Assembly: GCA_018060625.1 (NCBI GenBank)
Contig: JAGOVS010000002.1
Span: forward strand, 1 to 64,000
Length of the DNA: 64,000 bases
Direction: 5' to 3'
Origin: Bacteriovorax sp.
GTDB taxonomy: Bacteria; Bdellovibrionota; Bacteriovoracia; Bacteriovoracales; Bacteriovoracaceae
The notes beneath the pieces were generated by a model. The model did no database searches and had not been told where the DNA came from. It worked only from the letters and a program-made list of their open reading frames with translations. Position 1 is the stretch's first letter. Every line of letters begins with the position of its first letter. The position numbers were made by a program, and so were the translations under genes. Of the stretch, positions 1-64,000 are shown piece after piece.

Positions 1-305
1 CATGGATTATATTCCTCTATTTCTTCAGTATTAAAAAATGGAACTTTATAAATATTTTTCTTTGGAATTAATCCGCCGACAGTATCAATCCAATTAAATA
101 ATTCAATCGCAGGATCACTAAGCTCTTCCCTTAAAAGCTGGTTTAATTTATTGAATTGAGTTTTTCCAAAGTTTTTTTTTGCTTTAATGACAATTGAATT
201 TGAATGATTTTTTAAACCTTTAACAAAATAAAATTTAGCTTTCTCATGTTTTGAAAGATGTCGAGTTAAAATTTCTTTAATTTTTATTTTCTTAGTTTTT
301 TCCAC
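1..305 (-). CDS. hypothetical protein, N-terminal part, cut by window edge
   Basis: An open frame of 101 codons runs from a GTG at 305 leftward off the window, with no stop. The product is Lys/Ile/Asn-rich with no cysteines (begins MEKTKKIKIKEI) and continues with mixed polar and hydrophobic residues as in a small globular protein. A purine-rich stretch (GAGTAGG in the minus reading) sits just upstream of the GTG and could be a weak ribosome binding site. I do not recognise the family. The gene lies at the edge of the gene-poor stretch 306-2251, so it may belong to the same acquired segment. Confidence 0.45.
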   Translation of the reverse strand, partial: MEKTKKIKIKEILTRHLSKHEKAKFYFVKGLKNHSNSIVIKAKKNFGKTQFNKLNQLLREELSDPAIELFNWIDTVGGLIPKKNIYKVPFFNTEEIEEYNP

Positions 306-561
306 AAACCTACTCTATTTTATCTTTCCATTTAATATCTCAAAAATAATATATTAAACTTAAAATAATCTGCCTAGATATATCATTAAAATGATTTAGT
401 TAGCGCATACTGGGCCACGGCCCTAATAATTTCCGAGGCTCTTCTATAGAATAATTCATTTGTTGATTAACTGATCATAAGACACTACTTGAAGGCAGTA
501 CCTGGTATTCACTTGAGAGTTTTAGAACATATTAAAATAAATGCGGAAAGTTAGGTGGATT

Positions 562-852
562 TTAATTTGGCATGGGCACCAATCTTTCTGCTCGCATCAC
601 CCTAAAATATTTTTTAAAAATTTCATTAATTCTATCTTCATTATTCGAATCGAAACTATGATGAGAGTTAAATCCTTTGCTTTTTATTTCAGGATTATAA
701 TTCGCATAAACTTTTGAAACAATTCCAGCAGGAAGAAATGAAGTTGAAGATTTTAAAGTTATTTGAATTTTCTTATCAACATATAAAAGGTTGCACAGGC
801 ATGAAATTTCACAGAATGATCTTCGTTCTAGTTTTTTCTGCTCGCAATTTGC
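562..852 (-). pseudogene. start-less 97-codon reading-frame remnant
   Basis: Between an in-frame TAA (853-855, minus reading) and a TAA at 562-564 there are 97 open codons with protein-like composition, ending ...RVMRAERLVPMPN. No ATG, GTG or TTG occurs in the first two thirds of the frame, so it cannot be an intact gene. It most resembles the C-terminal part of a gene that lost its 5' end. I cannot name the parent family. An open frame of this length could also arise by chance in AT-rich DNA. Confidence 0.3.
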
Positions 853-972
853 TTACACGACCACATTAAACAGCATGAGACTGGATTAACCAGAATTAAA
901 GAAAACTCGGCAAGTTGTTGATATCCCAAACAAGTCATTGATAAGATTGATTATTACGTTGGTAGCGGGGTT

Positions 973-1001
973 GCCCTGCACACCCTGCGGGGCTTTTTTT
1001 T
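973..1001 (+). terminator. rho-independent terminator with no gene in front
   Basis: An 8-bp stem (GCCCTGCA at 973-980 pairing with TGCGGGGC at 986-993, one T-G wobble) has loop CACCC and is followed by eight T residues (994-1001). The plus strand carries no intact gene upstream, so the terminator probably belonged to a gene or RNA that has decayed, or to an unrecognised small RNA in about 860-993. Confidence 0.6.
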
Positions 1002-1241
1002 GCCACCATCATAAATAACTCCAGATTTTAGTTTTTAGCAATAATAATACTCAAATTGTGTTAAAATTAAGTTAATAGACATGATTAAGGAGCTTTTTTT
1101 TTAGAATAAATCACAAAAGCTTTAAAGTATTAGAATTCCTTACCTCCTCGCTCTAGGCACACAACTCTAAACTTCCCGCCATTTTATCTTAAAAAATATT
1201 CAAAAGCAGACATTGAAAAAAAAGGAATTTAATCTCAAAGG

Positions 1242-1793
1242 CTACAATCTCTCTTCAACTCCCCACCTCTCAAGCGCCTGATTGTTATAATCCTTATACT
1301 CTAATGACAAATAATCAAAAAAATCTTCTCTCTTCCAGTATCCTTTTTCAGTTTTAATTTGTTCAATATACCAAAGGTCACTCTGATCATCTATCTTCTG
1401 CATGAATACGCCAAAAACACAAAATGAATCCACCTCTTCGGCCAAAAACATCCAATTGTCTAAGACCAGCTTCACATCCCAACGAATATCAGGATCCAGA
1501 TCATAACTTATAACCTTCTTTCCATCTCGGGCATCAATTGAAGGAACTTCATGCCAACCATCATAATCGACTTTCGTCGTTGTAATTTTGATATGGGAAA
1601 TAGGAAAGCAATTCCATTTATTCGAAGAATAAAAATTTTCATTCGGGATGGAAATGGCATAGGTATTTTGTGCTTCTTTTTCTAAAGTATAATCTTCTTC
1701 CGAAAGCAAATAATTATAGAAACACGTTACACCGTAAGAAAAGACGGGAAAAAGCAATAGAACGATAATAATTTTGTAATTGAGTTTTTTCAT
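1242..1793 (-). CDS. secreted or membrane-anchored hypothetical protein
   Basis: A 183-residue protein when started at the ATG at 1793 (MKKLNYK). An in-frame ATG 12 bases further upstream (1805) is also possible, but the chosen start gives a classical signal peptide: a Lys-rich N-terminus, a hydrophobic run of about 15 residues, then a short Ser-Tyr-Gly stretch. The mature part is acidic and aromatic-rich with cysteines near residues 25, 62 and 125. It has no family I recognise. The gene is isolated between the eroded region and the tRNA scar, so it may be cargo of a former mobile element. Confidence 0.6.
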   Translation of the reverse strand: MKKLNYKIIIVLLLFPVFSYGVTCFYNYLLSEEDYTLEKEAQNTYAISIPNENFYSSNKWNCFPISHIKITTTKVDYDGWHEVPSIDARDGKKVISYDLDPDIRWDVKLVLDNWMFLAEEVDSFCVFGVFMQKIDDQSDLWYIEQIKTEKGYWKREDFFDYLSLEYKDYNNQALERWGVEERL

Positions 1794-1805
1794 ACTCAAA
1801 ACCAT

Positions 1806-2251
1806 GCAGATAAGACAGGAATAATCTCAATGATAAGACTCTAATTTTTTTATTAGAATTATTTGTCTAAAGTACGAAACTGATCTCTTATTAACTATTT
1901 TAGAAAGCAGCTTTAGCAATCTTACTAATTTTACGTAAGCGGGTTCGAGTCCCTTCGCTCCCGCCATTTTTAAGAAGAGCCGCGAATGCCATAGATCAAA
2001 AGGTTAAAGTAATAGATCAATTTCGCCCTATGTGGATAAAGAGTTTATCAACGATTGATGATTTGTTATATTTAATGAGAGCACCTCAGATTATTGATTC
2101 TCTTTTTTTATCACTCCTTTTATTTTCACTTTGGCCGTTTTGGTCTAGATAATTTATTCTTTTCAGCTAAGAAGTGGCATGTAATGGCCAAGTTAAATAG
2201 TCTAATGTAAACTTTCATATTCATAAAAATATTATTTTTTAGGAATTTATT
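1806..2251. other. intergenic region containing a tRNA 3' fragment
   Basis: 446 bases without a convincing gene. It contains the tRNA 3' end at 1938-1966 and, after it, a plus-strand frame that could encode a 40-residue hydrophobic peptide (ATG at 2030, stop at 2150-2152). That peptide has no visible ribosome binding site and I do not call it. The last 100 bases lead to the GNAT gene and carry its ribosome binding site (TAGGAA) just before 2252. Confidence 0.5.
1938..1966 (+). other. isolated tRNA 3' end (possible att site)
   Basis: The stretch carries a T-arm (GGGTTCGAGTCCC, 1941-1953) followed by an acceptor 3' half and the encoded CCA end (CGCTCCCGCCA, 1956-1966). The matching 5' acceptor (GGGAGCG) is not found in the preceding 100 bases, and no D-arm or normal 7-base anticodon loop can be drawn. 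It is therefore a tRNA fragment, not a gene. Integrases often duplicate exactly this part of a tRNA gene, so I read it as the far attachment site of an integrated element. The isoacceptor cannot be fixed from this fragment. Confidence 0.55.
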
Positions 2252-2728
2252 ATGACCACAATTAAATATCGATTTGCCAACTTTTCAGACATTGAACAAT
2301 TAGTTGAACTAAGAGTCCTTATGCAAATTGAGGTTAATAAATATCCCAGCGAATCCTGCCCTCCTGAGTATTTAGACAGCGTGAGAAGTTATTTTATTGA
2401 GTCCTTAGAAAATCAAAAATACGCCAGCGCAGTGGCCTTCATTGGAGACAAAATAGTAGGAACGGCAGGGGCTTGCTTTTATCATAAACCACCTAGTATC
2501 GCTGGTGGAACTGGACTTGTTGGCTATGTTACAAATGTCTATACTCGAAATGAATATAGAGGAAATGGCATTGGAACAAATTTAATGAAGAAGCTCAATG
2601 ATCTTGCCCAAGAGATGAAAGCAGATAAGTTACACCTTGGAGCTACATCGGACGGACTACAAATTTACAAAGCAGTTGGTTATCAAGAGCCAAGATTTGT
2701 TAATTTAGAAATCAAATTTGGCCATTAA
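2252..2728 (+). CDS. GNAT family N-acetyltransferase
   Basis: A 158-residue cytoplasmic protein with the single-domain GNAT layout. It has an N-terminal strand-helix (YRFANFSDIEQLVELR), a central beta region, and the acetyl-CoA pyrophosphate-binding loop near residue 100 (YRGNGIGTNLMKKL, the R-x-x-G-x-G/A pattern). A late segment LHLGATSDGLQIYKAVGY ends in the F/Y-x-x-x-G-Y/F pattern seen in many aminoacyl or antibiotic acetyltransferases. It transfers an acetyl group to an amine; the acceptor cannot be predicted. TAGGAA lies 7 bases before the ATG. It stands 60 bases before ampG on the same strand and may be co-transcribed. Confidence 0.85.
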   Translation: MTTIKYRFANFSDIEQLVELRVLMQIEVNKYPSESCPPEYLDSVRSYFIESLENQKYASAVAFIGDKIVGTAGACFYHKPPSIAGGTGLVGYVTNVYTRNEYRGNGIGTNLMKKLNDLAQEMKADKLHLGATSDGLQIYKAVGYQEPRFVNLEIKFGH

Positions 2729-2788
2729 CAAATCCCTCACTACTTAATCTTTACAAAGAGATTCCATCTCTATTAAACTTTTCATTAC

Positions 2789-4015
2789 ATGAAATCAATA
2801 TTTAAAGTTTTTGCCAGTTTTCGAATGTTCGTTGTGCTTATTTTAGGTTTTTCTTCAGGACTCCCACTAGGGCTAACCTCCGGAACTCTTCAAGCGTGGA
2901 TGAAAACCGAAAATATAGATCTTGGCACCATTGGATTATTTTCCCTGGTTGGTATTCCCTACACTTTAAAATTTATCTGGTCTCCCTTAATGGACCGCTA
3001 TATTCCGCCTCTACTGGGCCGTCGTCGAGGGTGGATCTTGCTCTCTCAAATTGGCTTAGTCATAACCATTATTGCGCTTGGTTTTTCAGATCCCAAACTC
3101 ACACCTAAATACATTGCCTTCTTTGCCGTTTGTGTTGCTTTTTTTAGCGCGAGCCAAGATATAGCCGTGGATGCTTATCGCGCAGAAATTTTAGAAGAAG
3201 AGGAATTGGGCGCAGGGGCCAGTCTCTATATTATGGGCTATAGACTAGCTATGATTGTCTCAGGTGCTCTTGCCCTTATATTGGCCGATCATCTTTCCTG
3301 GTCTACGGTTTATTTGATCATGGCCTTGTGTATGACTGTCGGAATTATTGGTAGCATTTTTGGTCCAGAACCTAAAAATAATTTGCCTCCTAAATCTTTA
3401 GGAGAGGCCATTTATAAGCCTTTTGTCGAATTTTTCAAAAGGGCCGGTGCTATTGAAATGCTGATCTTTATTCTCATCTATAAAGTGGATGTGGCCTTTG
3501 CTATGGCCCTAACGACACCCTTTATGATGGACTTAGGATTCACTAAAACGGATGTTGGGGCCGTCTTAAAAGGTGTAGGTATGATTGCAACGATCGGTGG
3601 AACCCTTCTTGGCGGCGCTCTTTTATCTAAATGGAAAATAAAAAAGTCTCTTTGGGTTTTTGGTATCCTCCAGGCCTTATCAGGTTTTTCTTTTTTTCTT
3701 TTGGCAAAAGTTGGGCATAGCTACCCCATGATGATGGCGGCCATTTGTGTGGAAAATGTTTGTAGTGGTCTGGCAACTGCGGCCTTTACGGCCTTCATGA
3801 TGAACTTATGTGATAAGCGCTTTACGGCCACTCAATATGCCCTGCTCACAAGTTTCATGGCCATCACTCGTATTATGGTGCAAACCCCATCTGGATATAT
3901 TGCGAAGGCATTGGGTTGGGAAATGTATTTTATAATTTCAATTGTGATTTCAATTCCAGGATTATTGCTGCTAACTCGGTATGATAAGTGGCAGAGTTAT
4001 CAGATAAAAAGTTAG
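2789..4015 (+). CDS. ampG: AmpG-like muropeptide MFS permease
   Basis: A 408-residue integral membrane protein with about 12 hydrophobic segments. The N-terminal pattern GFSSGLPLGLT, the following SLVGIPYTLKFIWSPLMDR and the loop LLGRRRGW are hallmarks of AmpG, the inner-membrane importer of anhydro-muropeptides (GlcNAc-anhMurNAc peptides) released from peptidoglycan. The signature ASQDIAVDAYRAEIL near residue 120 is also typical. In ordinary Gram-negatives it feeds wall recycling and beta-lactamase induction. In a predator it could also take up wall fragments of the prey, which is inference. No ampC or ampR is adjacent. The gene is strikingly rich in GGCC (15 sites by eye). Confidence 0.9.
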   Translation: MKSIFKVFASFRMFVVLILGFSSGLPLGLTSGTLQAWMKTENIDLGTIGLFSLVGIPYTLKFIWSPLMDRYIPPLLGRRRGWILLSQIGLVITIIALGFSDPKLTPKYIAFFAVCVAFFSASQDIAVDAYRAEILEEEELGAGASLYIMGYRLAMIVSGALALILADHLSWSTVYLIMALCMTVGIIGSIFGPEPKNNLPPKSLGEAIYKPFVEFFKRAGAIEMLIFILIYKVDVAFAMALTTPFMMDLGFTKTDVGAVLKGVGMIATIGGTLLGGALLSKWKIKKSLWVFGILQALSGFSFFLLAKVGHSYPMMMAAICVENVCSGLATAAFTAFMMNLCDKRFTATQYALLTSFMAITRIMVQTPSGYIAKALGWEMYFIISIVISIPGLLLLTRYDKWQSYQIKS

Positions 4016-4045
4016 AGAGACCTAAAACTATCACAGCTCTTAAGG

Positions 4046-4813
4046 TTAATATTTTGGAATTTTATCATGACGAGCGCCAAGCTGGATGAGGCGTTTGGGA
4101 AGTTCAAATAATTCAATGAATTTTGAAAATGTTTTCTGACTTAAATTTTTTGATTGGTCAATATACTGATCCGTTTCACATCTGATCTGCTCAATGGAGT
4201 ATTTTCCTTTCGATGCTTTGATGTCTTCTTGGTTTATCGGATTATCCAACCAGCGATGTATCATAGGTGAATCAACTTCTAAATGAAATTGAAGACCATA
4301 AACTTTATCCCCATAGCGAAAAGCTTGAGAAGGACAAAGCTCACTTCTGGCAAGGTGAACCGCCGAGGACGGCACATCAAACGTATCGCCGTGAAGTTGG
4401 AATAATTTTTGTGTTTTATTAAAATGAGAAAATAATGGATCGTTCATTCCCTCCAACGTTAGATCTACATCGTGCCAACCAATTTCTTTTTCAGCGTGTT
4501 TTCTCACTTGGGCCCCTAAGACTTGAGCCAGAAGTTGTGAGCCAAGGCAAATCCCCAAAATTGGTATGTTTTTTTTTAAGGCTTCTTCGATCAATTTCAT
4601 TTCAACTTTAATATGAGTGTACTTATCGGCCTCATAAACTCCCATATGCCCACCCAAAATAATGAGACCGTTATATTTTTCAACTGAAGGATGTTCTTCT
4701 GGATTCCGCTCAAAATTCACATAACGCATCCGTAATCCATGCTCTTTTAGTGTTGGATCAAGTGTTCCAAGAATCTTATAGGCCACATGTTGGAAAACAA
4801 GAACTTTTCTCAT
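4046..4813 (-). CDS. class I glutamine amidotransferase (GMP synthase-like)
   Basis: A 255-residue protein of the GATase1 family in the stand-alone GMP-synthase-like group. The nucleophile elbow ILGICLGSQLLA puts the catalytic Cys near residue 89. The His-Glu partner is in YGLQFHLEVD near residue 180, and the oxyanion strand is LIILGGHMG. There is no synthetase domain, so it hydrolyses a glutamine or gamma-glutamyl amide alone or with an unknown partner. I chose the ATG at 4813 over an upstream in-frame start at 4828 because it overlaps the stop of the preceding serine hydrolase gene as TAATG, which implies translational coupling. The function of the pair is unknown. Confidence 0.85.
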   Translation of the reverse strand: MRKVLVFQHVAYKILGTLDPTLKEHGLRMRYVNFERNPEEHPSVEKYNGLIILGGHMGVYEADKYTHIKVEMKLIEEALKKNIPILGICLGSQLLAQVLGAQVRKHAEKEIGWHDVDLTLEGMNDPLFSHFNKTQKLFQLHGDTFDVPSSAVHLARSELCPSQAFRYGDKVYGLQFHLEVDSPMIHRWLDNPINQEDIKASKGKYSIEQIRCETDQYIDQSKNLSQKTFSKFIELFELPKRLIQLGARHDKIPKY

Positions 4814-6294
4814 TATTGTAACGTGCACCCAAACTCAGGATGAGTTGAATCGTAAAAGGCACGTGGGAGATTTTTTGTTTTTAGACCTAACGTTTTCCCT
4901 AATAAAGTCGGCCTGGCCTCAATTGAGTACATCCCTTGTTGCCCATCATTTTCTCTAACAATAATATTGGCCATTTTTTTTGCCATAGGAATCTTACTTC
5001 GCTCCAAACAAGTATTGATATCAAGACCTACTACAAAGTAACAAGAACAAACCGTTTTTGCGACTGACGGTTGAAGTATATTTGCTTCAATTCCACTCTT
5101 TAAGGTTTCTAGACGACTCTTAATAGACGCTTTATCTTTCGTAGGTGGAATATTTCTTCCTATCGGATAATCTGGATCAGCAAAGCACGATATAGCACGC
5201 GAGACAAATTCATCAATTTTTGAATTATATTCCCCATCTGTGCCAGTTCGAGCAATCACCATTTTTTGAGTTGGCAACATGATTATTAATTGGCCATTAT
5301 GTCCAATCGCCAAAAACATGTCCTCAGGAGAAAATGGATAAGGTTTCCCCTGACCATCTTTTACGATTCTATTAAGCCAAATGGACCCACCATAAACTCG
5401 CTGTTCATGAATATTTGTAATCACTGTTCCACTTGAGAGATAACCTGGTGAAACGGAAAGTGTTTTTTTTATCCAGTCGTCTGTTAAAATTGTCTTCTCT
5501 CCCCACTTACCATTGTTTAAATACATATACCCAATTTTTGCCATATCTCTTGGAGTCGCATAAGTTGATGCCCCTCCATTAAATGTTCCAGTTGCATCTT
5601 TTTCAAAGACAAAACTTGTAAGCCCCATTGGCTCAGCAAAATTCTTCCAGGGCATTCGATCATAATCTTTCCCATACACATTTTTAAGAACTCCCATCGT
5701 AATTGTTGGCGTTCCTGTAGAATATGTAAATTTATATGCCGGACCTTGAGGAATGAGAGGGGCATTAGCAGCAAAAGTGGCCATATCATAATGACCTTTG
5801 CTGTAGAGCATATTCACGACTGAACTATTTTTTACGTCACCAGAATAAAACTCTTCCCAAATAAATCCCGCATCAAGATAGAAAAGATTGCTAACTTTAA
5901 TTTTTCGATAATTATCATTCATTGAAACTATTGGATAGAGCTCACTTAAATGATCTTCTAAGTTAATTTTTCCCTCACGAACGGCCGTCCCCAACAATGC
6001 CCCTGTGATCGTTTTTGAAACCGACCAAAGAATATGTGGACGAAAAGCATTATATTTTGATTCATAATATTCGTATTGAAGTTCACCGTCTTTAATGACA
6101 ACTAGACCCTCCGTAAAAAAATCTTTTGATGTTGTTGAGAACTGAACAAAATCTTTACACTGCTGTGAGGACATTCTTTCAGCACTATCTGGAGTCACTT
6201 CCCAATCTGGAATTGGCCAACGAATCTGTCCTAGATTGCTTGCCTGAAGAGGAAAAGTCATAAGAAGCAAGATTGTAGTCAACGTTTTAATCAT
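4813..6294 (-). CDS. secreted serine hydrolase, beta-lactamase/esterase class C type
   Basis: A 493-residue exported protein with a clear signal peptide (cleavage likely after LQA, residue 18). The penicillin-binding fold is shown by the S-x-x-K motif at about S91-VS-K94 (LWSVSKTITG), a Y-S-T in place of the second Y-x-N motif, and H-N-G in place of K-T-G. This combination is common in EstB-like esterases, 6-aminohexanoate-dimer hydrolase and D-amino-acid amidases. The C-terminal 110 residues after the hydrolase domain carry several cysteines (CSCYF, CLER, FGCTLQ) and may form a disulfide-bonded extra domain. It is the first gene of a two-gene unit with the amidotransferase. The substrate is unknown; a peptidoglycan or ester substrate is possible. 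Confidence 0.85.
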   Translation of the reverse strand: MIKTLTTILLLMTFPLQASNLGQIRWPIPDWEVTPDSAERMSSQQCKDFVQFSTTSKDFFTEGLVVIKDGELQYEYYESKYNAFRPHILWSVSKTITGALLGTAVREGKINLEDHLSELYPIVSMNDNYRKIKVSNLFYLDAGFIWEEFYSGDVKNSSVVNMLYSKGHYDMATFAANAPLIPQGPAYKFTYSTGTPTITMGVLKNVYGKDYDRMPWKNFAEPMGLTSFVFEKDATGTFNGGASTYATPRDMAKIGYMYLNNGKWGEKTILTDDWIKKTLSVSPGYLSSGTVITNIHEQRVYGGSIWLNRIVKDGQGKPYPFSPEDMFLAIGHNGQLIIMLPTQKMVIARTGTDGEYNSKIDEFVSRAISCFADPDYPIGRNIPPTKDKASIKSRLETLKSGIEANILQPSVAKTVCSCYFVVGLDINTCLERSKIPMAKKMANIIVRENDGQQGMYSIEARPTLLGKTLGLKTKNLPRAFYDSTHPEFGCTLQ

Positions 6295-6426
6295 GAATTT
6301 TTCCTTTTATACATAACTAAATAAAATTGTTCATTGCTTTTTATAAAATTACAACCGAAATAAAAGAATAGCACTTAACTCTACTATTGCGGATTAAAGA
6401 TTGCATAACAATCATGGAAGAATACT

Positions 6427-6825
6427 TTGGAAGATGAGTCTATTATGGAAGAAAAATGCCCCCTGAATTTGACTGGCAAATATCTCTTAATTATCGAAGA
6501 TAATAAAGACATCCAAAACGTGTTGAAAACAGCACTAGAGATTGAAGGATATCTTATATTCACTGCGAACAATGGCAAAGAGGGTCTTGAACAACTTTCA
6601 AAAATGCCAATCCCATGTATGGTGTTGTTAGATTTAATGATGCCTATAATGAATGGCTGGGAATTTGCTGATGAGATCAGTAGAGATATCATCTATTCAT
6701 CAATTCCTATCGTCGTTGTCAGCGCCTTTAATGATAAAAACTTCAATACTGAAAAAAACAATTATATTCAAAAGCCAATTGACCTTGATGCCCTTTTAAA
6801 AACCATTTCAAAGCATTGCAAATAA
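6427..6825 (+). CDS. single-domain response regulator (receiver)
   Basis: A 132-residue protein consisting of one CheY-like receiver domain. The acidic pocket is IIEDN near residues 23-27, the phospho-acceptor Asp lies in VLLDLMMP near residue 67, the conserved Thr/Ser position is VVVSAF and the Lys is in YIQKP. There is no output domain, so it must act by protein contact. The TTG at 6427 has GGAAG six bases before it; an ATG at 6445 is an alternative. The stop is one base before the patatin gene, so the two are co-translated. This parallels the rssB-rssA pairing of enterobacteria, although RssB has an extra domain missing here. Confidence 0.88.
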   Translation: MEDESIMEEKCPLNLTGKYLLIIEDNKDIQNVLKTALEIEGYLIFTANNGKEGLEQLSKMPIPCMVLLDLMMPIMNGWEFADEISRDIIYSSIPIVVVSAFNDKNFNTEKNNYIQKPIDLDALLKTISKHCK

Positions 6826-6826
6826 C

Positions 6827-7948
6827 ATGGATAATAAGATTGCAATCGTACTTAATGGAGGAGGAGCCAGAGGGAGTTATCAGGTTGGCGTCCTTCGTGC
6901 TCTTTATGAAATCGTTAAAAAAGATCAAAATCTTTTTGACATTATTACTGGAAATTCTGCTGGTGCTATTAATGCTATATTCCTCGCGGCCAACGCCGAT
7001 GACTGGGGAAAATCAACTCAAAAGCTTGTCGATCTATGGCAAAAAATTCATCCTGAAGACGTATATGATATTAATCAGTTCACAATGAGCAATCTTGGAA
7101 GTAGGTGGGTGAAAGGGACGATCTTAAAATCGGCCGAAGCGGAATTATCAAACGGCCTGTTAGACACCACGCCTTTAAAAAAACTTTTAGAGCGCAAAGT
7201 TGATTTTCACAAGATTCGACAGCATTTTTCTGCCAAAATTCTTTCTGCTGTCAGTTTATCTACTACAAACTATTATTCAGGAGCTACTGTCGTCTATTAT
7301 GATGGAGATCAAAATATAGCGGATTGGTCAAAACCGTCTCGCCTTTCCTTAAGGGCCGAATTGAGAGTTGAGCATGTCTTGGCATCATCTGCAATACCTC
7401 TTTTTTTTCCTGCTGTTAAAATCAATAGTAGCTATTTTGGAGATGGATGTATTAGGCAGATAACCCCTCTTTCTCCCAGTATTCATCTAGGGGCAAATAA
7501 AATCATTACAATCGGAATACGGCATAAAAATAATCTAGAGCAAGTCAAGGCCTTAACCTTAAGGCCTAATCCTAATCCGCCCATAAGCCAAATAGGAGGA
7601 GTTATGATGAATGCCATTTTTCTAGATTCGCTTGAGGCTGACGTAGAACGCTTAGAAAAAATGAATGCCATTGTCGAAATGATTGGACCAAAATCCCCAT
7701 GGCGATATATTCCCATTTTATCACTTGGCCCTTCAAAAGATTTAGGTGCTATGACCACCAAACTCAACCAAGAACTACCTACTTTTATTCGCTACTTCCT
7801 AAAAGGCATTGGTGTCACAGGACAATCAGGACTTGATCTATTAAGTTATTTAGCATTTGATTCTTCCTATACAATGCAAGTTGTTGAGCTGGGCTATGAA
7901 GACACAATGGCGAAAAAAAATCTCATTTTAAATTTTCTTGATTCATAA
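6827..7948 (+). CDS. patatin-like phospholipase
   Basis: A 373-residue protein with all patatin hallmarks: the oxyanion loop LNGGGARGSYQ (residues 9-19), the nucleophile elbow G-N-S44-A-G and the Asp of the Ser-Asp dyad in YFGDG near residue 206 (D-G, the usual D-G/A). No signal peptide is seen. Patatins hydrolyse acyl ester bonds of phospholipids; bacterial members are either secreted effectors or cytoplasmic RssA-like proteins. Coupling with the receiver gene suggests the lipase is controlled by, or works with, a two-component signal. The C-terminal 170 residues after the dyad are longer than in RssA (about 300 residues) and have no recognised motif. Confidence 0.88.
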   Translation: MDNKIAIVLNGGGARGSYQVGVLRALYEIVKKDQNLFDIITGNSAGAINAIFLAANADDWGKSTQKLVDLWQKIHPEDVYDINQFTMSNLGSRWVKGTILKSAEAELSNGLLDTTPLKKLLERKVDFHKIRQHFSAKILSAVSLSTTNYYSGATVVYYDGDQNIADWSKPSRLSLRAELRVEHVLASSAIPLFFPAVKINSSYFGDGCIRQITPLSPSIHLGANKIITIGIRHKNNLEQVKALTLRPNPNPPISQIGGVMMNAIFLDSLEADVERLEKMNAIVEMIGPKSPWRYIPILSLGPSKDLGAMTTKLNQELPTFIRYFLKGIGVTGQSGLDLLSYLAFDSSYTMQVVELGYEDTMAKKNLILNFLDS

Positions 7949-8021
7949 TTTTATCAATTTTAATGGGTCATTTTTTCTCTTTTCTGATAAATTTACCTAA
8001 AATGAATCGGAGTCAAACCCT

Positions 8022-8513
8022 ATGTATTCAAAAATGATATCCTCCCCCATCGGTGAACTTTACTTAGTGGCCACCGAATTGGCCCTTGTCTCACTCGATA
8101 ATCACAAAAACGACCTTTATAACAGGGCCACCTCGAGTAAAAATCATTATGTCCTTAACAGAACACATGCCCAACTTAATGAATACTTTAATGGTAAACG
8201 CTTTGAATTTGATTTACCCCTGGCCCCCTACGGAAGTCCATTTCAAGTGAAAGTTTGGAATGCTTTAAGGGAAATTCCTTACGGTGATGTTTGGAGCTAC
8301 GGACAACAGGCAAAGTTTATTAAATCACCAAAAGCTTTTCGTGCAGTTGGAGCTGCCAACGGAAAAAACCCACTCCCTATTATAATTCCTTGTCATAGGG
8401 TTGTTGGCTCTTCTGGGAAACTTATTGGGTATAGTGGAGGAATAGAAATGAAAATTAATCTACTGAAACACGAAGGCCATCAAATTGATGGCCTTCAGCT
8501 AGTTAAATACTAA
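8022..8513 (+). CDS. ogt: methylated-DNA-protein-cysteine methyltransferase
   Basis: A 163-residue suicide DNA repair protein that moves the methyl group of O6-methylguanine to its own cysteine. The active site IIPCHRV has the acceptor Cys near residue 124, and the DNA-binding helix-turn-helix (PYGDVWSYGQQA ... RAVGAANGKNP) precedes it. The length and lack of an Ada N-terminal metal domain fit Ogt. The last codons form a perfect 10-bp hairpin (8472-8496), and the stop overlaps the convergent phospholipase D gene by four bases. Confidence 0.93.
   Translation: MYSKMISSPIGELYLVATELALVSLDNHKNDLYNRATSSKNHYVLNRTHAQLNEYFNGKRFEFDLPLAPYGSPFQVKVWNALREIPYGDVWSYGQQAKFIKSPKAFRAVGAANGKNPLPIIIPCHRVVGSSGKLIGYSGGIEMKINLLKHEGHQIDGLQLVKY
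8472..8496. terminator. perfect 10-bp hairpin inside the end of ogt
   Basis: GAAGGCCATC (8472-8481) pairs without mismatch with GATGGCCTTC (8487-8496) around the loop AAATT. It lies in the coding end of ogt, just before the convergent junction with the phospholipase D gene. Neither strand has a strong T-run after it, so classical intrinsic termination is not assured. Its symmetry and position suggest a two-way transcript end or mRNA 3'-end protector. Confidence 0.5.
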
Positions 8514-10672
8514 AACTCTTCATCAAAAACATTAATGATTATGCGTTTCCAAAGTGCCACTTTTTGTTTTTTGGTAACTTCCTTCGTTTTCTTCAAATAA
8601 GTGTCCAAAACCGTATGCATCTTTTTGTTATATTCTGAATTATAAATCATAACAAAATTTTCAGTGTCATGAATAAAACTTCTTTTGTTAAAATTAACTG
8701 ATCCTATAAACGAAACTTTATCATCAACAAGAACGATTTTAGAATGAATAATAACACCTGGTTCAATGTATTCATCAATTTTAAATTTATTTAAAAATTG
8801 GTTAATCCCTGCTTTATTGACCTCATTTAAAACAAATGCAGCAGTATCATTTGTAAAATCAATGCGGGTAATTAAAGAAAGTTTAACTCCGCGTGCAACT
8901 GCTCGATTCATTGCCTCTCCCATGATTTTAGTAGGTCTAAAATAAGGAGTAGAAATTCGAACACTTTTTTCTGCATGATCAAAAATATCAACATAAAACT
9001 TCTCTAACGCAGCATCATCTTTATAAGGAATCGATATAAAATGACGAATAAGTGCATTTTTTTCTGCCCGTTCAAAATATTTCGAATCGGCCGGTGTTTT
9101 AGAAACAATATTTTGATTAATTGATCTGATATAAAAATTTTCAGAATCTTTTTGCCAGAGGGTCATATAATGACTGGCCACTTGTTCTGCAAATCCTTTA
9201 GAGCGTATTCTCATTTCATAATCTCTCCAAGGCGCATACGCTTCATCATCTCCCTTCTTTGATCCATATTGAACAAGGTCGGGAAGTGCTGAATGATCAG
9301 GTTTTTCCATAAAAACAAAACCATCGTGTATATTTCGTCCTCCAATATACACCACATTATCTTTGGGATTATCTGAGAGGGTGATTAAAAGTTTTACGTG
9401 CATCGTACGATGGAGTTGAGAAAAATGATCACCAACGGTTCCTCCGTTTGAAATATACTTGTATTCTTGAATTTTAATATTATTTGAGTTTTCAACTAAT
9501 TCATAAAGCATATGGCGATCTTTTTTATTCGCAATAACATCTGACATCATAATCCGTACTTGTGTTCCATGATCCGCATGCCATTTGGCCAAACGAGCAA
9601 GCAACGTTCCATAAAAGTCATGTCTGAAAACAAGATACGAAATAAGAATTGTATTAAGTTTTGGAGCTCTAGAAAAATCAAGCTCAGCATAGGGGTTTAA
9701 ATCAGTAATAAATTTATCTGATAATTCTTGTCCCAGCAATGTTTCGGCCTTCGCCTTCAATCCATCAATAGGCTCTTCCAAAGTCTTCATATCTTGAATT
9801 TCTTCCGGACAAGTCATAGATGAATAATGAGGAGTTAAAAATAAGCTTTCCATCCCTTTCAAGTGACTGGCATCAGGTAATAGGCATGCCTCAAAGCGAT
9901 TCTGCAAATTTGTCAAAGAACTTTCAGCATTTGAATCATTAACGATTCGAACGCCATAAACCGATTCAGGCTTTAGACTGTCGTTAAAAAATATTTCACA
10001 ACTTTTAATTTTTTGATTTAACTGAAACGATATTCTTGGTGATCTTCCTGATTGTTCATATAATCGAAAATGATAAGATGTCCCTTTATTGATTTTTTGA
10101 GCTAAAAGATTTTTATTAATCTTAAAATCTGAATCACATTTTATTGTAGCTTCAAAAAAGCGAGGCGCTTCTGTTGAATTATTATCAAATAATAGATCTT
10201 GCTTATTTATTGGAGTCCAGGCTTTATTCACTAAACCTAATTGATAATCTGTAGTGCCGGCCAAATCTAATTTTAGGGTTCGAACAATTCGTCCTTCGTT
10301 CAATGCGTAGCTTTCTGGGTTTTTAATAACCAATTTTTCTTTTTGAATTCGCCAATTTTTCTCAAAACTAATCCATTTCCTTTGAGGTATACCGGAATTC
10401 TGATCAGTCGCAAATTGAGAAATCATTGACTCAAGTTCTTTAATTTTCTTTTCATTTTCCGCAATCAGCTGCTGTTTATTGAGAAGCTCTTCTTTTACAA
10501 TATCTTCCGTTCCTTTTATTTGAATTTGACTTAATAACTTTTTTTCCTGTCCTCTTAAGTAATCAAGGTCAATTTTAATAGAGTATAATTTTTTAAGATT
10601 TTCGCTTTCAAAAGCTTGTCCATTGCTGATTGCCATAAAGACAAAAGCAATAGAGCAAAACCCCATTAACAT
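8510..10672 (-). CDS. exported phospholipase D / cardiolipin synthase-like protein
   Basis: A 720-residue protein with an N-terminal hydrophobic signal segment (residues 1-20), a helical, probably coiled-coil stretch (about 25-90), a roughly 200-residue beta-rich region, then two phospholipase D domains. The second HKD motif is canonical (HSKIVLVDD near 643, followed by IGSVNFNKRS). The first, HVKLLITLSD near 425, has its acidic residue one or two places late and is followed by GGRNIHDG. Members cut or swap head groups of phospholipids such as cardiolipin. Its export suggests action in the periplasm or on outside, perhaps prey, membranes, which is inference. It is convergent to ogt with a 4-base overlap. 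Confidence 0.85.
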   Translation of the reverse strand: MLMGFCSIAFVFMAISNGQAFESENLKKLYSIKIDLDYLRGQEKKLLSQIQIKGTEDIVKEELLNKQQLIAENEKKIKELESMISQFATDQNSGIPQRKWISFEKNWRIQKEKLVIKNPESYALNEGRIVRTLKLDLAGTTDYQLGLVNKAWTPINKQDLLFDNNSTEAPRFFEATIKCDSDFKINKNLLAQKINKGTSYHFRLYEQSGRSPRISFQLNQKIKSCEIFFNDSLKPESVYGVRIVNDSNAESSLTNLQNRFEACLLPDASHLKGMESLFLTPHYSSMTCPEEIQDMKTLEEPIDGLKAKAETLLGQELSDKFITDLNPYAELDFSRAPKLNTILISYLVFRHDFYGTLLARLAKWHADHGTQVRIMMSDVIANKKDRHMLYELVENSNNIKIQEYKYISNGGTVGDHFSQLHRTMHVKLLITLSDNPKDNVVYIGGRNIHDGFVFMEKPDHSALPDLVQYGSKKGDDEAYAPWRDYEMRIRSKGFAEQVASHYMTLWQKDSENFYIRSINQNIVSKTPADSKYFERAEKNALIRHFISIPYKDDAALEKFYVDIFDHAEKSVRISTPYFRPTKIMGEAMNRAVARGVKLSLITRIDFTNDTAAFVLNEVNKAGINQFLNKFKIDEYIEPGVIIHSKIVLVDDKVSFIGSVNFNKRSFIHDTENFVMIYNSEYNKKMHTVLDTYLKKTKEVTKKQKVALWKRIIINVFDEEF

Positions 10673-10795
10673 CGTTTTTGTTTTAATAGATCACCCCATT
10701 TTATAGTTCATTGCTAATTTGATAGAATTGCCAATTATCATTCCCATTGGAAATCTCAACAACTAAGGATGCTACGTGTAATTTCTATAGTTCCT

Positions 10796-11731
10796 TTATT
10801 CTGCGTAAATAAGGAATTCTTGCTTATGAGAGGGTAACTGCGTGGCCAAAACAACCTTAAGTCCCATTTTGCCAACAATTGATAAATACATCGGAACTCT
10901 TGAGACTAGTTCAAACTTAGTCATTTTTAAGGTTATAAAAGCACCTTTTAAAGAAGGTCTCACTTTTTCCACTACCTTTTCAATCTCACGCAAGGTCCCT
11001 TCTGGGGGAAGATTCATATCCACAAACAGCCAGTGCACATGATTTTGTAATTCAAAAACTTTAAAATGTTGAATCGATTGATGATGGTGAAAGAACTTGG
11101 GATGCTGGAGGCACACTTCACTCATTTCTCCAGGATCAATACCTTCAACACTCAAACCTTTCTCTAAAAGTGCATAGGTTGCACCCCCGGGACTTGAACC
11201 AATCTCAAGTGCGTGTTCGCCTGGGCGTAACTCAGCCCCGACGTAATCAATGCCATCCAGAACTTTTAAGTAGGCCCGTGAAGGAGAAATTTCTGGAAGT
11301 TGATGAGGAGAAAAGCCTCCAGGCCAAGGAGCGGTTAAAAGTGAGCTTTTAAACTCACCTAAATAATATTGATCTTTCCCATTGGCAGAAACCTTGATGA
11401 TCTCTAAGGCATAATCACCAAAACGAATCTTTGAGCATTCAAAGATGTCTCCATCTTTAGAATAAAAATGGGCCAATCCACCTAATTGCGTTGCACGAAT
11501 ACGAACCTCTTCTAATGATCCTCTCATCAAAAAACGGCCAAAATGTCTGCAGAAAACGGGTCGAAGAGTCTTTCCAAGAGGTCGAGTTTCTTTAAACGTA
11601 AGAAAACCCTCTGTGCTATAAGCAAATCTAAGCTCTGGGTAAATAAGACGTATTTCTTCCTTTAGAAAGCTTTCGCTGCCTGGATTACATAGGAAATAGA
11701 AAAAATTTAACTCATCGGTGTTTTGTGACAT
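10796..11731 (-). CDS. RlmM-like 23S rRNA 2'-O-methyltransferase (FtsJ fold)
   Basis: A 311-residue protein with an N-terminal THUMP-like segment and a C-terminal Rossmann methyltransferase domain. The SAM motif is ALEIGSSPGGATYALLE with the following acidic VEGIDPG. The catalytic residues of the FtsJ/RrmJ type are visible as D in WLFVDMNLP and K in ITLKMTKFE, and the C-terminal LPSHKQEFLIYAE matches the RlmM ending. RlmM methylates C2498 of 23S rRNA. The protein is shorter than E. coli RlmM (366 residues), so I do not assign the symbol. Its start is 5 bases from the divergent radical SAM start. Confidence 0.8.
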   Translation of the reverse strand: MSQNTDELNFFYFLCNPGSESFLKEEIRLIYPELRFAYSTEGFLTFKETRPLGKTLRPVFCRHFGRFLMRGSLEEVRIRATQLGGLAHFYSKDGDIFECSKIRFGDYALEIIKVSANGKDQYYLGEFKSSLLTAPWPGGFSPHQLPEISPSRAYLKVLDGIDYVGAELRPGEHALEIGSSPGGATYALLEKGLSVEGIDPGEMSEVCLQHPKFFHHHQSIQHFKVFELQNHVHWLFVDMNLPPEGTLREIEKVVEKVRPSLKGAFITLKMTKFELVSRVPMYLSIVGKMGLKVVLATQLPSHKQEFLIYAE

Positions 11732-11736
11732 GAACT

Positions 11737-12624
11737 GTGATAGATACCATTAAAATGGAAAAATTCAAACGCGTTTATATTGAGATCAGTAATATTTGCA
11801 ACCTTCAGTGCTCCTTCTGTCCTGTTGTAGACCGCGATAAATTAGTCATGGGCCTAGAACTCTTTGAAAAAATCATCGTTCAAGTGGCCCCTTTCACTGA
11901 GCAAGTTTGTCTTCATCTCATGGGGGAACCCTTGGCCCACCCCCAATTTTTAGAGATCGTTAAAATCTGTGAAAAATACCAAGTAAAAATCAATCTAACA
12001 ACAAATGGAATTCTTCTTAATCGCTACAAAGAACTTCTTTCTGAATCAGCAGCATTTCATCAAATTAATTTTTCGATCCATAGCTTTAAGGATAATTTTA
12101 AAGACAAAAGCATAATTCCTTACCTTTTAGATATTCTCAATTTCACAAAATTGGCCTATGAAAGAAGACCAGAACTTTATATCAATTATCGTCTTTGGAA
12201 TATTTTTGAGACAACGACCCAAAACGAATCTAATAAAGAGATTTTAGCTTCTATTGCACATTTTTTTGGCATCGAAATCAAAGAAGATATCGACGTGGGT
12301 TCAATTAAAAGCAAACGCATTTGGAATCGAACTTATCTCCATTTTGATTCACGATTTGAGTGGCCTCATCCGCTTATGCCCATTCAATCCCAAAAAGGAT
12401 TCTGTCACGCGCTTTCTTCCCATATTGGAATTCACGCTGATGGCACAGTAGTCCCTTGTTGTTTAGATAAAGAAGCAAGGCTTCATTTAGGAAATTGTTC
12501 ATCGAAATCACTTGAAGACATTTTGAACGGAGTACGGGCACGTACAATGCGTGAAGGGTTTGCTCAAAAAAAGTTGGCAGAAGACCTATGCCAACGTTGC
12601 ACCTACATCAAGAGATTTCAATGA
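11737..12624 (+). CDS. radical SAM protein with SPASM-like C-terminus
   Basis: A 295-residue protein. The radical SAM cluster motif C-x3-C-x2-C is seen as CNLQCSFC near residues 17-24, where the Cys spacing binds the 4Fe-4S cluster that cleaves SAM. GEPLAHP is the usual SAM-contacting GGEP-like segment. The C-terminus holds paired cysteines (VVPCCLDKE, CQRC), typical of SPASM/twitch auxiliary-cluster proteins that modify peptides or act as anaerobic maturases. The start given is a GTG; an ATG at 11755 six codons later leaves more room for a promoter. No precursor peptide gene is adjacent. Confidence 0.82.
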   Translation: MIDTIKMEKFKRVYIEISNICNLQCSFCPVVDRDKLVMGLELFEKIIVQVAPFTEQVCLHLMGEPLAHPQFLEIVKICEKYQVKINLTTNGILLNRYKELLSESAAFHQINFSIHSFKDNFKDKSIIPYLLDILNFTKLAYERRPELYINYRLWNIFETTTQNESNKEILASIAHFFGIEIKEDIDVGSIKSKRIWNRTYLHFDSRFEWPHPLMPIQSQKGFCHALSSHIGIHADGTVVPCCLDKEARLHLGNCSSKSLEDILNGVRARTMREGFAQKKLAEDLCQRCTYIKRFQ

Positions 12625-12708
12625 GTTACTGACCAGCTTTGCTCTGTTAAAGAAATCCCTTAGAATATCCGACAAGTACAGTAGGTTTCCACTTCATGAG
12701 GCAGAGTA

Positions 12709-12975
12709 ATGACAGAAGACGAATTACAAAAAAAACGTCAAGAATTTCGAGACACTGAAATTCAAAATAAAATTGCCAATCTCTCAAGTGCTGAAGAATA
12801 TCGTCAACAGACTTTAAAGGCCAACTACACCCGTAGAAGAGTCAAAGGGGATTTTGGTAAATTCGGTTGGAGCATCATTATTGGCCAAGCAACTTTCCTT
12901 GTCTTTTTCTCTGCGCTTTTTGTTATAAGTTATATTCCAAAAACTAAGTTTATCGTCGCGAAAATCTTGCCGTAA
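12709..12975 (+). CDS. small single-span membrane protein
   Basis: An 88-residue protein with a charged, helical N-terminal half (residues 1-48, rich in Lys, Arg, Glu and Gln), a basic patch YTRRRVKGDFGKFG, and one membrane span at about 54-76. GAGG lies 8 bases before the ATG. A possible promoter is TTGCTC, 16 bases, TAGAAT about 60 bases upstream. The charge pattern predicts a cytoplasmic N-terminus. I do not recognise the family. Confidence 0.7.
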   Translation: MTEDELQKKRQEFRDTEIQNKIANLSSAEEYRQQTLKANYTRRRVKGDFGKFGWSIIIGQATFLVFFSALFVISYIPKTKFIVAKILP

Positions 12976-13014
12976 AATTGCCAAACAGCTCACTTTTATG
13001 AAATAAATTTGATC

Positions 13015-14238
13015 ATGAAAATACTCTTAAGTGTCTGTGGGTCCATTTCTGCTTATAAGTCTCTTGATATTGCAAGAGGGCTTATAAATAATGGCCATGA
13101 AGTTAAAGTTATCCTTACCAAAGGTGCACTCAAATTTGTCGTCCCTGAAGTTTTCACATATCTTGGCGCTCTCGATGTCTATCTAGACAGTGATGACTTT
13201 CGATATAAAAATGTACTCCATGTAGATCTTGCTAGATGGAGCGATATTTTAGTAATCGCCCCGCTTTCGGCCAACACCCTCTCTCGCCTTGCTCGCGGAG
13301 AAGCAAGTGATTTGCTTTCTTCCGTGTTTCTTGCCTACGAGTCCTCAAAACCCATTGCTCTTTTTCCTGCGATGAACTCACTAATGCTGAAACATCCATT
13401 CACCCAGGAAAACATTAAGGAACTTAAAAAATTAAAAACGTTAGAAAATATTTTTATTTCTCCAACTAATTCTGGTGTCCTTGCTTGCAACGAAGTGGGA
13501 CAAGGAAAACTTCCCAGCGTTGATGAAATCATTGCTCTCGTTCCAACCCTAAGAACTCCTTTTAATGAATTATCGTTAAAGAAAAAAATAGTGATTACAA
13601 CTGGTGCAACTATTTCACCAATGGATCCAGTTCGCTACCTCTCCAATTCATCTTCTGGAATAACAGGGTATCACTTAGCTATATCGGCCTTAAAAAAGGG
13701 GTATAATGTTGTCGTGATCGCAGGCAGAAATGCAGTCAAAGATCTAGATCTCTTAAAAAAGCACCCCTCTTATCAACTAATACGCATTACAACAGTTAGT
13801 GAAATGCATCACGCGGTACATGCTGAAATTAAAAACGCCGATGCTTACTTATCGGCCGCGGCCATTTCTGATGTGGAATTTGATAGCTCTATTCATAAAA
13901 TAAAAAAAGAGTGCATGACAGACACACTTCAAATAAAAAAGGCCATTGATATTTTAAAAACCGTCATTGAATTACAAACTCCAAATTTAAAAATAGTCGG
14001 CTTTGCAGCTGAAACAATTTTAAGCGATGATGTGTTAACAAAAAAATACCAGTCCAAGCCTGTCGATCTTTTAGTCGCTACAAAAGTTGATAATGGAATG
14101 GTCTCTAAAGAACAGCTTCAAGGCTTTAATGTCGACCAGGCAACATACCGCTTCGTTGCAAATGGCATCATCTCGGCAGAAACTACTATAGACAAACAAA
14201 ATCTTGGAGAAATAATCTTCAATCACATTAATTTTTAA
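13015..14238 (+). CDS. coaBC: CoaBC, phosphopantothenoylcysteine synthetase/decarboxylase
   Basis: A bifunctional flavoprotein of coenzyme A synthesis, 407 residues. The N-terminal CoaC half binds FMN and decarboxylates phosphopantothenoylcysteine: GSISAYKSLD, the active His in HVDLARW, the APLSANTLSRLA block and the PAMNSLM substrate loop. The C-terminal CoaB half joins cysteine to phosphopantothenate: VITTGATISPMDPVRYLSN, then DAYLSAAAISD and VGFAAET. The ATG at 13015 is preferred to an upstream TTG because it begins directly with MKILLSVCGSISAY. It is followed 5 bases later by panC, so two steps of pantothenate and CoA supply are co-expressed. Confidence 0.95.
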   Translation: MKILLSVCGSISAYKSLDIARGLINNGHEVKVILTKGALKFVVPEVFTYLGALDVYLDSDDFRYKNVLHVDLARWSDILVIAPLSANTLSRLARGEASDLLSSVFLAYESSKPIALFPAMNSLMLKHPFTQENIKELKKLKTLENIFISPTNSGVLACNEVGQGKLPSVDEIIALVPTLRTPFNELSLKKKIVITTGATISPMDPVRYLSNSSSGITGYHLAISALKKGYNVVVIAGRNAVKDLDLLKKHPSYQLIRITTVSEMHHAVHAEIKNADAYLSAAAISDVEFDSSIHKIKKECMTDTLQIKKAIDILKTVIELQTPNLKIVGFAAETILSDDVLTKKYQSKPVDLLVATKVDNGMVSKEQLQGFNVDQATYRFVANGIISAETTIDKQNLGEIIFNHINF

Positions 14239-14243
14239 AAACT

Positions 14244-15095
14244 ATGATTAAAATTTTTACAACTAAAAAAGATTACACATCTTATAGATTGGCCCTTAAC
14301 CATGACTCTGTTGGCATTATTCCTACGATGGGAAACCTGCACGAAGGTCACTTATCCCTTCTGAAAAAATCAGTTGAAGAAAATAAAGTCAGCGTCATTA
14401 CCATTTTTGTCAACCCAAAGCAATTTGGACCAAATGAAGATTTTGATAAATACCCTCGTACTCTTGATGAGGACTTAGCAAAAATCTCTAATTTAGCACT
14501 TCATGAGAAAAATCCCGAAAAAGAAATCTTGGTCTTTTCACCAAGCAATATTGCTGAAATTTATCCTGAGGGATTTAATACAACAATCTCTGTTAAAGGA
14601 GTTTCTGAGCGTCTCGAAGGAGCTAAGCGTCCAACACATTTTGATGGTGTTACCACTGTCGTGTATTGTCTTTTTAAAATCATCAAAGCAACTAATGCTT
14701 ATTTCGGGCAAAAAGATTTTCAACAATGTATTGTTATCCAAAAAATGGTCGCTGATCTAAGCCTAGATATTCATCTTCACATCATGCCTATTATTAGAAA
14801 CTCTGACGGTTTGGCCCTCTCAAGCCGCAACCAATACCTAAATGAAAACGAAAGAAGGATTGCTCTTCACCTTCCTCACACTCTGAAAAAAATTGAACTC
14901 TTATTAAAAACACATAAACCTTATCAAGGATTCATCGAGCAAGAATTACTTGATAACAATTGGGATTATCTTGAAGTCTTAAATGCTACAAACTTAGAAC
15001 GCCCCTGTGAACTCGCAAAAGAATTAGTGATCATTGGTGTCTACAGACTTGGAACAACTCGACTACTCGACAATATTTTGGTGCATATATTATGA
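14244..15095 (+). CDS. panC: pantothenate synthetase
   Basis: A 283-residue enzyme of the usual PanC length. It condenses pantoate and beta-alanine with ATP to give pantothenate. Motifs: IPTMGNLHEGHLSLL (the HIGH-like ATP site), FVNPKQFGPNEDFDKYPR, YFGQKDFQQ and LALSSRN (KMSK-like region). It lies between coaBC and hflX; the stop overlaps the hflX start (ATGATG). panB and panD are not in the window. Confidence 0.95.
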   Translation: MIKIFTTKKDYTSYRLALNHDSVGIIPTMGNLHEGHLSLLKKSVEENKVSVITIFVNPKQFGPNEDFDKYPRTLDEDLAKISNLALHEKNPEKEILVFSPSNIAEIYPEGFNTTISVKGVSERLEGAKRPTHFDGVTTVVYCLFKIIKATNAYFGQKDFQQCIVIQKMVADLSLDIHLHIMPIIRNSDGLALSSRNQYLNENERRIALHLPHTLKKIELLLKTHKPYQGFIEQELLDNNWDYLEVLNATNLERPCELAKELVIIGVYRLGTTRLLDNILVHIL

Positions 15096-16435
15096 TGGAT
15101 AATGAATTTAACATTGATCAAACTTACCAAGCGACACTTGTCTCTCTTGTTTCACCTAATTTTCCTGATCATACAACTCAAAGTGAATCTGAAAGATCCA
15201 TGACCGAGTTGCGAGAACTACTTCGAACTTTGGGATTAAAGACAGCTTCAGCACATATTCAAAATAAAAAGGACATTGATCCTGCAACCATTTTAGGCTC
15301 TGGAAAGTTAAAAGAAATTGCCGAAATTGCCGAAGCAGAGGGATCAAAACTTTTAGTTTTTGACTTTGAACTCACAGCAAGACAAATTGCAAATATTCGA
15401 AAGCTCACAGGTCTTTCAGTCGTAGATAGAGTGCATGTAATTCTCGAAATTTTTGCCAAACATGCTCGAACAAAAGAAGCAAAAATTCAAATTGAAATTG
15501 CCCGTCTCCAATACATGCTCCCTCGCCTTGCGGGGTTTTGGACTCACTTAAATCGTCAACGAGGAGGTGTCGGAGTTTTAGGTGGAGAAGGAGAAAAACA
15601 AATCGAGCTTGATCGCCGTATCATTCGCGAAAAAATTGAATTTTACAAAGAAGAACTTATTGGACTTGAAAAGCAAAGGGTTGTAAGAAAAAAGCGCCGT
15701 GAAAACCAAGCCGTTACAGCGGCCCTCGTGGGTTATACGAATGCTGGAAAATCCTCCATTATGAATCGCCTATGCCGAGTAGACATTCTTGAAGAGAATA
15801 AACTCTTTGCAACTCTGGATTCAACTTATCGTATGCTTAATCCAGACACCAAACCGCCCATGATTATGATTGATACTGTTGGTTTTATCTCTAATCTCCC
15901 AAATACCTTGATTGATGGTTTTAAGACAACACTCGAATCTGCCCTAGAGGCCGATCTGCTTATCATCGTTTGTGATATTTCAGATCCTCATTATGAGAAG
16001 CAGCTGCAAGTAACTAACGATGTTTTAAAAGAACTGGATGTTGAAAACAAAGAACGTCTAATTGTTTTTAATAAAAAAGATCAACTACATGATGATTTGA
16101 AGAAGAAAATTATACTTCGAAAATATCCAAATAGCTTTCTCGTTTCTAGTTATGATCCAGAAGACATGAAAGCACTGCGCTCGCATGTTGTTAATTATTT
16201 CTTAGACAAACAAGAGCACTACGATCTTTTTATTCCCTATGAAGATGGGGGATCCCATTCGGCAATCCTTTCTAAAACTAACGTAGTAAGCACACATAAT
16301 CATGAAAAAGGAATTTTTTATCGCATCAGAGTTCCCGATTTTATTTTTGGAAACCTGGGAGTACAGAAATACATTTTAGCTCCCAATGATCCGATGCTTA
16401 CCGAGCACTTTTGGGATGAATCTCCTCAGACTTAA
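15092..16435 (+). CDS. hflX: ribosome-associated GTPase HflX
   Basis: A 447-residue Obg-related GTPase that binds the large subunit and helps split stalled or heat-damaged ribosomes. It has the HflX N-terminal domain with ELRELLRTLG and GSGKLKEIAE, the glycine-rich linker GGVGVLGGEGEKQIELDRR, then the G domain: G1 GYTNAGKSS near residue 212, G3 DTVGF, G4 NKKD. Its start overlaps the panC stop. It is the last gene before the convergent LuxC/LuxE-type operon; no terminator is obvious between them. Confidence 0.95.
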   Translation: MMDNEFNIDQTYQATLVSLVSPNFPDHTTQSESERSMTELRELLRTLGLKTASAHIQNKKDIDPATILGSGKLKEIAEIAEAEGSKLLVFDFELTARQIANIRKLTGLSVVDRVHVILEIFAKHARTKEAKIQIEIARLQYMLPRLAGFWTHLNRQRGGVGVLGGEGEKQIELDRRIIREKIEFYKEELIGLEKQRVVRKKRRENQAVTAALVGYTNAGKSSIMNRLCRVDILEENKLFATLDSTYRMLNPDTKPPMIMIDTVGFISNLPNTLIDGFKTTLESALEADLLIIVCDISDPHYEKQLQVTNDVLKELDVENKERLIVFNKKDQLHDDLKKKIILRKYPNSFLVSSYDPEDMKALRSHVVNYFLDKQEHYDLFIPYEDGGSHSAILSKTNVVSTHNHEKGIFYRIRVPDFIFGNLGVQKYILAPNDPMLTEHFWDESPQT

Positions 16436-16525
16436 TTACGATTTCAACCTTAAGTATACGGCAAGCAAAAAAATGGCAACCGTGAGCGAAATTCCAATGA
16501 CGACGGTACGTGTATCTTTATCCAT
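16436..16525 (-). CDS. 29-residue single-span membrane peptide
   Basis: ATG at 16525, TAA at 16436-16438, sequence MDKDTRTVVIGISLTVAIFL... ending in a basic YLRLKS tail. Residues 8-24 form one hydrophobic span with acidic/basic flanks. A good AAGGA ribosome binding site lies about 9 bases before the ATG. The gene starts 16 bases after the stop of the adenylating-enzyme gene on the same strand, so it reads as the last gene of that operon. Too short for automatic gene callers. It could be a small partner of the exporter or of the reductase complex; this is inference. Confidence 0.6.
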   Translation of the reverse strand: MDKDTRTVVIGISLTVAIFLLAVYLRLKS

Positions 16526-16541
16526 GAGATCTCATCCTTTT

Positions 16542-17804
16542 TTATAATGAACGCCTATCGATAACTCTCTTTAATTTTCCTGTTCTTCCATTAGACTCGA
16601 GTTGATACATTTCGACAATTTCTACTTTAACCGGATGAATTAAGTGACGAGATAAGAGGTCGCCATAGGTCACTTTTTCTTTCTCAAAAGCAATAATCAC
16701 TCGTTCTACGATATTTAAATCTGTCACGGGCCCAATTCCAGCAATTCTCAAAATAAGCTCATCTTTGTTTTGATAATGCTCAAGAACCATTTGAAACTGA
16801 AGCCCACTGAATTCACTTAAGGTTTTTTTAATCATATCCCTTGTGTCTTCAAAGTAGACACTTATTGTTCCTAATCTTGCCGCCTCATCTGATCTTCCCT
16901 GTAATTTGAATTTGCGATGAGGAACTCCCTCGTCCTCTATCCACTCTGCCAGATCACCTGCAGGATAGCGAATGATAGGCATAAGCTTTCTGGTGAGATT
17001 TGTAATGAGGACTCGTCCCACACGATTGACTTCCCTAATAACCTCACTTGTCTCAGTATCAACAATTTCAATAATATTGGCCCCGTCAAATGGACGGTGT
17101 TCACCGTCCCCGCAGGATCGATCTGAGTACCCCAAAAGTCCCGCATCTACACTTGCATAACCAATGGATGCAATCTTTACATCTGGAAACATTTTAATTA
17201 GTGCCTCTTTTTGGTCAGGATAAAGTGATTCACCTGCAAAGAGAATTTTTCCAATTTTGACTAATGGATACTTATTCTTCTCTTTTTCATAAAACTCTAA
17301 AAGAGTTAATAGAGAAGATGGAACTCCCGCGATCACGTTTATGCAAAATTCTTCTAACGTTTTTAATATTTGATGAGGATCTGTAGCGCCAGCAATGGGA
17401 ACCTGGAGTAGTTTTTTTGATTCAACGGGAATAGATTGCAATGAATCCTTAATAAATATAAAGGACGAGTAAAGATCTCCAACATAAAAAAGATTAGCAA
17501 TCCTATCTTTATCATCAATAATTCCCTGATTAATCCCCCATCCAAAGATACTCGTAAAGCTCTGCCACTCCAAAGATGTAAAATAAGAAAATTTTGGAGC
17601 ACCAGTACTCCCTCCACTCTTGAAGACAATTCCCTCTCTTTCTGTGGAGGTTAACACGTCCCCTTTCCAGAATTGTGCCTGTTCCGTAATGGGCAAATCT
17701 GTAATTTGGCCATACGAAACCCCACTATAAAGTTCGCGATAGAAGGGTGAGTTTTTCCTCGCATAATCAATGATTTCATCCAAGGACCATTTCTGCTGTT
17801 CCAT
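16542..17804 (-). CDS. PaaK/LuxE-like AMP-forming adenylating enzyme
   Basis: A 420-residue protein of the phenylacetate-CoA ligase / acyl-protein synthetase group (ANL superfamily). The phosphate loop is KSGGSTGAPK near residues 62-71, the ribose/adenine region IGYASVDAG, the hinge region ITNLTRKLMPIIRYPAGDLA, and the catalytic C-terminal Lys NGRTGKLKRV. ATG 17804 is chosen: it is 1 base after the TAA of the upstream gene and has AGAGGATAT before it, whereas the longer frame to 17879 runs inside that gene. It is a paralogue of the C-terminal half of the neighbouring fusion protein (shared LFY-G--Y, SVDAG and TGKL blocks). It should activate a carboxylic acid as acyl-AMP; the substrate is unknown. 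Confidence 0.82.
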   Translation of the reverse strand: MEQQKWSLDEIIDYARKNSPFYRELYSGVSYGQITDLPITEQAQFWKGDVLTSTEREGIVFKSGGSTGAPKFSYFTSLEWQSFTSIFGWGINQGIIDDKDRIANLFYVGDLYSSFIFIKDSLQSIPVESKKLLQVPIAGATDPHQILKTLEEFCINVIAGVPSSLLTLLEFYEKEKNKYPLVKIGKILFAGESLYPDQKEALIKMFPDVKIASIGYASVDAGLLGYSDRSCGDGEHRPFDGANIIEIVDTETSEVIREVNRVGRVLITNLTRKLMPIIRYPAGDLAEWIEDEGVPHRKFKLQGRSDEAARLGTISVYFEDTRDMIKKTLSEFSGLQFQMVLEHYQNKDELILRIAGIGPVTDLNIVERVIIAFEKEKVTYGDLLSRHLIHPVKVEIVEMYQLESNGRTGKLKRVIDRRSL

Positions 17805-17805
17805 T

Positions 17806-20331
17806 TTATATCCTCTGATCAACGACACTTCGAAGCTTTCCCGTATTCGCACTAAAAATAAGTTCGTCTCTATCAACAAGTTTTACTATAAAAAGAATTA
17901 GTGCTTCTTTTGTAAAGGAATCATTAAGTTCGCTGTATTCGTTAATGATCACACTTAGTAAATCTTGCTCAGTCATTTCTTTATTGAATTTGTTTTCAAT
18001 GCTCAAAACAACCGTCTCCTTACCAATATGGCCTGAGCTTAGGAGCTGAACTTGAAATGATCCCTCAAAGTTAAATTGTTCAACTAAAATTTTTTGAAAT
18101 TTTTGATAACTCAAAAACGTAGCGCCAATTCGAAACACATCGCCCACTCTTCCTAAAAGCTCAAATCGTTTCCCTTTTCTTCCACATTCACAAGTATCAC
18201 ATAAAATCCGCCCCACATCCCCAATTGCGTAGCGCTCGATCTTCTGACCTCGCCTCACCTTTGAAGTAAATAACAAACGCCCAATATCACCTTTTTTGAC
18301 AGGATGGTCTTTTTCCATTTCGACAACTTCAAGGGAATGCAATCTTTCATGAAGATGATGGACACTCCCGACAGAGAACTCACACTGAAACCCTAACGGA
18401 CCAGCATCCACTGATCCATAACTCGCAGAACGAATAATTTGAACACCAAATTCATTCTGAAAATAATGTCTTTGTGATTCACTAAAATGCTCACCTCCGT
18501 AAAAGATCTTACGTATCCCATGATATTTCTTAAAAACATCCTTATTGACGTTAAAAAGCTGAATAATATAAGAAGGCATTCCCAATAAAGTATCTACTCG
18601 ATTATCAATAATAACTTGACCAACTTTTAAATAATCCAAGTTCGCACCCATGGGAAAGTGAACTGCTTGGAGTTTTTCTAAAATTGTAAAAAAACTAACG
18701 AATCCACCATATAAATTTCCAGCATAAAAAAGATTTATGCATCGATCCTCTTTAGGATCAAGTCCGGCCGCAAAGAGTCCCTCAGCAGCAAGATCCATTT
18801 GGCGATGATAATCATCATAAGTAAAAATGGACAACTTAGGGTCACCGGTACTTCCTCCACTGTTAAAGTAGAGATCCGAATAGAATTCATCAACCTTTTG
18901 ATTTTGAAAATCTTCTTTCTCCATGATTTTCACATTTTCTTGAAAGACTTCTTGTAATGTCATTTCAAAAGAATTTTTGTTTTTCATTAAATTGTAACTG
19001 ACGGAGTCACTGAAAGATATTCTTTGGCAAAATCGTTCTAAGGCAAACACCCCATCATGAGGTTCACCTATATAAGAATCTGTCATTTCGCCTAAGGATC
19101 GAATTCGCTGAACACCTGACAAAAATAGCGACTGAACCAATTCTTCTAATTCCTCTTTTCCTGCAGCCAACCCAACAGTTTGCAGATAAGACTTCAATGG
19201 TCGAAGGGAGGAATTCATATTCTTTCGAGAAAGGGGTTTCACCCAAATTGTCCTGAATAGTGGTGATACACTCAGAACCTCAGAGTCCTCAATGAAAATA
19301 CGCCAATCACTATTTTTCGATTGGATTAACTCACTTTTCCCTAGAATTGAATCAAGTCTCACCTGCTCACTACAAACTGTAAGCTCTGCACTTTCTTGCA
19401 TATTTGGCAAAACACGTTCAATCTGGGGGGAAATCTCCTCTAAGTGTACTGCTAAGGCGCGAGCAAAAATTCTAAGTTCATCAAAATGACTGTCCTCTAA
19501 GAATACACACTGAGGACTTGAGCAGGCCATTTGTTCATTGTTGCAAATTTCATATGCTAACCCCTTCAATACTTCATTATTCATGCTCATTTTTTTAGTT
19601 ATGTAACCAAAAGAAATTTTATGTCCCCACTCCACAAAGCGCGCATGTTTTGGTGCAAGATCTTTTAAGGACTTTAGACTTTCTTCACTTCCCCACGCCG
19701 ATACAACATCTGCAATTGATAATAAATCTCTTAAGAAAAGTTGGTCACTCGATGAGATTTTCCCGATTGTCACATATTGCTTTAACAACCCAGTTGTATC
19801 CATTAGACACATCTCATGAAAGAATAGGGACGCAAATGCACTATCCTTTCGTGCTAACTTCAAAACGTTCACGTTGCCACTTAACAACCCCTCAAGTACA
19901 GCAAGGACCCCAAGCAATGGAGAATTGTTAGGAGTAACGTGGACTAGAACCCCTAAAGGATGCCAAGCTTCAAAATGATTTTCCTTATACAAAATTCTTC
20001 TTAACTCAAAGGGAAAATCACTCCCAAGCTCTCTTTTTAGTTTATAACGAAGATTGCTAACTTTTAAAAATTCTTGAAGTGACTTCATGACCTGGGCAAC
20101 ATCTCTTTCGCCCATATTGGCTACGCCACTCAACTCCTTTTCTAACTTTTTATAAAAAAGCTCTTTTTCATTCAGCTTCTTTCCCATTTTTTCAACTAAG
20201 TCAAATAACCATTGATGAGAGAAGGCCCCTTGCCCCCAGCTCTGGTAGTCTTGTCTTTTTTCATAAAAATATTTTTTAAAATCTTCATCACTAACAAGAG
20301 ATCCATTCCAAAGATTATTAAAATGACTCAT
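17806..20331 (-). CDS. LuxC-type acyl reductase fused to a PaaK/LuxE-like adenylating domain
   Basis: An 841-residue two-part enzyme. Residues 1-445 match LuxC, the NADPH-dependent fatty acyl reductase: HPLGVLVHVTPNNSPLL, GLLSGNVNVLKLARKD (aldehyde-dehydrogenase-like fold), the acyl-accepting Cys in QMACSSPQ near residue 270, and EPHDGVFALERFCQ. Residues 460-841 form an adenylating domain: SGGSTGDPK near 491, YGSVDAGPLGF, a Cys cluster CDTCECGRKGK and the C-terminal TGKLRSVVDQR. A natural fusion would pass an activated acyl group to the reductase to yield an aldehyde. The start overlaps the luxE-like stop as ATGA, with AAGGTAG before it. No luxAB luciferase genes are near, so light production is not implied. 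Confidence 0.83.
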   Translation of the reverse strand: MSHFNNLWNGSLVSDEDFKKYFYEKRQDYQSWGQGAFSHQWLFDLVEKMGKKLNEKELFYKKLEKELSGVANMGERDVAQVMKSLQEFLKVSNLRYKLKRELGSDFPFELRRILYKENHFEAWHPLGVLVHVTPNNSPLLGVLAVLEGLLSGNVNVLKLARKDSAFASLFFHEMCLMDTTGLLKQYVTIGKISSSDQLFLRDLLSIADVVSAWGSEESLKSLKDLAPKHARFVEWGHKISFGYITKKMSMNNEVLKGLAYEICNNEQMACSSPQCVFLEDSHFDELRIFARALAVHLEEISPQIERVLPNMQESAELTVCSEQVRLDSILGKSELIQSKNSDWRIFIEDSEVLSVSPLFRTIWVKPLSRKNMNSSLRPLKSYLQTVGLAAGKEELEELVQSLFLSGVQRIRSLGEMTDSYIGEPHDGVFALERFCQRISFSDSVSYNLMKNKNSFEMTLQEVFQENVKIMEKEDFQNQKVDEFYSDLYFNSGGSTGDPKLSIFTYDDYHRQMDLAAEGLFAAGLDPKEDRCINLFYAGNLYGGFVSFFTILEKLQAVHFPMGANLDYLKVGQVIIDNRVDTLLGMPSYIIQLFNVNKDVFKKYHGIRKIFYGGEHFSESQRHYFQNEFGVQIIRSASYGSVDAGPLGFQCEFSVGSVHHLHERLHSLEVVEMEKDHPVKKGDIGRLLFTSKVRRGQKIERYAIGDVGRILCDTCECGRKGKRFELLGRVGDVFRIGATFLSYQKFQKILVEQFNFEGSFQVQLLSSGHIGKETVVLSIENKFNKEMTEQDLLSVIINEYSELNDSFTKEALILFIVKLVDRDELIFSANTGKLRSVVDQRI

Positions 20332-21497
20332 AAAGATCTACCTTTTAAAAGCTCACTCGCGGCCAGTGCGCAGCTTTTGTTTTTTGAAATACCGGCCCTT
20401 CCATGAATTTTAAAATAGGGAGTCAATAGGCCGCAACCACAAGACTCAGGTGCATGAAGTGAGGCCATGTCTCCCATTATAACTGAGTGAGCAGGCATTG
20501 AAGTTATATAAGGGGAAACAAAATGCAGAAATCCCAATTGATTAAAACCCAATGGACGCAATGTTTTTACATCCCTGATAAACAAACGTGACCAAACGGG
20601 AACATGGAATTGATGATTTTTGCATTCTACATATGGAACACAATGTTCAACTGAACCAAATCCATCGCGAAGTCTCTCATTTGGAATTCCAAGCATATCT
20701 TCTACAAGCGCATAGAATAACTCTTTCGAAATGGCCTTATCGGCATTCCCCTTCCACCCACCGCCAAGAAAAACTAAAGAATCAGGATGAAGCTTAATTG
20801 GAGAAATTCCTAACTTTTTCATCCTCTCTAAAGCAAAAAATAAAAAAGCAGGAAAACCAAATATCCTCACGGGTATTTTAGATTTAGAAAATTTTATAAG
20901 AGATTCTATTGTTCCAAAACAATCAAATTCATGCTCTCCTGATCCTGTTAACTTGAGAGCATAAAAGACCTCTTGAATAGGGGCATATTTACATAAAAAA
21001 TTATCAGTATAGGCCGTGCCCAATTTGGAGGAGCAATCTGTCTCGTAACTAAAAAGCACATAATTACATTTTTGCTCTGGTGTAATCCATTTATAATACT
21101 CGAAGATGGAATCCACCATTTTCTGGGCAGCTTTAATAGTCCATTCATCAAAAAAAATTTGTGATTTTTGTCCTGTTGTACCCGAAGAAGTTAAATGCAA
21201 GAAAACATCTTCTTTTTGTATAGTCAGAATTTCATGGGATTTGAAAAAATGTGCCCATAGATGAGGAATCAATAGGCAGTCATCTATAGTTTTTATATCG
21301 TCAACTTGAAACTTTATTGAAGCGGCCAATTTATTATAAAAATCGCAATTTTCTAAATGCCAGATTGTAATTTCTTTCATCGCCTGGATAAAATCGTCAT
21401 CTTGATTCTGACCTAACAGATAAGGGGAGGTTTGTTCACAAACCTTTTGGACTGTTTTTAGTTTTTTTGAATGTGGAACATCAACTTTTTGATTCAT
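20328..21497 (-). CDS. LuxE-family acyl-protein synthetase
   Basis: A 389-residue protein of the LuxE family, which adenylates a fatty acid and carries it as a thioester for LuxC. Seen: PHLWAHFFKSHEILT, the phosphate loop LTSSGTTGQKSQIFFD near residue 105, RIFGFPAFLFF, FLGGGWKG, RDGFGSVEHCVPY and, near the C-terminus, CGCGLLTPYFKIHGR, which contains cysteines at the place of the LuxE acyl-accepting Cys. The ATG at 21497 is preferred to a TTG at 21509 because GAGG lies six bases before it. It overlaps the GNAT gene by 17 bases and the fusion gene by 4, so it is strictly coupled to both. Confidence 0.83.
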   Translation of the reverse strand: MNQKVDVPHSKKLKTVQKVCEQTSPYLLGQNQDDDFIQAMKEITIWHLENCDFYNKLAASIKFQVDDIKTIDDCLLIPHLWAHFFKSHEILTIQKEDVFLHLTSSGTTGQKSQIFFDEWTIKAAQKMVDSIFEYYKWITPEQKCNYVLFSYETDCSSKLGTAYTDNFLCKYAPIQEVFYALKLTGSGEHEFDCFGTIESLIKFSKSKIPVRIFGFPAFLFFALERMKKLGISPIKLHPDSLVFLGGGWKGNADKAISKELFYALVEDMLGIPNERLRDGFGSVEHCVPYVECKNHQFHVPVWSRLFIRDVKTLRPLGFNQLGFLHFVSPYITSMPAHSVIMGDMASLHAPESCGCGLLTPYFKIHGRAGISKNKSCALAASELLKGRSL

Positions 21498-22650
21498 ATA
21501 CAACCTCAATAGTGTCTAGATTGACTCGTTTCCAGGCATCTACATACTGGTCAATGAAGGGTTTAAACTGAGAAACAACGGCCATTCCATGAAAGTTAAG
21601 CGGCTCCATTGTTCTGCTCATGACTATGTAATCTTCAAAGTTTTGATTCACCTCTCTCATCGCAGGATAAATCGCTGAAGGGAGAAATTGTCCGGTTAAA
21701 AGTGTATCAATCAGAGATGTATGTTTGATATTAACTAACACTTCAATGTACGAAACTCCAATATCATCCAGTTGCATATACAAACTAGGCAATCTCCCAT
21801 TTAAAATTGAAAATTGATTTGTTGCCTTGATAAAAGTGCAATAACCATCACGCTTACTAAAATATGCAAAAATATCCATTCGACCTTTTTTTTCCGATAT
21901 AAGCATATTTGGCGAATGAAAGGGAAAAAAACGATCGTCAGGATCAGGGAATTGCTCAGTAAATTTTCTATAGACAAAATTAGGCGCTCTTATAATCTCA
22001 AATTCCCAATCACTTTCAAATTCTTGATAGGATATTGCCTGAGCCTCCATTCTTATTGGAATTTCAATTTGCGGAACTAGCCTTTTTAAAATCTCAAAAA
22101 GTGGCATGATTTTGGAAGAGGCATTGGCCACGGGGATACGCTTCTCTAAAATATTTTCTCTAAATTTAGCAAAAAGCGTAACTGTCTCATAATGATGAAG
22201 TCGATGAGCATTTGGAAAAATGCCTAATGGGAGATAATTATTTTTAATAAAAATCAGCTGCGGTCCAACTGCAATTGTTCTCGTTGTTGCATACAGTGAA
22301 TTAAGACGTGAGTCTTTATTTAAAAAAAAATCACTCACGAATTCAACTAGGCTATTGCCTATTTTATGTCTCTGAAAAGTTGGATGAACAACAAGGCCTG
22401 TGAGTTTACCAATCTTATTAAAAGTATCCATTTCTACAATCAGAACACCCGCCAGATTGTTATTAAGAAGATCTCTTGCGACCATGCATAAATGTGTTTC
22501 TTTATTCTTAATTGATCGTTTTAGAAGATCTGGATCTGTCCCGTAATTAATAGGGTATTTTCTACCATAAACAGCTCGGTAAAGATTGATAACGTCATCG
22601 ACATCGCTGATTTTAGCTTCTTCAATATTAAATTTTATTAGATTTTCCAT
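21481..22650 (-). CDS. GNAT acyltransferase with a long C-terminal domain
   Basis: A 389-residue protein. Residues 8-160 form a GNAT domain (motif A GLVVHPTFQRHKIGNSLVEF near 85-105, with the Q/R-x-x-G loop). The remaining 220 residues have mixed alpha/beta character and may be a second, degenerate GNAT-like or substrate-binding half; I see no second acetyl-CoA loop. AAGGATCTTT precedes the ATG and the start overlaps the MFS stop by 13 bases. In this operon it could acylate an amine with the activated acyl group or with acetyl-CoA, but that is inference. Confidence 0.75.
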   Translation of the reverse strand: MENLIKFNIEEAKISDVDDVINLYRAVYGRKYPINYGTDPDLLKRSIKNKETHLCMVARDLLNNNLAGVLIVEMDTFNKIGKLTGLVVHPTFQRHKIGNSLVEFVSDFFLNKDSRLNSLYATTRTIAVGPQLIFIKNNYLPLGIFPNAHRLHHYETVTLFAKFRENILEKRIPVANASSKIMPLFEILKRLVPQIEIPIRMEAQAISYQEFESDWEFEIIRAPNFVYRKFTEQFPDPDDRFFPFHSPNMLISEKKGRMDIFAYFSKRDGYCTFIKATNQFSILNGRLPSLYMQLDDIGVSYIEVLVNIKHTSLIDTLLTGQFLPSAIYPAMREVNQNFEDYIVMSRTMEPLNFHGMAVVSQFKPFIDQYVDAWKRVNLDTIEVVYESKS

Positions 22651-23864
22651 AAAGATCCTTTTAAAAATTTAGGCATTGCTAGGGCAATGACAATGACAAT
22701 GCACCCACTCAATTTTGCAAAATTAGGCATATACACATGTGGAAATAGCAAACCTGAAAATCCAAAAGAAAGAGGAATTGTTGCCGCACTGATAATATTG
22801 ACAGCGCTCATGACAGCAGGAAGCTCATGGGCGAGAGTTGCTGATTGAAAATAAGTGAGCACTTGAATATTGAGAAAAGTGCTTATGGCCCCAACTGCAA
22901 AGAGAATACCGGCCCCTTGCCAAGAAAATTGTGAATAAGCAAATAGGAGTAAGAATACTCCAAATAAAAATGAGACGAAAGCAATCATGGTCATTCTTTT
23001 TTCGTCTTTGACTCGAAAACTTGCTATCGACAAGTATAACCCCGTTAAGAAAGCACCCAGTCCCATTGAACCTTCAATCATTGCTAATGAGCTTGCATCT
23101 CCTAAATATTTATTTTGTACAAACCAAGGGATCATGACCAAGAGTGGAGTAAAAACAAGATTAAGAAATAAAAAACTGCCTAGCATATTTGCGATTTCTG
23201 GATACTTTCTCAAAACCTCCATTGTCCCTATGCTCTTTTCTTCATCCCATTCCTTTCTCTCATCTTCATTTGGTTTTATTTTAATCCCTAATTGTAAAAA
23301 GCCGGCCCATAGAAAACTTAATCCATTAATTAAAATGAGCGTTTTAAAATCAACAAAATTTAAAATAAAAATGGCGAACATTGCTCCGAGGATTGTTGAG
23401 ATCGAAAGACTTGTATCTATGAGTGCATTAAGTCCCATAACTTTTTCTTCATTAACCAACTTAGGAGGTAATGATAGAATGGCGGGAGTGAAAAGACTTG
23501 ACCCAAGACCCACCAAGAAACCAGATACGAATAGAGCAGTTAGGAGTTTATCGCCATCAAGCGATCGCATCCCAAGTAAAGAATAAAGAGACAAAAGTAC
23601 AATTGCCCTAAAAAATTCAGAAGCAATGACCGTGTTTAAAACTCCCAAGCGCTTAATCACATGAACAGAATGAAATGACATTAACAAATGTGGTAAAAAG
23701 CAAACTGCCATATACCAAGGAATAATATTAATAGAAAATTTCTGAGCGAGATACCAGATAAGACCTATGGACATCATCTTGTCACAGATGGTGGAGACCA
23801 ATTGTGAAGCAAAGACCAAGAGGGCATTTTTGTCCTTTAAAACTGTTAAATTGATAGTACTCAT
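22638..23864 (-). CDS. MFS transporter, probable exporter
   Basis: A 408-residue inner-membrane protein with 11-12 hydrophobic segments. The layout resembles the drug/enterobactin-exporter branch of the major facilitator family (N-terminal LVSTICDKMMSIGLIWYLA, ALFVSGFLVGLGSSLFTPAILS, loop RKEWDEEKS between the halves). It is the first transporter-class gene of the LuxC/LuxE-type operon and overlaps the GNAT gene, so it most likely exports the pathway product. No good Shine-Dalgarno sequence is visible before the ATG. The receiver gene lies 61 bases upstream on the same strand and may belong to the same transcript. Confidence 0.82.
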   Translation of the reverse strand: MSTINLTVLKDKNALLVFASQLVSTICDKMMSIGLIWYLAQKFSINIIPWYMAVCFLPHLLMSFHSVHVIKRLGVLNTVIASEFFRAIVLLSLYSLLGMRSLDGDKLLTALFVSGFLVGLGSSLFTPAILSLPPKLVNEEKVMGLNALIDTSLSISTILGAMFAIFILNFVDFKTLILINGLSFLWAGFLQLGIKIKPNEDERKEWDEEKSIGTMEVLRKYPEIANMLGSFLFLNLVFTPLLVMIPWFVQNKYLGDASSLAMIEGSMGLGAFLTGLYLSIASFRVKDEKRMTMIAFVSFLFGVFLLLFAYSQFSWQGAGILFAVGAISTFLNIQVLTYFQSATLAHELPAVMSAVNIISAATIPLSFGFSGLLFPHVYMPNFAKLSGCIVIVIALAMPKFLKGSLWKI

Positions 23865-23925
23865 TCGGGCATTTTAAAAGGAGAACGACACTTCTAACAG
23901 AAAGAAAGTTTTAACATTGAAAATT

Positions 23926-24279
23926 TTAGTCGATTAATGATAGCAAGCGAGTGGCTAATTGACTCGCCACTAATGGCTTTGGCAAAAAAATCTTCACTCT
24001 CTTTTCAATAATTTGACGCTCTGACTCTTCACCCAATGCAACAAGTTTGTTTTTTGGCCACAAATGACATAATTCGTCTAAATGATGGGCCACCGTAGAG
24101 ACATCGAAAATAACGAGATCAGGCGCTAAGTCATCTAAAAGATAGAAGTTGTTTTCTAGTGTGGCCACGGTATAAACCTGGGCCCCTTTCGCTCTTAAAG
24201 CAAATTCCATGGTTGAACGTAAAAATTCAACCTTATCAATGTAAAAAAATTTTCTAAGAGACTCTTCCGTCTTTACCAT
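23926..24279 (-). CDS. degenerate receiver-domain protein
   Basis: A 117-residue protein with the size and pattern of a lone response-regulator receiver domain. The putative phospho-acceptor is D in DLVIFDVST near residue 59 and the Lys is in FLPKPL near 101. The usual N-terminal acidic pair is reduced to a single Asp in FFYIDKVEF, and the Thr/Ser site is VALGEE rather than V-x-S/T-A. Phosphorylation may thus be weak or lost. It lies 61 bases upstream of the MFS gene, same strand, and may be the leading gene of that operon. The divergent gene at 24308 starts only 28 bases away. Confidence 0.65.
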   Translation of the reverse strand: MVKTEESLRKFFYIDKVEFLRSTMEFALRAKGAQVYTVATLENNFYLLDDLAPDLVIFDVSTVAHHLDELCHLWPKNKLVALGEESERQIIEKRVKIFLPKPLVASQLATRLLSLID

Positions 24280-24307
24280 AGGGCTATTTTCTTGTTACTC
24301 TTGGCAA

Positions 24308-24595
24308 ATGTCAAACAACGTTCAAGTCATAGACAATATTTCTGGTTCTATTCTTTTTGAAACCAGTGTCGAAAAATTAAATGAAGCTTATGCTTTTGCA
24401 GAAATGATGGAAAATGAGGGACTGGATATTAATATCCTAGCTCCCGGATTAGCTGAAACACTTATCAGTTCACTGGGGGCAGACGCTCAAGAAATCGCCG
24501 ACTACAAACGAGGTCTCGACTCTGAAATTGCTTCACATGAAGATGATTCAGGCTGTGCAATCTGTCCACCAACTCAGACCAGTAATTCTCCATAA
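24308..24595 (+). CDS. small acidic protein with C-terminal CxxC
   Basis: A 95-residue acidic cytoplasmic protein, divergent from the degenerate receiver gene. It has a beta-rich N-terminus (VQVIDNISGSILFETS), a long helix (NEAYAFAEMMENEGLD), a hydrophobic PGLAETLISSLGA, an acidic helix and a tail with SGCAICPP (C-x-x-C), which could bind a metal or be redox active. The stop is 9 bases before the end of the convergent methyltransferase gene. I do not recognise the family. Confidence 0.65.
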   Translation: MSNNVQVIDNISGSILFETSVEKLNEAYAFAEMMENEGLDINILAPGLAETLISSLGADAQEIADYKRGLDSEIASHEDDSGCAICPPTQTSNSP

Positions 24596-24603
24596 CCTAA
24601 ATT

Positions 24604-25290
24604 TTAATTGATAAATTCAAAAATAAGAATATCTCTTTGCTTGTTCTTGGGAGTACATTCTGCTGCAACTGTTTGAGTTGTAAAATGTTCTTTATATCCG
24701 CACTCATTCATTGAAGTTATGAATTTTTGTACATAGGCCCTTCCTGGATCGGCCAGAATCATTTTTCCACCAGGCTTCAAGAATGCAATTAGTGCCTTTG
24801 CTACTTCCATTGGATGCTGGCTTTCATAAAGAATATCAGATCCCAAAACCAAATCAAAAAGTCCTAAATCTGTTTTTGTACGCTCTATTTCATTTCGCCA
24901 ATTCATCACTCTGTAAGGAAAGAAACATCTATTGTTCTTTTGATTCACATCTAAAAACAAGGGAACATCCTCATGAAAGTCTGTTGCTATTATGTCTCCT
25001 CCTTTCTTAGAAACTAAAAAGGAAGGAAGAGCAAGACCACAACCAATTTCCAAGACTCGTTTATTCTTTAAATCCAAATTTTGAATATGCTGACTTAAAC
25101 CTATTCCAGCTTCCCACAAAACTCCAAAATAAGGGCAATACTCTTCGGCCAAAGAATTATCTTGGTCATCTTCACCAAAAAATGCGCAAAGAGTATCAAT
25201 ACTTTCATCCAAATCTCGAATCGAAGTCATCTCAAATCCGAGTACATTTATATTTTTTAGCTGATATTCATAACCATGTTTACTTTTCAA
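24604..25290 (-). CDS. METTL/Nnt1-like SAM-dependent methyltransferase
   Basis: A 228-residue class I methyltransferase. The SAM-binding motif I is VLEIGCGLALPSFLVSKKG, followed by an acidic IIATDFHEDV (motif II). Motif post-II is DLVLGSDILYESQH, whose D-I-L-Y pattern is typical of methyltransferase family 16 (protein lysine and nicotinamide N-methyltransferase type). Then come FLKPGGKMILADPGR. These enzymes usually methylate Lys of a protein, but the target here is unknown. Convergent to the CxxC small protein gene. Confidence 0.82.
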   Translation of the reverse strand: MKSKHGYEYQLKNINVLGFEMTSIRDLDESIDTLCAFFGEDDQDNSLAEEYCPYFGVLWEAGIGLSQHIQNLDLKNKRVLEIGCGLALPSFLVSKKGGDIIATDFHEDVPLFLDVNQKNNRCFFPYRVMNWRNEIERTKTDLGLFDLVLGSDILYESQHPMEVAKALIAFLKPGGKMILADPGRAYVQKFITSMNECGYKEHFTTQTVAAECTPKNKQRDILIFEFIN

Positions 25291-25439
25291 TCTCTTTTTC
25301 CAATGCTTAAGATTTTCTAAAATTATATAACGTTTTCCTTAACCCTGAAATATTTTATTTAAGAGTAAATTGAAAAATATTCATGTTCCAATATAAATGT
25401 AGAACCGCCTCAGTGTTAAATTTATTATGGAGATTTGAA

Positions 25440-26210
25440 ATGATTTTAATAAATCCTAAGCTACTTGCCACAATACTTTTTTGCATTTGTATCAATACTT
25501 TTTCATCAGAAGGTATCGACAAAGATTTTTCACGAAATAATCTAGAAAAGATACATCTAGGTCACAATGAAATCATTCTCACTTTCGATGATGGTCCAAA
25601 TCCCGGTGTTACAAATAAAATTCTGGATATATTACTCGAACATAATATTCAAGCAACATTTTTTGTCATAGGAAAAAATGCCTTAGCATACCCTGAAATC
25701 ATGAAGCGAATTATTGATGAGGGACATATTGTGGGAAATCATTCAATGTCCCATATTCCACTTAAAAATTTAGATCCTCTCAACTGGAAAGAGACTGTCA
25801 GAAATGAGATTTTAGATGCTCATGGAGTTCTCCTTCCATTCATGAGCAATAACAAACATTTTTATTTTCGTGCGCCAGAAGCCGCTTGGGCCCAAAAGTA
25901 TGCTGCTTTTCTAAACGAGAATGAGACAGGGAAACAATACATTGGTCCGATACTTTGGGATATAGGAGGTGAACTTGAAATAAAAAATGACATCTACCTT
26001 CAAGCTGCTGATTGGGAATGCTGGTCAAAAAAAATTTCCATCGAGAATTGTATGAGCGGATATTTAAATGATGCTCAAAATAAAAAAGGTGGAGTTGTAC
26101 TTATGCATGACTTAAGAAAACAATCAGTTCAACTCCTAAGTTATCTGATTCCAGAACTTCAAGATCGTGGTTTTACTTTTTCTACACTCAATGATGTCTT
26201 GTGGAAATAA
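25440..26210 (+). CDS. exported polysaccharide deacetylase (NodB family)
   Basis: A 256-residue protein when started at the ATG at 25440, which has GGAG eight bases before it and begins a signal peptide (LLATILFCICINTFSS). All carbohydrate-esterase-4 motifs are present: TFDDGPNPG (catalytic Asp and metal Asp), GNHSMSH (H-x3-H metal ligands), RAPEAAW, and VVLMHD. It removes N-acetyl groups from peptidoglycan or chitin-like sugars in the periplasm or outside. In Bdellovibrio, secreted deacetylases mark prey peptidoglycan; a similar role here is inference. The C-terminal stop touches the end of the convergent TIGR02147 gene. Confidence 0.9.
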   Translation: MILINPKLLATILFCICINTFSSEGIDKDFSRNNLEKIHLGHNEIILTFDDGPNPGVTNKILDILLEHNIQATFFVIGKNALAYPEIMKRIIDEGHIVGNHSMSHIPLKNLDPLNWKETVRNEILDAHGVLLPFMSNNKHFYFRAPEAAWAQKYAAFLNENETGKQYIGPILWDIGGELEIKNDIYLQAADWECWSKKISIENCMSGYLNDAQNKKGGVVLMHDLRKQSVQLLSYLIPELQDRGFTFSTLNDVLWK

Positions 26211-27005
26211 CTAAAATGATTCTTTGGAAGACTGACTAAGAGGAATCAAGTGAATGCCAAGATTGTACACTCTGGTTTTTTCCCCTTCACCCATAAATTC
26301 AGACATTCTCATTCGAAATTTCTTTATTTCTGCTTTTGCTTCCTTTAATCTGTCTTCATTAATGGCCACAGTAATCGAAGTAATGTCCCTCTCGTTTACA
26401 TTGTCATTTTCAAGAGAAACAATCGTTTTTTCCAAAATTTGTTTTTGAAAGTGCCGAATTCCCGCAGATGCAATATCTGTTGAAGTTGAAAGATGAGTTG
26501 CTGTTCTATAAAGCTTTCCATCCTCATTGCGATCTAAAATCTCTAATCTTAAAAGTCTCTCTACTCCCAACTTTGCTTCTAATTCGCTAATTGAGAGCAT
26601 CTTCCCAATCCATTTATAATCTTCCTTGAAGTTCTTAATATAAAGTAATTGAGTTATCCCGTAGTGGTACCACTCTTTCATTGCATTAAAGCAATCAATA
26701 CCTAATTCTCTTTCTTTTTTCCTGACATCAGTCTGGTTAATTTGCTGAGGGAGGTAAAATGAGTAAAGGACCTCTCGCTCTTCTGGTCCTAAAACCAAAG
26801 CATCTGCTATTCTCACTGCAAGATTAAATGTTAATTTTCTTTGACCAGATAAAATTCTGGATAACACTGCAGGGCTTACATCCACGATTCGTGCAAATGC
26901 TCGCATTGAAAAAAGAGGATTTTTTTTAGTTTTCTCCGCAAGTAGGTTTTCCAGCCAACACTGAGAAGGTGAACGTTCGATCTCTGCCATTATATTTTTT
27001 TTCAT
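26211..27005 (-). CDS. TIGR02147 family regulator (HTH + DUF4423)
   Basis: A 264-residue protein with an N-terminal XRE-type helix-turn-helix (MRAFARIVDVSPAVLSRILSG and the following RIADALVLGPEE) and the C-terminal DUF4423-like domain with WYHYGITQLLYI, LGVERLLRLEIL and ITSITVAINEDRLKEA. This family is common in Fibrobacteres and Bdellovibrionota and rare elsewhere, so it is a taxonomic hint. The ATG at 27005 is used; a TTG at 27023 is also in frame and neither has a strong ribosome binding site. It could control the convergent deacetylase gene or the carbonic anhydrase pair; this is not shown by the sequence. Confidence 0.85.
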   Translation of the reverse strand: MKKNIMAEIERSPSQCWLENLLAEKTKKNPLFSMRAFARIVDVSPAVLSRILSGQRKLTFNLAVRIADALVLGPEEREVLYSFYLPQQINQTDVRKKERELGIDCFNAMKEWYHYGITQLLYIKNFKEDYKWIGKMLSISELEAKLGVERLLRLEILDRNEDGKLYRTATHLSTSTDIASAGIRHFQKQILEKTIVSLENDNVNERDITSITVAINEDRLKEAKAEIKKFRMRMSEFMGEGEKTRVYNLGIHLIPLSQSSKESF

Positions 27006-27044
27006 GATTTTATTATCACTCAATTTTTAAAATTTAAAAGTTTT

Positions 27045-27073
27045 TTGGCAACAAGGTGTAGACTAGTTAATAC
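27045..27073 (+). promoter_or_regulatory. candidate sigma70 promoter before the carbonic anhydrase genes
   Basis: TTGGCA (27045-27050) and TAATAC (27068-27073) are separated by 17 bases, a good sigma70-like arrangement. The transcript would carry a leader of about 185 bases before the first carbonic anhydrase ATG at 27266. The leader has no reading frame I would call and no riboswitch I recognise. Confidence 0.4.
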
Positions 27074-27265
27074 CCGAGCAGAGGACCAGGAGATTAAAAA
27101 GAGTGTATTACTCAGGAAACGGGCCGTTACCCAAAAGAAACATCCGATTAAATAAGGTGGGATACACAATCAACGAGGTATGGATTTTAGCAGAAATTAA
27201 GAAGGTGTATAATTATCTTATAATTGCTTTAGATTACTTGTTGATCATTATCTTTTGGGGAAAAT

Positions 27266-27970
27266 ATGAGACTCATTCATTGGCCATTTATCTGGCTCCT
27301 TATCTCAACGCTTCACTGTTCTTTCTTGCTTGCAAAAGAATCTGAAAAAAAACATGGTGAACATAAACGAGACTCAGGTGTAATTAAGCCCGATCAATCG
27401 CTAGATTTCCTCAAAAAAGGGAATCGTCGCTTTTTTCAAGCACACTTATCTAATGCAGGAATCGGAAAAAAAGACCGTGAAAAATTAGTTTCAGGGCAAA
27501 AACCTCACGCCATCATTTTATCTTGTAGCGATTCACGTGTTCCTCCAGAAATTGTTTTTGATCAAAAACTAGGAGAAATTTTTGTCGTTAGAACTGCAGG
27601 ACAATCTCTTGGTGCTTCGGCAATTGCCAGCATTGAATACGCCGTCTCCCATCTAGGAAGTAATCTCATCGTAGTTATGGGGCATGAGTCATGTGGCGCT
27701 GTTAAGGCGGCACTTGAGACTCTCAAAGGTGGCGATGCTGGAAGCCTGTGGCTTAACCAACTCGTTAAAGACCTACATCCTCATTTAAAACGTTTTTCAG
27801 AACTATCGCGAACAGATGGAGTCTTGGTTGAAAGTTGGGCCAATGTTGAAGGAGTGGCGAGGGATTTGATCGAGCGCTCTGAAATCATAAGAAAACTAGT
27901 TGAATCTAAAGAAGTGAGAATTCAAAATGCACTTTATCATTTAGGCACTGGCGAGGTTGAATGGCGCTGA
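27266..27970 (+). CDS. exported beta-class carbonic anhydrase (first copy)
   Basis: A 234-residue protein with a signal peptide (hydrophobic WPFIWLLISTLHCSFLLA, residues 5-22) and a beta-carbonic anhydrase domain: zinc ligands in SCSDSRVPPE (C-x-D-x-R) and GHESCGAV (H-x2-C). It interconverts CO2 and bicarbonate in the periplasm. The C-terminal GTGEVEW is a typical family ending. A mature-start segment KKHGEHKRDSGV is rich in His and Lys. GGGG lies before the ATG. It is followed 39 bases later by a paralogue. Confidence 0.92.
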   Translation: MRLIHWPFIWLLISTLHCSFLLAKESEKKHGEHKRDSGVIKPDQSLDFLKKGNRRFFQAHLSNAGIGKKDREKLVSGQKPHAIILSCSDSRVPPEIVFDQKLGEIFVVRTAGQSLGASAIASIEYAVSHLGSNLIVVMGHESCGAVKAALETLKGGDAGSLWLNQLVKDLHPHLKRFSELSRTDGVLVESWANVEGVARDLIERSEIIRKLVESKEVRIQNALYHLGTGEVEWR

Positions 27971-28009
27971 TTTATTAAGTTCAAATAAAAACTTTAACAA
28001 GGATTTTTT

Positions 28010-28747
28010 ATGCCCTCCAAATTTTCATTGCTCGGTATCTACCTCTGTCTTATGCTCTTGAATGCTGCTTTCGCCAAAGACGGCCATGTTGATACAAAAT
28101 CATCAAATCACACTGCTACCCAAGAAAAGCACGACGAACACAAGCGCGAGGCCGGCCCCGTAGAAGCAGACAAGTCACTAGGTTTTCTAAAAAATGGAAA
28201 TACACGCTTTATGAAAGCTCACGTTCGTAAAGATGGCGCAAGTAAATCTGATCGCGAGAGGCTCAGCTCTGGTCAAAAACCACATGCTATTGTCCTTTCA
28301 TGTAGCGACTCACGTGTTCCACCTGAAATCGTCTTTGATCAAAAACTAGGGGAAATATTTGTTGTTCGAACTGCGGGGCAATCTCTTGATGCTTCGGCCA
28401 TTGCCAGCATTGAATACGCTGTCTCCCACTTAGGAAGTAATCTCATCGTTGTGATGGGCCATGAATCTTGTGGTGCTGTTAAGGCCGCTCTTGGAACTCT
28501 CAAAGGTGGGGATGCTGGAAGTCCTTGGCTTAATAAGCTCGTCGCTGATCTTCATCCTCATTTGAAGCGATACTCAGAAACTCCTCCATCACAAGGTGTA
28601 TTGGCAGAGAGCTGGAGTAATGTCGAAGGTGTTGCACTCGATCTAATCGAGCAATCAGAAATAATCAAAAAATTAGTTCAATCCGGAGAAGTGAAGATTC
28701 AAAACGCTCTTTATCATTTAGATTCGGGGTCGGTTGAGTGGAGATAG
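28010..28747 (+). CDS. exported beta-class carbonic anhydrase (second copy)
   Basis: A 245-residue paralogue of the gene before it, with its own signal peptide (LLGIYLCLMLLNAAFA) and a longer polar linker (TATQEKHDEHKREAGP). Zinc ligands are the same (SCSDSR, GHESC). The central 100 residues are nearly identical to copy one, while signal peptides and linkers differ. Third-codon positions differ often, so the likeness reflects selection on the protein rather than a very recent copy. AAGGA precedes the ATG at the expected distance. Confidence 0.92.
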   Translation: MPSKFSLLGIYLCLMLLNAAFAKDGHVDTKSSNHTATQEKHDEHKREAGPVEADKSLGFLKNGNTRFMKAHVRKDGASKSDRERLSSGQKPHAIVLSCSDSRVPPEIVFDQKLGEIFVVRTAGQSLDASAIASIEYAVSHLGSNLIVVMGHESCGAVKAALGTLKGGDAGSPWLNKLVADLHPHLKRYSETPPSQGVLAESWSNVEGVALDLIEQSEIIKKLVQSGEVKIQNALYHLDSGSVEWR

Positions 28748-28783
28748 TTTTTTACAAGTGCGATTCAATTTATATAAAGACAC

Positions 28784-28809
28784 AAAAAAAAGGCCCTCCG
28801 AAGAGGGCC
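28784..28809 (-). terminator. rpsA intrinsic terminator
   Basis: Read on the minus strand, GGCCCTC pairs with GAGGGCC around the stable tetraloop TTCG (28792-28809) and is followed by eight T residues (28784-28791). It lies 35 bases after the rpsA stop. On the plus strand the same hairpin has no T-run, so it would stop the carbonic anhydrase transcript only weakly. Confidence 0.92.
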
Positions 28810-28844
28810 AATTCATACATTCAAGTGGGTTAAACTCGGCAGTA

Positions 28845-30560
28845 TTACTTCAAGTCTTTAAATTTATCAGCAAGAGTAGCTGTTCTTACTTTTTCAGTCG
28901 TTTTGTATTCACCACCGTGAGCAGCTGCTTTCATTGATAGAGCGATTTTTTTAGCCTCTTTATCAACTGAAATAACCATTGATTTTGGCTTGTCACCTTT
29001 TTTGATGACATCAGATGGCTTTTCAACTCTGTCTTCAGAAAGTTCAGAAATATGGATCAATCCTTCAATTCCAGTCTCAAGCTCTACAAAAGCTCCAAAG
29101 TCAGTTACACGAACAACCTCAGCTTCAACAACTGTTCCAACCGGGAATCTTGATTCAATTTTCTTCCATGGATCTTCTTCTAGTTGTTTAAGACCTAGAG
29201 AGAATTTTTGATTTTCTTTATCAACAGCTAAAACCATCGTTTCAACAGTTTGACCTTCTTTGAACTCTTCCGCTAGGTTGATGTTCTTTCTTGTCCAAGA
29301 AATATCAGAAACATGGATAAGGGCATCCATATCTTCGCCAACTTCAACGAATACACCGAAGTCTACGATTGATTTAACTTTTCCTTTTAACTTATCGCCT
29401 ACTTTATATTTTGCAATTAAAGCATCCCATGGATTTGGTTGAAGTTGTTTTAGACCAAGAGAAATTCTCTTGTTTTCAACATCTACATCCAAGACTTGAG
29501 CTTCGATTCTCTCACCAGCATTGAAGTGCTTCGTTGGGTTTTTAATTTTGTTTGTCCAAGACATTTCAGAAACGTGGATTAACCCTTCGATTCCGTCGTC
29601 AAGCTCAATAAACACACCGTAATCTTTTACAGAAACGATTTCACCAGCAACTTTTGTTCCTGGGATGTATTTAGACTTAGCTTCTTCCCATGGATTTGCT
29701 TGAACTTGCTTTAAGCCGAGAGACACTCTTTCTTTATCAGTGTCGAATTTAAGAATCTTAACTTCGATTTCGTCTCCGATGTTAAGGATGTTGCTTGGGT
29801 GCTTAACTCTTCCCCATGACATATCTGTAATGTGAAGAAGTCCGTCAATACCACCAAGATCGATGAATGCACCGTAGTCTGTGATGTTTTTAACGATCCC
29901 TTTAACAACCATTCCTTCTTCGATTTGAGAAAGAATTTCACCGCGCATTTTTCCACGCTCTTCAGCAAGGATAGCACGACGTGAAAGAACGATGTTCCCA
30001 CGTTTTTTGTTGAACTTAATAACTTTGAATTCCATTGATTTCCCAATGTACTTATCAAGGTATCTTGTTGGACGGATGTCAATTTGTGATCCTGGAAGGA
30101 ACGCCTTAACACCGATATCAACTGATAGACCGCCTTTAACTTTAGCGATAACAGTACCAGTTAATGGTTCACCTGATTCACAAGCAAGTGAGATTCTATC
30201 CCATGCTTTAAGAATTTCAGCTTTATCCTTAGAAAGGATAAGATTCCCCATATTTGATTCTAATTTTTCCAAGTAAACTTCGATAAGATCCCCTGCTTTA
30301 ATTTTCAGAGAGCCATCGTAGTTTTGGAATTCTTTTACAGAGACAAGACCTTCTTGTTTGTAGCCAATGTCCACTGTTACGTAATCTTGACCGATGTTAA
30401 TGATTGTTCCTTTGAACACTTCACCTTCTTCAAAATTTTTAGAAACGCTAGATCCGAGTAATTCACTAAAATCCGTTGTAATGACAGTTTCTACGTCTTC
30501 ACCAATGACGACGTCGTACCCTTTCATCCAATTTTGTTTTAGTTCTTGTTTTTGAGCCAT
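28845..30560 (-). CDS. rpsA: 30S ribosomal protein S1
   Basis: A 571-residue protein with six S1 RNA-binding repeats, close to the usual length. Repeats are marked by the recurring G-x-V--I-D-G-F-V/I pattern (for example VKNITDYGAFIDLGGIDGL, VSVKDYGVFIELDDGIEGL, VRVTDFGAFVELETGIEGL) and the linkers ISLGLKQLQPNPW. S1 brings mRNA to the 30S subunit. AGAGGTATTT precedes the ATG. It stands 144 bases after the glycosyltransferase gene with its own leader, so it likely has its own promoter as well as its own terminator. Confidence 0.97.
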   Translation of the reverse strand: MAQKQELKQNWMKGYDVVIGEDVETVITTDFSELLGSSVSKNFEEGEVFKGTIINIGQDYVTVDIGYKQEGLVSVKEFQNYDGSLKIKAGDLIEVYLEKLESNMGNLILSKDKAEILKAWDRISLACESGEPLTGTVIAKVKGGLSVDIGVKAFLPGSQIDIRPTRYLDKYIGKSMEFKVIKFNKKRGNIVLSRRAILAEERGKMRGEILSQIEEGMVVKGIVKNITDYGAFIDLGGIDGLLHITDMSWGRVKHPSNILNIGDEIEVKILKFDTDKERVSLGLKQVQANPWEEAKSKYIPGTKVAGEIVSVKDYGVFIELDDGIEGLIHVSEMSWTNKIKNPTKHFNAGERIEAQVLDVDVENKRISLGLKQLQPNPWDALIAKYKVGDKLKGKVKSIVDFGVFVEVGEDMDALIHVSDISWTRKNINLAEEFKEGQTVETMVLAVDKENQKFSLGLKQLEEDPWKKIESRFPVGTVVEAEVVRVTDFGAFVELETGIEGLIHISELSEDRVEKPSDVIKKGDKPKSMVISVDKEAKKIALSMKAAAHGGEYKTTEKVRTATLADKFKDLK

Positions 30561-30704
30561 AAATACCTCTAGAGAAATTTTTTTACCGACGACTTAGTCG
30601 CCTAAGGGCCGGCCCCAGCGTAACTTTAAAAAAGTGTAACTAGATTTGAAGCTGCAATATACTGTTTCCGGGGAGCGTTGTCCAGTGATGCAGTGGTTTT
30701 AAGG

Positions 30705-31871
30705 TCATTTTTTCCGAAATAAACGGGCCCTTCTCAAAACAGTTCGGCTATAGAGAGATAAAAGTTGGGTCTTATAGGTCTTGTAGGAATGCTCTTTCTC
30801 AATAAAATATTTATAAAGCCGAGTTTTTTCTTTAAAAACAGCATTTCCCAGAATTATTTTTTCCCACTTATCTCTAAGCTCCCTTGCGTCAAAAAGTTTA
30901 TAAGTCTCCCCAACTCCCTCAAACTCCTCTATGAGATCCTTTGTACAAAAATTTCGGGCAAGGATTGCAGGAACTTCATTCATTAGCGCAGAAATGGCAA
31001 AATCCTCGATTAACTCTTGGGCCCCATTACTAATCCACAAATTGAGATGTGTTATGACCCCAACAATATCCTTCGTCGTAACAAAAAGCACATCCTCTTC
31101 AAGCTCTTGCTCCTGAATCTGTTGGACAATGTGTGGAAGAATATTAATTGACTTAAACTCTACTGCCGAAATCAAAATAAGTTTGCACTTTTTCCCCCCG
31201 GGCAATTTTTCATTTAAGACTTTTAGAGCTGACAATAAGGGTGTTAATTGAAAAATATCAGAAATTTCCGGAGACACATATGTTCCCGCCAAAAAATAAT
31301 CTTTGTACAAATCAAAGTTAAGTGCCATCACTTCAGGCTCGGAGGCCCCTTCCATTTTAATCCCCATTCCAAAATATTCTATTTTCTTGAGCGGTAATCC
31401 TAAATTCCCAACAGCATCTTGGATAAGATTTTTATTCGCTAAAATAAGGGAGTCTATCCGAGAAATAAGTGGGCGATACCAAAAACGTTGAAGTGGTTTA
31501 TCAATAACATGATCTTGAGTAATCACTAAAGCAGTCAAGTTTTCCGCTTTTAACTGAACACTTAAAGAAAATAGTAAATTGAAATCATAACAGTGAACAA
31601 TGTCAATCTTAGCAATTTTGTTAATATGAGAGAGAGGAAAATGCTTATGAAAACTTAGGAAGCGATTAAAAAAATGCTCCTTGAATGGGATGATTTCTAT
31701 TTCTAAACTACGAGCGAAACTGGCCAAAAATGAATTTTCATAAGTGCAAAGATAAATATTATAACCATGCTTTTTTGCCAATACGATGTCTCTAAAAGCA
31801 AATCGCTCTTTGGTGCTCCAATCTCTTGTTGGAAGGAGATACAGAATATTGCGCGCGTACTTATTGACCAA
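30705..31871 (-). CDS. glycosyltransferase, GT4-like
   Basis: A 388-residue protein with the two-Rossmann layout of GT-B enzymes. N-terminal ILYLLPTRDWSTKERFAFRDIVLAKKHGY and DIVHCYDFN resemble GT4 acceptor domains. The C-terminal half has the weak donor site LWISNGAQELIEDFAISALMNEVPAI in place of the usual E-x7-E, so catalytic residues are diverged. The TTG at 31871 is supported by AAGGA seven bases before it. As the last gene after lpxK and the lipoprotein it may add a sugar to lipid A or core; Bdellovibrio lipid A carries mannose, which makes this attractive but unproven. Confidence 0.65.
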   Translation of the reverse strand: MVNKYARNILYLLPTRDWSTKERFAFRDIVLAKKHGYNIYLCTYENSFLASFARSLEIEIIPFKEHFFNRFLSFHKHFPLSHINKIAKIDIVHCYDFNLLFSLSVQLKAENLTALVITQDHVIDKPLQRFWYRPLISRIDSLILANKNLIQDAVGNLGLPLKKIEYFGMGIKMEGASEPEVMALNFDLYKDYFLAGTYVSPEISDIFQLTPLLSALKVLNEKLPGGKKCKLILISAVEFKSINILPHIVQQIQEQELEEDVLFVTTKDIVGVITHLNLWISNGAQELIEDFAISALMNEVPAILARNFCTKDLIEEFEGVGETYKLFDARELRDKWEKIILGNAVFKEKTRLYKYFIEKEHSYKTYKTQLLSLYSRTVLRRARLFRKK

Positions 31872-31881
31872 TTTTAATTCC

Positions 31882-33087
31882 TTATTTCACAAAGACACCT
31901 GGTTTATATTCAACCAACTCTCCATAAATAGAACCTAATTTTACCTTGGCCTGAAACTTTAAAAATCGTTTTCCCTCATCTTTTGCAAACCAAAAATTAA
32001 TATCTCCGCTTTTTTGCAATACACCTGGAAAATGTGTTTCTGCTTTTAAGCGGTAGGCAGACACATCTTGGCCATTAACAGAAATCATCTCTTCTCCCTC
32101 AACTTCTGTTTTTAAAAGCCAAGTCTCTCCCCTTGTTGAAACTGGAAAATCATATTTATCCCCTTTTTTTAGAGGCAACCCGCGAACAAACTGGAGTGCT
32201 GAGAAGGAATCTTGCAGATAATGAGGAATATATCTTTCCAGGTGCTCATTTTTATCGGCCCCTACTTTTACCCGTTTATACCAAGTCAGTACTTTTGATT
32301 GTTTATGATCAAAAAGTTGAAGGTCATCGACATTTTGCTTTTTCTCTCTTTGAATTAAGGAGTATTTTATAGGGAGGTATTTCTCTTTATCAATGAAAGA
32401 CTCGAGAGTATCATCCAACCAATAGAAATAACTATAAGCTTCTTTTGACTTGAATCGAGCAAAGTAATGATAAGCTAATGAATCCCCCATCTTGACGATA
32501 TCTTTTGAAGTCAAAGTGATATATCCAGCGATGACTCCTAAATATGAAATCGCAATTATGGATTGTTCTCCCTTATAAAAAATTGGTTTAAATTTTTCCC
32601 AAATCGGTTTAGAGACAACATCATAGTCTTTATATAATTTGGGGAAATCTTCTGGATAAAGTGAATCTCCCGTTATATCTGATTGCCCTTCTATTAAAAC
32701 TTCTGAATCGAGCTTTTCAGCTTCTTTTGCCCTTTTTAACAGCTCTTTCTTCTTAGGTGCAGGAGGCCCCATAATCAAGACCGTTTTAGTCTGAACTTCT
32801 TCCTTGAGTTTTATCGATTCTGGAGCCTCAACTTTTGCCTCATTCGCTTTCTGCTTCTTGTTCTTCTTTGATTTTTTAGTATCTAACACTACTGAAACGA
32901 CTTCTTCTTTCTTGCTTTCTGTAACATCTTTAGCTTTGTATTTCTCAGCTTCGGATTGTTCAATATCAAACATATTAACTAGATCTTTTTTTTCTGTATC
33001 ACTCATTAAACGTTTTTTCTCTTCCTCGAAGCTTCCACATGAGCTAAGTAAAACTAAAGAAAAGAAAAAGATAAATTTTAATTTCAT
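31882..33087 (-). CDS. DUF3108-like lipoprotein
   Basis: A 401-residue protein with a lipoprotein signal (SLVLLSSCGS, Cys at residue 17). A Lys/Glu-rich low-complexity stretch (about 20-130) tethers a C-terminal beta-rich domain. That domain has the pattern of DUF3108 proteins, with the late segments FWFAKDEGKRFLKFQAK and GSIYGELVEY. DUF3108 proteins are periplasmic or outer-membrane and poorly understood. Its place between lpxK and the glycosyltransferase suggests an envelope role. Stop and start spacing to the neighbours is 10-12 bases, so it is in the lpx transcript. Confidence 0.75.
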   Translation of the reverse strand: MKLKFIFFFSLVLLSSCGSFEEEKKRLMSDTEKKDLVNMFDIEQSEAEKYKAKDVTESKKEEVVSVVLDTKKSKKNKKQKANEAKVEAPESIKLKEEVQTKTVLIMGPPAPKKKELLKRAKEAEKLDSEVLIEGQSDITGDSLYPEDFPKLYKDYDVVSKPIWEKFKPIFYKGEQSIIAISYLGVIAGYITLTSKDIVKMGDSLAYHYFARFKSKEAYSYFYWLDDTLESFIDKEKYLPIKYSLIQREKKQNVDDLQLFDHKQSKVLTWYKRVKVGADKNEHLERYIPHYLQDSFSALQFVRGLPLKKGDKYDFPVSTRGETWLLKTEVEGEEMISVNGQDVSAYRLKAETHFPGVLQKSGDINFWFAKDEGKRFLKFQAKVKLGSIYGELVEYKPGVFVK

Positions 33088-33099
33088 AATCTACATCCG

Positions 33100-34170
33100 T
33101 TAATAAATATTTTTAAAGCAAGAATCAATAAGCTCTTTTGTTTCCTTTTCACCATTTAAAAAATAAAGTTCTACTTCTAAAAAAACAATTGTATCATCAT
33201 TAATTATTTTTTTTAACCGAACAATATCCTTTTCAGTTGTGACAATCAGGGCATCTTCACTTTTTGCATAAGAAAGAAGAGCATTGATTTCGTCTAGTTT
33301 GAAAAAGTGATGATCAGGAAACGATTCTGTCACTAAAATCTCTGCTCCAAGATCTTCTATTAATTTATAGAAAGATAAGGGATTGGCGATTCCGGCCATA
33401 CAGATCACTTTTCGATTTCTAATTTGATCTAAAGTCAAAACGCGGACATTGGAGGAATTATAAAAACCATTTGGACGATAACCAAATTCTGCAAACTGAA
33501 TCCCATTGGGCAAATGAGGTAAAATAAGATCCTTCAACTTTTGAATTCTTAAAGCACTGGCCATATCGGCCCTACCAATAACAACGAGATCAGCGTCTTT
33601 CAAAGCTTGAAAACCCTCGCGCATATAACCTAATGGTGCCACATTGTATCGAGAAAATGGCATTAGAGCATCAAAGAGGACAATATTCATTTTTCGCTTT
33701 ATCTTTATGTGCTGGTGCCCATCATCAAGAAGCACGACATCTGGTTCAACTTTGGGGAAATAAAAACTCAAATTTTCGCTTCGTTTTTTGCCCACGACAA
33801 TTGTTGCATCCTCAAGACGTCTTGCAAGAAGTAGTGCCTCGTCACCATAATCAATAGGGTCAGGATTTATTACCTGGCCGGCATGAAGCAGTCCACTAGA
33901 GCGCTCTAGCTTTCCTTTATACCCTCGCATTAGAATCATCACTCGTTTATTTTTAGAATGAAGGTACTGAGAGAGCCATAACGTAAAGGGGGTTTTTCCT
34001 GTGCCACCAAAAGTTAGATTACCTACTGAGATAATAGGTACACTGAATGAGCTTTGTTTTAAAATCCCATAGTCATAGCAAATCCTGCGAGTGTAATAGA
34101 TGAAACTCCACAACCATGAAGGTGGAGAAAGAATGATTTTTTTAAGAAGTGGTATCTGGTTTTTTTCCAT
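33100..34170 (-). CDS. lpxK: tetraacyldisaccharide 4'-kinase LpxK
   Basis: A 356-residue inner-membrane-associated kinase that phosphorylates the 4' position of the lipid A disaccharide. The N-terminal hydrophobic helix (SPPSWLWSFIYYTRRIC) anchors it; the P-loop is NLTFGGTGKTPF near residue 50, followed by LDDGHQH (the catalytic DDG-x-QH of LpxK) and the late ITTEKDIVRLK. It overlaps the lpxB end by 29 bases. Its presence means a 4'-phosphate is made even if it is later removed, as in neutral Bdellovibrio lipid A. Confidence 0.95.
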   Translation of the reverse strand: MEKNQIPLLKKIILSPPSWLWSFIYYTRRICYDYGILKQSSFSVPIISVGNLTFGGTGKTPFTLWLSQYLHSKNKRVMILMRGYKGKLERSSGLLHAGQVINPDPIDYGDEALLLARRLEDATIVVGKKRSENLSFYFPKVEPDVVLLDDGHQHIKIKRKMNIVLFDALMPFSRYNVAPLGYMREGFQALKDADLVVIGRADMASALRIQKLKDLILPHLPNGIQFAEFGYRPNGFYNSSNVRVLTLDQIRNRKVICMAGIANPLSFYKLIEDLGAEILVTESFPDHHFFKLDEINALLSYAKSEDALIVTTEKDIVRLKKIINDDTIVFLEVELYFLNGEKETKELIDSCFKNIY

Positions 34171-35284
34171 AAGAATTTTTGATTACAGAGGCCATATATT
34201 CAGGGATGTTCTTCCCCTCACCTCGGACAAGTTGTTTAGTTTCTTTTAATTGTTCTTTAAGCACGCGACTCTTCTCTTTATTATAGTACCAAAATTTAAA
34301 ATGAGACACGATATTATATGCCGTCACTTGATCCTGGAGGAGTTCAGGGAAAACCGTGCTGTTTTGTATGATATTTGCAAGACTGATATGTCCCCTGTAC
34401 TTTACAAAGACTTCATAAATAAATTGATTGAGCAAAGAAGTCTTATAACAAACAATTGTCGGTACTTCAAATAAGGCGCATGTTAATGTCACTGTCCCGC
34501 TTGCAGCAAATGAAAAATCTGCTTCTTTTAAGGCCAGTACCAGCTCATCATTCCCATAAACTTTCTCAAATAAATGCTCGAAAGAATCGAAGAGATTTTG
34601 TCTAATACTTGAGGATTTAACAATTGAAACCTTTAGAGGAAATTCTTTTTTTAATTCTTTAATCGCTTCAATAAATGGAGGCAGCAGTGTCTCAACTTCA
34701 AATTGCCTCGAGCCTGGCAATAAAAGAAGTCGTATCGGTCGAGATAATTCTTTAGAGTTAAAAGTCTCCAGCTCTTTTTGATAAGTTGTCCAGAGAGGAT
34801 GATCAATACTTATAACCCTTTTCACTCCACGTTCTTGAAACCACTTTTTTTCGAATGGGATGATCGTAAAAAGTGTATGCACACACTGACTCAGCTTCTT
34901 TACTCGATATTCTTTCCAGGCCCAGGCCTGTGGAGCGACATAATAAAGAACTTCCACTCCTTGCTTTTTTAATTTTCCGGCCAATTTCAAATTGAAGGAC
35001 TGATAATCCACTAAAATGGCCACTTTCGTTTGCCGTTCTTGAACTACTCTGAGAATGCGATCCATCGCCTTTAAATAAAAAGGAATTTTAGTGATTACAC
35101 CACTATATCCCCATGAGGAAAAATCATTGAGGTGATAAAGAAGTTCAAGACCAGCACCACTTAATTCATCACCGCCTACTCCATAAAAATGAGTCTCTGG
35201 AGAATGTTTTTTCAGCTCAGAAAAAAAACTCATAGCGTGTTCTTCTCCCGATTTCTCTCCCGTAATGATCAAGCATGATTGCAT
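34142..35284 (-). CDS. lpxB: lipid A disaccharide synthase LpxB
   Basis: A 380-residue GT19 glycosyltransferase joining UDP-diacylglucosamine and lipid X. Motifs: ITGEKSGEEHA (usually AGE-x-SGD; here the Asp is Glu), FYGVGGDEL, YVAPQAWAWKEYRVKKL, LLLPGSRQFEVETLLP and AASGTVTLTCALFEVPTIVCYK. It overlaps the dehydrogenase gene stop by one base and lpxK by 29. Confidence 0.95.
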   Translation of the reverse strand: MQSCLIITGEKSGEEHAMSFFSELKKHSPETHFYGVGGDELSGAGLELLYHLNDFSSWGYSGVITKIPFYLKAMDRILRVVQERQTKVAILVDYQSFNLKLAGKLKKQGVEVLYYVAPQAWAWKEYRVKKLSQCVHTLFTIIPFEKKWFQERGVKRVISIDHPLWTTYQKELETFNSKELSRPIRLLLLPGSRQFEVETLLPPFIEAIKELKKEFPLKVSIVKSSSIRQNLFDSFEHLFEKVYGNDELVLALKEADFSFAASGTVTLTCALFEVPTIVCYKTSLLNQFIYEVFVKYRGHISLANIIQNSTVFPELLQDQVTAYNIVSHFKFWYYNKEKSRVLKEQLKETKQLVRGEGKNIPEYMASVIKNSYGKKPDTTS

Positions 35285-36234
35285 TATATTACAACCTCTT
35301 TCCCGCTCTCCACACTCTCGATAACTTTATCAATGAGCGCAACGGCCAATAGACCATCTTCTAGCGAAACAATCGGTTCTTTATGATTCAAGATTGATTC
35401 ATAAAAATGTTTATGCTCGAGCATGAGATGATCTCTCTTTTCATACTTATCTAAACTTACGTACTCAGGTCCAGTATTGGCCCCTAGTGCTTCTTGAATT
35501 TCATTTTTCATTAAATCAACTAAAAGAGTTCCCGACTTGTTAGAAATTTCTAACTCTCGCACTTCTTTAGTTTGATTTCTACCAACTGTTATTGTCGCTC
35601 GATGACCCGATTGAAATTTAAAATTCGACGAGACGTAATCATAACGATTAGTCCTCATTTTAAAACCAACAGATTCAACGCTTATGGGTGTTTCTCCAAA
35701 AAGATAAACAAGAAGATCAAGATCATGAATCATTAAATCCTGAACAACATCTACATCTGTTGCTCTTCCCTTAAAAGGGGCCACTCTTTTTAAGGTGATA
35801 TGTGCGGGGGAGTTGAAAAATTGTTTATAATTTTCTTTTCTTTCCCAAGCCTGGTGAAATCTTTCGGAATGCCCTACCTGTAAAACGAGTTCTTTGTTTT
35901 TTAAAAGCTCTTTGAGCTTAAGGGACTGGGGAGTTGTCTCAGTAACTGGTTTTTCGCAAAAAACGTGTTTATTATGATTGAGTAGGTATTCAACGAGCTC
36001 AAAATGAAATGTTGTAGGTGTCACAACAAAAGCAGCATCGATATCATTAATACACTCTGAGATATCCTCAACCACAATAACTTGAGGATGTGCCACTTTC
36101 GCAGCTTCTCTTCCCGCTGGAAATTTTTCTACAATGTATTTAAGCTCTGCCCTTTCAGGAAAGCATTCAGCTTTTTGAGCATGCCATTTTCCTAAATGAC
36201 CATAACCTACAATTGCTACTTTTATTTTGGCCAC
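35284..36234 (-). CDS. Gfo/Idh/MocA dehydrogenase in the lpx operon, GnnA-like
   Basis: A 316-residue NAD(P)-dependent dehydrogenase. It has the Rossmann start KVAIVGYGHLGKWHA (G-x-G-x-x-G), the EKP motif in VFCEKPVTET near residue 97, and the catalytic-helix region DVVQDLMIHDLDLLVYLFG. Its position between lpxA and lpxB is the setting of GnnA, which oxidises UDP-GlcNAc at C3 before transamination by GnnB to give UDP-GlcNAc3N, so that lipid A carries amide-linked acyl chains. Bdellovibrio lipid A is reported to have a diamino-glucose backbone, which fits. No GnnB-type aminotransferase is in this window, so the assignment is inferred from place and family. Confidence 0.75.
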   Translation of the reverse strand: MAKIKVAIVGYGHLGKWHAQKAECFPERAELKYIVEKFPAGREAAKVAHPQVIVVEDISECINDIDAAFVVTPTTFHFELVEYLLNHNKHVFCEKPVTETTPQSLKLKELLKNKELVLQVGHSERFHQAWERKENYKQFFNSPAHITLKRVAPFKGRATDVDVVQDLMIHDLDLLVYLFGETPISVESVGFKMRTNRYDYVSSNFKFQSGHRATITVGRNQTKEVRELEISNKSGTLLVDLMKNEIQEALGANTGPEYVSLDKYEKRDHLMLEHKHFYESILNHKEPIVSLEDGLLAVALIDKVIESVESGKEVVI

Positions 36235-36243
36235 TAGAAATCC

Positions 36244-37035
36244 TTATGAGTTAAACGGTGCTATTCCAATTTCTGTTTTTTTGATTTGCTCAACCATCTC
36301 TTGAACGACACGATTGTCTTTATATTCGGCCATTAAATCTGCATGATCAACAAAGGCCCGTGGAGATAAGGCAGAAGCTTCCATTGAACGGTAAAAATCT
36401 ACCACTTCTGAAATTTCTTGCTTTGAATAACCTTGTCTGCGCATTCCAATGATATTTATTCCTTTTAAATAAACTCTATTCCCCATGGCCGTACAAAAGA
36501 CCGGAATATCGCGATCAATTGCCGATGCTCCTCCAATATATGCTCCTCGTCCTAAAGTGACGAATTGAGAAATTTGGGTTCCTCCTCCAATAATAACTCG
36601 ATCACCAATCTTTACGTGTCCTGCAAAATTAGTAGAGTTAGCAAAGGTACAATTGTTTCCAATGACAACATCGTGCCCAGCATGGACATAGGCCATAAAT
36701 AAACAATTACTCCCAATGGTGGTTACTAAATTCTCTTTTAAAGTCCCTCTATGAATTGAGACATATTCGCGAAAAACATTATTGTTCCCAATAACTGTTT
36801 TCGTAGGTTCACCTTTATAAGAATTATCCTGAGGTGGAGCCCCAATAGAGCAACCTTGAAAAAATTGGTTCCCTTCACCAATGACAGTGTGACCATCTAT
36901 CACCACATGAGAATGCAAAATAGTATTCGCACCAATTTCAGCATTCGGTCCAACAATACAAAAAGGCCCTATTTTCACAGTTTCATGAATTTTTGCTTGG
37001 GGATCTATAAGAGAACTCGCATGAATAAAAGACAT
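36244..37035 (-). CDS. lpxA: UDP-N-acetylglucosamine acyltransferase LpxA
   Basis: A 263-residue left-handed beta-helix trimer enzyme catalysing the first lipid A step. Hexapeptide repeats run from residue 7 to about 185 ([20 protein letters not shown] and so on), with the catalytic His in [12 protein letters not shown] and the C-terminal helical domain with [16 protein letters not shown]. If the next gene is GnnA, this LpxA would prefer the diamino sugar as acceptor. Confidence 0.96.
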
Positions 37036-37058
37036 AAGAACGTTCCTTGTTGTGGGTT

Positions 37059-37550
37059 CTATTGCATTTTGAGTGATGCCATCACTGTAGCTTCACTCAT
37101 CAACTGATCATTATGATAAAGTTTACATTCACTGGTAATAATTGGCCCGCGAACCTTGAGAGTGCGAGTGACTAATTTTAAATCCATCTCCGGTAAAACG
37201 GGTCTTCTGAATCGGGCTTCATTAATTCCCAGCAAGGCAACATCCATTTTCACGTCACTCGGATTTTTCTTCACAAGAAGGACTATAAAGCTCGTGGCTT
37301 GTGCCATCATCTCAACTTGAACGACTCCTGGTAAAATGGGATAATCAGGGAAATGTCCAGCGAAGATAGCATGATCTTTTTTTGTTCTATAATGGGCGAT
37401 AACTTCAGCATCCTGAATTTCTTTAATGTCTAGAATTTCATCGGCCCCTAGTGTGCGCCCTGGAATTCTTACTGATTCTACCGAATCAATAAAAAGGAAA
37501 GGGTCTCGATGAGGAAGAATTTGTCTCACTTGATCACTATTTAAAATCAT
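37059..37550 (-). CDS. fabZ: 3-hydroxyacyl-ACP dehydratase FabZ
   Basis: A 163-residue hot-dog-fold enzyme of fatty acid elongation. Active-site blocks are [12 protein letters not shown] and the catalytic His in [22 protein letters not shown] (with Glu in the following helix). It is in the standard lpxD-fabZ-lpxA order, which balances fatty acid and lipid A use of hydroxyacyl-ACP. Confidence 0.95.
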
Positions 37551-37559
37551 AACTACCTC

Positions 37560-38588
37560 TTAATTATTTTTGGCGAGAGAGAGCTTTCTAACATAGGCCA
37601 CACCTCGCATCCATTCCTTTACATCACGGGCCGGAAATCCTCCGACGATCTCGGAATCTCCAACATTGCTAATAACTCCTGCATTCCCCGCGATTTGAGC
37701 TGCTTTTCCAACGACAACTCCCGGCCCTAAGGCCGCTCGTCCCCCAATAACAGTAAAATCCCCTACCTCACAGCTTCCCGCAAGTCCTACTTGGCCACAA
37801 AGAATAACACCTCTGCCTAACTTGCAGTTATGTCCAATTTGTACCTGATTATCTATTTTGCAACCATTTCCAATAAGTGTTGGAGAAAAAGTCCCCCCAT
37901 CAATACAGGTATTGGCACCAATTTCTACAAGATCTCCAATAATCACGCTTCCCATATGCCACACTTTTAAGTGCTCACCTTTGGAAAAATTATAACCAAA
38001 GCCATCCGCTCCAATCGTGCAATTAGCATGAATGCGAACCCCTCTTCCAATTTTCACATTACGATAAAGAACCGTATTAGAAAATATCTCAGAGCCCTCA
38101 TTGATTTCTACTCCTGACATGACAACGACCCCGGAGTGGATTTTTACATTAGAATGAACAACAACATTCTCACCAATAAAAACACCTTGAGCAATCCAAG
38201 CACTAGAATCAATAGTGGCCGACCCCATCTGTCTTCCATCAACAATGTCATTTGGAGTTTTAAATTTCTCATCATAAAAAGGCTTTGATAGAAATGACAT
38301 ACCAAGATTAACATCTTCAAGGGTCGCTACAAAGTGGGCCAATTTTAGCATTTTATTTTTAAGATCTGGATCGATTAAATCATAAAACTTTTTTTCAACA
38401 ATCAGGCCGGTTTGAGGGATTTCACCCTGTCTATCCAACCAGATATTAAGGAAATTTTTATTTTTAATAAAAACCAAATGTCCAAGGCTAAGATTGTGGT
38501 TATCTGTAATCCCCTGAATTTGAAATTCGCTATCACCGTGCTCAATTTGAAAACTTTGATCAAATTCTTTTAGCTGGCCTAACTTCAT
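37560..38588 (-). CDS. lpxD: UDP-3-O-acylglucosamine N-acyltransferase LpxD
   Basis: A 342-residue beta-helix acyltransferase. The N-terminal uridine-binding domain (about 1-105) is followed by hexapeptide repeats with VHSNVKIHSGVVVMSG, and the catalytic His region NQVQIGHNCKLG. The ATG at 38588 (MKLGQLKEF) has AAGGGG nine bases before it; the upstream in-frame start at 38630 lies in the terminator hairpin and is unlikely. It begins right after the skp terminator, so it may be expressed by read-through or from an unseen promoter. Confidence 0.93.
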   Translation of the reverse strand: MKLGQLKEFDQSFQIEHGDSEFQIQGITDNHNLSLGHLVFIKNKNFLNIWLDRQGEIPQTGLIVEKKFYDLIDPDLKNKMLKLAHFVATLEDVNLGMSFLSKPFYDEKFKTPNDIVDGRQMGSATIDSSAWIAQGVFIGENVVVHSNVKIHSGVVVMSGVEINEGSEIFSNTVLYRNVKIGRGVRIHANCTIGADGFGYNFSKGEHLKVWHMGSVIIGDLVEIGANTCIDGGTFSPTLIGNGCKIDNQVQIGHNCKLGRGVILCGQVGLAGSCEVGDFTVIGGRAALGPGVVVGKAAQIAGNAGVISNVGDSEIVGGFPARDVKEWMRGVAYVRKLSLAKNN

Positions 38589-38603
38589 GAGAGCAATCCC
38601 CTT

Positions 38604-38644
38604 AAAAAACCAAGGACCCGAGGAACACAAAGTTCTCCGGGTCC
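38604..38644 (-). terminator. intrinsic terminator/attenuator between skp and lpxD
   Basis: On the minus strand GGACCCGGAGAAC (38644-38632) pairs with GTTCCTCGGGTCC (38626-38614), with two central mismatches and a 5-base loop TTTGT, then a TTGG and six T residues (38609-38604). It ends the bamA-skp message 16 bases before the lpxD ATG. Expression of the lpx genes would then depend on partial read-through. Confidence 0.8.
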
Positions 38645-38669
38645 CTAATTGTTAAGCTTTTTATTTTAT

Positions 38670-39179
38670 CTATTTTGGAAATTTTTTATTAAACATTTTT
38701 ACAACGTCATCTGTAAGATCTTTTTCCTCTTTTGCGTAGAGAATAGGTGCTGTCGCTGCCTCATAAACAAGATCAACGTCCGCAGACTTTGCAACCTCAT
38801 CAACAACTGCTTTTACTTTTTCAAGGATGGGCGTTTTTAACTTCTGCTCCATCTCCTGAATATCTTTTTGAAAAGTTGCCGTTTTCTGTTGAATCGCAAC
38901 GATTTTGTCTTGTATTTCTCTCTCTTTTTTACCTTTTTCTTTATCATTTAAGACTGAAGCTTTCTTTTGATAATCTTCCTGAAGTTTTCTGATTTTGTCT
39001 TCTTCCTCTTTTAGAACTTTTTGTTTTTCATCAAATGATTTTTTCAATTGATCACGAACGGCCTGTCCTTGATTAACAGTGATGAGAACTTTTTGCACAT
39101 CTACTTTACCAACTAAAACTTTTGCAAAAGCAGAACTTGTAATGAGAAGTGAGGCCATGACGGCGATTAAAGATTTCAT
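38670..39179 (-). CDS. skp: periplasmic chaperone Skp/OmpH
   Basis: A 169-residue exported protein with a signal peptide (VMASLLITSSAFA). The mature part begins VGKVDVQKVL, the family's first strand, and continues with two long charged helices (about 45-125, Lys/Glu/Gln-rich) that form the tentacles of the trimer. It carries unfolded outer-membrane proteins to BamA, its direct upstream neighbour. A terminator follows it. Confidence 0.93.
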   Translation of the reverse strand: MKSLIAVMASLLITSSAFAKVLVGKVDVQKVLITVNQGQAVRDQLKKSFDEKQKVLKEEEDKIRKLQEDYQKKASVLNDKEKGKKEREIQDKIVAIQQKTATFQKDIQEMEQKLKTPILEKVKAVVDEVAKSADVDLVYEAATAPILYAKEEKDLTDDVVKMFNKKFPK

Positions 39180-39205
39180 TTAATAACTCCCTTTATGGAT
39201 AAATT

Positions 39206-41497
39206 CTAAAATAATTGTCCTATATCAAAATTAAATTGAGAACCCTGATTTTTCGCTTCACCAGTCAATGGATAACCAAATTCAAAACGGAGCGTACCAA
39301 TCGGTGAGAACCATCTAAACCCAAATCCATAGTCTACATAGACCTTCACATTCTTTACATCGCCTGCATGTCCCGCATCAAAGAAGACGACCCACTTTAA
39401 TCCCGCTTCTCTTGAAAGCGGATGCTGAAACTCTAAGTTGGTAAATGCGGAGAAAGATCCACCTTGGTTGAAAATTAAAAACTCTCCCGCTTTTTCAGGA
39501 TTATTAACCCTTTTCTTAGGACCAACAGCTTCGTATCCGTAACCGCGAAGGTTTCGTGATCCCCCAAGGGTAAATTTTTCGGTACGCGGAACCGAACGCC
39601 CCGCTACTTCATGAAGTTTACCTGCATAAAATCGAGATCTAAAAATGAGGTCTCCCCACACAGGATAGAATCCCTTGGCTTCAGCTTCATTTTTAAGCCA
39701 TTTCTTATCTCCACCAAGTCCCGTGTACTCAGTCGAATAACTTAAAAAGAATCCTTTTCTTGGGTCAGAGCGATCATCTCGACGATCATGAACAACCGAA
39801 GCCTGAATAGAAGATGCCAGACCATTTTCTAACGTGAGATCAATTGTTGGATCATCAACAGATTTAATCTCGGTATCTACTAATTTATAAGTGGTGTAGA
39901 GATTTGTGAATGTATAAATGGGGTAACCCACCCTTACATCAAAACCCTTTTTCTTCTGACTATAAGAAGCAGAAGTCTCATCACTCGTTATAAAGACTCC
40001 TCCACCAAGTGACCATTTTGTATCTAAGAAGTAGGGTTCAGTAAAATCTATACTGAAAGTATTGGATTTTTTGGCAACATTGAGACTAAATGTTAAATTC
40101 TGCCCCAAACCTCTAAAGTTTGATTGGGCCACAGAAGCTTGAAAAAACCCACCTGTTGCTGTTGAATAACCAGCACCAAGGGAAATCTGCCCTGTATTCT
40201 TTTCCTTTACGACTATTTCAACATCAAGAATATCTTCTTTGTCCTTAGGAGACACCGTGTTGAAAATAATGGACTCTGGTTCGAAAAAACCAAGTCGCTG
40301 TACATTCTCTTTTGACTGTCGAAGGGCCGTTCCATTAAACTTCTGACCTTCGCGAATAAGAAGTTCGCGACGAACTACCTTATCGCGGGACTTCGAATTT
40401 CCCTTCACATTAATCTTTCCAAAGTACGCAATCTTACCTTTTTCAAATGAGAACTCTACATCAACCTTATTTTCACCTGGAACTATATTCAGATTTCGAA
40501 TGACGTTGGCAAAAGCGTATCCTTCATCTTGGTACATCTCTGTTAAAAGCTGGATATCTTTTCTTAATGAATCCTCTGAATAAGTTTCGCTTTCCTTAAG
40601 AACAAGCTTTTCACGCATGTCACCTTCAGGAAAAAGCATCTCTCCTTGAAAAGAGATTTTATTAACGACAAACTGTGGTCCTTCTGTGAGCTTCATTGTA
40701 ATAAAGACCCACTTCTTATCCTCTGAAACTGTAATTTCAGGTGTTCCAACATTGACTTGAAGATAGCCTTTCATGCGGTAAAAATATTTCAATCTCTCGA
40801 TGTCATTTTGAAAATTAATCTCTTTAAAATTGCCGGTTCCCGACATAAAAGAAAATAAACTATCTTCTTGGGTTTGAAGAATGCTCTTGATTTCTTCATC
40901 TTTAAAGGCCTTATTTCCCAAAAAACTAATTTTTTTAACTTTTACCTTATCAAATTCCTTAATATTGAAAATGAGTTCAATATTTTCCTCATTAATTTTC
41001 TTTTCTTGGTAATCAACAGAAGCAAGAAAATACCCCTTCTCTTCATAATGTTTTAAGAGTCCCTGAACATCATTTTTAACAGAGGTGGCATCAAGAATAG
41101 AAAAAACTTTTGTTTTGACCTGGCCTTTCAAGTCATCATCTGAAAGACCATCGTTGCCTACGAATGAAATTTTCGTAATGATAGGTTTTTCTTTTACCCG
41201 CAAAGAAAGAACATTCTTTCCTCCTGCGACTTCGTGACTTGCTTCGACCTCATCAAAATATTTCATGGAGTAAATCTTTTCTAGATCTTTCTTTAAAAGA
41301 TAATTATCGAGCATCATGCCCACTCTAGACCCAATTTTCTCTAAAACAGCTTCCTTCTCGACTTTTTTTAGACCTTTGATTTCGATAGTCTCAATCTTAA
41401 AAAGATCCGTTCGAGGACCGAGGTCTTCTGACGCAAGTAGATTTCCGAGCAAACCCAGAAAGAGGAAAAAAACGATCGAGAAAAATCTCAGAGACAT
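39206..41497 (-). CDS. bamA: outer membrane protein assembly factor BamA
   Basis: A 763-residue protein of typical length: signal peptide (FFLFLGLLGNLLAS), five POTRA domains (about 30-420, each with the IKGLKKV / I-F-G-N pattern such as ISFVGNDGLSDDDLK and INVKGNSKSRDKVV), and a 16-stranded barrel. The barrel carries the conserved FTLGGSRNLRGYGYEAVGP of extracellular loop 6 (R-G-Y) and the C-terminal GSQFNFDIGQLF ending in Phe. It folds proteins into the outer membrane and lies before skp and lpxD as in E. coli. Confidence 0.96.
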   Translation of the reverse strand: MSLRFFSIVFFLFLGLLGNLLASEDLGPRTDLFKIETIEIKGLKKVEKEAVLEKIGSRVGMMLDNYLLKKDLEKIYSMKYFDEVEASHEVAGGKNVLSLRVKEKPIITKISFVGNDGLSDDDLKGQVKTKVFSILDATSVKNDVQGLLKHYEEKGYFLASVDYQEKKINEENIELIFNIKEFDKVKVKKISFLGNKAFKDEEIKSILQTQEDSLFSFMSGTGNFKEINFQNDIERLKYFYRMKGYLQVNVGTPEITVSEDKKWVFITMKLTEGPQFVVNKISFQGEMLFPEGDMREKLVLKESETYSEDSLRKDIQLLTEMYQDEGYAFANVIRNLNIVPGENKVDVEFSFEKGKIAYFGKINVKGNSKSRDKVVRRELLIREGQKFNGTALRQSKENVQRLGFFEPESIIFNTVSPKDKEDILDVEIVVKEKNTGQISLGAGYSTATGGFFQASVAQSNFRGLGQNLTFSLNVAKKSNTFSIDFTEPYFLDTKWSLGGGVFITSDETSASYSQKKKGFDVRVGYPIYTFTNLYTTYKLVDTEIKSVDDPTIDLTLENGLASSIQASVVHDRRDDRSDPRKGFFLSYSTEYTGLGGDKKWLKNEAEAKGFYPVWGDLIFRSRFYAGKLHEVAGRSVPRTEKFTLGGSRNLRGYGYEAVGPKKRVNNPEKAGEFLIFNQGGSFSAFTNLEFQHPLSREAGLKWVVFFDAGHAGDVKNVKVYVDYGFGFRWFSPIGTLRFEFGYPLTGEAKNQGSQFNFDIGQLF

Positions 41498-41563
41498 AAA
41501 TCTCCACAGTGGATAAATTAACTAAGGTATTAAAAAGTAGCAAGAACATCACAAAGTGCAAAG

Positions 41564-42244
41564 CTATTTCGAAGGCCCCGCGAGCATTCCATCTTTCATG
41601 AGAAATTGCTGACTAAAACTCTCGGCTATACTTGGGTCATGGGTAACAATGACCAGAGTCGAATTGAATTCTTTAGAGAGAGTTCGCAATAATTGAATCA
41701 CCTTTCTTGAGTTCTCCGAATCAAGATTCCCTGTTGGTTCATCGCAAAGCAGAAGCTTAGGTCTTAAAGAAAGGGCGCGAATAATATTAATTCTCTGCTG
41801 CTCTCCTCCTGAAAGCTCAAAAGGATATTTTTTAAGACAATGTTCTACTTTCAATAGTTGAGCAAGCGAGAGAACGCGCCCTAAAACATCTTGAAGATCG
41901 GAATTTGAAAAACCCGCCAAGCGGGCCGGCAGCAGGATGTTATCCAAACAATTCATTGAAGGTAAAAGAAAATGAAATTGAAAAACAAAACCGACATATC
42001 GATTACGATAAATGGCCAGCTCCTCATCGGAGAGATCGACTAAATTTTTTTGATTAACAATAACCTCACCCTCAGTTGGTCGGTCTAGACCCCCTAACAG
42101 GTAAAGAAGAGTGGACTTTCCTGAACCTGAAGCTCCACGAATTAAATATTCCCCTCCTTCTTGCATAGAAAGACTTACGCCATTTAAAGCGTGGGATTGC
42201 TTGTAAAATTTTTTAACATTCGTCAGTTTGATTATTGTACTCAT
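41564..42244 (-). CDS. lolD: lipoprotein-release ABC transporter ATPase LolD
   Basis: A 226-residue ATPase of the MacB/LolD group: Walker A GASGSGKSTLLYLLGG near residues 37-52, Q-loop FVFQFHFLLP, signature LSGGEQQR, Walker B LLLCDEPTGNLD, H-loop VTHD. With the permease encoded just upstream it lifts lipoproteins out of the inner membrane for delivery to the outer membrane. Confidence 0.92.
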   Translation of the reverse strand: MSTIIKLTNVKKFYKQSHALNGVSLSMQEGGEYLIRGASGSGKSTLLYLLGGLDRPTEGEVIVNQKNLVDLSDEELAIYRNRYVGFVFQFHFLLPSMNCLDNILLPARLAGFSNSDLQDVLGRVLSLAQLLKVEHCLKKYPFELSGGEQQRINIIRALSLRPKLLLCDEPTGNLDSENSRKVIQLLRTLSKEFNSTLVIVTHDPSIAESFSQQFLMKDGMLAGPSK

Positions 42245-42257
42245 CTAAGTTTCTTCC

Positions 42258-43460
42258 TTAAGCAAATTCTTGTCGTAATCCTTCCAGTAAACTTTTCTGT
42301 CTTAGTCTTCTAAGAAGATAATAGGTAATGAGCATAATCCAAGCCAAAGAAAGGGCAAAAACAAAAAGATAGTCGCTCGTCGTTAAATACAATTCAATTC
42401 TCGGCATATAATAAATTTCTCCAGGCAACTCAAAGAGAGAAAGCTCAAGAAGGGCAAATTTAAAAATTTGAACAAACACCATTGAAAGCAAACAAGAAAG
42501 GGCCCAGATAAGTAATACCAGTTTAATCCATAAATCACTCATGGCCTTCTTGGACAAGCCTAGAGCTTTGAATAAAAAAAGCTCTTTAGATTTTTTTTCA
42601 TTAATAAAAATGATGAATGCTAAAATATTAAAAATGGAAATAACCACAATCATTTGCAGGATGAGACTAATCATCATTTTTTCAACTTGAACAGCTTCAA
42701 GTAATGCACTAAATTCCCGCCAATAAGGCTTAAAATTAAATTCATAACCAAAAGCATCTCTTATATCTGGCAAAAGCATCTCTATTTTTTCAATATCATC
42801 GCTAAAACGAGATTGATGGGGGAAATTAAAGGAAATGGCATTAACACTCCCCCCAAGACCTAGAATCGTCTGTAAGCGCGAGAGTTTGACATAAATAAGT
42901 CTTGAATCTTTCTGATAAACTCCATGATTTATAATTTTTTCAACTCTGAATCTCTCCAATGAGGGCATTGATTTAAGTTCTGTATTTCCTTTGGCAAGTG
43001 CCAAAACAACCTCATCTCCAATGCTGATCTTATTCATTTTCGCCAATTCCGATCCGATGGCCACTCCTGACTCACTTAAAACCAAAGGAAGTTCAACGAC
43101 CTCAGGGTAAGTTTCATCCACCCCTCTCACCAAAACCCCCTTGCTGTCTTCATTGAAAATAAGAAAACTTTCAGTTTGCACCAAGGCGGCATAACGATCA
43201 ATTTTTTGAGAGTGAAAATTTTCTTTGATTTTATCTGACAACTGAAAAAAACGACCATTTTTTTCAGTCATCACCACTTCACCAGAGGCCCGTTTCAATC
43301 CCATCTTCAAGGCAAATCCAAATCCATCCATCAACCCCATCGTTGAGAGAATAACGGCTATGGAAAAGGCCATTCCTACTAAGACCCCCAACGCGAATTT
43401 TACAGTGGTGGGTGTATCTAAAAAAAGGGTGAGGAATAATCTGAAGCGCTGATTTTTCAC
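42258..43460 (-). CDS. LolC/LolE-family permease (FtsX type)
   Basis: A 400-residue protein with one N-terminal membrane span (about 20-42), a large periplasmic domain, and three C-terminal spans in the FtsX/MacB layout (MMISLILQMIVVISIFNILAFIIFINEKKSKELFLFKALG). The last motif, KSKE-FLFKALG, is the coupling helix region contacting LolD. Only one such gene is seen here, so the transporter may be a homodimer, or the second subunit lies elsewhere. GTG start, immediately after the prfB stop. Confidence 0.87.
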   Translation of the reverse strand: MKNQRFRLFLTLFLDTPTTVKFALGVLVGMAFSIAVILSTMGLMDGFGFALKMGLKRASGEVVMTEKNGRFFQLSDKIKENFHSQKIDRYAALVQTESFLIFNEDSKGVLVRGVDETYPEVVELPLVLSESGVAIGSELAKMNKISIGDEVVLALAKGNTELKSMPSLERFRVEKIINHGVYQKDSRLIYVKLSRLQTILGLGGSVNAISFNFPHQSRFSDDIEKIEMLLPDIRDAFGYEFNFKPYWREFSALLEAVQVEKMMISLILQMIVVISIFNILAFIIFINEKKSKELFLFKALGLSKKAMSDLWIKLVLLIWALSCLLSMVFVQIFKFALLELSLFELPGEIYYMPRIELYLTTSDYLFVFALSLAWIMLITYYLLRRLRQKSLLEGLRQEFA

Positions 43461-44604
43461 TTAGTGCTCACTTGAAGGCGTACCTTTTTCGACCTGCCAC
43501 CGCAAATAGGCATCTATAAAATGATCTAAATCTCCCTCTAATACTTTTTCAGCGTTAGACGTTTCAAAATCAGTGCGATGATCTTTAACTAACTTATAAG
43601 GATGAAGAACATAAGAGCGAATTTGAGCCCCCCAAGCAATGTCTTTTTTATTTGCTTCCAATTCAGCTTCCTTAGCGCGTCTTTTGTCCATTTCCAGTTC
43701 ATAAAGTCTTGATCGTAAAACTTTCATCGCTTGGGCCTTGTTCTGAAGTTGAGAGCGCTCATTTTGACAAACAACAACCGTATTTGTTGGTAAGTGAGTT
43801 AAACGAACTGCTGAGTCTGTCGTATTAACCCCCTGTCCTCCTGAGCCCCCTGCGCGATAAACATCAATCCGCAAATCTTTATCAAGAATTTCGATTTCAA
43901 TTGTATCGTCAATTTCAGCAGAAACATAAAGTGAAGCAAAAGAAGTATGTCTTCTGCCTGCTGAATCAAAAGGAGATAAGCGCACGAGACGATGCACCCC
44001 TGATTCCGATTTCAAAAGTCCATAAGCATAATTGCCTGAGATTGTCATGGTCGCGGATTTTATTCCCGCAGAATCGCCTTCTTGAGTATCTAGAATTTGG
44101 ACCTTAAATTTTTTTGATTCTGCCCATCTCATGATCATTCGCAAAAGCATAAAGGCCCAGTCACAAGACTCAGTTCCACCTGCTCCTGCATTGACTGTGA
44201 CAATCGCATTATTGGGATCAACCTCTCCGGCCAATAAAACTTTTTGTTCAGCCAAGAGAAACTCTGCTAAGAAGTTTTTATAAACCTCAATGGCCTCCTC
44301 GGCTGAAGATTCATCATTTTCAGAAAGCGCAAAGTCTAGAAGAACATCAAAATCATCGTACAATTGCTTAAGATGGAGATAGGTATTAACGACTTCCTCG
44401 ATGACCGATTTTTCTTTTTGAATTTTTGCTGCATTCGTGGAATCATCCCAAAATCCCTCCATTCCCTCAAAGCGCTTTATCTCTTCAAGTCGATTCTGCT
44501 TTTTTTCAATTTCAAAGCGACCTCCGCAGAAGATCGAGCTTTTCTGTATAGTTTTTTATATCAAGTTTTTTTTCGTTGAGATCAATTCTAATTTGTTCAT
44601 TCAT
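43461..44604 (-). CDS. prfB: peptide chain release factor 2, programmed +1 frameshift
   Basis: RF2 recognises UGA and UAA and frees the peptide from the ribosome. Thirty codons from ATG 44604 (AAGG before it) end at an in-frame TGA (44512-44514); skipping one base there joins a 350-codon frame, giving 380 residues. The longer frame shows the GGQ hydrolysis motif GGSGGQGVN and the SPF stop-codon reading motif (LVRLSPFDSAGRR), which marks RF2. A reading that begins at the later ATG 44462 would drop the N-terminal 47 residues. The gene sits one base after ybeY and directly before the Lol permease. Confidence 0.95.
44512..44526 (-). promoter_or_regulatory. prfB +1 frameshift signal
   Basis: The minus strand reads CGGAGG-TCG-CTT-TGA-A. 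A Shine-Dalgarno-like GGAGG stands three bases before the slippery CTT-T, and the stop is TGA, the codon RF2 itself reads. The layout and spacing equal the E. coli AGGGGG-TAT-CTT-TGA site, so scarce RF2 favours frameshifting and more RF2 synthesis. Confidence 0.95.
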
Positions 44605-44605
44605 T

Positions 44606-45136
44606 TTATTTAACCTTTAATTTTTTATAAATTTTTTTTACTAAATCCGCCTCTAGTGCTTCCATTATATTTTCTTCTTTGCGAGAGATCTCGTGATCAA
44701 ATCCCAGAAGATGCAAAAAACCGTGAACGGCAAGGTGTATGACTTCTTGAGCATAAGTAATTTGAAATTCGCGGGCCTGAATTTTTGCGACATCCCTGCA
44801 GATCACCAAGTCTCCGAGATCGAGAGTTGGTGGGTATTTTTCTCGAACTTTTTTATCAAATCGAAGATTCTCATGAACTGGAAAAGAGAGGACATCGGTC
44901 GCGTAATCTTTTTGTCTGTAGAGTCGATTGAGGCTTCTTATTTTGCTTTTTCCACAAAGAGTCATGGAGAGCGATACAAATTGAACCCCTTTAAAATGAG
45001 GGTTTTGAGAGAGAAAAACAGAAAAACTCTTTTCCATAATTGGCAACAGAGGAGAAATATCGCTCAATGATAAAGCTTGCCCTTTACTAGTTTTCTTTTT
45101 TATCCGATTATCATGAAGATTTATACTTAATTTCAT
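44606..45136 (-). CDS. ybeY: endoribonuclease YbeY (16S rRNA maturation)
   Basis: A 176-residue metalloprotein. The zinc motif H-x3-H-x5-H is AVHGFLHLLGFDHE, and the preceding blocks SMTLCGKSKIRSLNRLYRQKDYATDVLSFP and LGDLVICRDVA are typical. It trims the 16S rRNA 3' end and takes part in ribosome quality control. Start codons of ybeY and the divergent mazG are only 17 bases apart, so their promoters must overlap or lie in coding sequence. Confidence 0.93.
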   Translation of the reverse strand: MKLSINLHDNRIKKKTSKGQALSLSDISPLLPIMEKSFSVFLSQNPHFKGVQFVSLSMTLCGKSKIRSLNRLYRQKDYATDVLSFPVHENLRFDKKVREKYPPTLDLGDLVICRDVAKIQAREFQITYAQEVIHLAVHGFLHLLGFDHEISRKEENIMEALEADLVKKIYKKLKVK

Positions 45137-45153
45137 TCCTAAAAAGGTATCAC

Positions 45154-45966
45154 ATGAAAACTAATTTTGAAAAACTAAAAGATATCATTCTCGCTCTAAG
45201 AGATCCAGAACATGGATGCCCATGGGACTTAAAGCAAACCCACGAATCATTACTCAAATACTTACTTGAGGAATCCTATGAATTTATCGAGGCGGTAGAA
45301 GAAAAAGATTCAAAAAAAATGGAAGAAGAAATTGGAGATGTTCTCATGCAAGTTCTTCTTCATGCACAACTCGGAAATGAGCGCGGCGAATTTGACATTG
45401 AGTCCATTTCCGCTACATTATCAGAAAAACTCATTCGTCGACATCCCCATGTTTTTGAAAATAATCACTCCCGCATCGACTCAGAACAAGTAATGATTAA
45501 CTGGGAACGTATTAAAAAAGAAGAAAAGGCAAAAGAAGAAAGTGCTCTTTCGCATCACCGTATAACAGCATCAGTTCTAAACGCTCCTCCGTTAATGGCC
45601 GCAACTAAAATTGGAAAAAAAACAAACGAGCTAAAATTTGACTGGGAGAATTACAACCAAGTTGCCTATAAGGTTGAAGAAGAGTGGCAAGAACTTAAAG
45701 AAGAACTCACTCCTCACCGAGAGCTAAATCGCGAGGCCGTTTTTGAAGAACTGGGGGATTTGCTTTTTTCAATTGCCCAATTAGCACGACATTTAAATCT
45801 TGATGCTGACGATGCACTCAAGGCAGCCAATAAAAAATTTCTTCGCCGCTTTCATGACATGGAAGATCTCATGCTGAAAAGCAATGTAAAACTAGAAGAC
45901 ATGAATCAAGAGCAAATGGACGTTTACTGGAACCAGGCCAAAGTGAATGAAAAAGCTAAAAAGTAA
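45154..45966 (+). CDS. mazG: nucleoside triphosphate pyrophosphohydrolase MazG
   Basis: A 270-residue house-cleaning enzyme that cuts non-standard or excess NTPs to NMP and pyrophosphate. It has two MazG domains: the N-terminal active one with [31 protein letters not shown] and [15 protein letters not shown] (E-x-x-E ... E-x-x-D metal site), and the C-terminal one with [12 protein letters not shown] and [23 protein letters not shown] precedes the ATG. It overlaps coaE by 20 bases. Confidence 0.94.
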
Positions 45967-46585
45967 TTTCATCAAATTAACCCCAGCAACTAGACTTTAT
46001 CACATTCCAGTGCCCATTATTGGCCTCACTGGAGGAATTGGGACAGGGAAAAGCACGGTCGCGGCCCTTTTTAAAGACGAAGGTATTCCCGTAATTGATG
46101 CTGATGTCTTAGTTAAAAATATTTACCAAAAAAAGGAAACGAAAGATTTTATCAAGCAACATTTTCCTTCGGTCATCGATAATGAGCAGATACAATTTAA
46201 AAAATTACGCGAAATCGTTTTTAGCAATGAAGAAGCTAAAAAGCTTGTGGAGAATTTCATTTATGCATTAATGCCAGATGAATTCCATCACGCATTCTCT
46301 CAGTTCAATAATCCAAGCTTCATCGTCTATGATGTCCCTCTGTTATTTGAAAAACAGCTCCATCAACTTATCGACCTTTCTATTTGTGTGTATTCTACCA
46401 AAGAAATGCAAATGGTCAGAGTTATGAAACGAGACCATATTGACCGTGAGTTAGCTGAAAAAATCATTGAAAAACAAATGGATATTGAAATAAAAAGAAG
46501 CCTAGCCGATTTCCAACTTGAAAATATTCGTACCCCTGAAGAATTAAAAAAACATTTTCACGATCTTTTCAAAAGCATCACTTAG
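45947..46585 (+). CDS. coaE: dephospho-CoA kinase
   Basis: A 212-residue P-loop kinase for the last step of CoA synthesis. Motifs: [35 protein letters not shown]. The first 20 residues before the P-loop strand are longer than in most CoaE; this start lies inside mazG and a shorter protein cannot be excluded. With coaBC and panC on the same window the CoA pathway is well represented. Confidence 0.92.
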
Positions 46586-46594
46586 ATTTCGTCT

Positions 46595-48955
46595 TTAAAC
46601 CGAAACCTCTTGACTTGGAGAGATGACCTGAAGATGCTCTGGAGTTAATCCTGAGAGCACGCACATCTCATCCACCCTCTTCATTTCTGACTTTAAGTTG
46701 GCAACTAAGGATTTTAAAACATTCACAAGTTCATCGTCTTTCGAATGAGCATTTTGAGAGATCTTAGCTGCTGAAAACTGTGCATTGTCTAAATTATTTC
46801 TAATACTCTCAAGTCTTGATTTAATCAAGTCCAAGTCAATCTTCTCTCTAGACTCAACCATCATATCTAATTTTGTCACAGTTACATCAAGCATCGTTAC
46901 GACTTGATTGAAACCATTGAGGACTTTTTCAAATCCTCGCATTTCAAGTTTTATTTTACCAAGAAATTGATCGATGCGCTGAGTATCCCCCTCTTGATTT
47001 TGGAAAATAAGCAATTGATCAAGAACTTGAGTAATTCGGGACTTAAATTCATCAACATTTCCTTTCAATTCCTTAAATTCCGATTTTAGACCTGTAATTG
47101 TTTTTAAGGATCTTAAATATTCGTCTACGGTCTTATCTGCCTTCTCAGCACTGGAGAGAATCTTATTTTGGTCTTTATAAAAATCTTTTGAACAATTAAG
47201 AGTGAAGCGAAACTGCTCTTCTAATTGATCTCGAGCATCCAGAACGCCACTCACTGTCGCTTTGAATTGATTAAATTTATTCATTGATGCTCTTTGGGTT
47301 TCAAAAGAGCTGACCAGCGATTTTCTTATTTCCGTAACAGTATTTCGCTGTTCTGACAATGCATTTTCTAATCTCTCAATTTCCCCAGTTAAGTCATCTT
47401 GTATGGCCTCATGCTTTTCTACGTATTGAGAAAATTTTGTATAAAGCTCTCCGCCCCCTGCCTCTTCAATTTTTTCCCGGAGATGGGTCTTGAGATCGTT
47501 TGTCATTGATTCATTATAATAAGCATGGACCACCTCAATCATCGGGGCAGTAATGGCCGATTTTTGATTATTTAATCTTTCTTCAACCTGAGTCATTGGG
47601 TAGAAAATAATCATTATTCGTTTTTGACCAGAATACTCTGCCGGTGACACATGCATTTCATAAGGTATGGCCTTGGCAATTCCAGCTGTCTTTACTTGAA
47701 TTTTATAAACCCCTGAAGTACTCATCCGAAGAGCGCTAAGAATTGAGCTATTATCTTCAAGATTGGTAAATCGTTGTAGAAAATCCCATGTTAAAGAATC
47801 ACCACCATCCTCATTGAAATTTTGAAGTTTCCATTCTTCATAAAAATGGGAATTACCCCAAATTAAATTTAAATTGGAATCCAACAAAATAGAAGCAAAT
47901 GGCATGGCCTCTTGAAAGACCGACCCATAAGTTATTCTTTTATGGACATAATCGCGATATTTTTCTAACTCCGCAGTGAATTCATGGGAAAATTGATCCA
48001 TATTTTTTGGATCAACAGGAAGAAGACCTTCCTTGATTGTATCGAGAATTAATTTTTCTGTTTTTAATGATCCGCGCTTTGCTGAGTAGTTATAAATGAC
48101 AAAACCCAGAATAATGGAGGCAGAAAAGCTTGCGAAGATAATGATAAAAGAATAAAGAATTGTCTGTGAGCTTTTTTCAAACTGTATTTTCTTTAATGCG
48201 ATTTCAGGCTCAACGAATTTAAACCATTCCTGGTAATCATTTCCAAAATCCTTATAGACCCTGTTAAATTTTTTATGGTCTTCGACATAATTTTCTAAAA
48301 GTCCAGCCTCTAATTTAATGGTCTTAATTCTATTGATGATGGCCATTTTAATATCGGTCTGCAAACCAGAGGATTCAGTAAAATTTGTCATCGCTTCAAT
48401 ATCATTATTTATTGATTGGGTTAAATTTTGAGTTTTTTCAAAATTGTATAACCCTCCCTGCATCAATCGTCCGGGAGAAGTTTTTATTCTTAAATTCATC
48501 GCCATCTTTGTTAAAGTAGGCCATTTTTTTTCAGTGACAAAATTTTCAAAAGTTGTCACTTTAGAAGAGATACTATTTAAAATCGTCGTCAATTCTGGGG
48601 CCGATTGAAAATTATTTAACTCAACTTTAATTTTGCTTGTATTTGATTCAAAAGTCGTCAAACTCCCTGTTGGCTTTATAGATTTTAAATCCTGAATATC
48701 CTGCTCAAGCCGTTTAAAAATGCGATTGGCATCTTTAATTCGATCACCATCAACAAATTTTTTAATTTCATCAAGATCATTGCGCTCCTTAACTGCTCGA
48801 ACCTTACTTGTCCCATCATAAAGATTGCTCACATATTCAATATTGAGAAGTCCAGAACTCCAATAAAACTTTGCTCCGTAGACAAATAGGCCAGTCATTG
48901 CCATCAAAACAAAGACGTAATAAAAATGCACAACTCGTCCTAGAGTAAATCGCAT
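46595..48955 (-). CDS. membrane sensor with PAS-like domain and coiled coil, no output domain
   Basis: A 786-residue protein. TM1 at about 10-30; a 230-residue all-helical periplasmic domain (31-264); TM2 at about 265-290; a cytoplasmic linker; a PAS-like domain at about 340-455 (FASILLDSNLNLIWGN, GVYKIQVKTAG, RIMIIFYPMT); then about 300 residues of helix and coiled coil. The layout is that of a sensor kinase or chemoreceptor, but there is no H-box, ATPase domain, GGDEF, or the conserved chemoreceptor hairpin tip. It follows fliA and an orphan gene at the end of the flagellar operon, so a role in motility or surface sensing is likely but unproven. Confidence 0.7.
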   Translation of the reverse strand: MRFTLGRVVHFYYVFVLMAMTGLFVYGAKFYWSSGLLNIEYVSNLYDGTSKVRAVKERNDLDEIKKFVDGDRIKDANRIFKRLEQDIQDLKSIKPTGSLTTFESNTSKIKVELNNFQSAPELTTILNSISSKVTTFENFVTEKKWPTLTKMAMNLRIKTSPGRLMQGGLYNFEKTQNLTQSINNDIEAMTNFTESSGLQTDIKMAIINRIKTIKLEAGLLENYVEDHKKFNRVYKDFGNDYQEWFKFVEPEIALKKIQFEKSSQTILYSFIIIFASFSASIILGFVIYNYSAKRGSLKTEKLILDTIKEGLLPVDPKNMDQFSHEFTAELEKYRDYVHKRITYGSVFQEAMPFASILLDSNLNLIWGNSHFYEEWKLQNFNEDGGDSLTWDFLQRFTNLEDNSSILSALRMSTSGVYKIQVKTAGIAKAIPYEMHVSPAEYSGQKRIMIIFYPMTQVEERLNNQKSAITAPMIEVVHAYYNESMTNDLKTHLREKIEEAGGGELYTKFSQYVEKHEAIQDDLTGEIERLENALSEQRNTVTEIRKSLVSSFETQRASMNKFNQFKATVSGVLDARDQLEEQFRFTLNCSKDFYKDQNKILSSAEKADKTVDEYLRSLKTITGLKSEFKELKGNVDEFKSRITQVLDQLLIFQNQEGDTQRIDQFLGKIKLEMRGFEKVLNGFNQVVTMLDVTVTKLDMMVESREKIDLDLIKSRLESIRNNLDNAQFSAAKISQNAHSKDDELVNVLKSLVANLKSEMKRVDEMCVLSGLTPEHLQVISPSQEVSV

Positions 48956-48979
48956 AAATGCTCCTTACGGATTAATGAA

Positions 48980-49942
48980 TTACTGATTGAATAGAGAGAA
49001 AAAATCGATCGTTCGATAATATGTAGAAACATCCTGTTCCCTCATTTGTTCACTATCATTGGTGCTTGCTAGACTTCGTGAATAAGCCTCAGTTGCAAGA
49101 TAACCCTTCATAGGTAGTATGATGGAAACTGGACGAAATAAAAAGGGAAAGTGTAAAATTTCTTTATTGGCCGATTCCAGACGAGTCAGATCTGGTATTC
49201 CAAAAATGTGCTTAACCGAAAGATCACTTCCGACTTCAATAACGTTGTGTTCACCCACCGATTTAACATTCTCCAAGAGAGAACGGTAATGACAAAAGAT
49301 ATTGGAGAATCCTACGAAATAGTTTTCTTTGCTTCCCACCTTAAAGCTCACTTTATAGACGAGCGAATCGTCATGGGAAATATCAACTTTTAAATCCAAC
49401 TTAAATAGTCCGGGTTTAGCCGTTTTTTCTAAGTTAAACGTCAACAAGACTTTTTGTCGCAAAAGTTTTCTTGTCACAACGTAAATGAATTTTCGATTCA
49501 TCTGAAGATGTCCATCCTCTAAGATCATACCCGAAACAAGTAACCGATTATCATCCAGTTTAGCATTAATTTGCCCATGATAATTAAAAAGTGAAACGAC
49601 AGACAGTACCTCTGGAATAATTTCTAAAATGAGATTCCATTTTTTAAGATCAATCTTAGAAGTTTCTTTTTGGTATTGAAAAAACTTAAACTTGGACTTG
49701 TTACTAAAAAATTCAGTAAAAATTGATTCGAACTTTTCATCTAAGACGCGAGAGACGAGATCAAAATGGGCCACTTGTCCCAAGGCCGTAGCATCGGCCT
49801 TTCTCTTCATCTCCGATAAATGGAAATAGGCCCTACCTATCAAAGGCGAAAGTGAAAACTCTGAGAGCAATTGAATATCCTCAAGGGTGCTTAGCCCTAA
49901 TTCATAGTCATCTTGCAAAGTTTTTTGCATTCGCTTTTCCAT
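48980..49942 (-). CDS. hypothetical protein downstream of fliA
   Basis: A 320-residue cytoplasmic-looking protein with no signal peptide or membrane span. The N-terminal third is helical, and the middle and C-terminal parts are beta-rich (VLLTFNLEKTAKPGLFKLDLKVD, LVYKVSFKVGSKENYFVGF). It starts 3 bases after fliA and ends 24 bases before the membrane sensor gene, so all three are one transcript. I recognise no motif. Its fixed place suggests a regulator or partner in flagellar gene control. Confidence 0.65.
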   Translation of the reverse strand: MEKRMQKTLQDDYELGLSTLEDIQLLSEFSLSPLIGRAYFHLSEMKRKADATALGQVAHFDLVSRVLDEKFESIFTEFFSNKSKFKFFQYQKETSKIDLKKWNLILEIIPEVLSVVSLFNYHGQINAKLDDNRLLVSGMILEDGHLQMNRKFIYVVTRKLLRQKVLLTFNLEKTAKPGLFKLDLKVDISHDDSLVYKVSFKVGSKENYFVGFSNIFCHYRSLLENVKSVGEHNVIEVGSDLSVKHIFGIPDLTRLESANKEILHFPFLFRPVSIILPMKGYLATEAYSRSLASTNDSEQMREQDVSTYYRTIDFFSLFNQ

Positions 49943-49944
49943 TT

Positions 49945-50730
49945 TTAACTAGCTAAATCCTCAACTGATTCAAAGATGGTTCTCAACTTTGATCTCAATT
50001 TCAAAATGGCCTGTGTGTGTAACTGGGAAACTCTTGACTCTGTCACATCCAAAACCTGACCAATTTCTTTAAGGTTCAAGTCTTCATAGTAATAAAGCGA
50101 AAGAACTAGTCTTTGCTTCTCTGGCAAAGTCATAATCCCTTCTTTTATTTTATCCCGTGAATCTTTCTGACTAACAGTTGTGTATGGATTTAAGGCCCTG
50201 TGATCTTCCATAACTTCAGAAATGAGTTTTTTGTCACCCTTGTTAAAACTCGCCGAATCATCAATATTGAGGAGAGAAATTGACTTTGCCTTATTTAGCA
50301 GATCATGAAATTCCTCTTGATTCATGCCAAGTTCAGCACACATTTCTTCATCAGTGGCAGGACGCCCCAACCCAGCTTCCAGTTTTGAATAGGCCCTCTC
50401 CACTGTCTTGGCTTTTTCTCGTATTGATCGTGGAACCCAATCCTGTGCGCGTAATTCATCGAGGATGGCCCCTCGAATCCTAAATTCCGCGTAAGTCTTA
50501 AATTTATTATCTCGATTAGGATCAAATTTTTCAATTGCATCCATCAATCCGATAACCCCACAAGAAATGAGATCATCTAATTCAATATTAGAAGGAAGTC
50601 TTGAAGCAATTTTCTGAGCTATGTATTTTACAAGTGGAGCATATTCAATAATAATTTCGTCTTTAATTTTTGGTTCTACTGTAGAACGGTAATCTTTTAA
50701 ATTCTTTAATTTTTTTGATAGAGTCGACAT
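49945..50730 (-). CDS. fliA: flagellar RNA polymerase sigma factor FliA/WhiG type
   Basis: A 261-residue sigma-28 family factor. Region 2 includes LVKYIAQKIASRLPSNIELDDLISCGVIGLMDAIEKFDP and FKTYAEFRIRGAILDELRAQDWVPRSIR, region 3 LGRPATDEEMCAELGM and region 4 MTLPEKQRLVLSLYYYEDLNLKEIG with a helix-turn-helix. It directs late flagellar and chemotaxis genes. FlgM, the usual anti-sigma factor, is not in the window. Confidence 0.94.
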   Translation of the reverse strand: MSTLSKKLKNLKDYRSTVEPKIKDEIIIEYAPLVKYIAQKIASRLPSNIELDDLISCGVIGLMDAIEKFDPNRDNKFKTYAEFRIRGAILDELRAQDWVPRSIREKAKTVERAYSKLEAGLGRPATDEEMCAELGMNQEEFHDLLNKAKSISLLNIDDSASFNKGDKKLISEVMEDHRALNPYTTVSQKDSRDKIKEGIMTLPEKQRLVLSLYYYEDLNLKEIGQVLDVTESRVSQLHTQAILKLRSKLRTIFESVEDLAS

Positions 50731-50745
50731 GCTGGGCCTCCCTGC

Positions 50746-51633
50746 TTAAAATTGTGTACGAACATCATGTTCGAGGCTCTGTGAGTTTTTGGAAGAGAGG
50801 TCAAAATCCCTCCCAAGAGCTGCGCCCTCTATCTCATCGGTAAATTTCTTTACAATTTTCACAAAATTTTTATGCAGGGAAGAATTTTCCTGTTCCAATA
50901 AAACTGAATCAAATTGATCGACGGGAATCTCCTCATTTTTAATTCCACCAAGAATATGAAGTCTACACTTCAGGAATGTTTCAACCGTTTCACTCAAGGT
51001 TTTAACCATTCTTTGGTACTGAGGCTCAGATGAGACCTTGTTAATGAGTAAATGATTATCATTCACTCCAAATTCCTTATTGAGAATCTTAATAAGCGAA
51101 TAGGAGTCAGTAACTGACGATTTATCAGGCGTTACAACGACAAAGCGGTAATCACTATAAGCGTTGAGAGTAAGTGTTTCTTTAGTGATGCCTGCGGGGC
51201 AATCTAGAATTATATAATCGTAATCCCTTTCATGATTCACCAGAATATCAATGATGATTCGATCAACTTCTAAATTCTTATTAAATAAGTCAATACTCCC
51301 ATTGCACCCAGAGAGAAGATGAAGATTACCATCTTTATGAAGACAATCATCAAAGTCTCTTTGTGCTGATATGAGCTCGTAAAAATAATTATTGATTGGA
51401 AGACCAAGCTTAACGACAGTATTGGACAAATTTGTATCACAATCAAGTAATAAGACTTTATAACCTGAACTGGCCATCAGGCGGGCCATTTTCACAGCGA
51501 CAGAGGTTTTTCCGACTCCCCCCTTTCCAGCAGTCACAGATATTGTTTTTGCCTTAAGACCTGTTTTTTTAGACTGGTACTTATTCTGAGAAACTAGCCA
51601 ATCACTTGGATTGGATTTTTTTAAACTAAGCAT
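50746..51633 (-). CDS. flhG: flagellar number regulator FlhG (MinD-like ATPase)
   Basis: A 295-residue MinD/ParA-type ATPase. The deviant Walker A TAGKGGVGKTSVAV is intact near residues 34-47, with Walker A' VLLLDCDTNLSN and Walker B DYIILDCPAG. The N-terminus (SLKKSNPSDWLVSQNK) could carry the FlhF-stimulating segment (DQA-x-x-LR) seen in other FlhG, but that motif is not clear here. FlhG limits flagellar number together with FlhF, which is encoded just upstream and is degenerate in this organism. Confidence 0.93.
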   Translation of the reverse strand: MLSLKKSNPSDWLVSQNKYQSKKTGLKAKTISVTAGKGGVGKTSVAVKMARLMASSGYKVLLLDCDTNLSNTVVKLGLPINNYFYELISAQRDFDDCLHKDGNLHLLSGCNGSIDLFNKNLEVDRIIIDILVNHERDYDYIILDCPAGITKETLTLNAYSDYRFVVVTPDKSSVTDSYSLIKILNKEFGVNDNHLLINKVSSEPQYQRMVKTLSETVETFLKCRLHILGGIKNEEIPVDQFDSVLLEQENSSLHKNFVKIVKKFTDEIEGAALGRDFDLSSKNSQSLEHDVRTQF

Positions 51634-51710
51634 GGACTTCCTGTCTCCTCTTAGACTATTAACTAATCAACGAGCTCCCTCATGGAATTCGTTTTAACTA
51701 TCAAAAAAAA

Positions 51711-53207
51711 TTACGAAAACTTAAATATGCCAGCTAAAATTCTTTCAGCTGTAGCAGCTTCTATGTCATCAGGAACAACCTCTCCTGTGCCAAAAAACTT
51801 ATAAGGAAGATCTTTAATGTCTTGAGTGATATTAAAGAGTGATCCAAAATTTAAACAAGCATCCAAATGAGACACTACAACTCCATCCGAAAGACTTCGA
51901 TAAGTTCCAAGAACCTTTCTATTGTATAATTCAGAATGAATTGCCGAAAGAGTGATCAATACTTCCACTTTTGAAAAGGCCCTTCTTAGACCATCAATAA
52001 ATTTTTTCGTATCGTTATTTTCAGTATCGTTACATTTGTAATCAATAAAAACACTCTTTCCATCTTCAATCGCCTTGCGGCACTCTGAGACAATTTCTGC
52101 AATACTAGTGGCCTTAATGACGTTCATTCCAAAAATTTTCTCTGCAAAACTTGCTTTTGGTTCATTAATCGTTGTTATATTCTTAATAATCACTGATTCT
52201 TTTTTCAATGTTCCAATTTTTTGAACCATTGAACTTTGCCCACAAGAAACTTCAGAAAGGAAAACAGTGATCACAGGATTTTTCTGAGTATTCCCCGAAG
52301 AAAAAAGCGGCATTGCGGTTGAGACAGTTGCCACCATTTCCCTTAGGGCAAATTCAAAAACAACATCTGCATTTTCAACATCAGTTTCTGTCAATTCAAA
52401 TAATCCTTTTTTAATAAGGTGCTGAATATAACTTTCATTAATATCGAGACTTCTCAATGTCGTTCGCAACTGATAAATGCCAATGGGCTCTTTTTTATGT
52501 ATGCGCTCAAAGTTGCGAGTTAATTCAAATAATTTTTTTTCTATTTCATCGATTTTATTTTTTTGTTTTTCATACATATCCTCCCCCACCAAACGTGTCC
52601 CTTGGGAATTAATGGACTGCTGGCCTTGGGAAAATGAGGAGGAAGAATTCTTTTCTAATTTTTGCTCTGGTCTTGATTCCATTCTCACTTCCCCCCTTGG
52701 GGCCTGAGTGATCGGCCGACTTGCCTCAACTTCATCATCAAAATTAAAATCCATTGATGTTCGGCCATGACGGTCTTCTTTTTCTCCAAGGCTCAAAAAG
52801 TCATCCAGACCTTCACGAATTCCTGATTTGATTTGTGAAGCTATTCCTTTTGTGGAATTGACTGATCGATTAAGACCAGCGTTACCATATCCGCTGTTGA
52901 CTCTAGTAGAAGTTGATGACTTTTCTCTTGAATATTCATGTTGATCTATCATATTGGCTATATATCCTGCACTTCCATTATAAAATTCTTCTTTTTGGTT
53001 CTCATTAAGAACAGTGTCCACTGAAGCTTTTCTGACATAGTTTTTTTCAGAAATGGCCGCGGTGATTTCAATTTTCTTTTTTTTGAATGCGCCTTTTAAT
53101 CCTTTATTGGTTATTGTTTTCAAAATAACCGCATCCGGACCCAGTTCGCGCTTGATGTCTTTTAGGGCTTCTTCAATTGTGTCTGCTTCAAATTTTCTAA
53201 CGTACAT
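51711..53207 (-). CDS. flhF: FlhF-like protein with degenerate GTPase domain
   Basis: A 498-residue protein. Residues 1-60 match the FlhF N-terminus (KFEADTIEEALKDIKRELGPDAVILKT), followed by a long Ser/Asn/Gln-rich linker (about 75-210), an N-domain-like helical part and a G-like domain. The G1 loop, normally G-x4-GKT, reads LSEVSCGQSS (about 317-326), the G3 D-T-A-G is replaced by IDYKCND, and G4 T-K-L-D by SHLD. The final FFGTGEVVPDD matches the FlhF G5 end. GTP binding is therefore unlikely, although order in the operon (flhA-flhF-flhG) and both ends identify it as FlhF. The frame is continuous, so this is not a sequencing slip. Confidence 0.88.
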   Translation of the reverse strand: MYVRKFEADTIEEALKDIKRELGPDAVILKTITNKGLKGAFKKKKIEITAAISEKNYVRKASVDTVLNENQKEEFYNGSAGYIANMIDQHEYSREKSSTSTRVNSGYGNAGLNRSVNSTKGIASQIKSGIREGLDDFLSLGEKEDRHGRTSMDFNFDDEVEASRPITQAPRGEVRMESRPEQKLEKNSSSSFSQGQQSINSQGTRLVGEDMYEKQKNKIDEIEKKLFELTRNFERIHKKEPIGIYQLRTTLRSLDINESYIQHLIKKGLFELTETDVENADVVFEFALREMVATVSTAMPLFSSGNTQKNPVITVFLSEVSCGQSSMVQKIGTLKKESVIIKNITTINEPKASFAEKIFGMNVIKATSIAEIVSECRKAIEDGKSVFIDYKCNDTENNDTKKFIDGLRRAFSKVEVLITLSAIHSELYNRKVLGTYRSLSDGVVVSHLDACLNFGSLFNITQDIKDLPYKFFGTGEVVPDDIEAATAERILAGIFKFS

Positions 53208-53210
53208 TTA

Positions 53211-55289
53211 TTACAACCTCACCGTTCCTAGTGATCTGATATTAGCATCAGGGCTTAATTCATTGTGGCTTACTACCACAAGGTTGGGGATAAACTTTTC
53301 TGTTAAACGCTTAAAGTGAGAGCGAATAACCGGTGAACAGAGCACAACCATCTTTTCACCCATGCTTGTCGCTTCTTCAATTTTTTCATTGAGTGAAGCC
53401 AGGATGATCTGAGTGACTTTGGGATCCAAGGATAGCTGTTGACCTTGATCGGTTTGAATTATATTTTGAGCTATAGACTCTTCAATATTCCGATCTAAAG
53501 TAAACAGTGGAATATCTCCTTGATCACTTTTTATCTTCTCAGTTATGGTTCTAAACAGGGCTTGACGAGAAAATTCAGTCAACGCCTCTGTGTCTTTCAT
53601 TGTAGGTCCATACTCAGATAATGTCTCTAAAATTGTGCGTAGATCACGAACAGAAACTCCTTCTCTCAGTAAATTTTTCATGACCTTCAAGACTATTCCC
53701 AGATTTAATATATCAGGAATTAAATCATTAACCAATTTCGGGTTTGTCTCTTTAAAGTTATCCACAACCCGGACAAGTTCTTGGCGACCAAAAAGTTCAT
53801 GGAGATTAGATTTTAGAATTTCTGTTAAATGAGTTGCCACGATAGTTGAGCAGTCAACTACGGTATATCCATTGTATTGAGCATCTTCTTTCTGATCCTC
53901 AGAAATCCAGACGGCCCTTAAACCAAAAACGGGCTCAGTCGTTTCGACACCATCCATTTTTTCAATGACAGTCCCAGGATCCATGGCCAAAAAATAGTCT
54001 GACATCAATTCACCTTTGGCGACTTGTATCCCTTTAATTTTTACAGAATAACCGCCGGGCTTTAGTTCCAGGTTGTCTTTAATTTTAACGGAGGGAATAA
54101 TCACACCCCAATCAAGTGCAAAAATTTTCCTCATGTGGGTGATGCGCTCAAGTAGATCCCCATTTTGCTCGGTATCGACTAAGTGAACCAGTCCATAACC
54201 AACTTCCAATTCAACGAGCTCCATATTGAGAAGCTCTTCCAGATTTTGAGGATTAGCTTTTTTAGTCACTTCTACTGCTTTTTGCTTCTCTACAAGTTCT
54301 TCATTTGTATTACTTTGCTCAATTTTGAAAGCGATAAAACCCAAAGCTCCTCCCATGGCAAAAAAGGGAAATTTAGGAAGACCAGGAATCAACCCAAATA
54401 TGACTAATACCGCGCCTGAGATATATATGGCCTTAGGGTGAACTTTAAATTGTTTCTGAACTTGAGTCCCAATATTGTCATCATTGGTATTTCTTGTGAC
54501 GAGAATACCTGCGGCCGTAGAAATGATAAGGGCAGGAATTTGAGTGACGAGACCATCACCAACAGTTAGAAGGGTAAACGTTTCTGCGGCCTTTGCGACA
54601 TCCATCCCATTTTGAGTAACTCCAATGAGAATACCACCAATAATGTTAATTGCGGTGATCAAGATCCCGGCGATTGCATCTCCGCGAACAAACTTTGAAG
54701 CACCATCCATTGACCCGTAAAAATCAGCCTCTTCAGCGACTTCTTTACGTCTTCTTTTGGCCTCAACATCGTTAATTAATCCGGCGTTTAAATCAGCATC
54801 AATGGCCATTTGCTTACCAGGCATTGCATCCAAGGTAAATCTGGCAGCAACTTCAGCAACTCGGCCCGCACCTTTTGTAACAACCATAAAGTTGATGATG
54901 ACTAAGATAATAAAGATAACAATTCCTACGATGAAATTACCTTGAACGACGAATTCACCAAATGACTTAATGATTTCTCCCGCGGCCGCTGTTCCATCAG
55001 CAGCTCCATGGATAAGAATATTTCTGGTTGAAGCAACGTTCAGGGCCAATCTAAAAAGAGTTGAGATAAGTAGCACAGAAGGAAAAGTTGAAAAATCTAA
55101 TGGCTTTTTAGTATAAAGAGAAACAAGCATGATCATGACTGCAAAAGCGAGGGAGAGGGCAAGTAATAAATCTAAAAGAAGAGGAGGGATTGGAACAATC
55201 ATAACGACGAGAATCAGTAAAATCCCAATGGCCGCCAGAACATCTGGGCCTTGAGTAAAGATTTTCATTTTCTTAAACATGTCATTCAT
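53211..55289 (-). CDS. flhA: flagellar export gate protein FlhA
   Basis: A 692-residue protein of usual length. It has eight N-terminal membrane spans with PIPPLLLDLLLALSLAFAVMIMLV and the FHIPEP-region DFSTFPSVLLISTLFRLALNVASTR, the loop DAMPGKQMAIDADLNAGLI, then the cytoplasmic ring domain. FlhA forms the nonameric export gate driven by proton motive force. The gene directly precedes flhF with 3 bases between them. Confidence 0.97.
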   Translation of the reverse strand: MNDMFKKMKIFTQGPDVLAAIGILLILVVMIVPIPPLLLDLLLALSLAFAVMIMLVSLYTKKPLDFSTFPSVLLISTLFRLALNVASTRNILIHGAADGTAAAGEIIKSFGEFVVQGNFIVGIVIFIILVIINFMVVTKGAGRVAEVAARFTLDAMPGKQMAIDADLNAGLINDVEAKRRRKEVAEEADFYGSMDGASKFVRGDAIAGILITAINIIGGILIGVTQNGMDVAKAAETFTLLTVGDGLVTQIPALIISTAAGILVTRNTNDDNIGTQVQKQFKVHPKAIYISGAVLVIFGLIPGLPKFPFFAMGGALGFIAFKIEQSNTNEELVEKQKAVEVTKKANPQNLEELLNMELVELEVGYGLVHLVDTEQNGDLLERITHMRKIFALDWGVIIPSVKIKDNLELKPGGYSVKIKGIQVAKGELMSDYFLAMDPGTVIEKMDGVETTEPVFGLRAVWISEDQKEDAQYNGYTVVDCSTIVATHLTEILKSNLHELFGRQELVRVVDNFKETNPKLVNDLIPDILNLGIVLKVMKNLLREGVSVRDLRTILETLSEYGPTMKDTEALTEFSRQALFRTITEKIKSDQGDIPLFTLDRNIEESIAQNIIQTDQGQQLSLDPKVTQIILASLNEKIEEATSMGEKMVVLCSPVIRSHFKRLTEKFIPNLVVVSHNELSPDANIRSLGTVRL

Positions 55290-55303
55290 AATTTACCTAT
55301 GCA

Positions 55304-56383
55304 TTATGCTAATGCTTTTTTCTTTTTCTTAAGTTTATAAACAAAGGAGAGAACTTCTGCGACGGCCTTATACAAATTGCGCGGGACAGGCGCGCCTACT
55401 TTTACCGTTTTATAAAGAGTGCGTGCCAAAAGAACATTTTCGACTATGGGAATATTATGGAGCTTGGCAAGCTCTCTGATTTTAAGGGCCATATGATCCT
55501 GTCCCTTACCTATGACCATGGGAGAAACCATATTTTGAGCATCATATTTCAAAACGATACTAATATGGGTTGGATTCGTGACAATAACATCCGCCGTCTG
55601 CACGTCTTTAATCATGCGTTTTCTAGACATCTCTCTTTGGATTTGACGAATACGCTGCTTAATTTCTGGATTTCCGTCTTGTTCTTTACTTTCTTGTTTT
55701 AATTGTTGCTTTGTTTGCCTAATTTTCTTTTGATAAGTAAATTTCTGGTAAGCAAAATCCATCATTGCAACAACCCCAAGCGCCATCAAAATGGCAAATG
55801 AGATTTTCATAAGCAGTTCTTTCCCATAAAGAAAGGATTGATAAATTTCAAGATGCATAAAACCATTATAGCGAGCGATATCATCTTTTAAGTAAGCGTA
55901 AACAACCGCAAGGATCACGGCGAATTTGATAATTCCTTTTACTGTTTCAAAGAGAGATTGCATGGAGAAAAGTTTTTTTATTCCATTTATGGGATTTACG
56001 CGATCAAAATTGAGTTCCAAGATATCTGGAGAATACAAAAAGCCAATTTGAGCTATCTGGACAAGTACCCCCACACAAAGTGCGGTAAACATGACTGGTG
56101 CCCCACACTTTATGGCCACCGCAAATGTTCTGGTCGTTATCGTGTGGAGAGATTTCTCCGTGAATGCCGTGGATGCATCAAGGGTGTAAAGCCACTCCAC
56201 GTATTTTGTTAATTCTTCATAAATATAAACAAGAGAAAGTGATAAAGCTAAAAGACAAGCAGCTAAAACAAGAACAGATGTGAGCTCTCGAGAGGAGGCA
56301 ACATCTCCTTTCTTTCTAAACTCTTCAATCCTATGTTGGGACGGTTCTTCGGTCTTTTCCCCGTCGTCTTGTTCTTCGGCCAT
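55304..56383 (-). CDS. flhB: flagellar export switch protein FlhB
   Basis: A 359-residue protein with four membrane spans and a C-terminal cytoplasmic domain. The self-cleavage site N-P-T-H is present (VTNPTHISIVLKY), used to switch substrate from hook to filament. The N-terminus EKTEEPSQHRIEEFRKKGDVASSREL is the family signature. It lies between fliR and flhA. Confidence 0.97.
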   Translation of the reverse strand: MAEEQDDGEKTEEPSQHRIEEFRKKGDVASSRELTSVLVLAACLLALSLSLVYIYEELTKYVEWLYTLDASTAFTEKSLHTITTRTFAVAIKCGAPVMFTALCVGVLVQIAQIGFLYSPDILELNFDRVNPINGIKKLFSMQSLFETVKGIIKFAVILAVVYAYLKDDIARYNGFMHLEIYQSFLYGKELLMKISFAILMALGVVAMMDFAYQKFTYQKKIRQTKQQLKQESKEQDGNPEIKQRIRQIQREMSRKRMIKDVQTADVIVTNPTHISIVLKYDAQNMVSPMVIGKGQDHMALKIRELAKLHNIPIVENVLLARTLYKTVKVGAPVPRNLYKAVAEVLSFVYKLKKKKKALA

Positions 56384-56409
56384 CCTAGCCTTCTCCTATT
56401 TTCCTCAAT

Positions 56410-57189
56410 TCAAGAGAGGAATTGAAACCATTGTCCTAATTTTTCCGTATAAATTCTAAAACAAGTTTGAAAAAACTCATCAGATCCCGCGACAAAAACA
56501 AGAAGCCCTAGTCCAATGTTTACTGCAAAGCTCACGGCGATTACATTCATTTGAGGAACGGCCCGTGAAACGATTCCCATCACGGCATTAATGACTACGT
56601 TGATAAAAATCATAGGTGTCGATAGCATTAAGGCCGAAATAAAAAATGCCTTAAACATCATGATGAAAAATTCTGCAGAGTGTGCCATTTTTCCCAAATT
56701 ATAAATATGCACTGTTGAAAAGGAGGAAATCACACCTTTAAACATAGGAATAAGTGCTCCTGTCGTTAAAATCATCATTAAGACAGTCCATTCAATTAAT
56801 TTTTCAAATGGCCCGACTTGCCCACCTGCATTTGGGTCAAAATAATGAAGAGCATTGAATCCCACTTGCTGAGTAATGAGTGCCCCTGCAGAAATAAAAA
56901 TACTCATAATTGATTTAACAAAAAAACCAATAACTAGCCCGACTATTGTATTAAAAATCGTTAGATACCAAAAGCTCTCTACACCAACATGCTTAATATC
57001 TAAAATAAGTTGACCTTCTATCAAAGGAAAAAAAGCAAAAGTAATCACTAAGGTTGCCAGAACTTTAACAACCACAGGTATTGAGACGTTATCAAATAAA
57101 GGCAATTGAAAAATCACAGCTAACCAACGTGTAAACGCCAACCAAAAAGCGACAATGACGGTCATATCTGTGATTTGCAAACTCAACAT
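56410..57189 (-). CDS. fliR: flagellar export protein FliR
   Basis: A 259-residue inner-membrane protein with about six spans. Typical segments are TRWLAVIFQLPLFDNVSIPVVVKV near the N-terminus and AVPQMNVIAVSFAVNIGLGLLV near the C-terminus (the P-Q-M-N motif). With FliP and FliQ it forms the helical core of the export gate. Confidence 0.95.
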   Translation of the reverse strand: MLSLQITDMTVIVAFWLAFTRWLAVIFQLPLFDNVSIPVVVKVLATLVITFAFFPLIEGQLILDIKHVGVESFWYLTIFNTIVGLVIGFFVKSIMSIFISAGALITQQVGFNALHYFDPNAGGQVGPFEKLIEWTVLMMILTTGALIPMFKGVISSFSTVHIYNLGKMAHSAEFFIMMFKAFFISALMLSTPMIFINVVINAVMGIVSRAVPQMNVIAVSFAVNIGLGLLVFVAGSDEFFQTCFRIYTEKLGQWFQFLS

Positions 57190-57197
57190 TTATTTAC

Positions 57198-57473
57198 CTA
57201 GCGCTCCATTACTATTTTAGGAATATTCAAAAATAAATCTTTCGTAAAAGTCGTCAATGTATCTGACATCCAAGGTGCAAAAAAAACAAGGGCTGCAACA
57301 ATGACCAAAATTTTTGGAATAAAAGAAAGTGTCTGTTCATTGATTTGAGTAACCGCTTGAAAAAGAGATACCAAAATACCCATAAGAAGAGCGCCGATGA
57401 GCATAGGAGCTGAAACCATAAGGGCCACTTTTATTGCTTGATGAGTAATGTCTGCATAAGAATCAAATTGCAT
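57198..57473 (-). CDS. fliQ: flagellar export protein FliQ
   Basis: A 91-residue protein with two membrane spans (about 15-38 and 50-73) and the family sequence LLMGILVSLFQAVTQINEQTLSFIPKI between them. Four copies pack around FliP in the export gate. It lies between fliP and fliR in standard order. Confidence 0.95.
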   Translation of the reverse strand: MQFDSYADITHQAIKVALMVSAPMLIGALLMGILVSLFQAVTQINEQTLSFIPKILVIVAALVFFAPWMSDTLTTFTKDLFLNIPKIVMER

Positions 57474-57480
57474 AATGCCT

Positions 57481-58272
57481 CTATGGGTTAAACGATCTTA
57501 AGATGGAACCTGTTACCAACTGCCATCCATCAACTAAAACAAAAAGTAAGAGTTTAAAGGGAAGAGATACGACAACAGGGGGTAACATCATCATCCCCAT
57601 GGCCATTAAAACAGAGGCTACGACCATATCTAAAATAAGAAATGGTATATAAAGTAAAAATCCAATTTGAAAAGACGTTTTTAATTCCGAGATAATGAAA
57701 GCTGGAATTAAATAATGAATCGGGACATCGTCAATTGTACTAGGAGCTGTCTTTCCAGTGACATCGTAAAATAATCCAATATCTGCTTTCCTCACTTGTT
57801 TTTGCATGAAACTTCGAAGTGCCAGTGTGATTTCATCAATGGCCACGGTTGTTGTCACTGATTTTTTTAAATAGGGATCAATGGCCTTATTGAAAATTCT
57901 CTCACCAGTCGGCTGCATGACAAACATTGATAAGAATAAAGAGAATCCGACCAATACTTGATTCGGAGGCATGTTCTGAGTTCCAATCGCCTGTCGCATG
58001 AAAGAGAGCACGATTAAAATCCGTGTGAAACTTGTACATAAAATGAGAATAGATGGTGCTAAGGTAATTATGGTGAACAATGCAAGAATTTCGATCGAAT
58101 CAACCAGATTGGCCCCTTGACCAAAATTAATAGACATTCCTGGAAGAGCAACACTATTTGCATTTGTGGCCTGAGGGAATGCAAGTGCCGGTAACAAGCA
58201 AAGAGCGAGAAACGAAAAAAACTTCGTTACTTGCAGCACTTTGAAAGACTTGAGAGTTCTTAGAGCATCCAT
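57481..58272 (-). CDS. fliP: flagellar export protein FliP
   Basis: A 263-residue protein with a cleavable signal peptide (FFSFLALCLLPALAFP), as usual for FliP, then four spans. Conserved blocks: SILILCTSFTRILIVLSFMRQAIGTQNMPPNQVLVGFSLFL and, at the end, MLPPVVVSLPFKLLLFVLVDGW. The ATG at 58272 is used because the in-frame TTG at 58281 sits directly on the AAGGA ribosome binding site. FliP is the first part of the core export complex. Confidence 0.95.
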   Translation of the reverse strand: MDALRTLKSFKVLQVTKFFSFLALCLLPALAFPQATNANSVALPGMSINFGQGANLVDSIEILALFTIITLAPSILILCTSFTRILIVLSFMRQAIGTQNMPPNQVLVGFSLFLSMFVMQPTGERIFNKAIDPYLKKSVTTTVAIDEITLALRSFMQKQVRKADIGLFYDVTGKTAPSTIDDVPIHYLIPAFIISELKTSFQIGFLLYIPFLILDMVVASVLMAMGMMMLPPVVVSLPFKLLLFVLVDGWQLVTGSILRSFNP

Positions 58273-58284
58273 GCTCACCAATCC

Positions 58285-59526
58285 TTATTGTATTTGTTTC
58301 ATGTGTTTAAGTTTTGTTTTAATTTGATCTGAAAATCTCACCTGATCTTTTACTGGAGATTTCTCAATGGCCTTAGCAGCATTGGTGGCCTGTTTCTTGT
58401 CTAGATTGCTCTCGTCATTTGTTTCGGCAAGCATATCATCTAGTGAGTAATCACTAATCGCACTATCTTCTTTCAACTTAAATTCTTTTGATGCTCTATT
58501 GGCCGAATATAAATTTGTGTCAAAATTTGAACCTGACACTTCTTCTTCACCTGTTTTAATTAATCCAGTGACATCTTGAATTTCTGAGATCAAAGAAATC
58601 CCCCCTTCCGTATTTGAAATGAGAAAAACCTGTTTATGAGCTTTAACCATTATCAACGTTCTCTTAGGGGCGACATGGGTTGTACTTAAGACTTCCACCA
58701 TTTTTGTGCTATGAAGAAATCCGAGCTTCCCTTTCTTGATCACTCCCTTTTTAAACATTGTTAAGACTCCGTAAAAACCAAGAATCATTAAACTTAGGAA
58801 TGCAACGAACTTACCAATATAGGCCGACAAGGAAAAATTTGACTTTGTTGGAACTTCTTTATTAAACGAAGAGTTAGCAGCAGTCTTTTCAAGACTTGCC
58901 TGGGTCAAATTGACTCCGTCTTTTTGAGTAGTATCAGCATGGTCTCCCTTGGTGACTCCACTACTCTTTGCTTGCTCAGGGTGTTTTTCTTCCGCTAATT
59001 TTTCATTTTCTTTAACGAGATTTGATAAGTAACTTTCATCCAATTTTTCTGCTTCTGCATTAGTCCCATCATTATTATTAACTTGTGCAACGACACCTGG
59101 GGCGCGATAAAGAGAGCGAGCTTCCTTGCTTGATGCCTGATTAACAATGCCCACTCCTCGAGGAAAACTCACATCAAAAGATCCCTCTTTTAAGGTAATA
59201 TTTACGAGTGACTCTTTTCCTTGCAATGAATACGGAAGCACAGCTTTGACCGATACGGTATCACGATCCATTTGAGAAGCCGTGACAATTGATCCATTGA
59301 AATTTTTTTGAATTTTTCCAGCAACGTGCGCCTTGGGAATTGTGATTTGAAGAATTTTGTCATTCACAGAGATTTGCGGGTTATCATTGAGATTCCCTGT
59401 GAGCTTAATAGAGAGATGGTTTTCAGCTCCTTTATCATTTCTTAATTCAATGGCCTTAATCTTCACATCTTCAGCAAAAAGTGAAAGACTTGAAAAGAGA
59501 AAAAGAATACCTAAAAAATTCTTCAC
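58285..59526 (-). CDS. fliO: long FliO with exported N-terminal domain
   Basis: A 413-residue protein between fliN and fliP, the place of fliO. Residues 1-18 are a signal peptide. About 20-125 form a beta-rich periplasmic domain (IKLTGNLNDNPQISVND, ITIPKAHV, SVKAVLPYS), perhaps AMIN-like. A Ser/Asn/Lys-rich linker (130-230) leads to one span (about 233-255) and the FliO-type cytoplasmic part: GKLGFLHSTKMVEVLSTTHVAPKRTLIMVKAHKQVFLIS. FliO of model bacteria is only about 100-140 residues, so the long periplasmic part is unusual. FliO guides FliP complex assembly. Confidence 0.85.
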   Translation of the reverse strand: MKNFLGILFLFSSLSLFAEDVKIKAIELRNDKGAENHLSIKLTGNLNDNPQISVNDKILQITIPKAHVAGKIQKNFNGSIVTASQMDRDTVSVKAVLPYSLQGKESLVNITLKEGSFDVSFPRGVGIVNQASSKEARSLYRAPGVVAQVNNNDGTNAEAEKLDESYLSNLVKENEKLAEEKHPEQAKSSGVTKGDHADTTQKDGVNLTQASLEKTAANSSFNKEVPTKSNFSLSAYIGKFVAFLSLMILGFYGVLTMFKKGVIKKGKLGFLHSTKMVEVLSTTHVAPKRTLIMVKAHKQVFLISNTEGGISLISEIQDVTGLIKTGEEEVSGSNFDTNLYSANRASKEFKLKEDSAISDYSLDDMLAETNDESNLDKKQATNAAKAIEKSPVKDQVRFSDQIKTKLKHMKQIQ

Positions 59527-59541
59527 AACAATCTCCTGGAC

Positions 59542-59874
59542 TTACTTAAGAGTTTCAATTCGCTCAATTGGACTAATAATATCTGTTAGACGAATACCAA
59601 ACTTTTCGTTAACAACAACAACTTCACCTTTTGCAACGAGCTTGCCATTAACAAGGATTTCTAAAGGTTCACCGGCCAACTTATCAAGCTCTAAAACGGA
59701 ACCTTGACCTAGTTGTAGTAAATCCTTCACGATGATTTGAGTTCTTCCCAATTCAACTGAAACCTTTAATGGTATATCAAGAATAAAATCAAGATTCTGG
59801 ACTTTAAGTTTGTTAAGAGAATCATCTCCTGCTTTTACTTCATCCGCCATTCTTTCAACATTTACTTTATTCAT
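59542..59874 (-). CDS. fliN: flagellar motor switch protein FliN
   Basis: A 110-residue C-ring protein of the SpoA family: [69 protein letters not shown] is the full domain in short. The N-terminal 30 residues are a charged tail. It binds FliM and the export ATPase regulator FliH. It lies in order fliM-fliN-fliO. Confidence 0.96.
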
Positions 59875-59907
59875 CTTTCTTCTCCCCTTTCACTCTTAAA
59901 TTTTTAA

Positions 59908-60933
59908 TTAATCTTCATTCGATTTTTCATATGCCACACTGGCATTCACTTTGGTGATTTGAACCGCACGATTTCCTTTATAAGTCCCCATGAGACATTT
60001 CATTTTTTCCACTCCCTCGATGGCCACTGAAACTTCTCCAGATGCATCTTGGTCCAGGGGAATGATGTCACCTGTTTCAAGAGTAAGAAGATCCCCTAGA
60101 GTCATTTCAGCTTCCCCAAGACGAACAACGACAGTCGCTTTGGTATTTTTGATGTGCTCATTCATCGCCTGTGTCCAGATCGAATCGGCCATCTCATTAT
60201 CAGTCTGGAAGCTAGAAGAAAGTTTTTGTTTAATTGGCTCTATGGTCGAGTAAGGAACAACAATCATGATTGTTCCAGAGGCCGACTCAAATTCAACTTC
60301 AAGAGTTGTTGCGATAATAACATCTGAAGGTGGTACAACCCCTACGAACTGAGGGTTAATTTCTGTTCTTAAGTATTGAGCATCTATTCTATGGACCGGG
60401 GCCCAAGCTTCTTCTAAATCATTAATGGCCATATCCATAATCTTTCTCATGAATGAGAGCTCAATCATGGTAAATTCTTTCCCTTCAATCTTAGTAAAAG
60501 GTCTATCTGTTCCCCCGAAATAGGAATCGATAATCGCGTAGGCTAATTTTGATTCAAAAACCAAAAGTGCAGGACCTCTGAGTTCGTTAAAACGCATGAT
60601 ACACATACACGATGGAATCGGTAGGGTGTTTACAAATTCACCAAATTTTAAAAGATCTGTAGAAATAATTGAGATTGTAGAAATTTTTCTTAAGGAATTT
60701 GAGAGTGAAACACGAAAGCTGCGAATGAAGCGTTCATAAATAATTTCAAGAATAGGCATTCTACCACGAATAACCCGATCTTGATTGGTGAGGTCATAGG
60801 TTTGAATATTCTCATCAGAATCATCATCTGAACTTCCACCGGAGTCCCCTCCGCCAGAAAATGAATCGCCACCAGAATCATTGACGGCGTTTAAGAGTGC
60901 ATCTACTTCATCTTGACTTAAAACCTGCGCCAT
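59908..60933 (-). CDS. fliM: flagellar motor switch protein FliM
   Basis: A 341-residue C-ring protein. The N-terminal LSQDEVDALLNAV is the CheY-P binding peptide; a Gly/Ser/Asp-rich linker (18-40) follows, then the CheC-like middle domain (FVNTLPIPSCMCIMRFNELRGPALLVFESKLAYAIID, with GGTDRPF) and a SpoA C-terminal domain (VVVRLGEAEMTLGDLLTLETGDIIPLD). It sets rotor direction. Confidence 0.97.
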   Translation of the reverse strand: MAQVLSQDEVDALLNAVNDSGGDSFSGGGDSGGSSDDDSDENIQTYDLTNQDRVIRGRMPILEIIYERFIRSFRVSLSNSLRKISTISIISTDLLKFGEFVNTLPIPSCMCIMRFNELRGPALLVFESKLAYAIIDSYFGGTDRPFTKIEGKEFTMIELSFMRKIMDMAINDLEEAWAPVHRIDAQYLRTEINPQFVGVVPPSDVIIATTLEVEFESASGTIMIVVPYSTIEPIKQKLSSSFQTDNEMADSIWTQAMNEHIKNTKATVVVRLGEAEMTLGDLLTLETGDIIPLDQDASGEVSVAIEGVEKMKCLMGTYKGNRAVQITKVNASVAYEKSNED

Positions 60934-61007
60934 AATCTTCCCCTCCTGGGATTCATAAAGCTATTAACACAATGGCACTCACTTCGTGTGGGTGCCCAAA
61001 AAACCTT

Positions 61008-61604
61008 TCAGTTTATCTGAAATCCAACATAATAAATATCTACAACCTGACCATCTACCAAAAAATTATTAATTGAAGTTTTCACTTCTTCTTTTAAATA
61101 TTCTTTCCCTTCTTTTTTTAAAAGCTCTTCAGGTTTTTTAGCATTGAGCATGCTGATAATCGTGTCACTAATTTGAGGCTTTCTAGCATCTACTTCTTCT
61201 TTTTTTGTTTCTTTGCTAAATTTCAAAACAAGAGAAATACGAATAAATCTTCGAGGTCCATCTCCCTGAGCAAGATTTGCGGTAAAAGGATCTAAAGGAT
61301 AAAGTAGCCCATCGGCCTTAACCTCGTCTGCACCTTTGGCCTCAGCACCACCATGACCACCTTCAGCTTTTTTTTCCCCATGACCTCCACCTTCAGCGGG
61401 TGCCGCGTGATCACCGCCACCTTCAAGATCTTGTTTCATAAGGTCTGCTGCCGTTGTGACTGAATTTAATTTCTTATGATTTTGAAATTGAAAAAACCCA
61501 ACGGCCGCAACTGCTAATGTATTGACTACAACTAAAATGACTAAGAGAGGGTTTTTCCCTGACGGAGCAGCTGCTTCTGCCTTCTCTTCTTTTTCTTCGG
61601 CCAT
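61008..61604 (-). CDS. fliL: flagellar basal body protein FliL with His/Gly-rich linker
   Basis: A 198-residue single-span protein: a cytoplasmic charged N-terminus, span at about 18-40, an unusual linker (about 62-95) made mostly of Gly, His, Ala and Glu (GGGDHAAPAEGGGHGEKK), then the periplasmic FliL domain ending in DGQVVDIYYVGFQIN. FliL supports the stator. The linker could bind metal ions, which is conjecture. First gene of the operon, behind the promoter at 61643-61671. Confidence 0.92.
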   Translation of the reverse strand: MAEEKEEKAEAAAPSGKNPLLVILVVVNTLAVAAVGFFQFQNHKKLNSVTTAADLMKQDLEGGGDHAAPAEGGGHGEKKAEGGHGGAEAKGADEVKADGLLYPLDPFTANLAQGDGPRRFIRISLVLKFSKETKKEEVDARKPQISDTIISMLNAKKPEELLKKEGKEYLKEEVKTSINNFLVDGQVVDIYYVGFQIN

Positions 61605-61642
61605 TATTTACCATCCATGGATTAAACCGGTACCTGTCAAAA

Positions 61643-61671
61643 ATTATACATAGGAAGGCAATTTGGTTCAA
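61643..61671 (-). promoter_or_regulatory. sigma70-type promoter of the fliL operon
   Basis: On the minus strand TTGAAC (61671-61666) and a perfect TATAAT (61648-61643) are separated by exactly 17 bases. The start of the message would lie near 61636, about 30 bases before the fliL ATG. No sigma54 (GG-N10-GC) or sigma28 site is evident, which suggests the operon is expressed by the housekeeping polymerase. Confidence 0.75.
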
Positions 61672-61805
61672 GGGGTCTTATCGAAAATTGGCAAAATCTG
61701 CCTAAAGAACCTTGTTTAAGTGAGTTAATGAAGATCTTTTGACAGTTGGAATTTTGACGGAGGAAAAATGTGCCTTCATTTTGGAGATATTTGCAGAAAT
61801 TAAGA

Positions 61806-61838
61806 TCCTCACTCAAATCTTTAGCATTTGAGTGAGGA
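61806..61838 (-). terminator. long hairpin ending the secreted-protein gene
   Basis: A perfect 13-bp inverted repeat (TCCTCACTCAAAT at 61806-61818, ATTTGAGTGAGGA at 61826-61838, 7-base loop) lies 10 bases after the stop of the 61849 gene. The minus strand has only a mild T-run after it (TCTTAATTTC), so it may act mainly as a transcript end stabiliser. Confidence 0.7.
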
Positions 61839-61848
61839 CTATTTAAAA

Positions 61849-62526
61849 TTATTCTACTTTTGAAAAACTAAACAGAGGTGGAGCCATCTCACACGAAGTT
61901 CCACCACCACCATTACAGGCAGTATCTGCTGTGTCACACACTTTATTAGTAGCATTGACAACAAATTTCCCTGTAGATGTCCCACTTATAACAAGTGCTG
62001 AAGCTAAATTAAAACCATGGGCAGCATCTCCCACGCTCGTTGGTGGGTTAAAAGCATCGGAGTTGGTTGTTGATGATGAAGCTGTCGATAGATACATCGC
62101 CACTCTATCATTTGTTCCAGACACTCCACAAGTAGTCGTCGTTCCATCTACTAGCTTACTTGTTCCACTGTTATCTGATCGACAAACGTCCAAGATATTA
62201 TCTGTACTTGTACTGCAGTTTCCTGAAGTTGTTGCAGTACTTACTCTGAATTTTAAATTATCCGCAAATTCGATTACGATGCAAGGATATGTTCCGTTTG
62301 CTAAAACGCCATTTCCTAAATTGGGAGCACTCAAAAAATCAACTTCCGTAGGTGTATTGCCATTGTCCACAACCGTAATAAGATTTGTGCACAGAGGACT
62401 TGTTGAAACGGCAAACTTGTAGATTTTCAGCTTTAGTGCGCCTGGAGTAATATTGACATTTCCAGCATCAGTGATGGCAAAAGCATTTAAAGATAACAAA
62501 GAAAGCCCCATAATTAATTTTTTCAT
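61849..62526 (-). CDS. Cys-rich secreted hypothetical protein
   Basis: A 225-residue protein with a signal peptide (LIMGLSLLSLNAFA). The mature part is rich in Thr, Ser, Asn and Gly, has about nine cysteines (for example PLCTN, YPCIV, NCSTS, VCRS, TCGV, VCDTADTACNGGGG, SCEM) and reads as beta-structure held by disulfides. TAGGAA precedes the ATG. It may need the DsbA-like protein encoded at 63628. It is probably co-transcribed with the small lipoprotein gene before it. No family recognised. Confidence 0.75.
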   Translation of the reverse strand: MKKLIMGLSLLSLNAFAITDAGNVNITPGALKLKIYKFAVSTSPLCTNLITVVDNGNTPTEVDFLSAPNLGNGVLANGTYPCIVIEFADNLKFRVSTATTSGNCSTSTDNILDVCRSDNSGTSKLVDGTTTTCGVSGTNDRVAMYLSTASSSTTNSDAFNPPTSVGDAAHGFNLASALVISGTSTGKFVVNATNKVCDTADTACNGGGGTSCEMAPPLFSFSKVE

Positions 62527-62585
62527 AATAATTCCTAGAATAAAAATTGAGTATTAACTGTTGATTAAATAAAAAGAATAACCGA

Positions 62586-62699
62586 CTAAGATGCTCCACC
62601 AGTTAGAGTAAAAGTACTTCCTGATGTTGTCGTTGAATCTTTTTTACCACATGAAACAAGCGAACAAGTAACGATAAGGGCCAGAATAAATAGGCGCAT
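62586..62699 (-). CDS. 37-residue lipoprotein
   Basis: ATG 62699 to TAG 62586-62588. The sequence is MRLFILALIVTCSLVSCGKK followed by a short Ser/Thr/Gly tail. LVSC-G is a good lipobox with the lipid Cys at residue 17, leaving a 21-residue mature peptide. A near-perfect GGAGG stands five bases before the ATG, which strongly supports translation. It lies 59 bases before the Cys-rich secreted protein gene on the same strand. Too short for standard gene finders. Function unknown. Confidence 0.75.
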   Translation of the reverse strand: MRLFILALIVTCSLVSCGKKDSTTTSGSTFTLTGGAS

Positions 62700-62779
62700 T
62701 GAAACCTCCAATTGAATTTGTTACTTAATTCAACGGAATTTCTTTAAAAATCTTTAGATCATTTTTATCAGTAAATTAT

Positions 62780-63058
62780 TTAAAGTGAATCTTTCCAAGG
62801 CTTTCCAGGTTTAAATTTAGGCACAACTCTGGCCCGAATCCTTATTCTCTCACCAGTGGAAGGATTGACTCCCAAACGAGAAGCTTTTCTCGTTTTGGTA
62901 AAAGTGCCAAAGCCAACCAGCGTGACATCCTCACCTTTTTTTACTGTGCGCTTAATCGTCTCAAGCATGACATCTATAAATTGATTGGCCTGCTTTTTGG
63001 TCATATTGGAGAGATCACGATCTTTTAATAATGATTCAATTAATTCTTTGCGATTCAT
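62780..63058 (-). CDS. HU/IHF-family DNA-binding protein
   Basis: A 92-residue histone-like protein. The helical N-terminus (MNRKELIESLLKD) pairs in the dimer; VTLVGFGTFTKTRKASRLGVNPSTGERIRIRAR is the family signature with the DNA-bending arm and its Pro, and VPKFKPGKPWKDSL ends the protein. It bends and compacts DNA; HU and IHF subunits cannot be told apart reliably here. The orphan gene at 63080 lies 21 bases upstream in the same direction. Confidence 0.93.
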   Translation of the reverse strand: MNRKELIESLLKDRDLSNMTKKQANQFIDVMLETIKRTVKKGEDVTLVGFGTFTKTRKASRLGVNPSTGERIRIRARVVPKFKPGKPWKDSL

Positions 63059-63079
63059 TTTTTTTCCTTAAATCGTCAA

Positions 63080-63526
63080 TTAAAACTTAGGTTCTTCCAA
63101 ACGATAAAGCTCTTCTTCTAAGGCAATTCGCAAAGATTCTTTGACCGATTTTAAAATCAGCTTTGCATCATCTGGCCGAGAAGAATTCTCAAGAATTGAT
63201 CTCATAATAACTGGGGATAAATTCTTATAAAACTCATCAAAACTCATATCAACTTCAAATTCCAGACTATCGATAACCTGATGAAGATCTGTTTCTAATT
63301 CAAAAAAGGCATTGATGAAATCAAAAATATTTTCTTTCTGAAGTAGCCCTTTTAATTCTCGCGTGACCGTCTTCTTAACTTCGTCTGCATTATGCAATGT
63401 CCATTTATGCTCTAAAAAATCTTTCAGTGTTAAAACCTCATCCCCACGCTTCTCTTGATAGGTGCGGTTTCTTTTCATTCCAAGATGACTATAAACTGTC
63501 CCTTCCATCATTTTCTCTCGGTTCAT
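63080..63526 (-). CDS. helical hypothetical protein upstream of HU gene
   Basis: A 148-residue charged, mainly helical protein without signal peptide or membrane span. The ATG at 63526 lies 7 bases after the T-run of the preceding terminator and has no ribosome binding site. Starts at 63511 or 63508 (with GAGAAA before them) or 63478 (MKRNRTYQEK, TTGGA before it) are possible and would shorten it by 5-16 residues. Conserved-looking blocks are LTLKDFLEHKWTLHNADEVKK and the acidic helix near the end. No family recognised. Confidence 0.6.
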   Translation of the reverse strand: MNREKMMEGTVYSHLGMKRNRTYQEKRGDEVLTLKDFLEHKWTLHNADEVKKTVTRELKGLLQKENIFDFINAFFELETDLHQVIDSLEFEVDMSFDEFYKNLSPVIMRSILENSSRPDDAKLILKSVKESLRIALEEELYRLEEPKF

Positions 63527-63532
63527 ATGAAT

Positions 63533-63559
63533 AAAAAAAGGGCCACAACGAAGTGGCCC
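63533..63559 (-). terminator. intrinsic terminator after the DsbA-like gene
   Basis: On the minus strand GGGCCAC and GTGGCCC (63559-63540) pair perfectly around the 6-base loop TTCGTT and are followed by seven T residues (63539-63533). It ends the DsbA-family gene about 70 bases after its stop and abuts the start of the orphan gene at 63526. Confidence 0.92.
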
Positions 63560-63627
63560 TCTTTAAATTCATTATAACGACTATTTCAAAAATGACAAAC
63601 ATGCTTGTTTTTTACAAGACGAATTCC

Positions 63628-64000
63628 TTAAAGTTTAACTTTTCCTCTTTTTTGTAATTCATCTACGAGATTCACGAAATATTCTGGAGGATAGGCCCCT
63701 CTAACTGGTACCCCGTTAAGAAGAAAACCTGGAGTTCCTTGCATTCCAAAACTACCTGCTTCTTTAACATCTTGCTCAATTCTTTTTGTGACAGCTTCTG
63801 AATTAAGATCTTTTTTTACTCTGGCCATGTCGGCCCCAACTTGTTTAGCAGTTGCTTGTAAAAAAGACTCCCCATTTTTTAATTTTCTCTGGTTTTTGAA
63901 AATTTCATCATGAAAAGCAAAAGCCTTTTTCTCATCTTGTAATCTGATAGCCTCATAATATTTAGAAGTAATCATGGCCTGTTCATGGAAACTAAGAGGC
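63628..64000 (-). CDS. DsbA-family thioredoxin-fold protein, C-terminal part, cut by window edge
   Basis: The frame is open to the window end (124 codons visible, reading PLSFHEQAMITSKYYEAI at the top), so the ATG at 63975 is internal and not the start. The visible part is the helical insertion and last strands of a DsbA-like fold: F-P-L-x-F-H at the top, QVGADMARVKKDLNS, the cis-Pro loop GMQGTPGFLLNG and the final LVDELQKRG. The C-x-x-C active site and any signal peptide lie outside the window. Members form or shuffle disulfides in exported proteins; the Cys-rich protein at 61849 is a possible client. Confidence 0.85.
   Translation of the reverse strand, partial: PLSFHEQAMITSKYYEAIRLQDEKKAFAFHDEIFKNQRKLKNGESFLQATAKQVGADMARVKKDLNSEAVTKRIEQDVKEAGSFGMQGTPGFLLNGVPVRGAYPPEYFVNLVDELQKRGKVKL

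Follow-up and report, generated by a model that had tools for sequence, protein, structure and literature searches.

A LuxE/LuxC/PaaK operon of Bacteriovorax sp. predicted to make and export a leupeptin-type peptide aldehyde without an NRPS

Introduction

What would a predatory bacterium make with LuxC/LuxE-type genes when it carries no luciferase? The question is raised by a locus in a 64,000-nucleotide stretch of Bacteriovorax sp. DNA (GenBank assembly GCA_018060625.1, contig JAGOVS010000002.1, positions 1 to 64,000 of the forward strand), hereafter called the window.

Peptide aldehydes offer a possible answer. Leupeptin, for one, is routinely used in laboratories to block proteases. In Xenorhabdus bovienii its synthesis is described (PMC11212599) as independent of non-ribosomal peptide synthetases (NRPS), with separate AMP-dependent ligases forming the amide bonds and a reductase giving the aldehyde. 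The leupABCD leupeptin operon is present in Xenorhabdus, Photorhabdus and Klebsiella (Li et al. 2020, as cited through PMC11212599, PMC8283571 and PMC11480411), and the Klebsiella oxytoca operon spans 5.83 kb with an adjacent transporter (PMC8283571). Streptomyces roseus ATCC 31245 is a documented leupeptin producer (PMC10548850), and leupeptin-like aldehydes are made by NRPS in some Streptomyces (PMC10548850, PMC11212599). Among other peptide aldehydes, antipain, MAPI and flavopeptin are NRPS products and livipeptin is tRNA-dependent (PMC10548850).

Results

Architecture and limits of the operon

The locus contains a tight minus-strand operon of five genes at 16542-23864. These genes and the two neighbouring open reading frames (ORFs) are, in order of transcription:

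23926..24279, minus strand: receiver (CheY)-like ORF, 117 aa, 61 bp upstream of the exporter gene
22638..23864, minus strand: MFS exporter of the TIGR00900/MFS_3 type, EntS-like, 408 aa
21481..22650, minus strand: GNAT N-acetyltransferase, 389 aa, 13-base overlap with the MFS gene
20328..21497 (counted from its ATG), minus strand: LuxE-type acyl-protein ligase, 389 aa, 17-base overlap with the GNAT gene
17806..20331, minus strand: fusion of a LuxC reductase with a PaaK-like ligase (LuxC-PaaK), 4-base overlap with LuxE
16542..17804, minus strand: PaaK2, a free-standing PaaK-like ligase, 420 aa, 1-base gap to LuxC-PaaK
16436..16525, minus strand: small peptide of 29 residues, 16-base gap to PaaK2

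The original prediction had placed six of these ORFs exactly, with their overlaps and gaps of 13, 17, 4, 1 and 16 bases; the receiver-like ORF was missing from its gene list. Family profile searches detected no NRPS module in the operon, which also contains no carrier protein and no tRNA-dependent transferase. A reading as anti-phage defence was discarded, PADLOC returning no meaningful match apart from one weak chance match of the MFS protein to ZorA.

The 29-residue peptide had been counted as a member of the operon, a view that did not survive comparison with related loci. It is present in all 10 loci of the genus that reach this region, and its codons show 303 synonymous against 140 non-synonymous single-base differences over all pairs; sequence comparison indicates that it is a real gene. 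In loci L034, L036 and L037, however, a distance of 0.8-3.8 kb separates it from the PaaK2 gene, and it is still found at the 3' end of hflX. Because it remains with hflX where other genes separate it from the operon, the peptide is not part of the unit. At the other end, the ORF at 23926-24279 was assigned as receiver-like from reading its sequence, without a family match. Its position upstream of the exporter gene is kept among the loci of the genus, and it probably opens the unit, though in this genus only. A sigma-70-like match (10/12) lies at 24314-24286; such matches are no commoner than in shuffled sequence.

LuxE and LuxC form a putative aldehyde-forming pair

Both Lux-type proteins gave clear family matches, LuxE to PF04443 (E=3.6e-29) and LuxC to PF05893 (E=4.6e-87). 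LuxE carries a TSSGTTG P-loop and a C-terminal motif with the acyl-acceptor cysteine, SCALAASEL. Its alignment with the LuxE subunit of the LuxC-LuxE complex structure 7xc6 covers almost the full length, the C-terminal cysteine being in register, and both subunits are homologous to that complex over most of their length. In the fusion protein, which matches 7xc6 as well as PaaK structures, the LuxC part covers approximately residues 42-436 and the PaaK-like part 470-840; the family alignment reveals an invariant LuxC Cys270. LuxE and LuxC are thus predicted to form a reductase pair able to give a terminal aldehyde. As originally claimed, this pair occurs without luciferase: no PF00296 homologue was found in the organism's own genome, which is 90.8% complete.

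The best-studied role of these families is the making of fatty aldehydes, and the clear matches could be taken to mean that LuxE and LuxC reduce a long-chain acid, the ligases and the GNAT then giving an N-acyl amine or a similar compound for export by the MFS protein. The window pair nevertheless differs from luminous LuxC-LuxE in the fusion of LuxC to a PaaK ligase as well as in the missing luciferase, and its scores fall well short of the curated cut-offs set for the long-chain luminescence enzymes (LuxC 85.5 bits against 750, LuxE 96.2 bits against 550). Furthermore, the similarity of the GNAT is to acetyltransferases acting on polyamines, amino acids and N-alpha amines, these genes have no recognisable fatty-acid gene as a companion across phyla, and a leupeptin producer carries the same gene set. 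We therefore regard a fatty-acid pathway as unlikely.

Two PaaK-like ligases, an acetyltransferase and an exporter

The two PaaK-like units fall below the Pfam AMP-binding cut-off; they match PaaK-type NCBIfam models with E=4e-17 to 4e-25, again with scores short of the curated cut-offs. The P-loop, A7, A8 and A10 motifs are present in both units. The fused unit displays an SGGS P-loop, YGSVDAGP, D705 and K832, and in PaaK2 residues K411 and D285 are invariant. The AlphaFold model of PaaK2 (pLDDT 89) has PaaK ligases as its best Foldseek matches in the PDB (E=1e-27), and its profile matches PaaK structures (1.9e-29). PaaK-family ligases (PaaK1/2, NatL2, AjiA1 and ClxA) share the predicted fold of PaaK2 and the same four motifs, whereas the window ligases differ from them by an E to D change in the A5 motif (YGSVDAGP/YASVDAGL). 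Since the nearest solved PaaK relatives use phenylacetate or hydroxybenzoates, the ligases might instead take aromatic acids, with LuxE/LuxC giving an aryl aldehyde or the whole set an aryl amide. Given that no aromatic-acid pathway accompanies the genes across phyla and that they occur in a leupeptin producer, such a product appears very improbable.

The N-terminal domain of the GNAT matches PF00583 (E=2e-6), and the secondary structure predicted for its C-terminal half follows the GNAT order. Its AlphaFold model (pLDDT 90.5) matches SpeG/ArsN-type N-acetyltransferases in the PDB, and the best matches of its profile are N-alpha-acetyltransferases, at a weak E=4.6e-5. We propose N-alpha-acetylation of the first residue as its role. 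The MFS protein matches MFS_1 (PF07690, E=3.3e-25) and TIGR00900 (E=1.9e-27).

The genes form a cassette found in several phyla

The set GNAT-LuxE-LuxC/PaaK-PaaK is a discrete cassette, present in 12 of the 14 genomes of the genus and across the family, and also found in Streptomyces, Kutzneria and Massilia, on Salmonella plasmids, and in 30/30 species of one enterobacterial genus. Conservation of the gene order extends far beyond the genus. When genome contigs were scanned, a single LuxC-fusion sequence gave nothing and an alignment-based scan found the cassettes. DNA searches gave no match, either in plasmids or, with the Salmonella cassette, in E. coli genomes; the phage collection gave one match, to LuxC only. 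The LuxC fusion is also encoded in 49 of 50 genomes having this GNAT. Of the members, LuxE is the best conserved between phyla, with 49-58% identity to representative loci where PaaK2 has 37-47%.

Most of the diversity of the cassette lies within Bdellovibrionota, where some family members have a one-ligase version, GNAT-LuxE-LuxC/PaaK only. The variants seen comprise one or two ligases, split or fused LuxC-PaaK and a regulator-fused GNAT. The exporter genes beside the cassette belong to two MFS subfamilies: in Streptomyces sp. NBC_00158 the adjoining MFS gene matches TIGR00900 (2.8e-27), and enterobacterial cassettes have an MdfA-type MFS in its place. Across phyla, the cassette has no constant companion gene from outside it. 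Homologues of LuxC/LuxE also occur in flagellin or O-antigen modification, a reading set aside here as nothing else accompanies the cassette across phyla.

Comparison with leupeptin systems

Literature searches for the combination LuxC+LuxE+PaaK, or for LuxC in natural-product papers, found nothing. The enterobacterial operons read LuxE-LuxC/PaaK-PaaK-GNAT over 5.76-5.82 kb, with an MFS transporter upstream in several, which agrees in size and layout with leupABCD and its transporter (5.83 kb). The leupB primer translates on its sense strand to EQLKDHA, and the LuxC protein of one homologue, L204, has EQLKETLA near its start, approximately where leupB is expected to begin if leupA is the LuxE gene of 1.13-1.16 kb. 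Agreement of the primer translations with the homologues is partial (EQLKDHA against EQLKETLA, MKIAIHN against MSVDMQN), and neither the use of a leup primer as a class-wide pattern nor a primer scan of the enterobacterial loci gave a real match. That the cassette corresponds to leup is suggested by operon size and layout, by the translated primer and by a single producer strain.

That strain is S. roseus ATCC 31245, which carries the whole cassette in one run, PaaK-MFS-GNAT-LuxE-LuxC/PaaK (locus L140). Its genes are those of the window in a different order; its GNAT belongs to the same tandem family (34% identical) and its LuxE is 53% identical, compared with 49-51% for the enterobacterial LuxE homologues. 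The cassette is a candidate source of the leupeptin of this strain, although, with an NRPS route known in some Streptomyces, a different cluster of S. roseus might in principle be responsible. Like leupABCD, the window cassette combines separate AMP-dependent ligases and a reductase with a transporter and has no NRPS. It differs in its GNAT, which is longer, tandem and first instead of last (the tandem-GNAT profile gives the shorter enterobacterial GNAT just 15-17 bits), in an exporter of another MFS subfamily, in its carrier, a Bdellovibrionota predator, and in that its product is a predicted one. The NRPS- and tRNA-dependent peptide aldehydes would belong to the same product class, but are reached with machinery that the window operon lacks.

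Discussion

We consider it probable that the operon makes, without an NRPS, a short leupeptin-type peptide aldehyde with an acetylated N terminus, and exports it. The two PaaK-like ligases, one fused to LuxC and one free, would adenylate amino acids or peptides to form two amide bonds, and the GNAT would acetylate the N-terminal amine with acetyl-CoA as donor. LuxE would adenylate the C-terminal carboxyl and hold it as a thioester on its own C-terminal cysteine, from which the acyl group would pass to the LuxC cysteine and be reduced with NADPH to the aldehyde; the MFS protein would then export the product. We infer the substrates, the order of steps, the product and its biological role from homology. 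The product would most likely be a tripeptide aldehyde; by analogy with leupeptin (acetyl-Leu-Leu-argininal), its C-terminal residue is plausibly basic, and it would inhibit serine/cysteine proteases outside the cell.

This reading is favoured because the chemistry calls for just the enzymes encoded, all with intact motifs (a pair of ligases, an acetyltransferase, an acid-to-aldehyde pair and an exporter), because a leupeptin producer carries the whole cassette, because the enterobacterial operons match leupABCD in size and layout, and because the X. bovienii pathway described in PMC11212599 uses separate ligases and a reductase as well. Moreover, the GNAT and the LuxC fusion co-occur, and the most conserved member, LuxE, is the one proposed to act on the aldehyde residue. 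Points against it include the difference between the tandem GNAT and the shorter enterobacterial one, the possible use of another cluster by S. roseus, and the habit of PaaK-type enzymes, which often make CoA esters, not amides.

The original prediction had a small molecule made and exported by an acyltransferase, an exporter and three adenylating units, which the part list bears out, and its N-acyl option agrees with an N-acetylated peptide. The fatty-acid or lipid product that it proposed, as a lipid-type signal or envelope lipid, is probably wrong, because LuxE and LuxC are so far below the luminescence cut-offs and because the closest functional parallel is a peptide aldehyde.

A peptide- or amino-acid-derived signal, with the aldehyde as a mere precursor of a pyrazinone autoinducer formed by cyclisation, has a precedent in Klebsiella, where leupeptin-derived pyrazinones are autoinducers (PMC11480411), and SpoIIE/RsbW-type regulators are coupled to the cassette in some relatives. 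In the window genus, however, the small receiver-like ORF is the sole linked sensor or regulator, and pyrazinone release needs a protease step for which there is no evidence here. We hold a signal to be distinctly unlikely as the end product; it would be compatible with the leupeptin-type reading and not opposed to it.

More tentatively, and with the odds somewhat against it, Bdellovibrionota may be the main reservoir of a mobile cassette, and perhaps its origin, from which actinomycetes and Enterobacterales acquired it. Product length would depend on how many PaaK ligases are present, the one-ligase form giving dipeptide and the two-ligase form tripeptide aldehydes, and the inhibitors would control proteolysis during prey digestion or act against rivals.

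If the leupeptin-type reading is correct, it would make sense of a LuxC/LuxE operon that is otherwise puzzling for want of a luciferase and give a testable function to widespread, unnamed LuxE/LuxC/PaaK/GNAT genes in several phyla, while the natural ladder of variants described above could serve the study of NRPS-free peptide assembly. As the operon is conserved in much of a predatory family, it would also mean that bacteria whose food is other, digested bacteria produce protease inhibitors and release them.

Results

Operon genes and catalytic residues

In the window genome, a 90.8%-complete draft, the six open reading frames of the original prediction and their overlaps stand as written, and profile searches confirmed the LuxC, LuxE, GNAT and MFS identities. 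These searches also found a PaaK-like ligase twice, once fused to LuxC and once standing alone (PaaK2). Because both copies score under Pfam's AMP-binding cut-off, the ligases were checked further: the family profile of the free ligase matched PaaK structures at 1.9e-29, and its predicted structure (pLDDT 89) matched PaaK ligases at 1e-27. The residues that would be expected for catalysis vary little or not at all within the family: LuxC Cys270, the P-loop SGGS, YGSVDAGP, D705 and K832 in the fusion, and the P-loop GG, D285 and K411 in the free ligase. The alignment of LuxE with LuxE of the solved LuxC-LuxE complex of luminous bacteria (7xc6) covers most of the protein and places the C-terminal cysteine in register. 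In the GNAT model (pLDDT 90.5), the N-terminal part is a GNAT domain resembling polyamine and amino-acid-type N-acetyltransferases, and the predicted strand and helix order of its second half likewise follows the GNAT pattern; the best profile match, a weak one (E=4.6e-5), is to N-alpha-acetyltransferases.

Conservation within the phylum

The LuxC fusion was matched in 54 of the 144 genomes searched, and in 12/14 genomes of the genus, the window's own counted. An independent search for GNAT yielded 50 genomes, 49 of which also carry the fusion. The order GNAT-LuxE-LuxC/PaaK-PaaK (the cassette) is conserved in relatives, being kept across genera whose fusion is only ~40-46% identical to that of the window and whose flanking genes vary. 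In the genus loci, the cassette is preceded by the MFS gene and also by a small receiver-like ORF. The neighbouring features are:

23926-24279, minus strand: receiver-like ORF, 117 aa, beside the operon throughout the genus
24308-24595, plus strand: divergent 95-aa ORF, no family assigned, beside the operon throughout the genus
16436-16525, minus strand: 29-aa single-pass microprotein MDKDTRTVVIGISLTVAIFLLAVYLRLKS, near or overlapping the hflX end

The microprotein is real and under purifying selection: it is present at all ten genus loci that reach the hflX 3' end, and its single-base codon differences over all pairs are 303 synonymous versus 140 non-synonymous. Its proposed membership of the operon was not borne out, since in three loci (L034, L036, L037) other sequence separates it from PaaK2 and it remains at the hflX end, which links it to hflX.

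Other genera of the family have a one-ligase form with GNAT, LuxE and LuxC/PaaK only (L070, L073-L078, L082-L083). In this group (e.g. L073-L078) no second ligase was found nearby, nor elsewhere in the genome at E<=1e-10, and a shorter product would be expected. In Bdellovibrionaceae UBA5009 (L093:9998-12499), LuxC and PaaK are not fused but encoded by neighbouring ORFs.

Distribution beyond the phylum

When named genomes were scanned with an alignment-based search, 248 relatives were found. The best 80 of these include Bacteriovorax, other Bdellovibrionota, Massilia, Azonexus, Azorhizobium, Streptomyces, Kutzneria and Crossiella, and most have LuxE, the LuxC fusion, PaaK2 and GNAT together. 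An MFS gene accompanies the cassette in the window genus, several other Bdellovibrionota, Massilia (between GNAT and LuxE) and most Streptomyces (between PaaK2 and GNAT). The exporter of Streptomyces sp. NBC_00158 matches the same subfamily model as that of the window (TIGR00900), unlike the MdfA-type exporter of the enterobacterial operons. Among the flanks compared, no gene outside the cassette co-travels across phyla.

A close homologue of the fusion occurs in 30/30 searched species of one enterobacterial genus (that of L174 and L175), and is thus a near-core trait there. The fusion also lies on two Salmonella enterica plasmids, CP054717.1 and CP053580.1, one of them typed conjugative; CP054717.1 (L167) carries the whole cassette downstream of a truncated MFS gene, and the surrounding stretch also has recombinase and toxin-antitoxin genes.

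A longer protein replaces GNAT in Azonexus, Comamonas, Paenacidovorax, a Contendobacter MAG and a Bacteroidota-labelled MAG. Variant loci are:

L108:13757-15265 and L099:5186-6676 (the two scanned): RsbW-like ATPase domain and GNAT domain, by domain matches
L159:13504-15252, L166:13503-15185, L109:13771-15243 and L079:10309-11778: longer protein replacing or beside GNAT, similar by sequence or reading

A SpoIIE-type phosphatase lies upstream of the variant cassette in Comamonas, and the one upstream at L159 has Cache-HAMP-SpoIIE architecture; together, these domains suggest that partner switching controls the pathway.

A quick-method LuxE tree of 111 rows, with SH-aLRT as the only support measure, gave a single clade for the actinomycete rows and another for the enterobacterial ones; both nest in a starred group (95) together with a small number of Bdellovibrionota rows. 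Diversity is greatest among the other Bdellovibrionota rows, to which the one-ligase group belongs. This suggests that the cassette may have originated in Bdellovibrionota, a reading kept short of proof by the midpoint root and several long branches.

Discussion

PMC11212599, citing Li et al. 2020, describes how leupeptin (acetyl-Leu-Leu-argininal) is made in Xenorhabdus bovienii: the amide bonds come from separate AMP-dependent ligases and the aldehyde from a reductase. The leupABCD operon of K. oxytoca spans 5.83 kb with a transporter adjacent (PMC8283571). The enterobacterial operons measure 5.76-5.82 kb and run LuxE, LuxC/PaaK, PaaK, GNAT; several have an MFS transporter gene upstream. They are likened to leupABCD through this published size and layout. 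A published leupB-internal primer reads EQLKDHA in the sense direction, and residues 19-26 of the LuxC protein at locus L204 are EQLKETLA, near the expected leupB start provided that leupA is LuxE.

Streptomyces roseus ATCC 31245, a reported leupeptin producer (PMC10548850), carries the full cassette (L140), its LuxE being 53% identical to that of the window. This link is correlative, since some Streptomyces make leupeptin-like aldehydes via NRPS (PMC10548850, PMC11212599).

As the gene set fits published leupeptin biosynthesis and this producer carries the cassette, we propose a leupeptin-type scheme, inferring substrates, step order, product and role of the operon. The two PaaK-like ligases would form the two amide bonds, GNAT would supply the N-acetyl group, LuxE and LuxC would form the terminal aldehyde, and the MFS protein would export the product. 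The operon is real and widely conserved, and the original prediction that it serves to make and export a small molecule of aldehyde type was probably right; the most likely product, however, is a peptide aldehyde of the leupeptin type and not a fatty aldehyde.

Follow-up and report, generated by a model that had tools for sequence, protein, structure and literature searches.

Bacteriovoracaceae, a family of predatory bacteria whose described members have one polar flagellum each (Bacteriovorax sp. As-1, PMC12642874; Halobacteriovorax marinus BE01, PMC5760749), appear to place this flagellum without the GTPase switch used elsewhere. The open reading frame at 51711-53207 of the window, the 64,000-nucleotide stretch of Bacteriovorax sp. 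DNA analysed here, is the FlhF orthologue of the family. Its GTPase motifs have been lost and, judging from the sequences compared, this loss has become fixed across the family and is not confined to one odd genome. We consider it fairly probable (about 0.68, a figure that covers the whole explanation including the part given to FlhG) that FlhF acts here as a pseudo-GTPase tether, independent of nucleotide or at least of its hydrolysis.

The gene comprises 498 codons on the minus strand, with an ATG start and an unbroken frame, and lies in the order flhA-flhF-flhG-sigma, as befits a member of the FlhF orthologous group; flhG is adjacent to flhF in about 90 Bacteriovoracaceae loci. The FlhF model TIGR03499 matches residues 1-292 (E 1.7e-17), with a score of 64.4 that is below the curated cut-off (174.15) of this equivalog, 'flagellar biosynthesis GTPase FlhF', and PF00448 (SRP54) matches residues 363-495 only (score 27, gathering cut-off 22.7). 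When aligned with hhalign, the Bacteriovoracaceae proteins and the canonical FlhFs of the same phylum matched over their full length (E 2.3e-39). An initial annotation, made from the DNA letters alone, had described a continuous frame in which the N-terminal domain, the G5-like end and the gene order were kept, and these matches bear it out. A sequence search of solved structures with FlhF gave no useful match. Its AlphaFold2 model (Table 1), in which pLDDT exceeds 90 across most of the G domain, has a beta-strand at residues 313-318, a loop and a helix at 324-334, the layout expected for a P-loop. The best VIA-align match of the model (residues 241-496) was Bacillus subtilis FlhF:GTP (2px3, Z 23.1), with which FtsY ties within 1 Z, and the best Foldseek match was FlhF with GDP (8r9r). 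According to the model, the SRP-type NG fold is retained. Downstream of flhF-flhG-sigma, also on the minus strand, we observed a 786-aa protein (46595-48955) with no clear Pfam family and, judged by eye, membrane and coiled-coil character, and between it and the sigma factor a 320-aa protein (48980-49942) with zero Pfam matches.

Table 1. Features of FlhF, FlhG and their neighbourhood; positions refer to the window except where a genome and contig or a locus is named.
Feature	Position	Strand	Observation
flhF, pseudo-GTPase type	51711..53207	minus	498 aa; AF2 mean pLDDT 79.2; VIA-align Z 23.1 to 2px3
FlhF N-terminal domain, residues 1-90, equivalent of FliG-interaction domain	52938..53207	minus	most conserved part, pN/pS 0.08; FliG role PMC11236974
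FlhF linker motif YGNAGLNR, residues 107-114	52866..52889	minus	88/102 family members vs 0/60 others
FlhF linker motif LDDFL, residues 134-138	52794..52808	minus	LDxFL in 95/102 family members vs 0/60 others
FlhF N domain, about residues 241-305	52293..52487	minus	fold match starts at residue 241
FlhF former P-loop (G1) SEVSCGQSS, residues 318-326	52230..52256	minus	placed by hhalign on GPTGVGKTT, E 2.3e-39; Q in 102/102
FlhF former G3 IDYKC, residues 388-392	52032..52046	minus	canonical DTAG; D389 kept
FlhF family-specific conserved segment SAIHSELYNRK, residues 421-431	51915..51947	minus	E426 in 100/102 and N429 in 100/102 family members
FlhF former G4 SHLD, residues 446-449	51861..51872	minus	canonical TKLD; D449 kept
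FlhF G5-like end FFGTGEVVPDDIEA, residues 471-484, retained	51756..51797	minus	profile alignment and family alignment
flhA, upstream neighbour of flhF	53211..55289	minus	TIGR01398, 905 bits
flhG, MinD-like ATPase, intact Walker A	50746..51633	minus	295 aa; Foldseek top matches FleN 5j1j and FlhG 4rz3
FlhG N-terminal helix SDWLVSQ, residues 10-16	51586..51606	minus	at the place of DQAxxLR in other FlhGs; W12 invariant in 59 aligned
FlhG Walker A GKGGVGKT, residues 36-43	51505..51528	minus	G36-G41 and K42 invariant, T43 at least 90%, in 59 family FlhGs
Sigma factor, FliA type	49945..50730	minus	sigma-70 regions 2, 3 and 4
Stand-alone FliG C-terminal domain proteins	G000:C162:23732-24046; G000:C124:1424-1744; G015:C1:207905-208225; G015:C1:2259927-2260244		
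flhF loci of genus g55	L212 9543-10670; L213 9426-10478; L214	minus	

The profile alignment of the family against canonical FlhFs sets SEVSCGQSSMVQK on GPTGVGKTTTIAK. The P-loop of FlhF reads SEVSCGQSS as against GxxGxGKTT in other FlhFs, with Lys replaced by Gln at 324; DTAG of G3 has become DYKC and TKLD of G4 has become SHLD, neither conforming to the SRP-type G3/G4 pattern, although each Asp is kept. The earlier statement that all motifs were replaced was therefore accurate for the P-loop Lys, DTAG and TKLD and too strong for the P-loop Thr, which has changed conservatively to Ser (S325), and for D389 and D449. Neither a G....GK[ST] pattern nor a G4-like TKxD was found in the window FlhF. 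We then compared 102 distinct Bacteriovoracaceae FlhFs, taken from whole genomes and from records named Bacteriovorax, Halobacteriovorax or Bacteriovoracaceae, with 60 FlhFs from other families of the same phylum. The P-loop Lys position was occupied by Gln in 102/102 of the former and by Lys in 60/60 of the latter, a split that, for these sequences, is far beyond chance. G..G.GK[ST] was found in 0/102 family members, and the I-box (DTFR...Q; pattern D..[RK]..A..Q) in 0/102 vs 49/60 FlhFs from other families. The first P-loop Gly is Ser in 100/102, the G4 Lys survives in only 2/102, and the Thr-Ala-Gly of G3 is lost. Two further candidates were rejected: a P-loop in another segment of the protein, as there is no GK[ST] P-loop and both the profile and the AlphaFold2 fold comparison fix the altered segment at 318-326, the P-loop position, and recoding of the Lys codon, as Ffh, FtsY and FlhG of the same genome carry normal P-loops.

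Other residues of the pocket are nearly constant. Among the 102 family FlhFs, G323 is kept in 101, Ser/Thr325 in 99, Lys330 in 102 and the G3 Asp389 in 101, while the G4 Asp449 is found in 101/101 sequences with a residue there and the G5 Gly475 in 100/100. A new family motif, S[ED]xxxGQ[ST], stands at the former P-loop, and E426, N429 and C451 are family-specific invariant residues. These alignments indicate that the GTP pocket has been rewritten in a fixed manner and not randomly eroded, and because the G1 Ser/Thr, the G3 and G4 Asp and the G5 Gly persist, it may bind nucleotide weakly, or another ligand.

In a quick maximum-likelihood tree, computed after removal of the motif columns, the Bacteriovoracaceae FlhFs form a single clade (SH-aLRT 99) whose stem measures 1.98 changes per column, and long branches meet at its sister-group position. 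This topology would fit one ancient change on the family stem, after which evolution slowed. Outside the family, the P-loop Lys is kept in every FlhF compared, including those in which G3 and G4 have eroded. As far as sequence tells, GTPase erosion in the phylum has intermediate forms, since Bdellovibrio-like families keep the P-loop, often without the G4 Lys; at loci L184, L187, L189-L191, L194, L197 and L205 the P-loop is kept and the G4 Lys gone (TGLD, TSLD, TFLD, TCLD).

We propose that, on the family stem, FlhF lost the elements for GTP hydrolysis and became a pseudo-GTPase, whose conserved N-terminal domain would still bind FliG and whose NG fold would still dock to a polar landmark, so that flagellar assembly would begin at that pole. 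Shewanella FlhF attaches to FliG through its N-terminal domain and to HubP through its NG domain (PMC11236974), and the HubP contact is GTP-independent according to the citation of that work in PMC12713375. As Bacteriovoracaceae FlhF keeps both the N-terminal domain and the NG parts, a hydrolysis-free tether is the simplest account. Alanine mutants of Vibrio alginolyticus FlhF offer a further comparison: T306A and D439A abolish flagella, G299A, K305A and K437A reduce flagellation, as does alanine at G304 and D377, and G380A has little effect (PMC6092412). The equivalents of T306, D439, G304 and D377 are kept in the family and those of G299, K305, G380 and K437 are lost, so that, position by position in the alignment, the pattern largely follows the mutant effects. 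Localisation of FlhF in Pseudomonas aeruginosa and Vibrio is reported to need GTP binding but not hydrolysis, and stable FliG binding in P. aeruginosa is also reported to need GTP binding (PMC12713375); a nucleotide-free FlhF would thus have had to bypass this need, and Bacteriovoracaceae would mark the pole without GTP. We found no published biochemistry or localisation for any Bacteriovoracaceae FlhF. A scaffold-only FlhF, as put forward in the initial annotation, is still the best reading, having come through the searches for a P-loop elsewhere and for a second intact FlhF, although with several pocket residues kept it may still bind nucleotide.

The near invariance of G323, S/T325, D389, D449 and G475 counts against a tether, in that it would also fit retained nucleotide binding. 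FlhF could still bind GTP or GDP with nil or very slow hydrolysis, as a ligand-binding, non-cycling switch in which the invariant Gln replaces Lys, and the kept Ser/Thr and Asp hold Mg and guanine. The conservation of these residues, together with that of the Gln, has the look of a maintained site, and in other species GTP binding without hydrolysis suffices for localisation (PMC12713375). We nevertheless regard this alternative as unlikely, given the joint loss of the P-loop Lys, the two early glycines, the I-box and the G4 Lys, and given that the P-loop Lys is never given up in other families, including where G3 and G4 have eroded.

FlhG has also changed, at its N-terminus. Its ATPase motif is kept, as had been noted earlier: Walker A is intact and nearly invariant in the family (Table 1), and the protein combines a deviant Walker A with a MinD-like fold, its model matching FleN (5j1j) and FlhG (4rz3). 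The DQAxxLR N-terminal helix of FlhG stimulates the FlhF GTPase (PMC12826062). This motif was absent from the window FlhG and from every family locus with an adjacent FlhG; in other families, 14 of about 44 loci have it. In its place, 90 of about 92 family loci have a Trp-Leu motif (Trp-Arg in one case) at the N-terminus of FlhG. Under the tether model, FlhG would no longer trigger GTP hydrolysis via DQAxxLR and would probably set flagellar number by its own ATP cycle and the new N-terminal Trp-Leu helix. In Bdellovibrio-like families FlhG is also without DQAxxLR, so the absence of this motif does not by itself go with that of the P-loop; a joint loss of the two in one event was rejected as stated, as these families keep the P-loop without DQAxxLR.

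Alternatively, the rewritten pocket might now serve a different ligand, for instance (p)ppGpp, a cyclic dinucleotide or a partner peptide, and FlhF would then sense a non-GTP signal. The S[ED]xxxGQ[ST] motif and the family-specific E426, N429 and C451 would suit such a site, and solved structures show Ffh and FtsY binding ppGpp and pppGpp, but the motif survives where FlhG is not beside flhF, so that the FlhG helix is not an obvious ligand, and we think this explanation quite improbable. The narrower idea that the new FlhG helix is an obligatory ligand of the remodelled pocket is weakened, since GQ is kept in genus g55 and in divergent members in which FlhG is not beside flhF or is without Trp-Leu.

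Genus g55 (G096, G098 and G099; genomes 94-99% complete) retains FlhF without a flagellum. We found neither FlhA nor FliG_C in these genomes, and for FlhG just generic ParA/MinD matches, none of them beside flhF. The retained FlhF has the GQ[ST] motif and a FliG-binding-type N-terminal domain. Its pN/pS is 0.14 for the closest pair of copies and 0.43 when the third is compared, and in G099 the genes next to it encode a FliA-type sigma factor and a membrane protein that is a distant relative of the window ORF 46595-48955. This unexpected retention raises the tentative idea, which we would sooner doubt than accept, that FlhF is a nucleotide-free cell-pole organiser whose old pocket is a new conserved binding site and whose tie to the flagellum has gone; FlhF of g55 may reveal a function outside the flagellum. 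The initial annotation, right on the motif loss, had missed this non-flagellated genus, as well as the family-wide fixation, the kept pocket residues and the loss of DQAxxLR from FlhG.

Within the genus, the N-terminal domain has a pN/pS of 0.08, as against 0.16 in the N domain, 0.17 in the G domain and 0.47 in the linker; the former P-loop stands at 0.16 and G4-G5 at 0.08. These ratios are rough because synonymous sites are near saturation. flhF is under purifying selection, the former motifs included, and its frame is open in >100 genomes. Nine tested family genomes without flhF were also without flhA, and in a tenth, G012, flhA is cut off near the expected place of flhF. Besides the normal FliG, genomes G000 and G015 each encode several small proteins (about 144-153 aa) that consist of the FliG C-terminal domain on its own (Table 1). 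That flhF is a decaying, non-functional gene, as the absence of several textbook motifs might suggest, is scarcely credible in the face of these open frames and of selection on the former motifs themselves, and a pseudogene was rejected.

A second, intact FlhF had been named as an observation that would overturn the earlier proposal. None was found in the window's assembly (90.8% complete, 296 contigs), where SRP54-type matches numbered three, FtsY, Ffh and this FlhF; apart from this FlhF, the SRP GTPases of the assembly are FtsY and Ffh alone, both with normal P-loops, so that it contains no further, intact FlhF. A canonical FlhF hidden in the missing 9% of the assembly has a negligible probability, as in the phylum search no family genome had a TIGR03499 match at E 1e-25 or better and in the relatives search none scored above the family cut-off, including the nearly closed genomes G015 (2 contigs) and G003 (6 contigs).

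Species differ in whether their FlhF requires GTP binding, hydrolysis or neither, and the evidence rests on point mutants. In Bacteriovoracaceae, which include described polar flagellates, the GTPase machinery appears to have been removed naturally and the FlhG activator helix changed too, so that the question becomes testable without mutants that precipitate, and the family offers an SRP-family pseudo-GTPase. No mention of FlhF together with Bacteriovorax was found in the open-licence literature, and neither Bdellovibrio nor Bacteriovorax features in a review of how FlhF and FlhG evolved (PMC12826062). With canonical FlhF, an SRP-type GTPase (B. subtilis 2px0/2px3; S. putrefaciens 8r9r), the Bacteriovoracaceae protein shares the N-terminal domain, the NG fold (Z about 23), the gene order with flhA and flhG, the G5-like end and the G3/G4 Asp, but differs in the P-loop Lys-to-Gln change, the missing I-box, the degenerate DTAG and TKLD and the family-specific linker motifs. 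Its FlhG shares with FlhG/FleN proteins that carry DQAxxLR the MinD-like fold (5j1j, 4rz3), the intact Walker A and a gene next to flhF, whereas its N-terminal helix is of the Trp-Leu type, with a Trp invariant in the 59 aligned. Bdellovibrio-like FlhFs (f6, f11, f18, f21-f28) have in common with the family a frequent loss of the G4 Lys and an FlhG without DQAxxLR, but always keep the P-loop GK[ST] and mostly the I-box. Several of the positions lost in Bacteriovoracaceae partly tolerate alanine in V. alginolyticus FlhF (PMC6092412), whereas the changes described here are natural, fixed in the family, made all at once and to Gln, not Ala. Pseudo-GTPases such as those of p190RhoGAP likewise have a GTPase fold without nucleotide-cycle motifs, in an unrelated family and with an unrelated function; Bacteriovoracaceae FlhF would be an SRP-type (SIMIBI) example.
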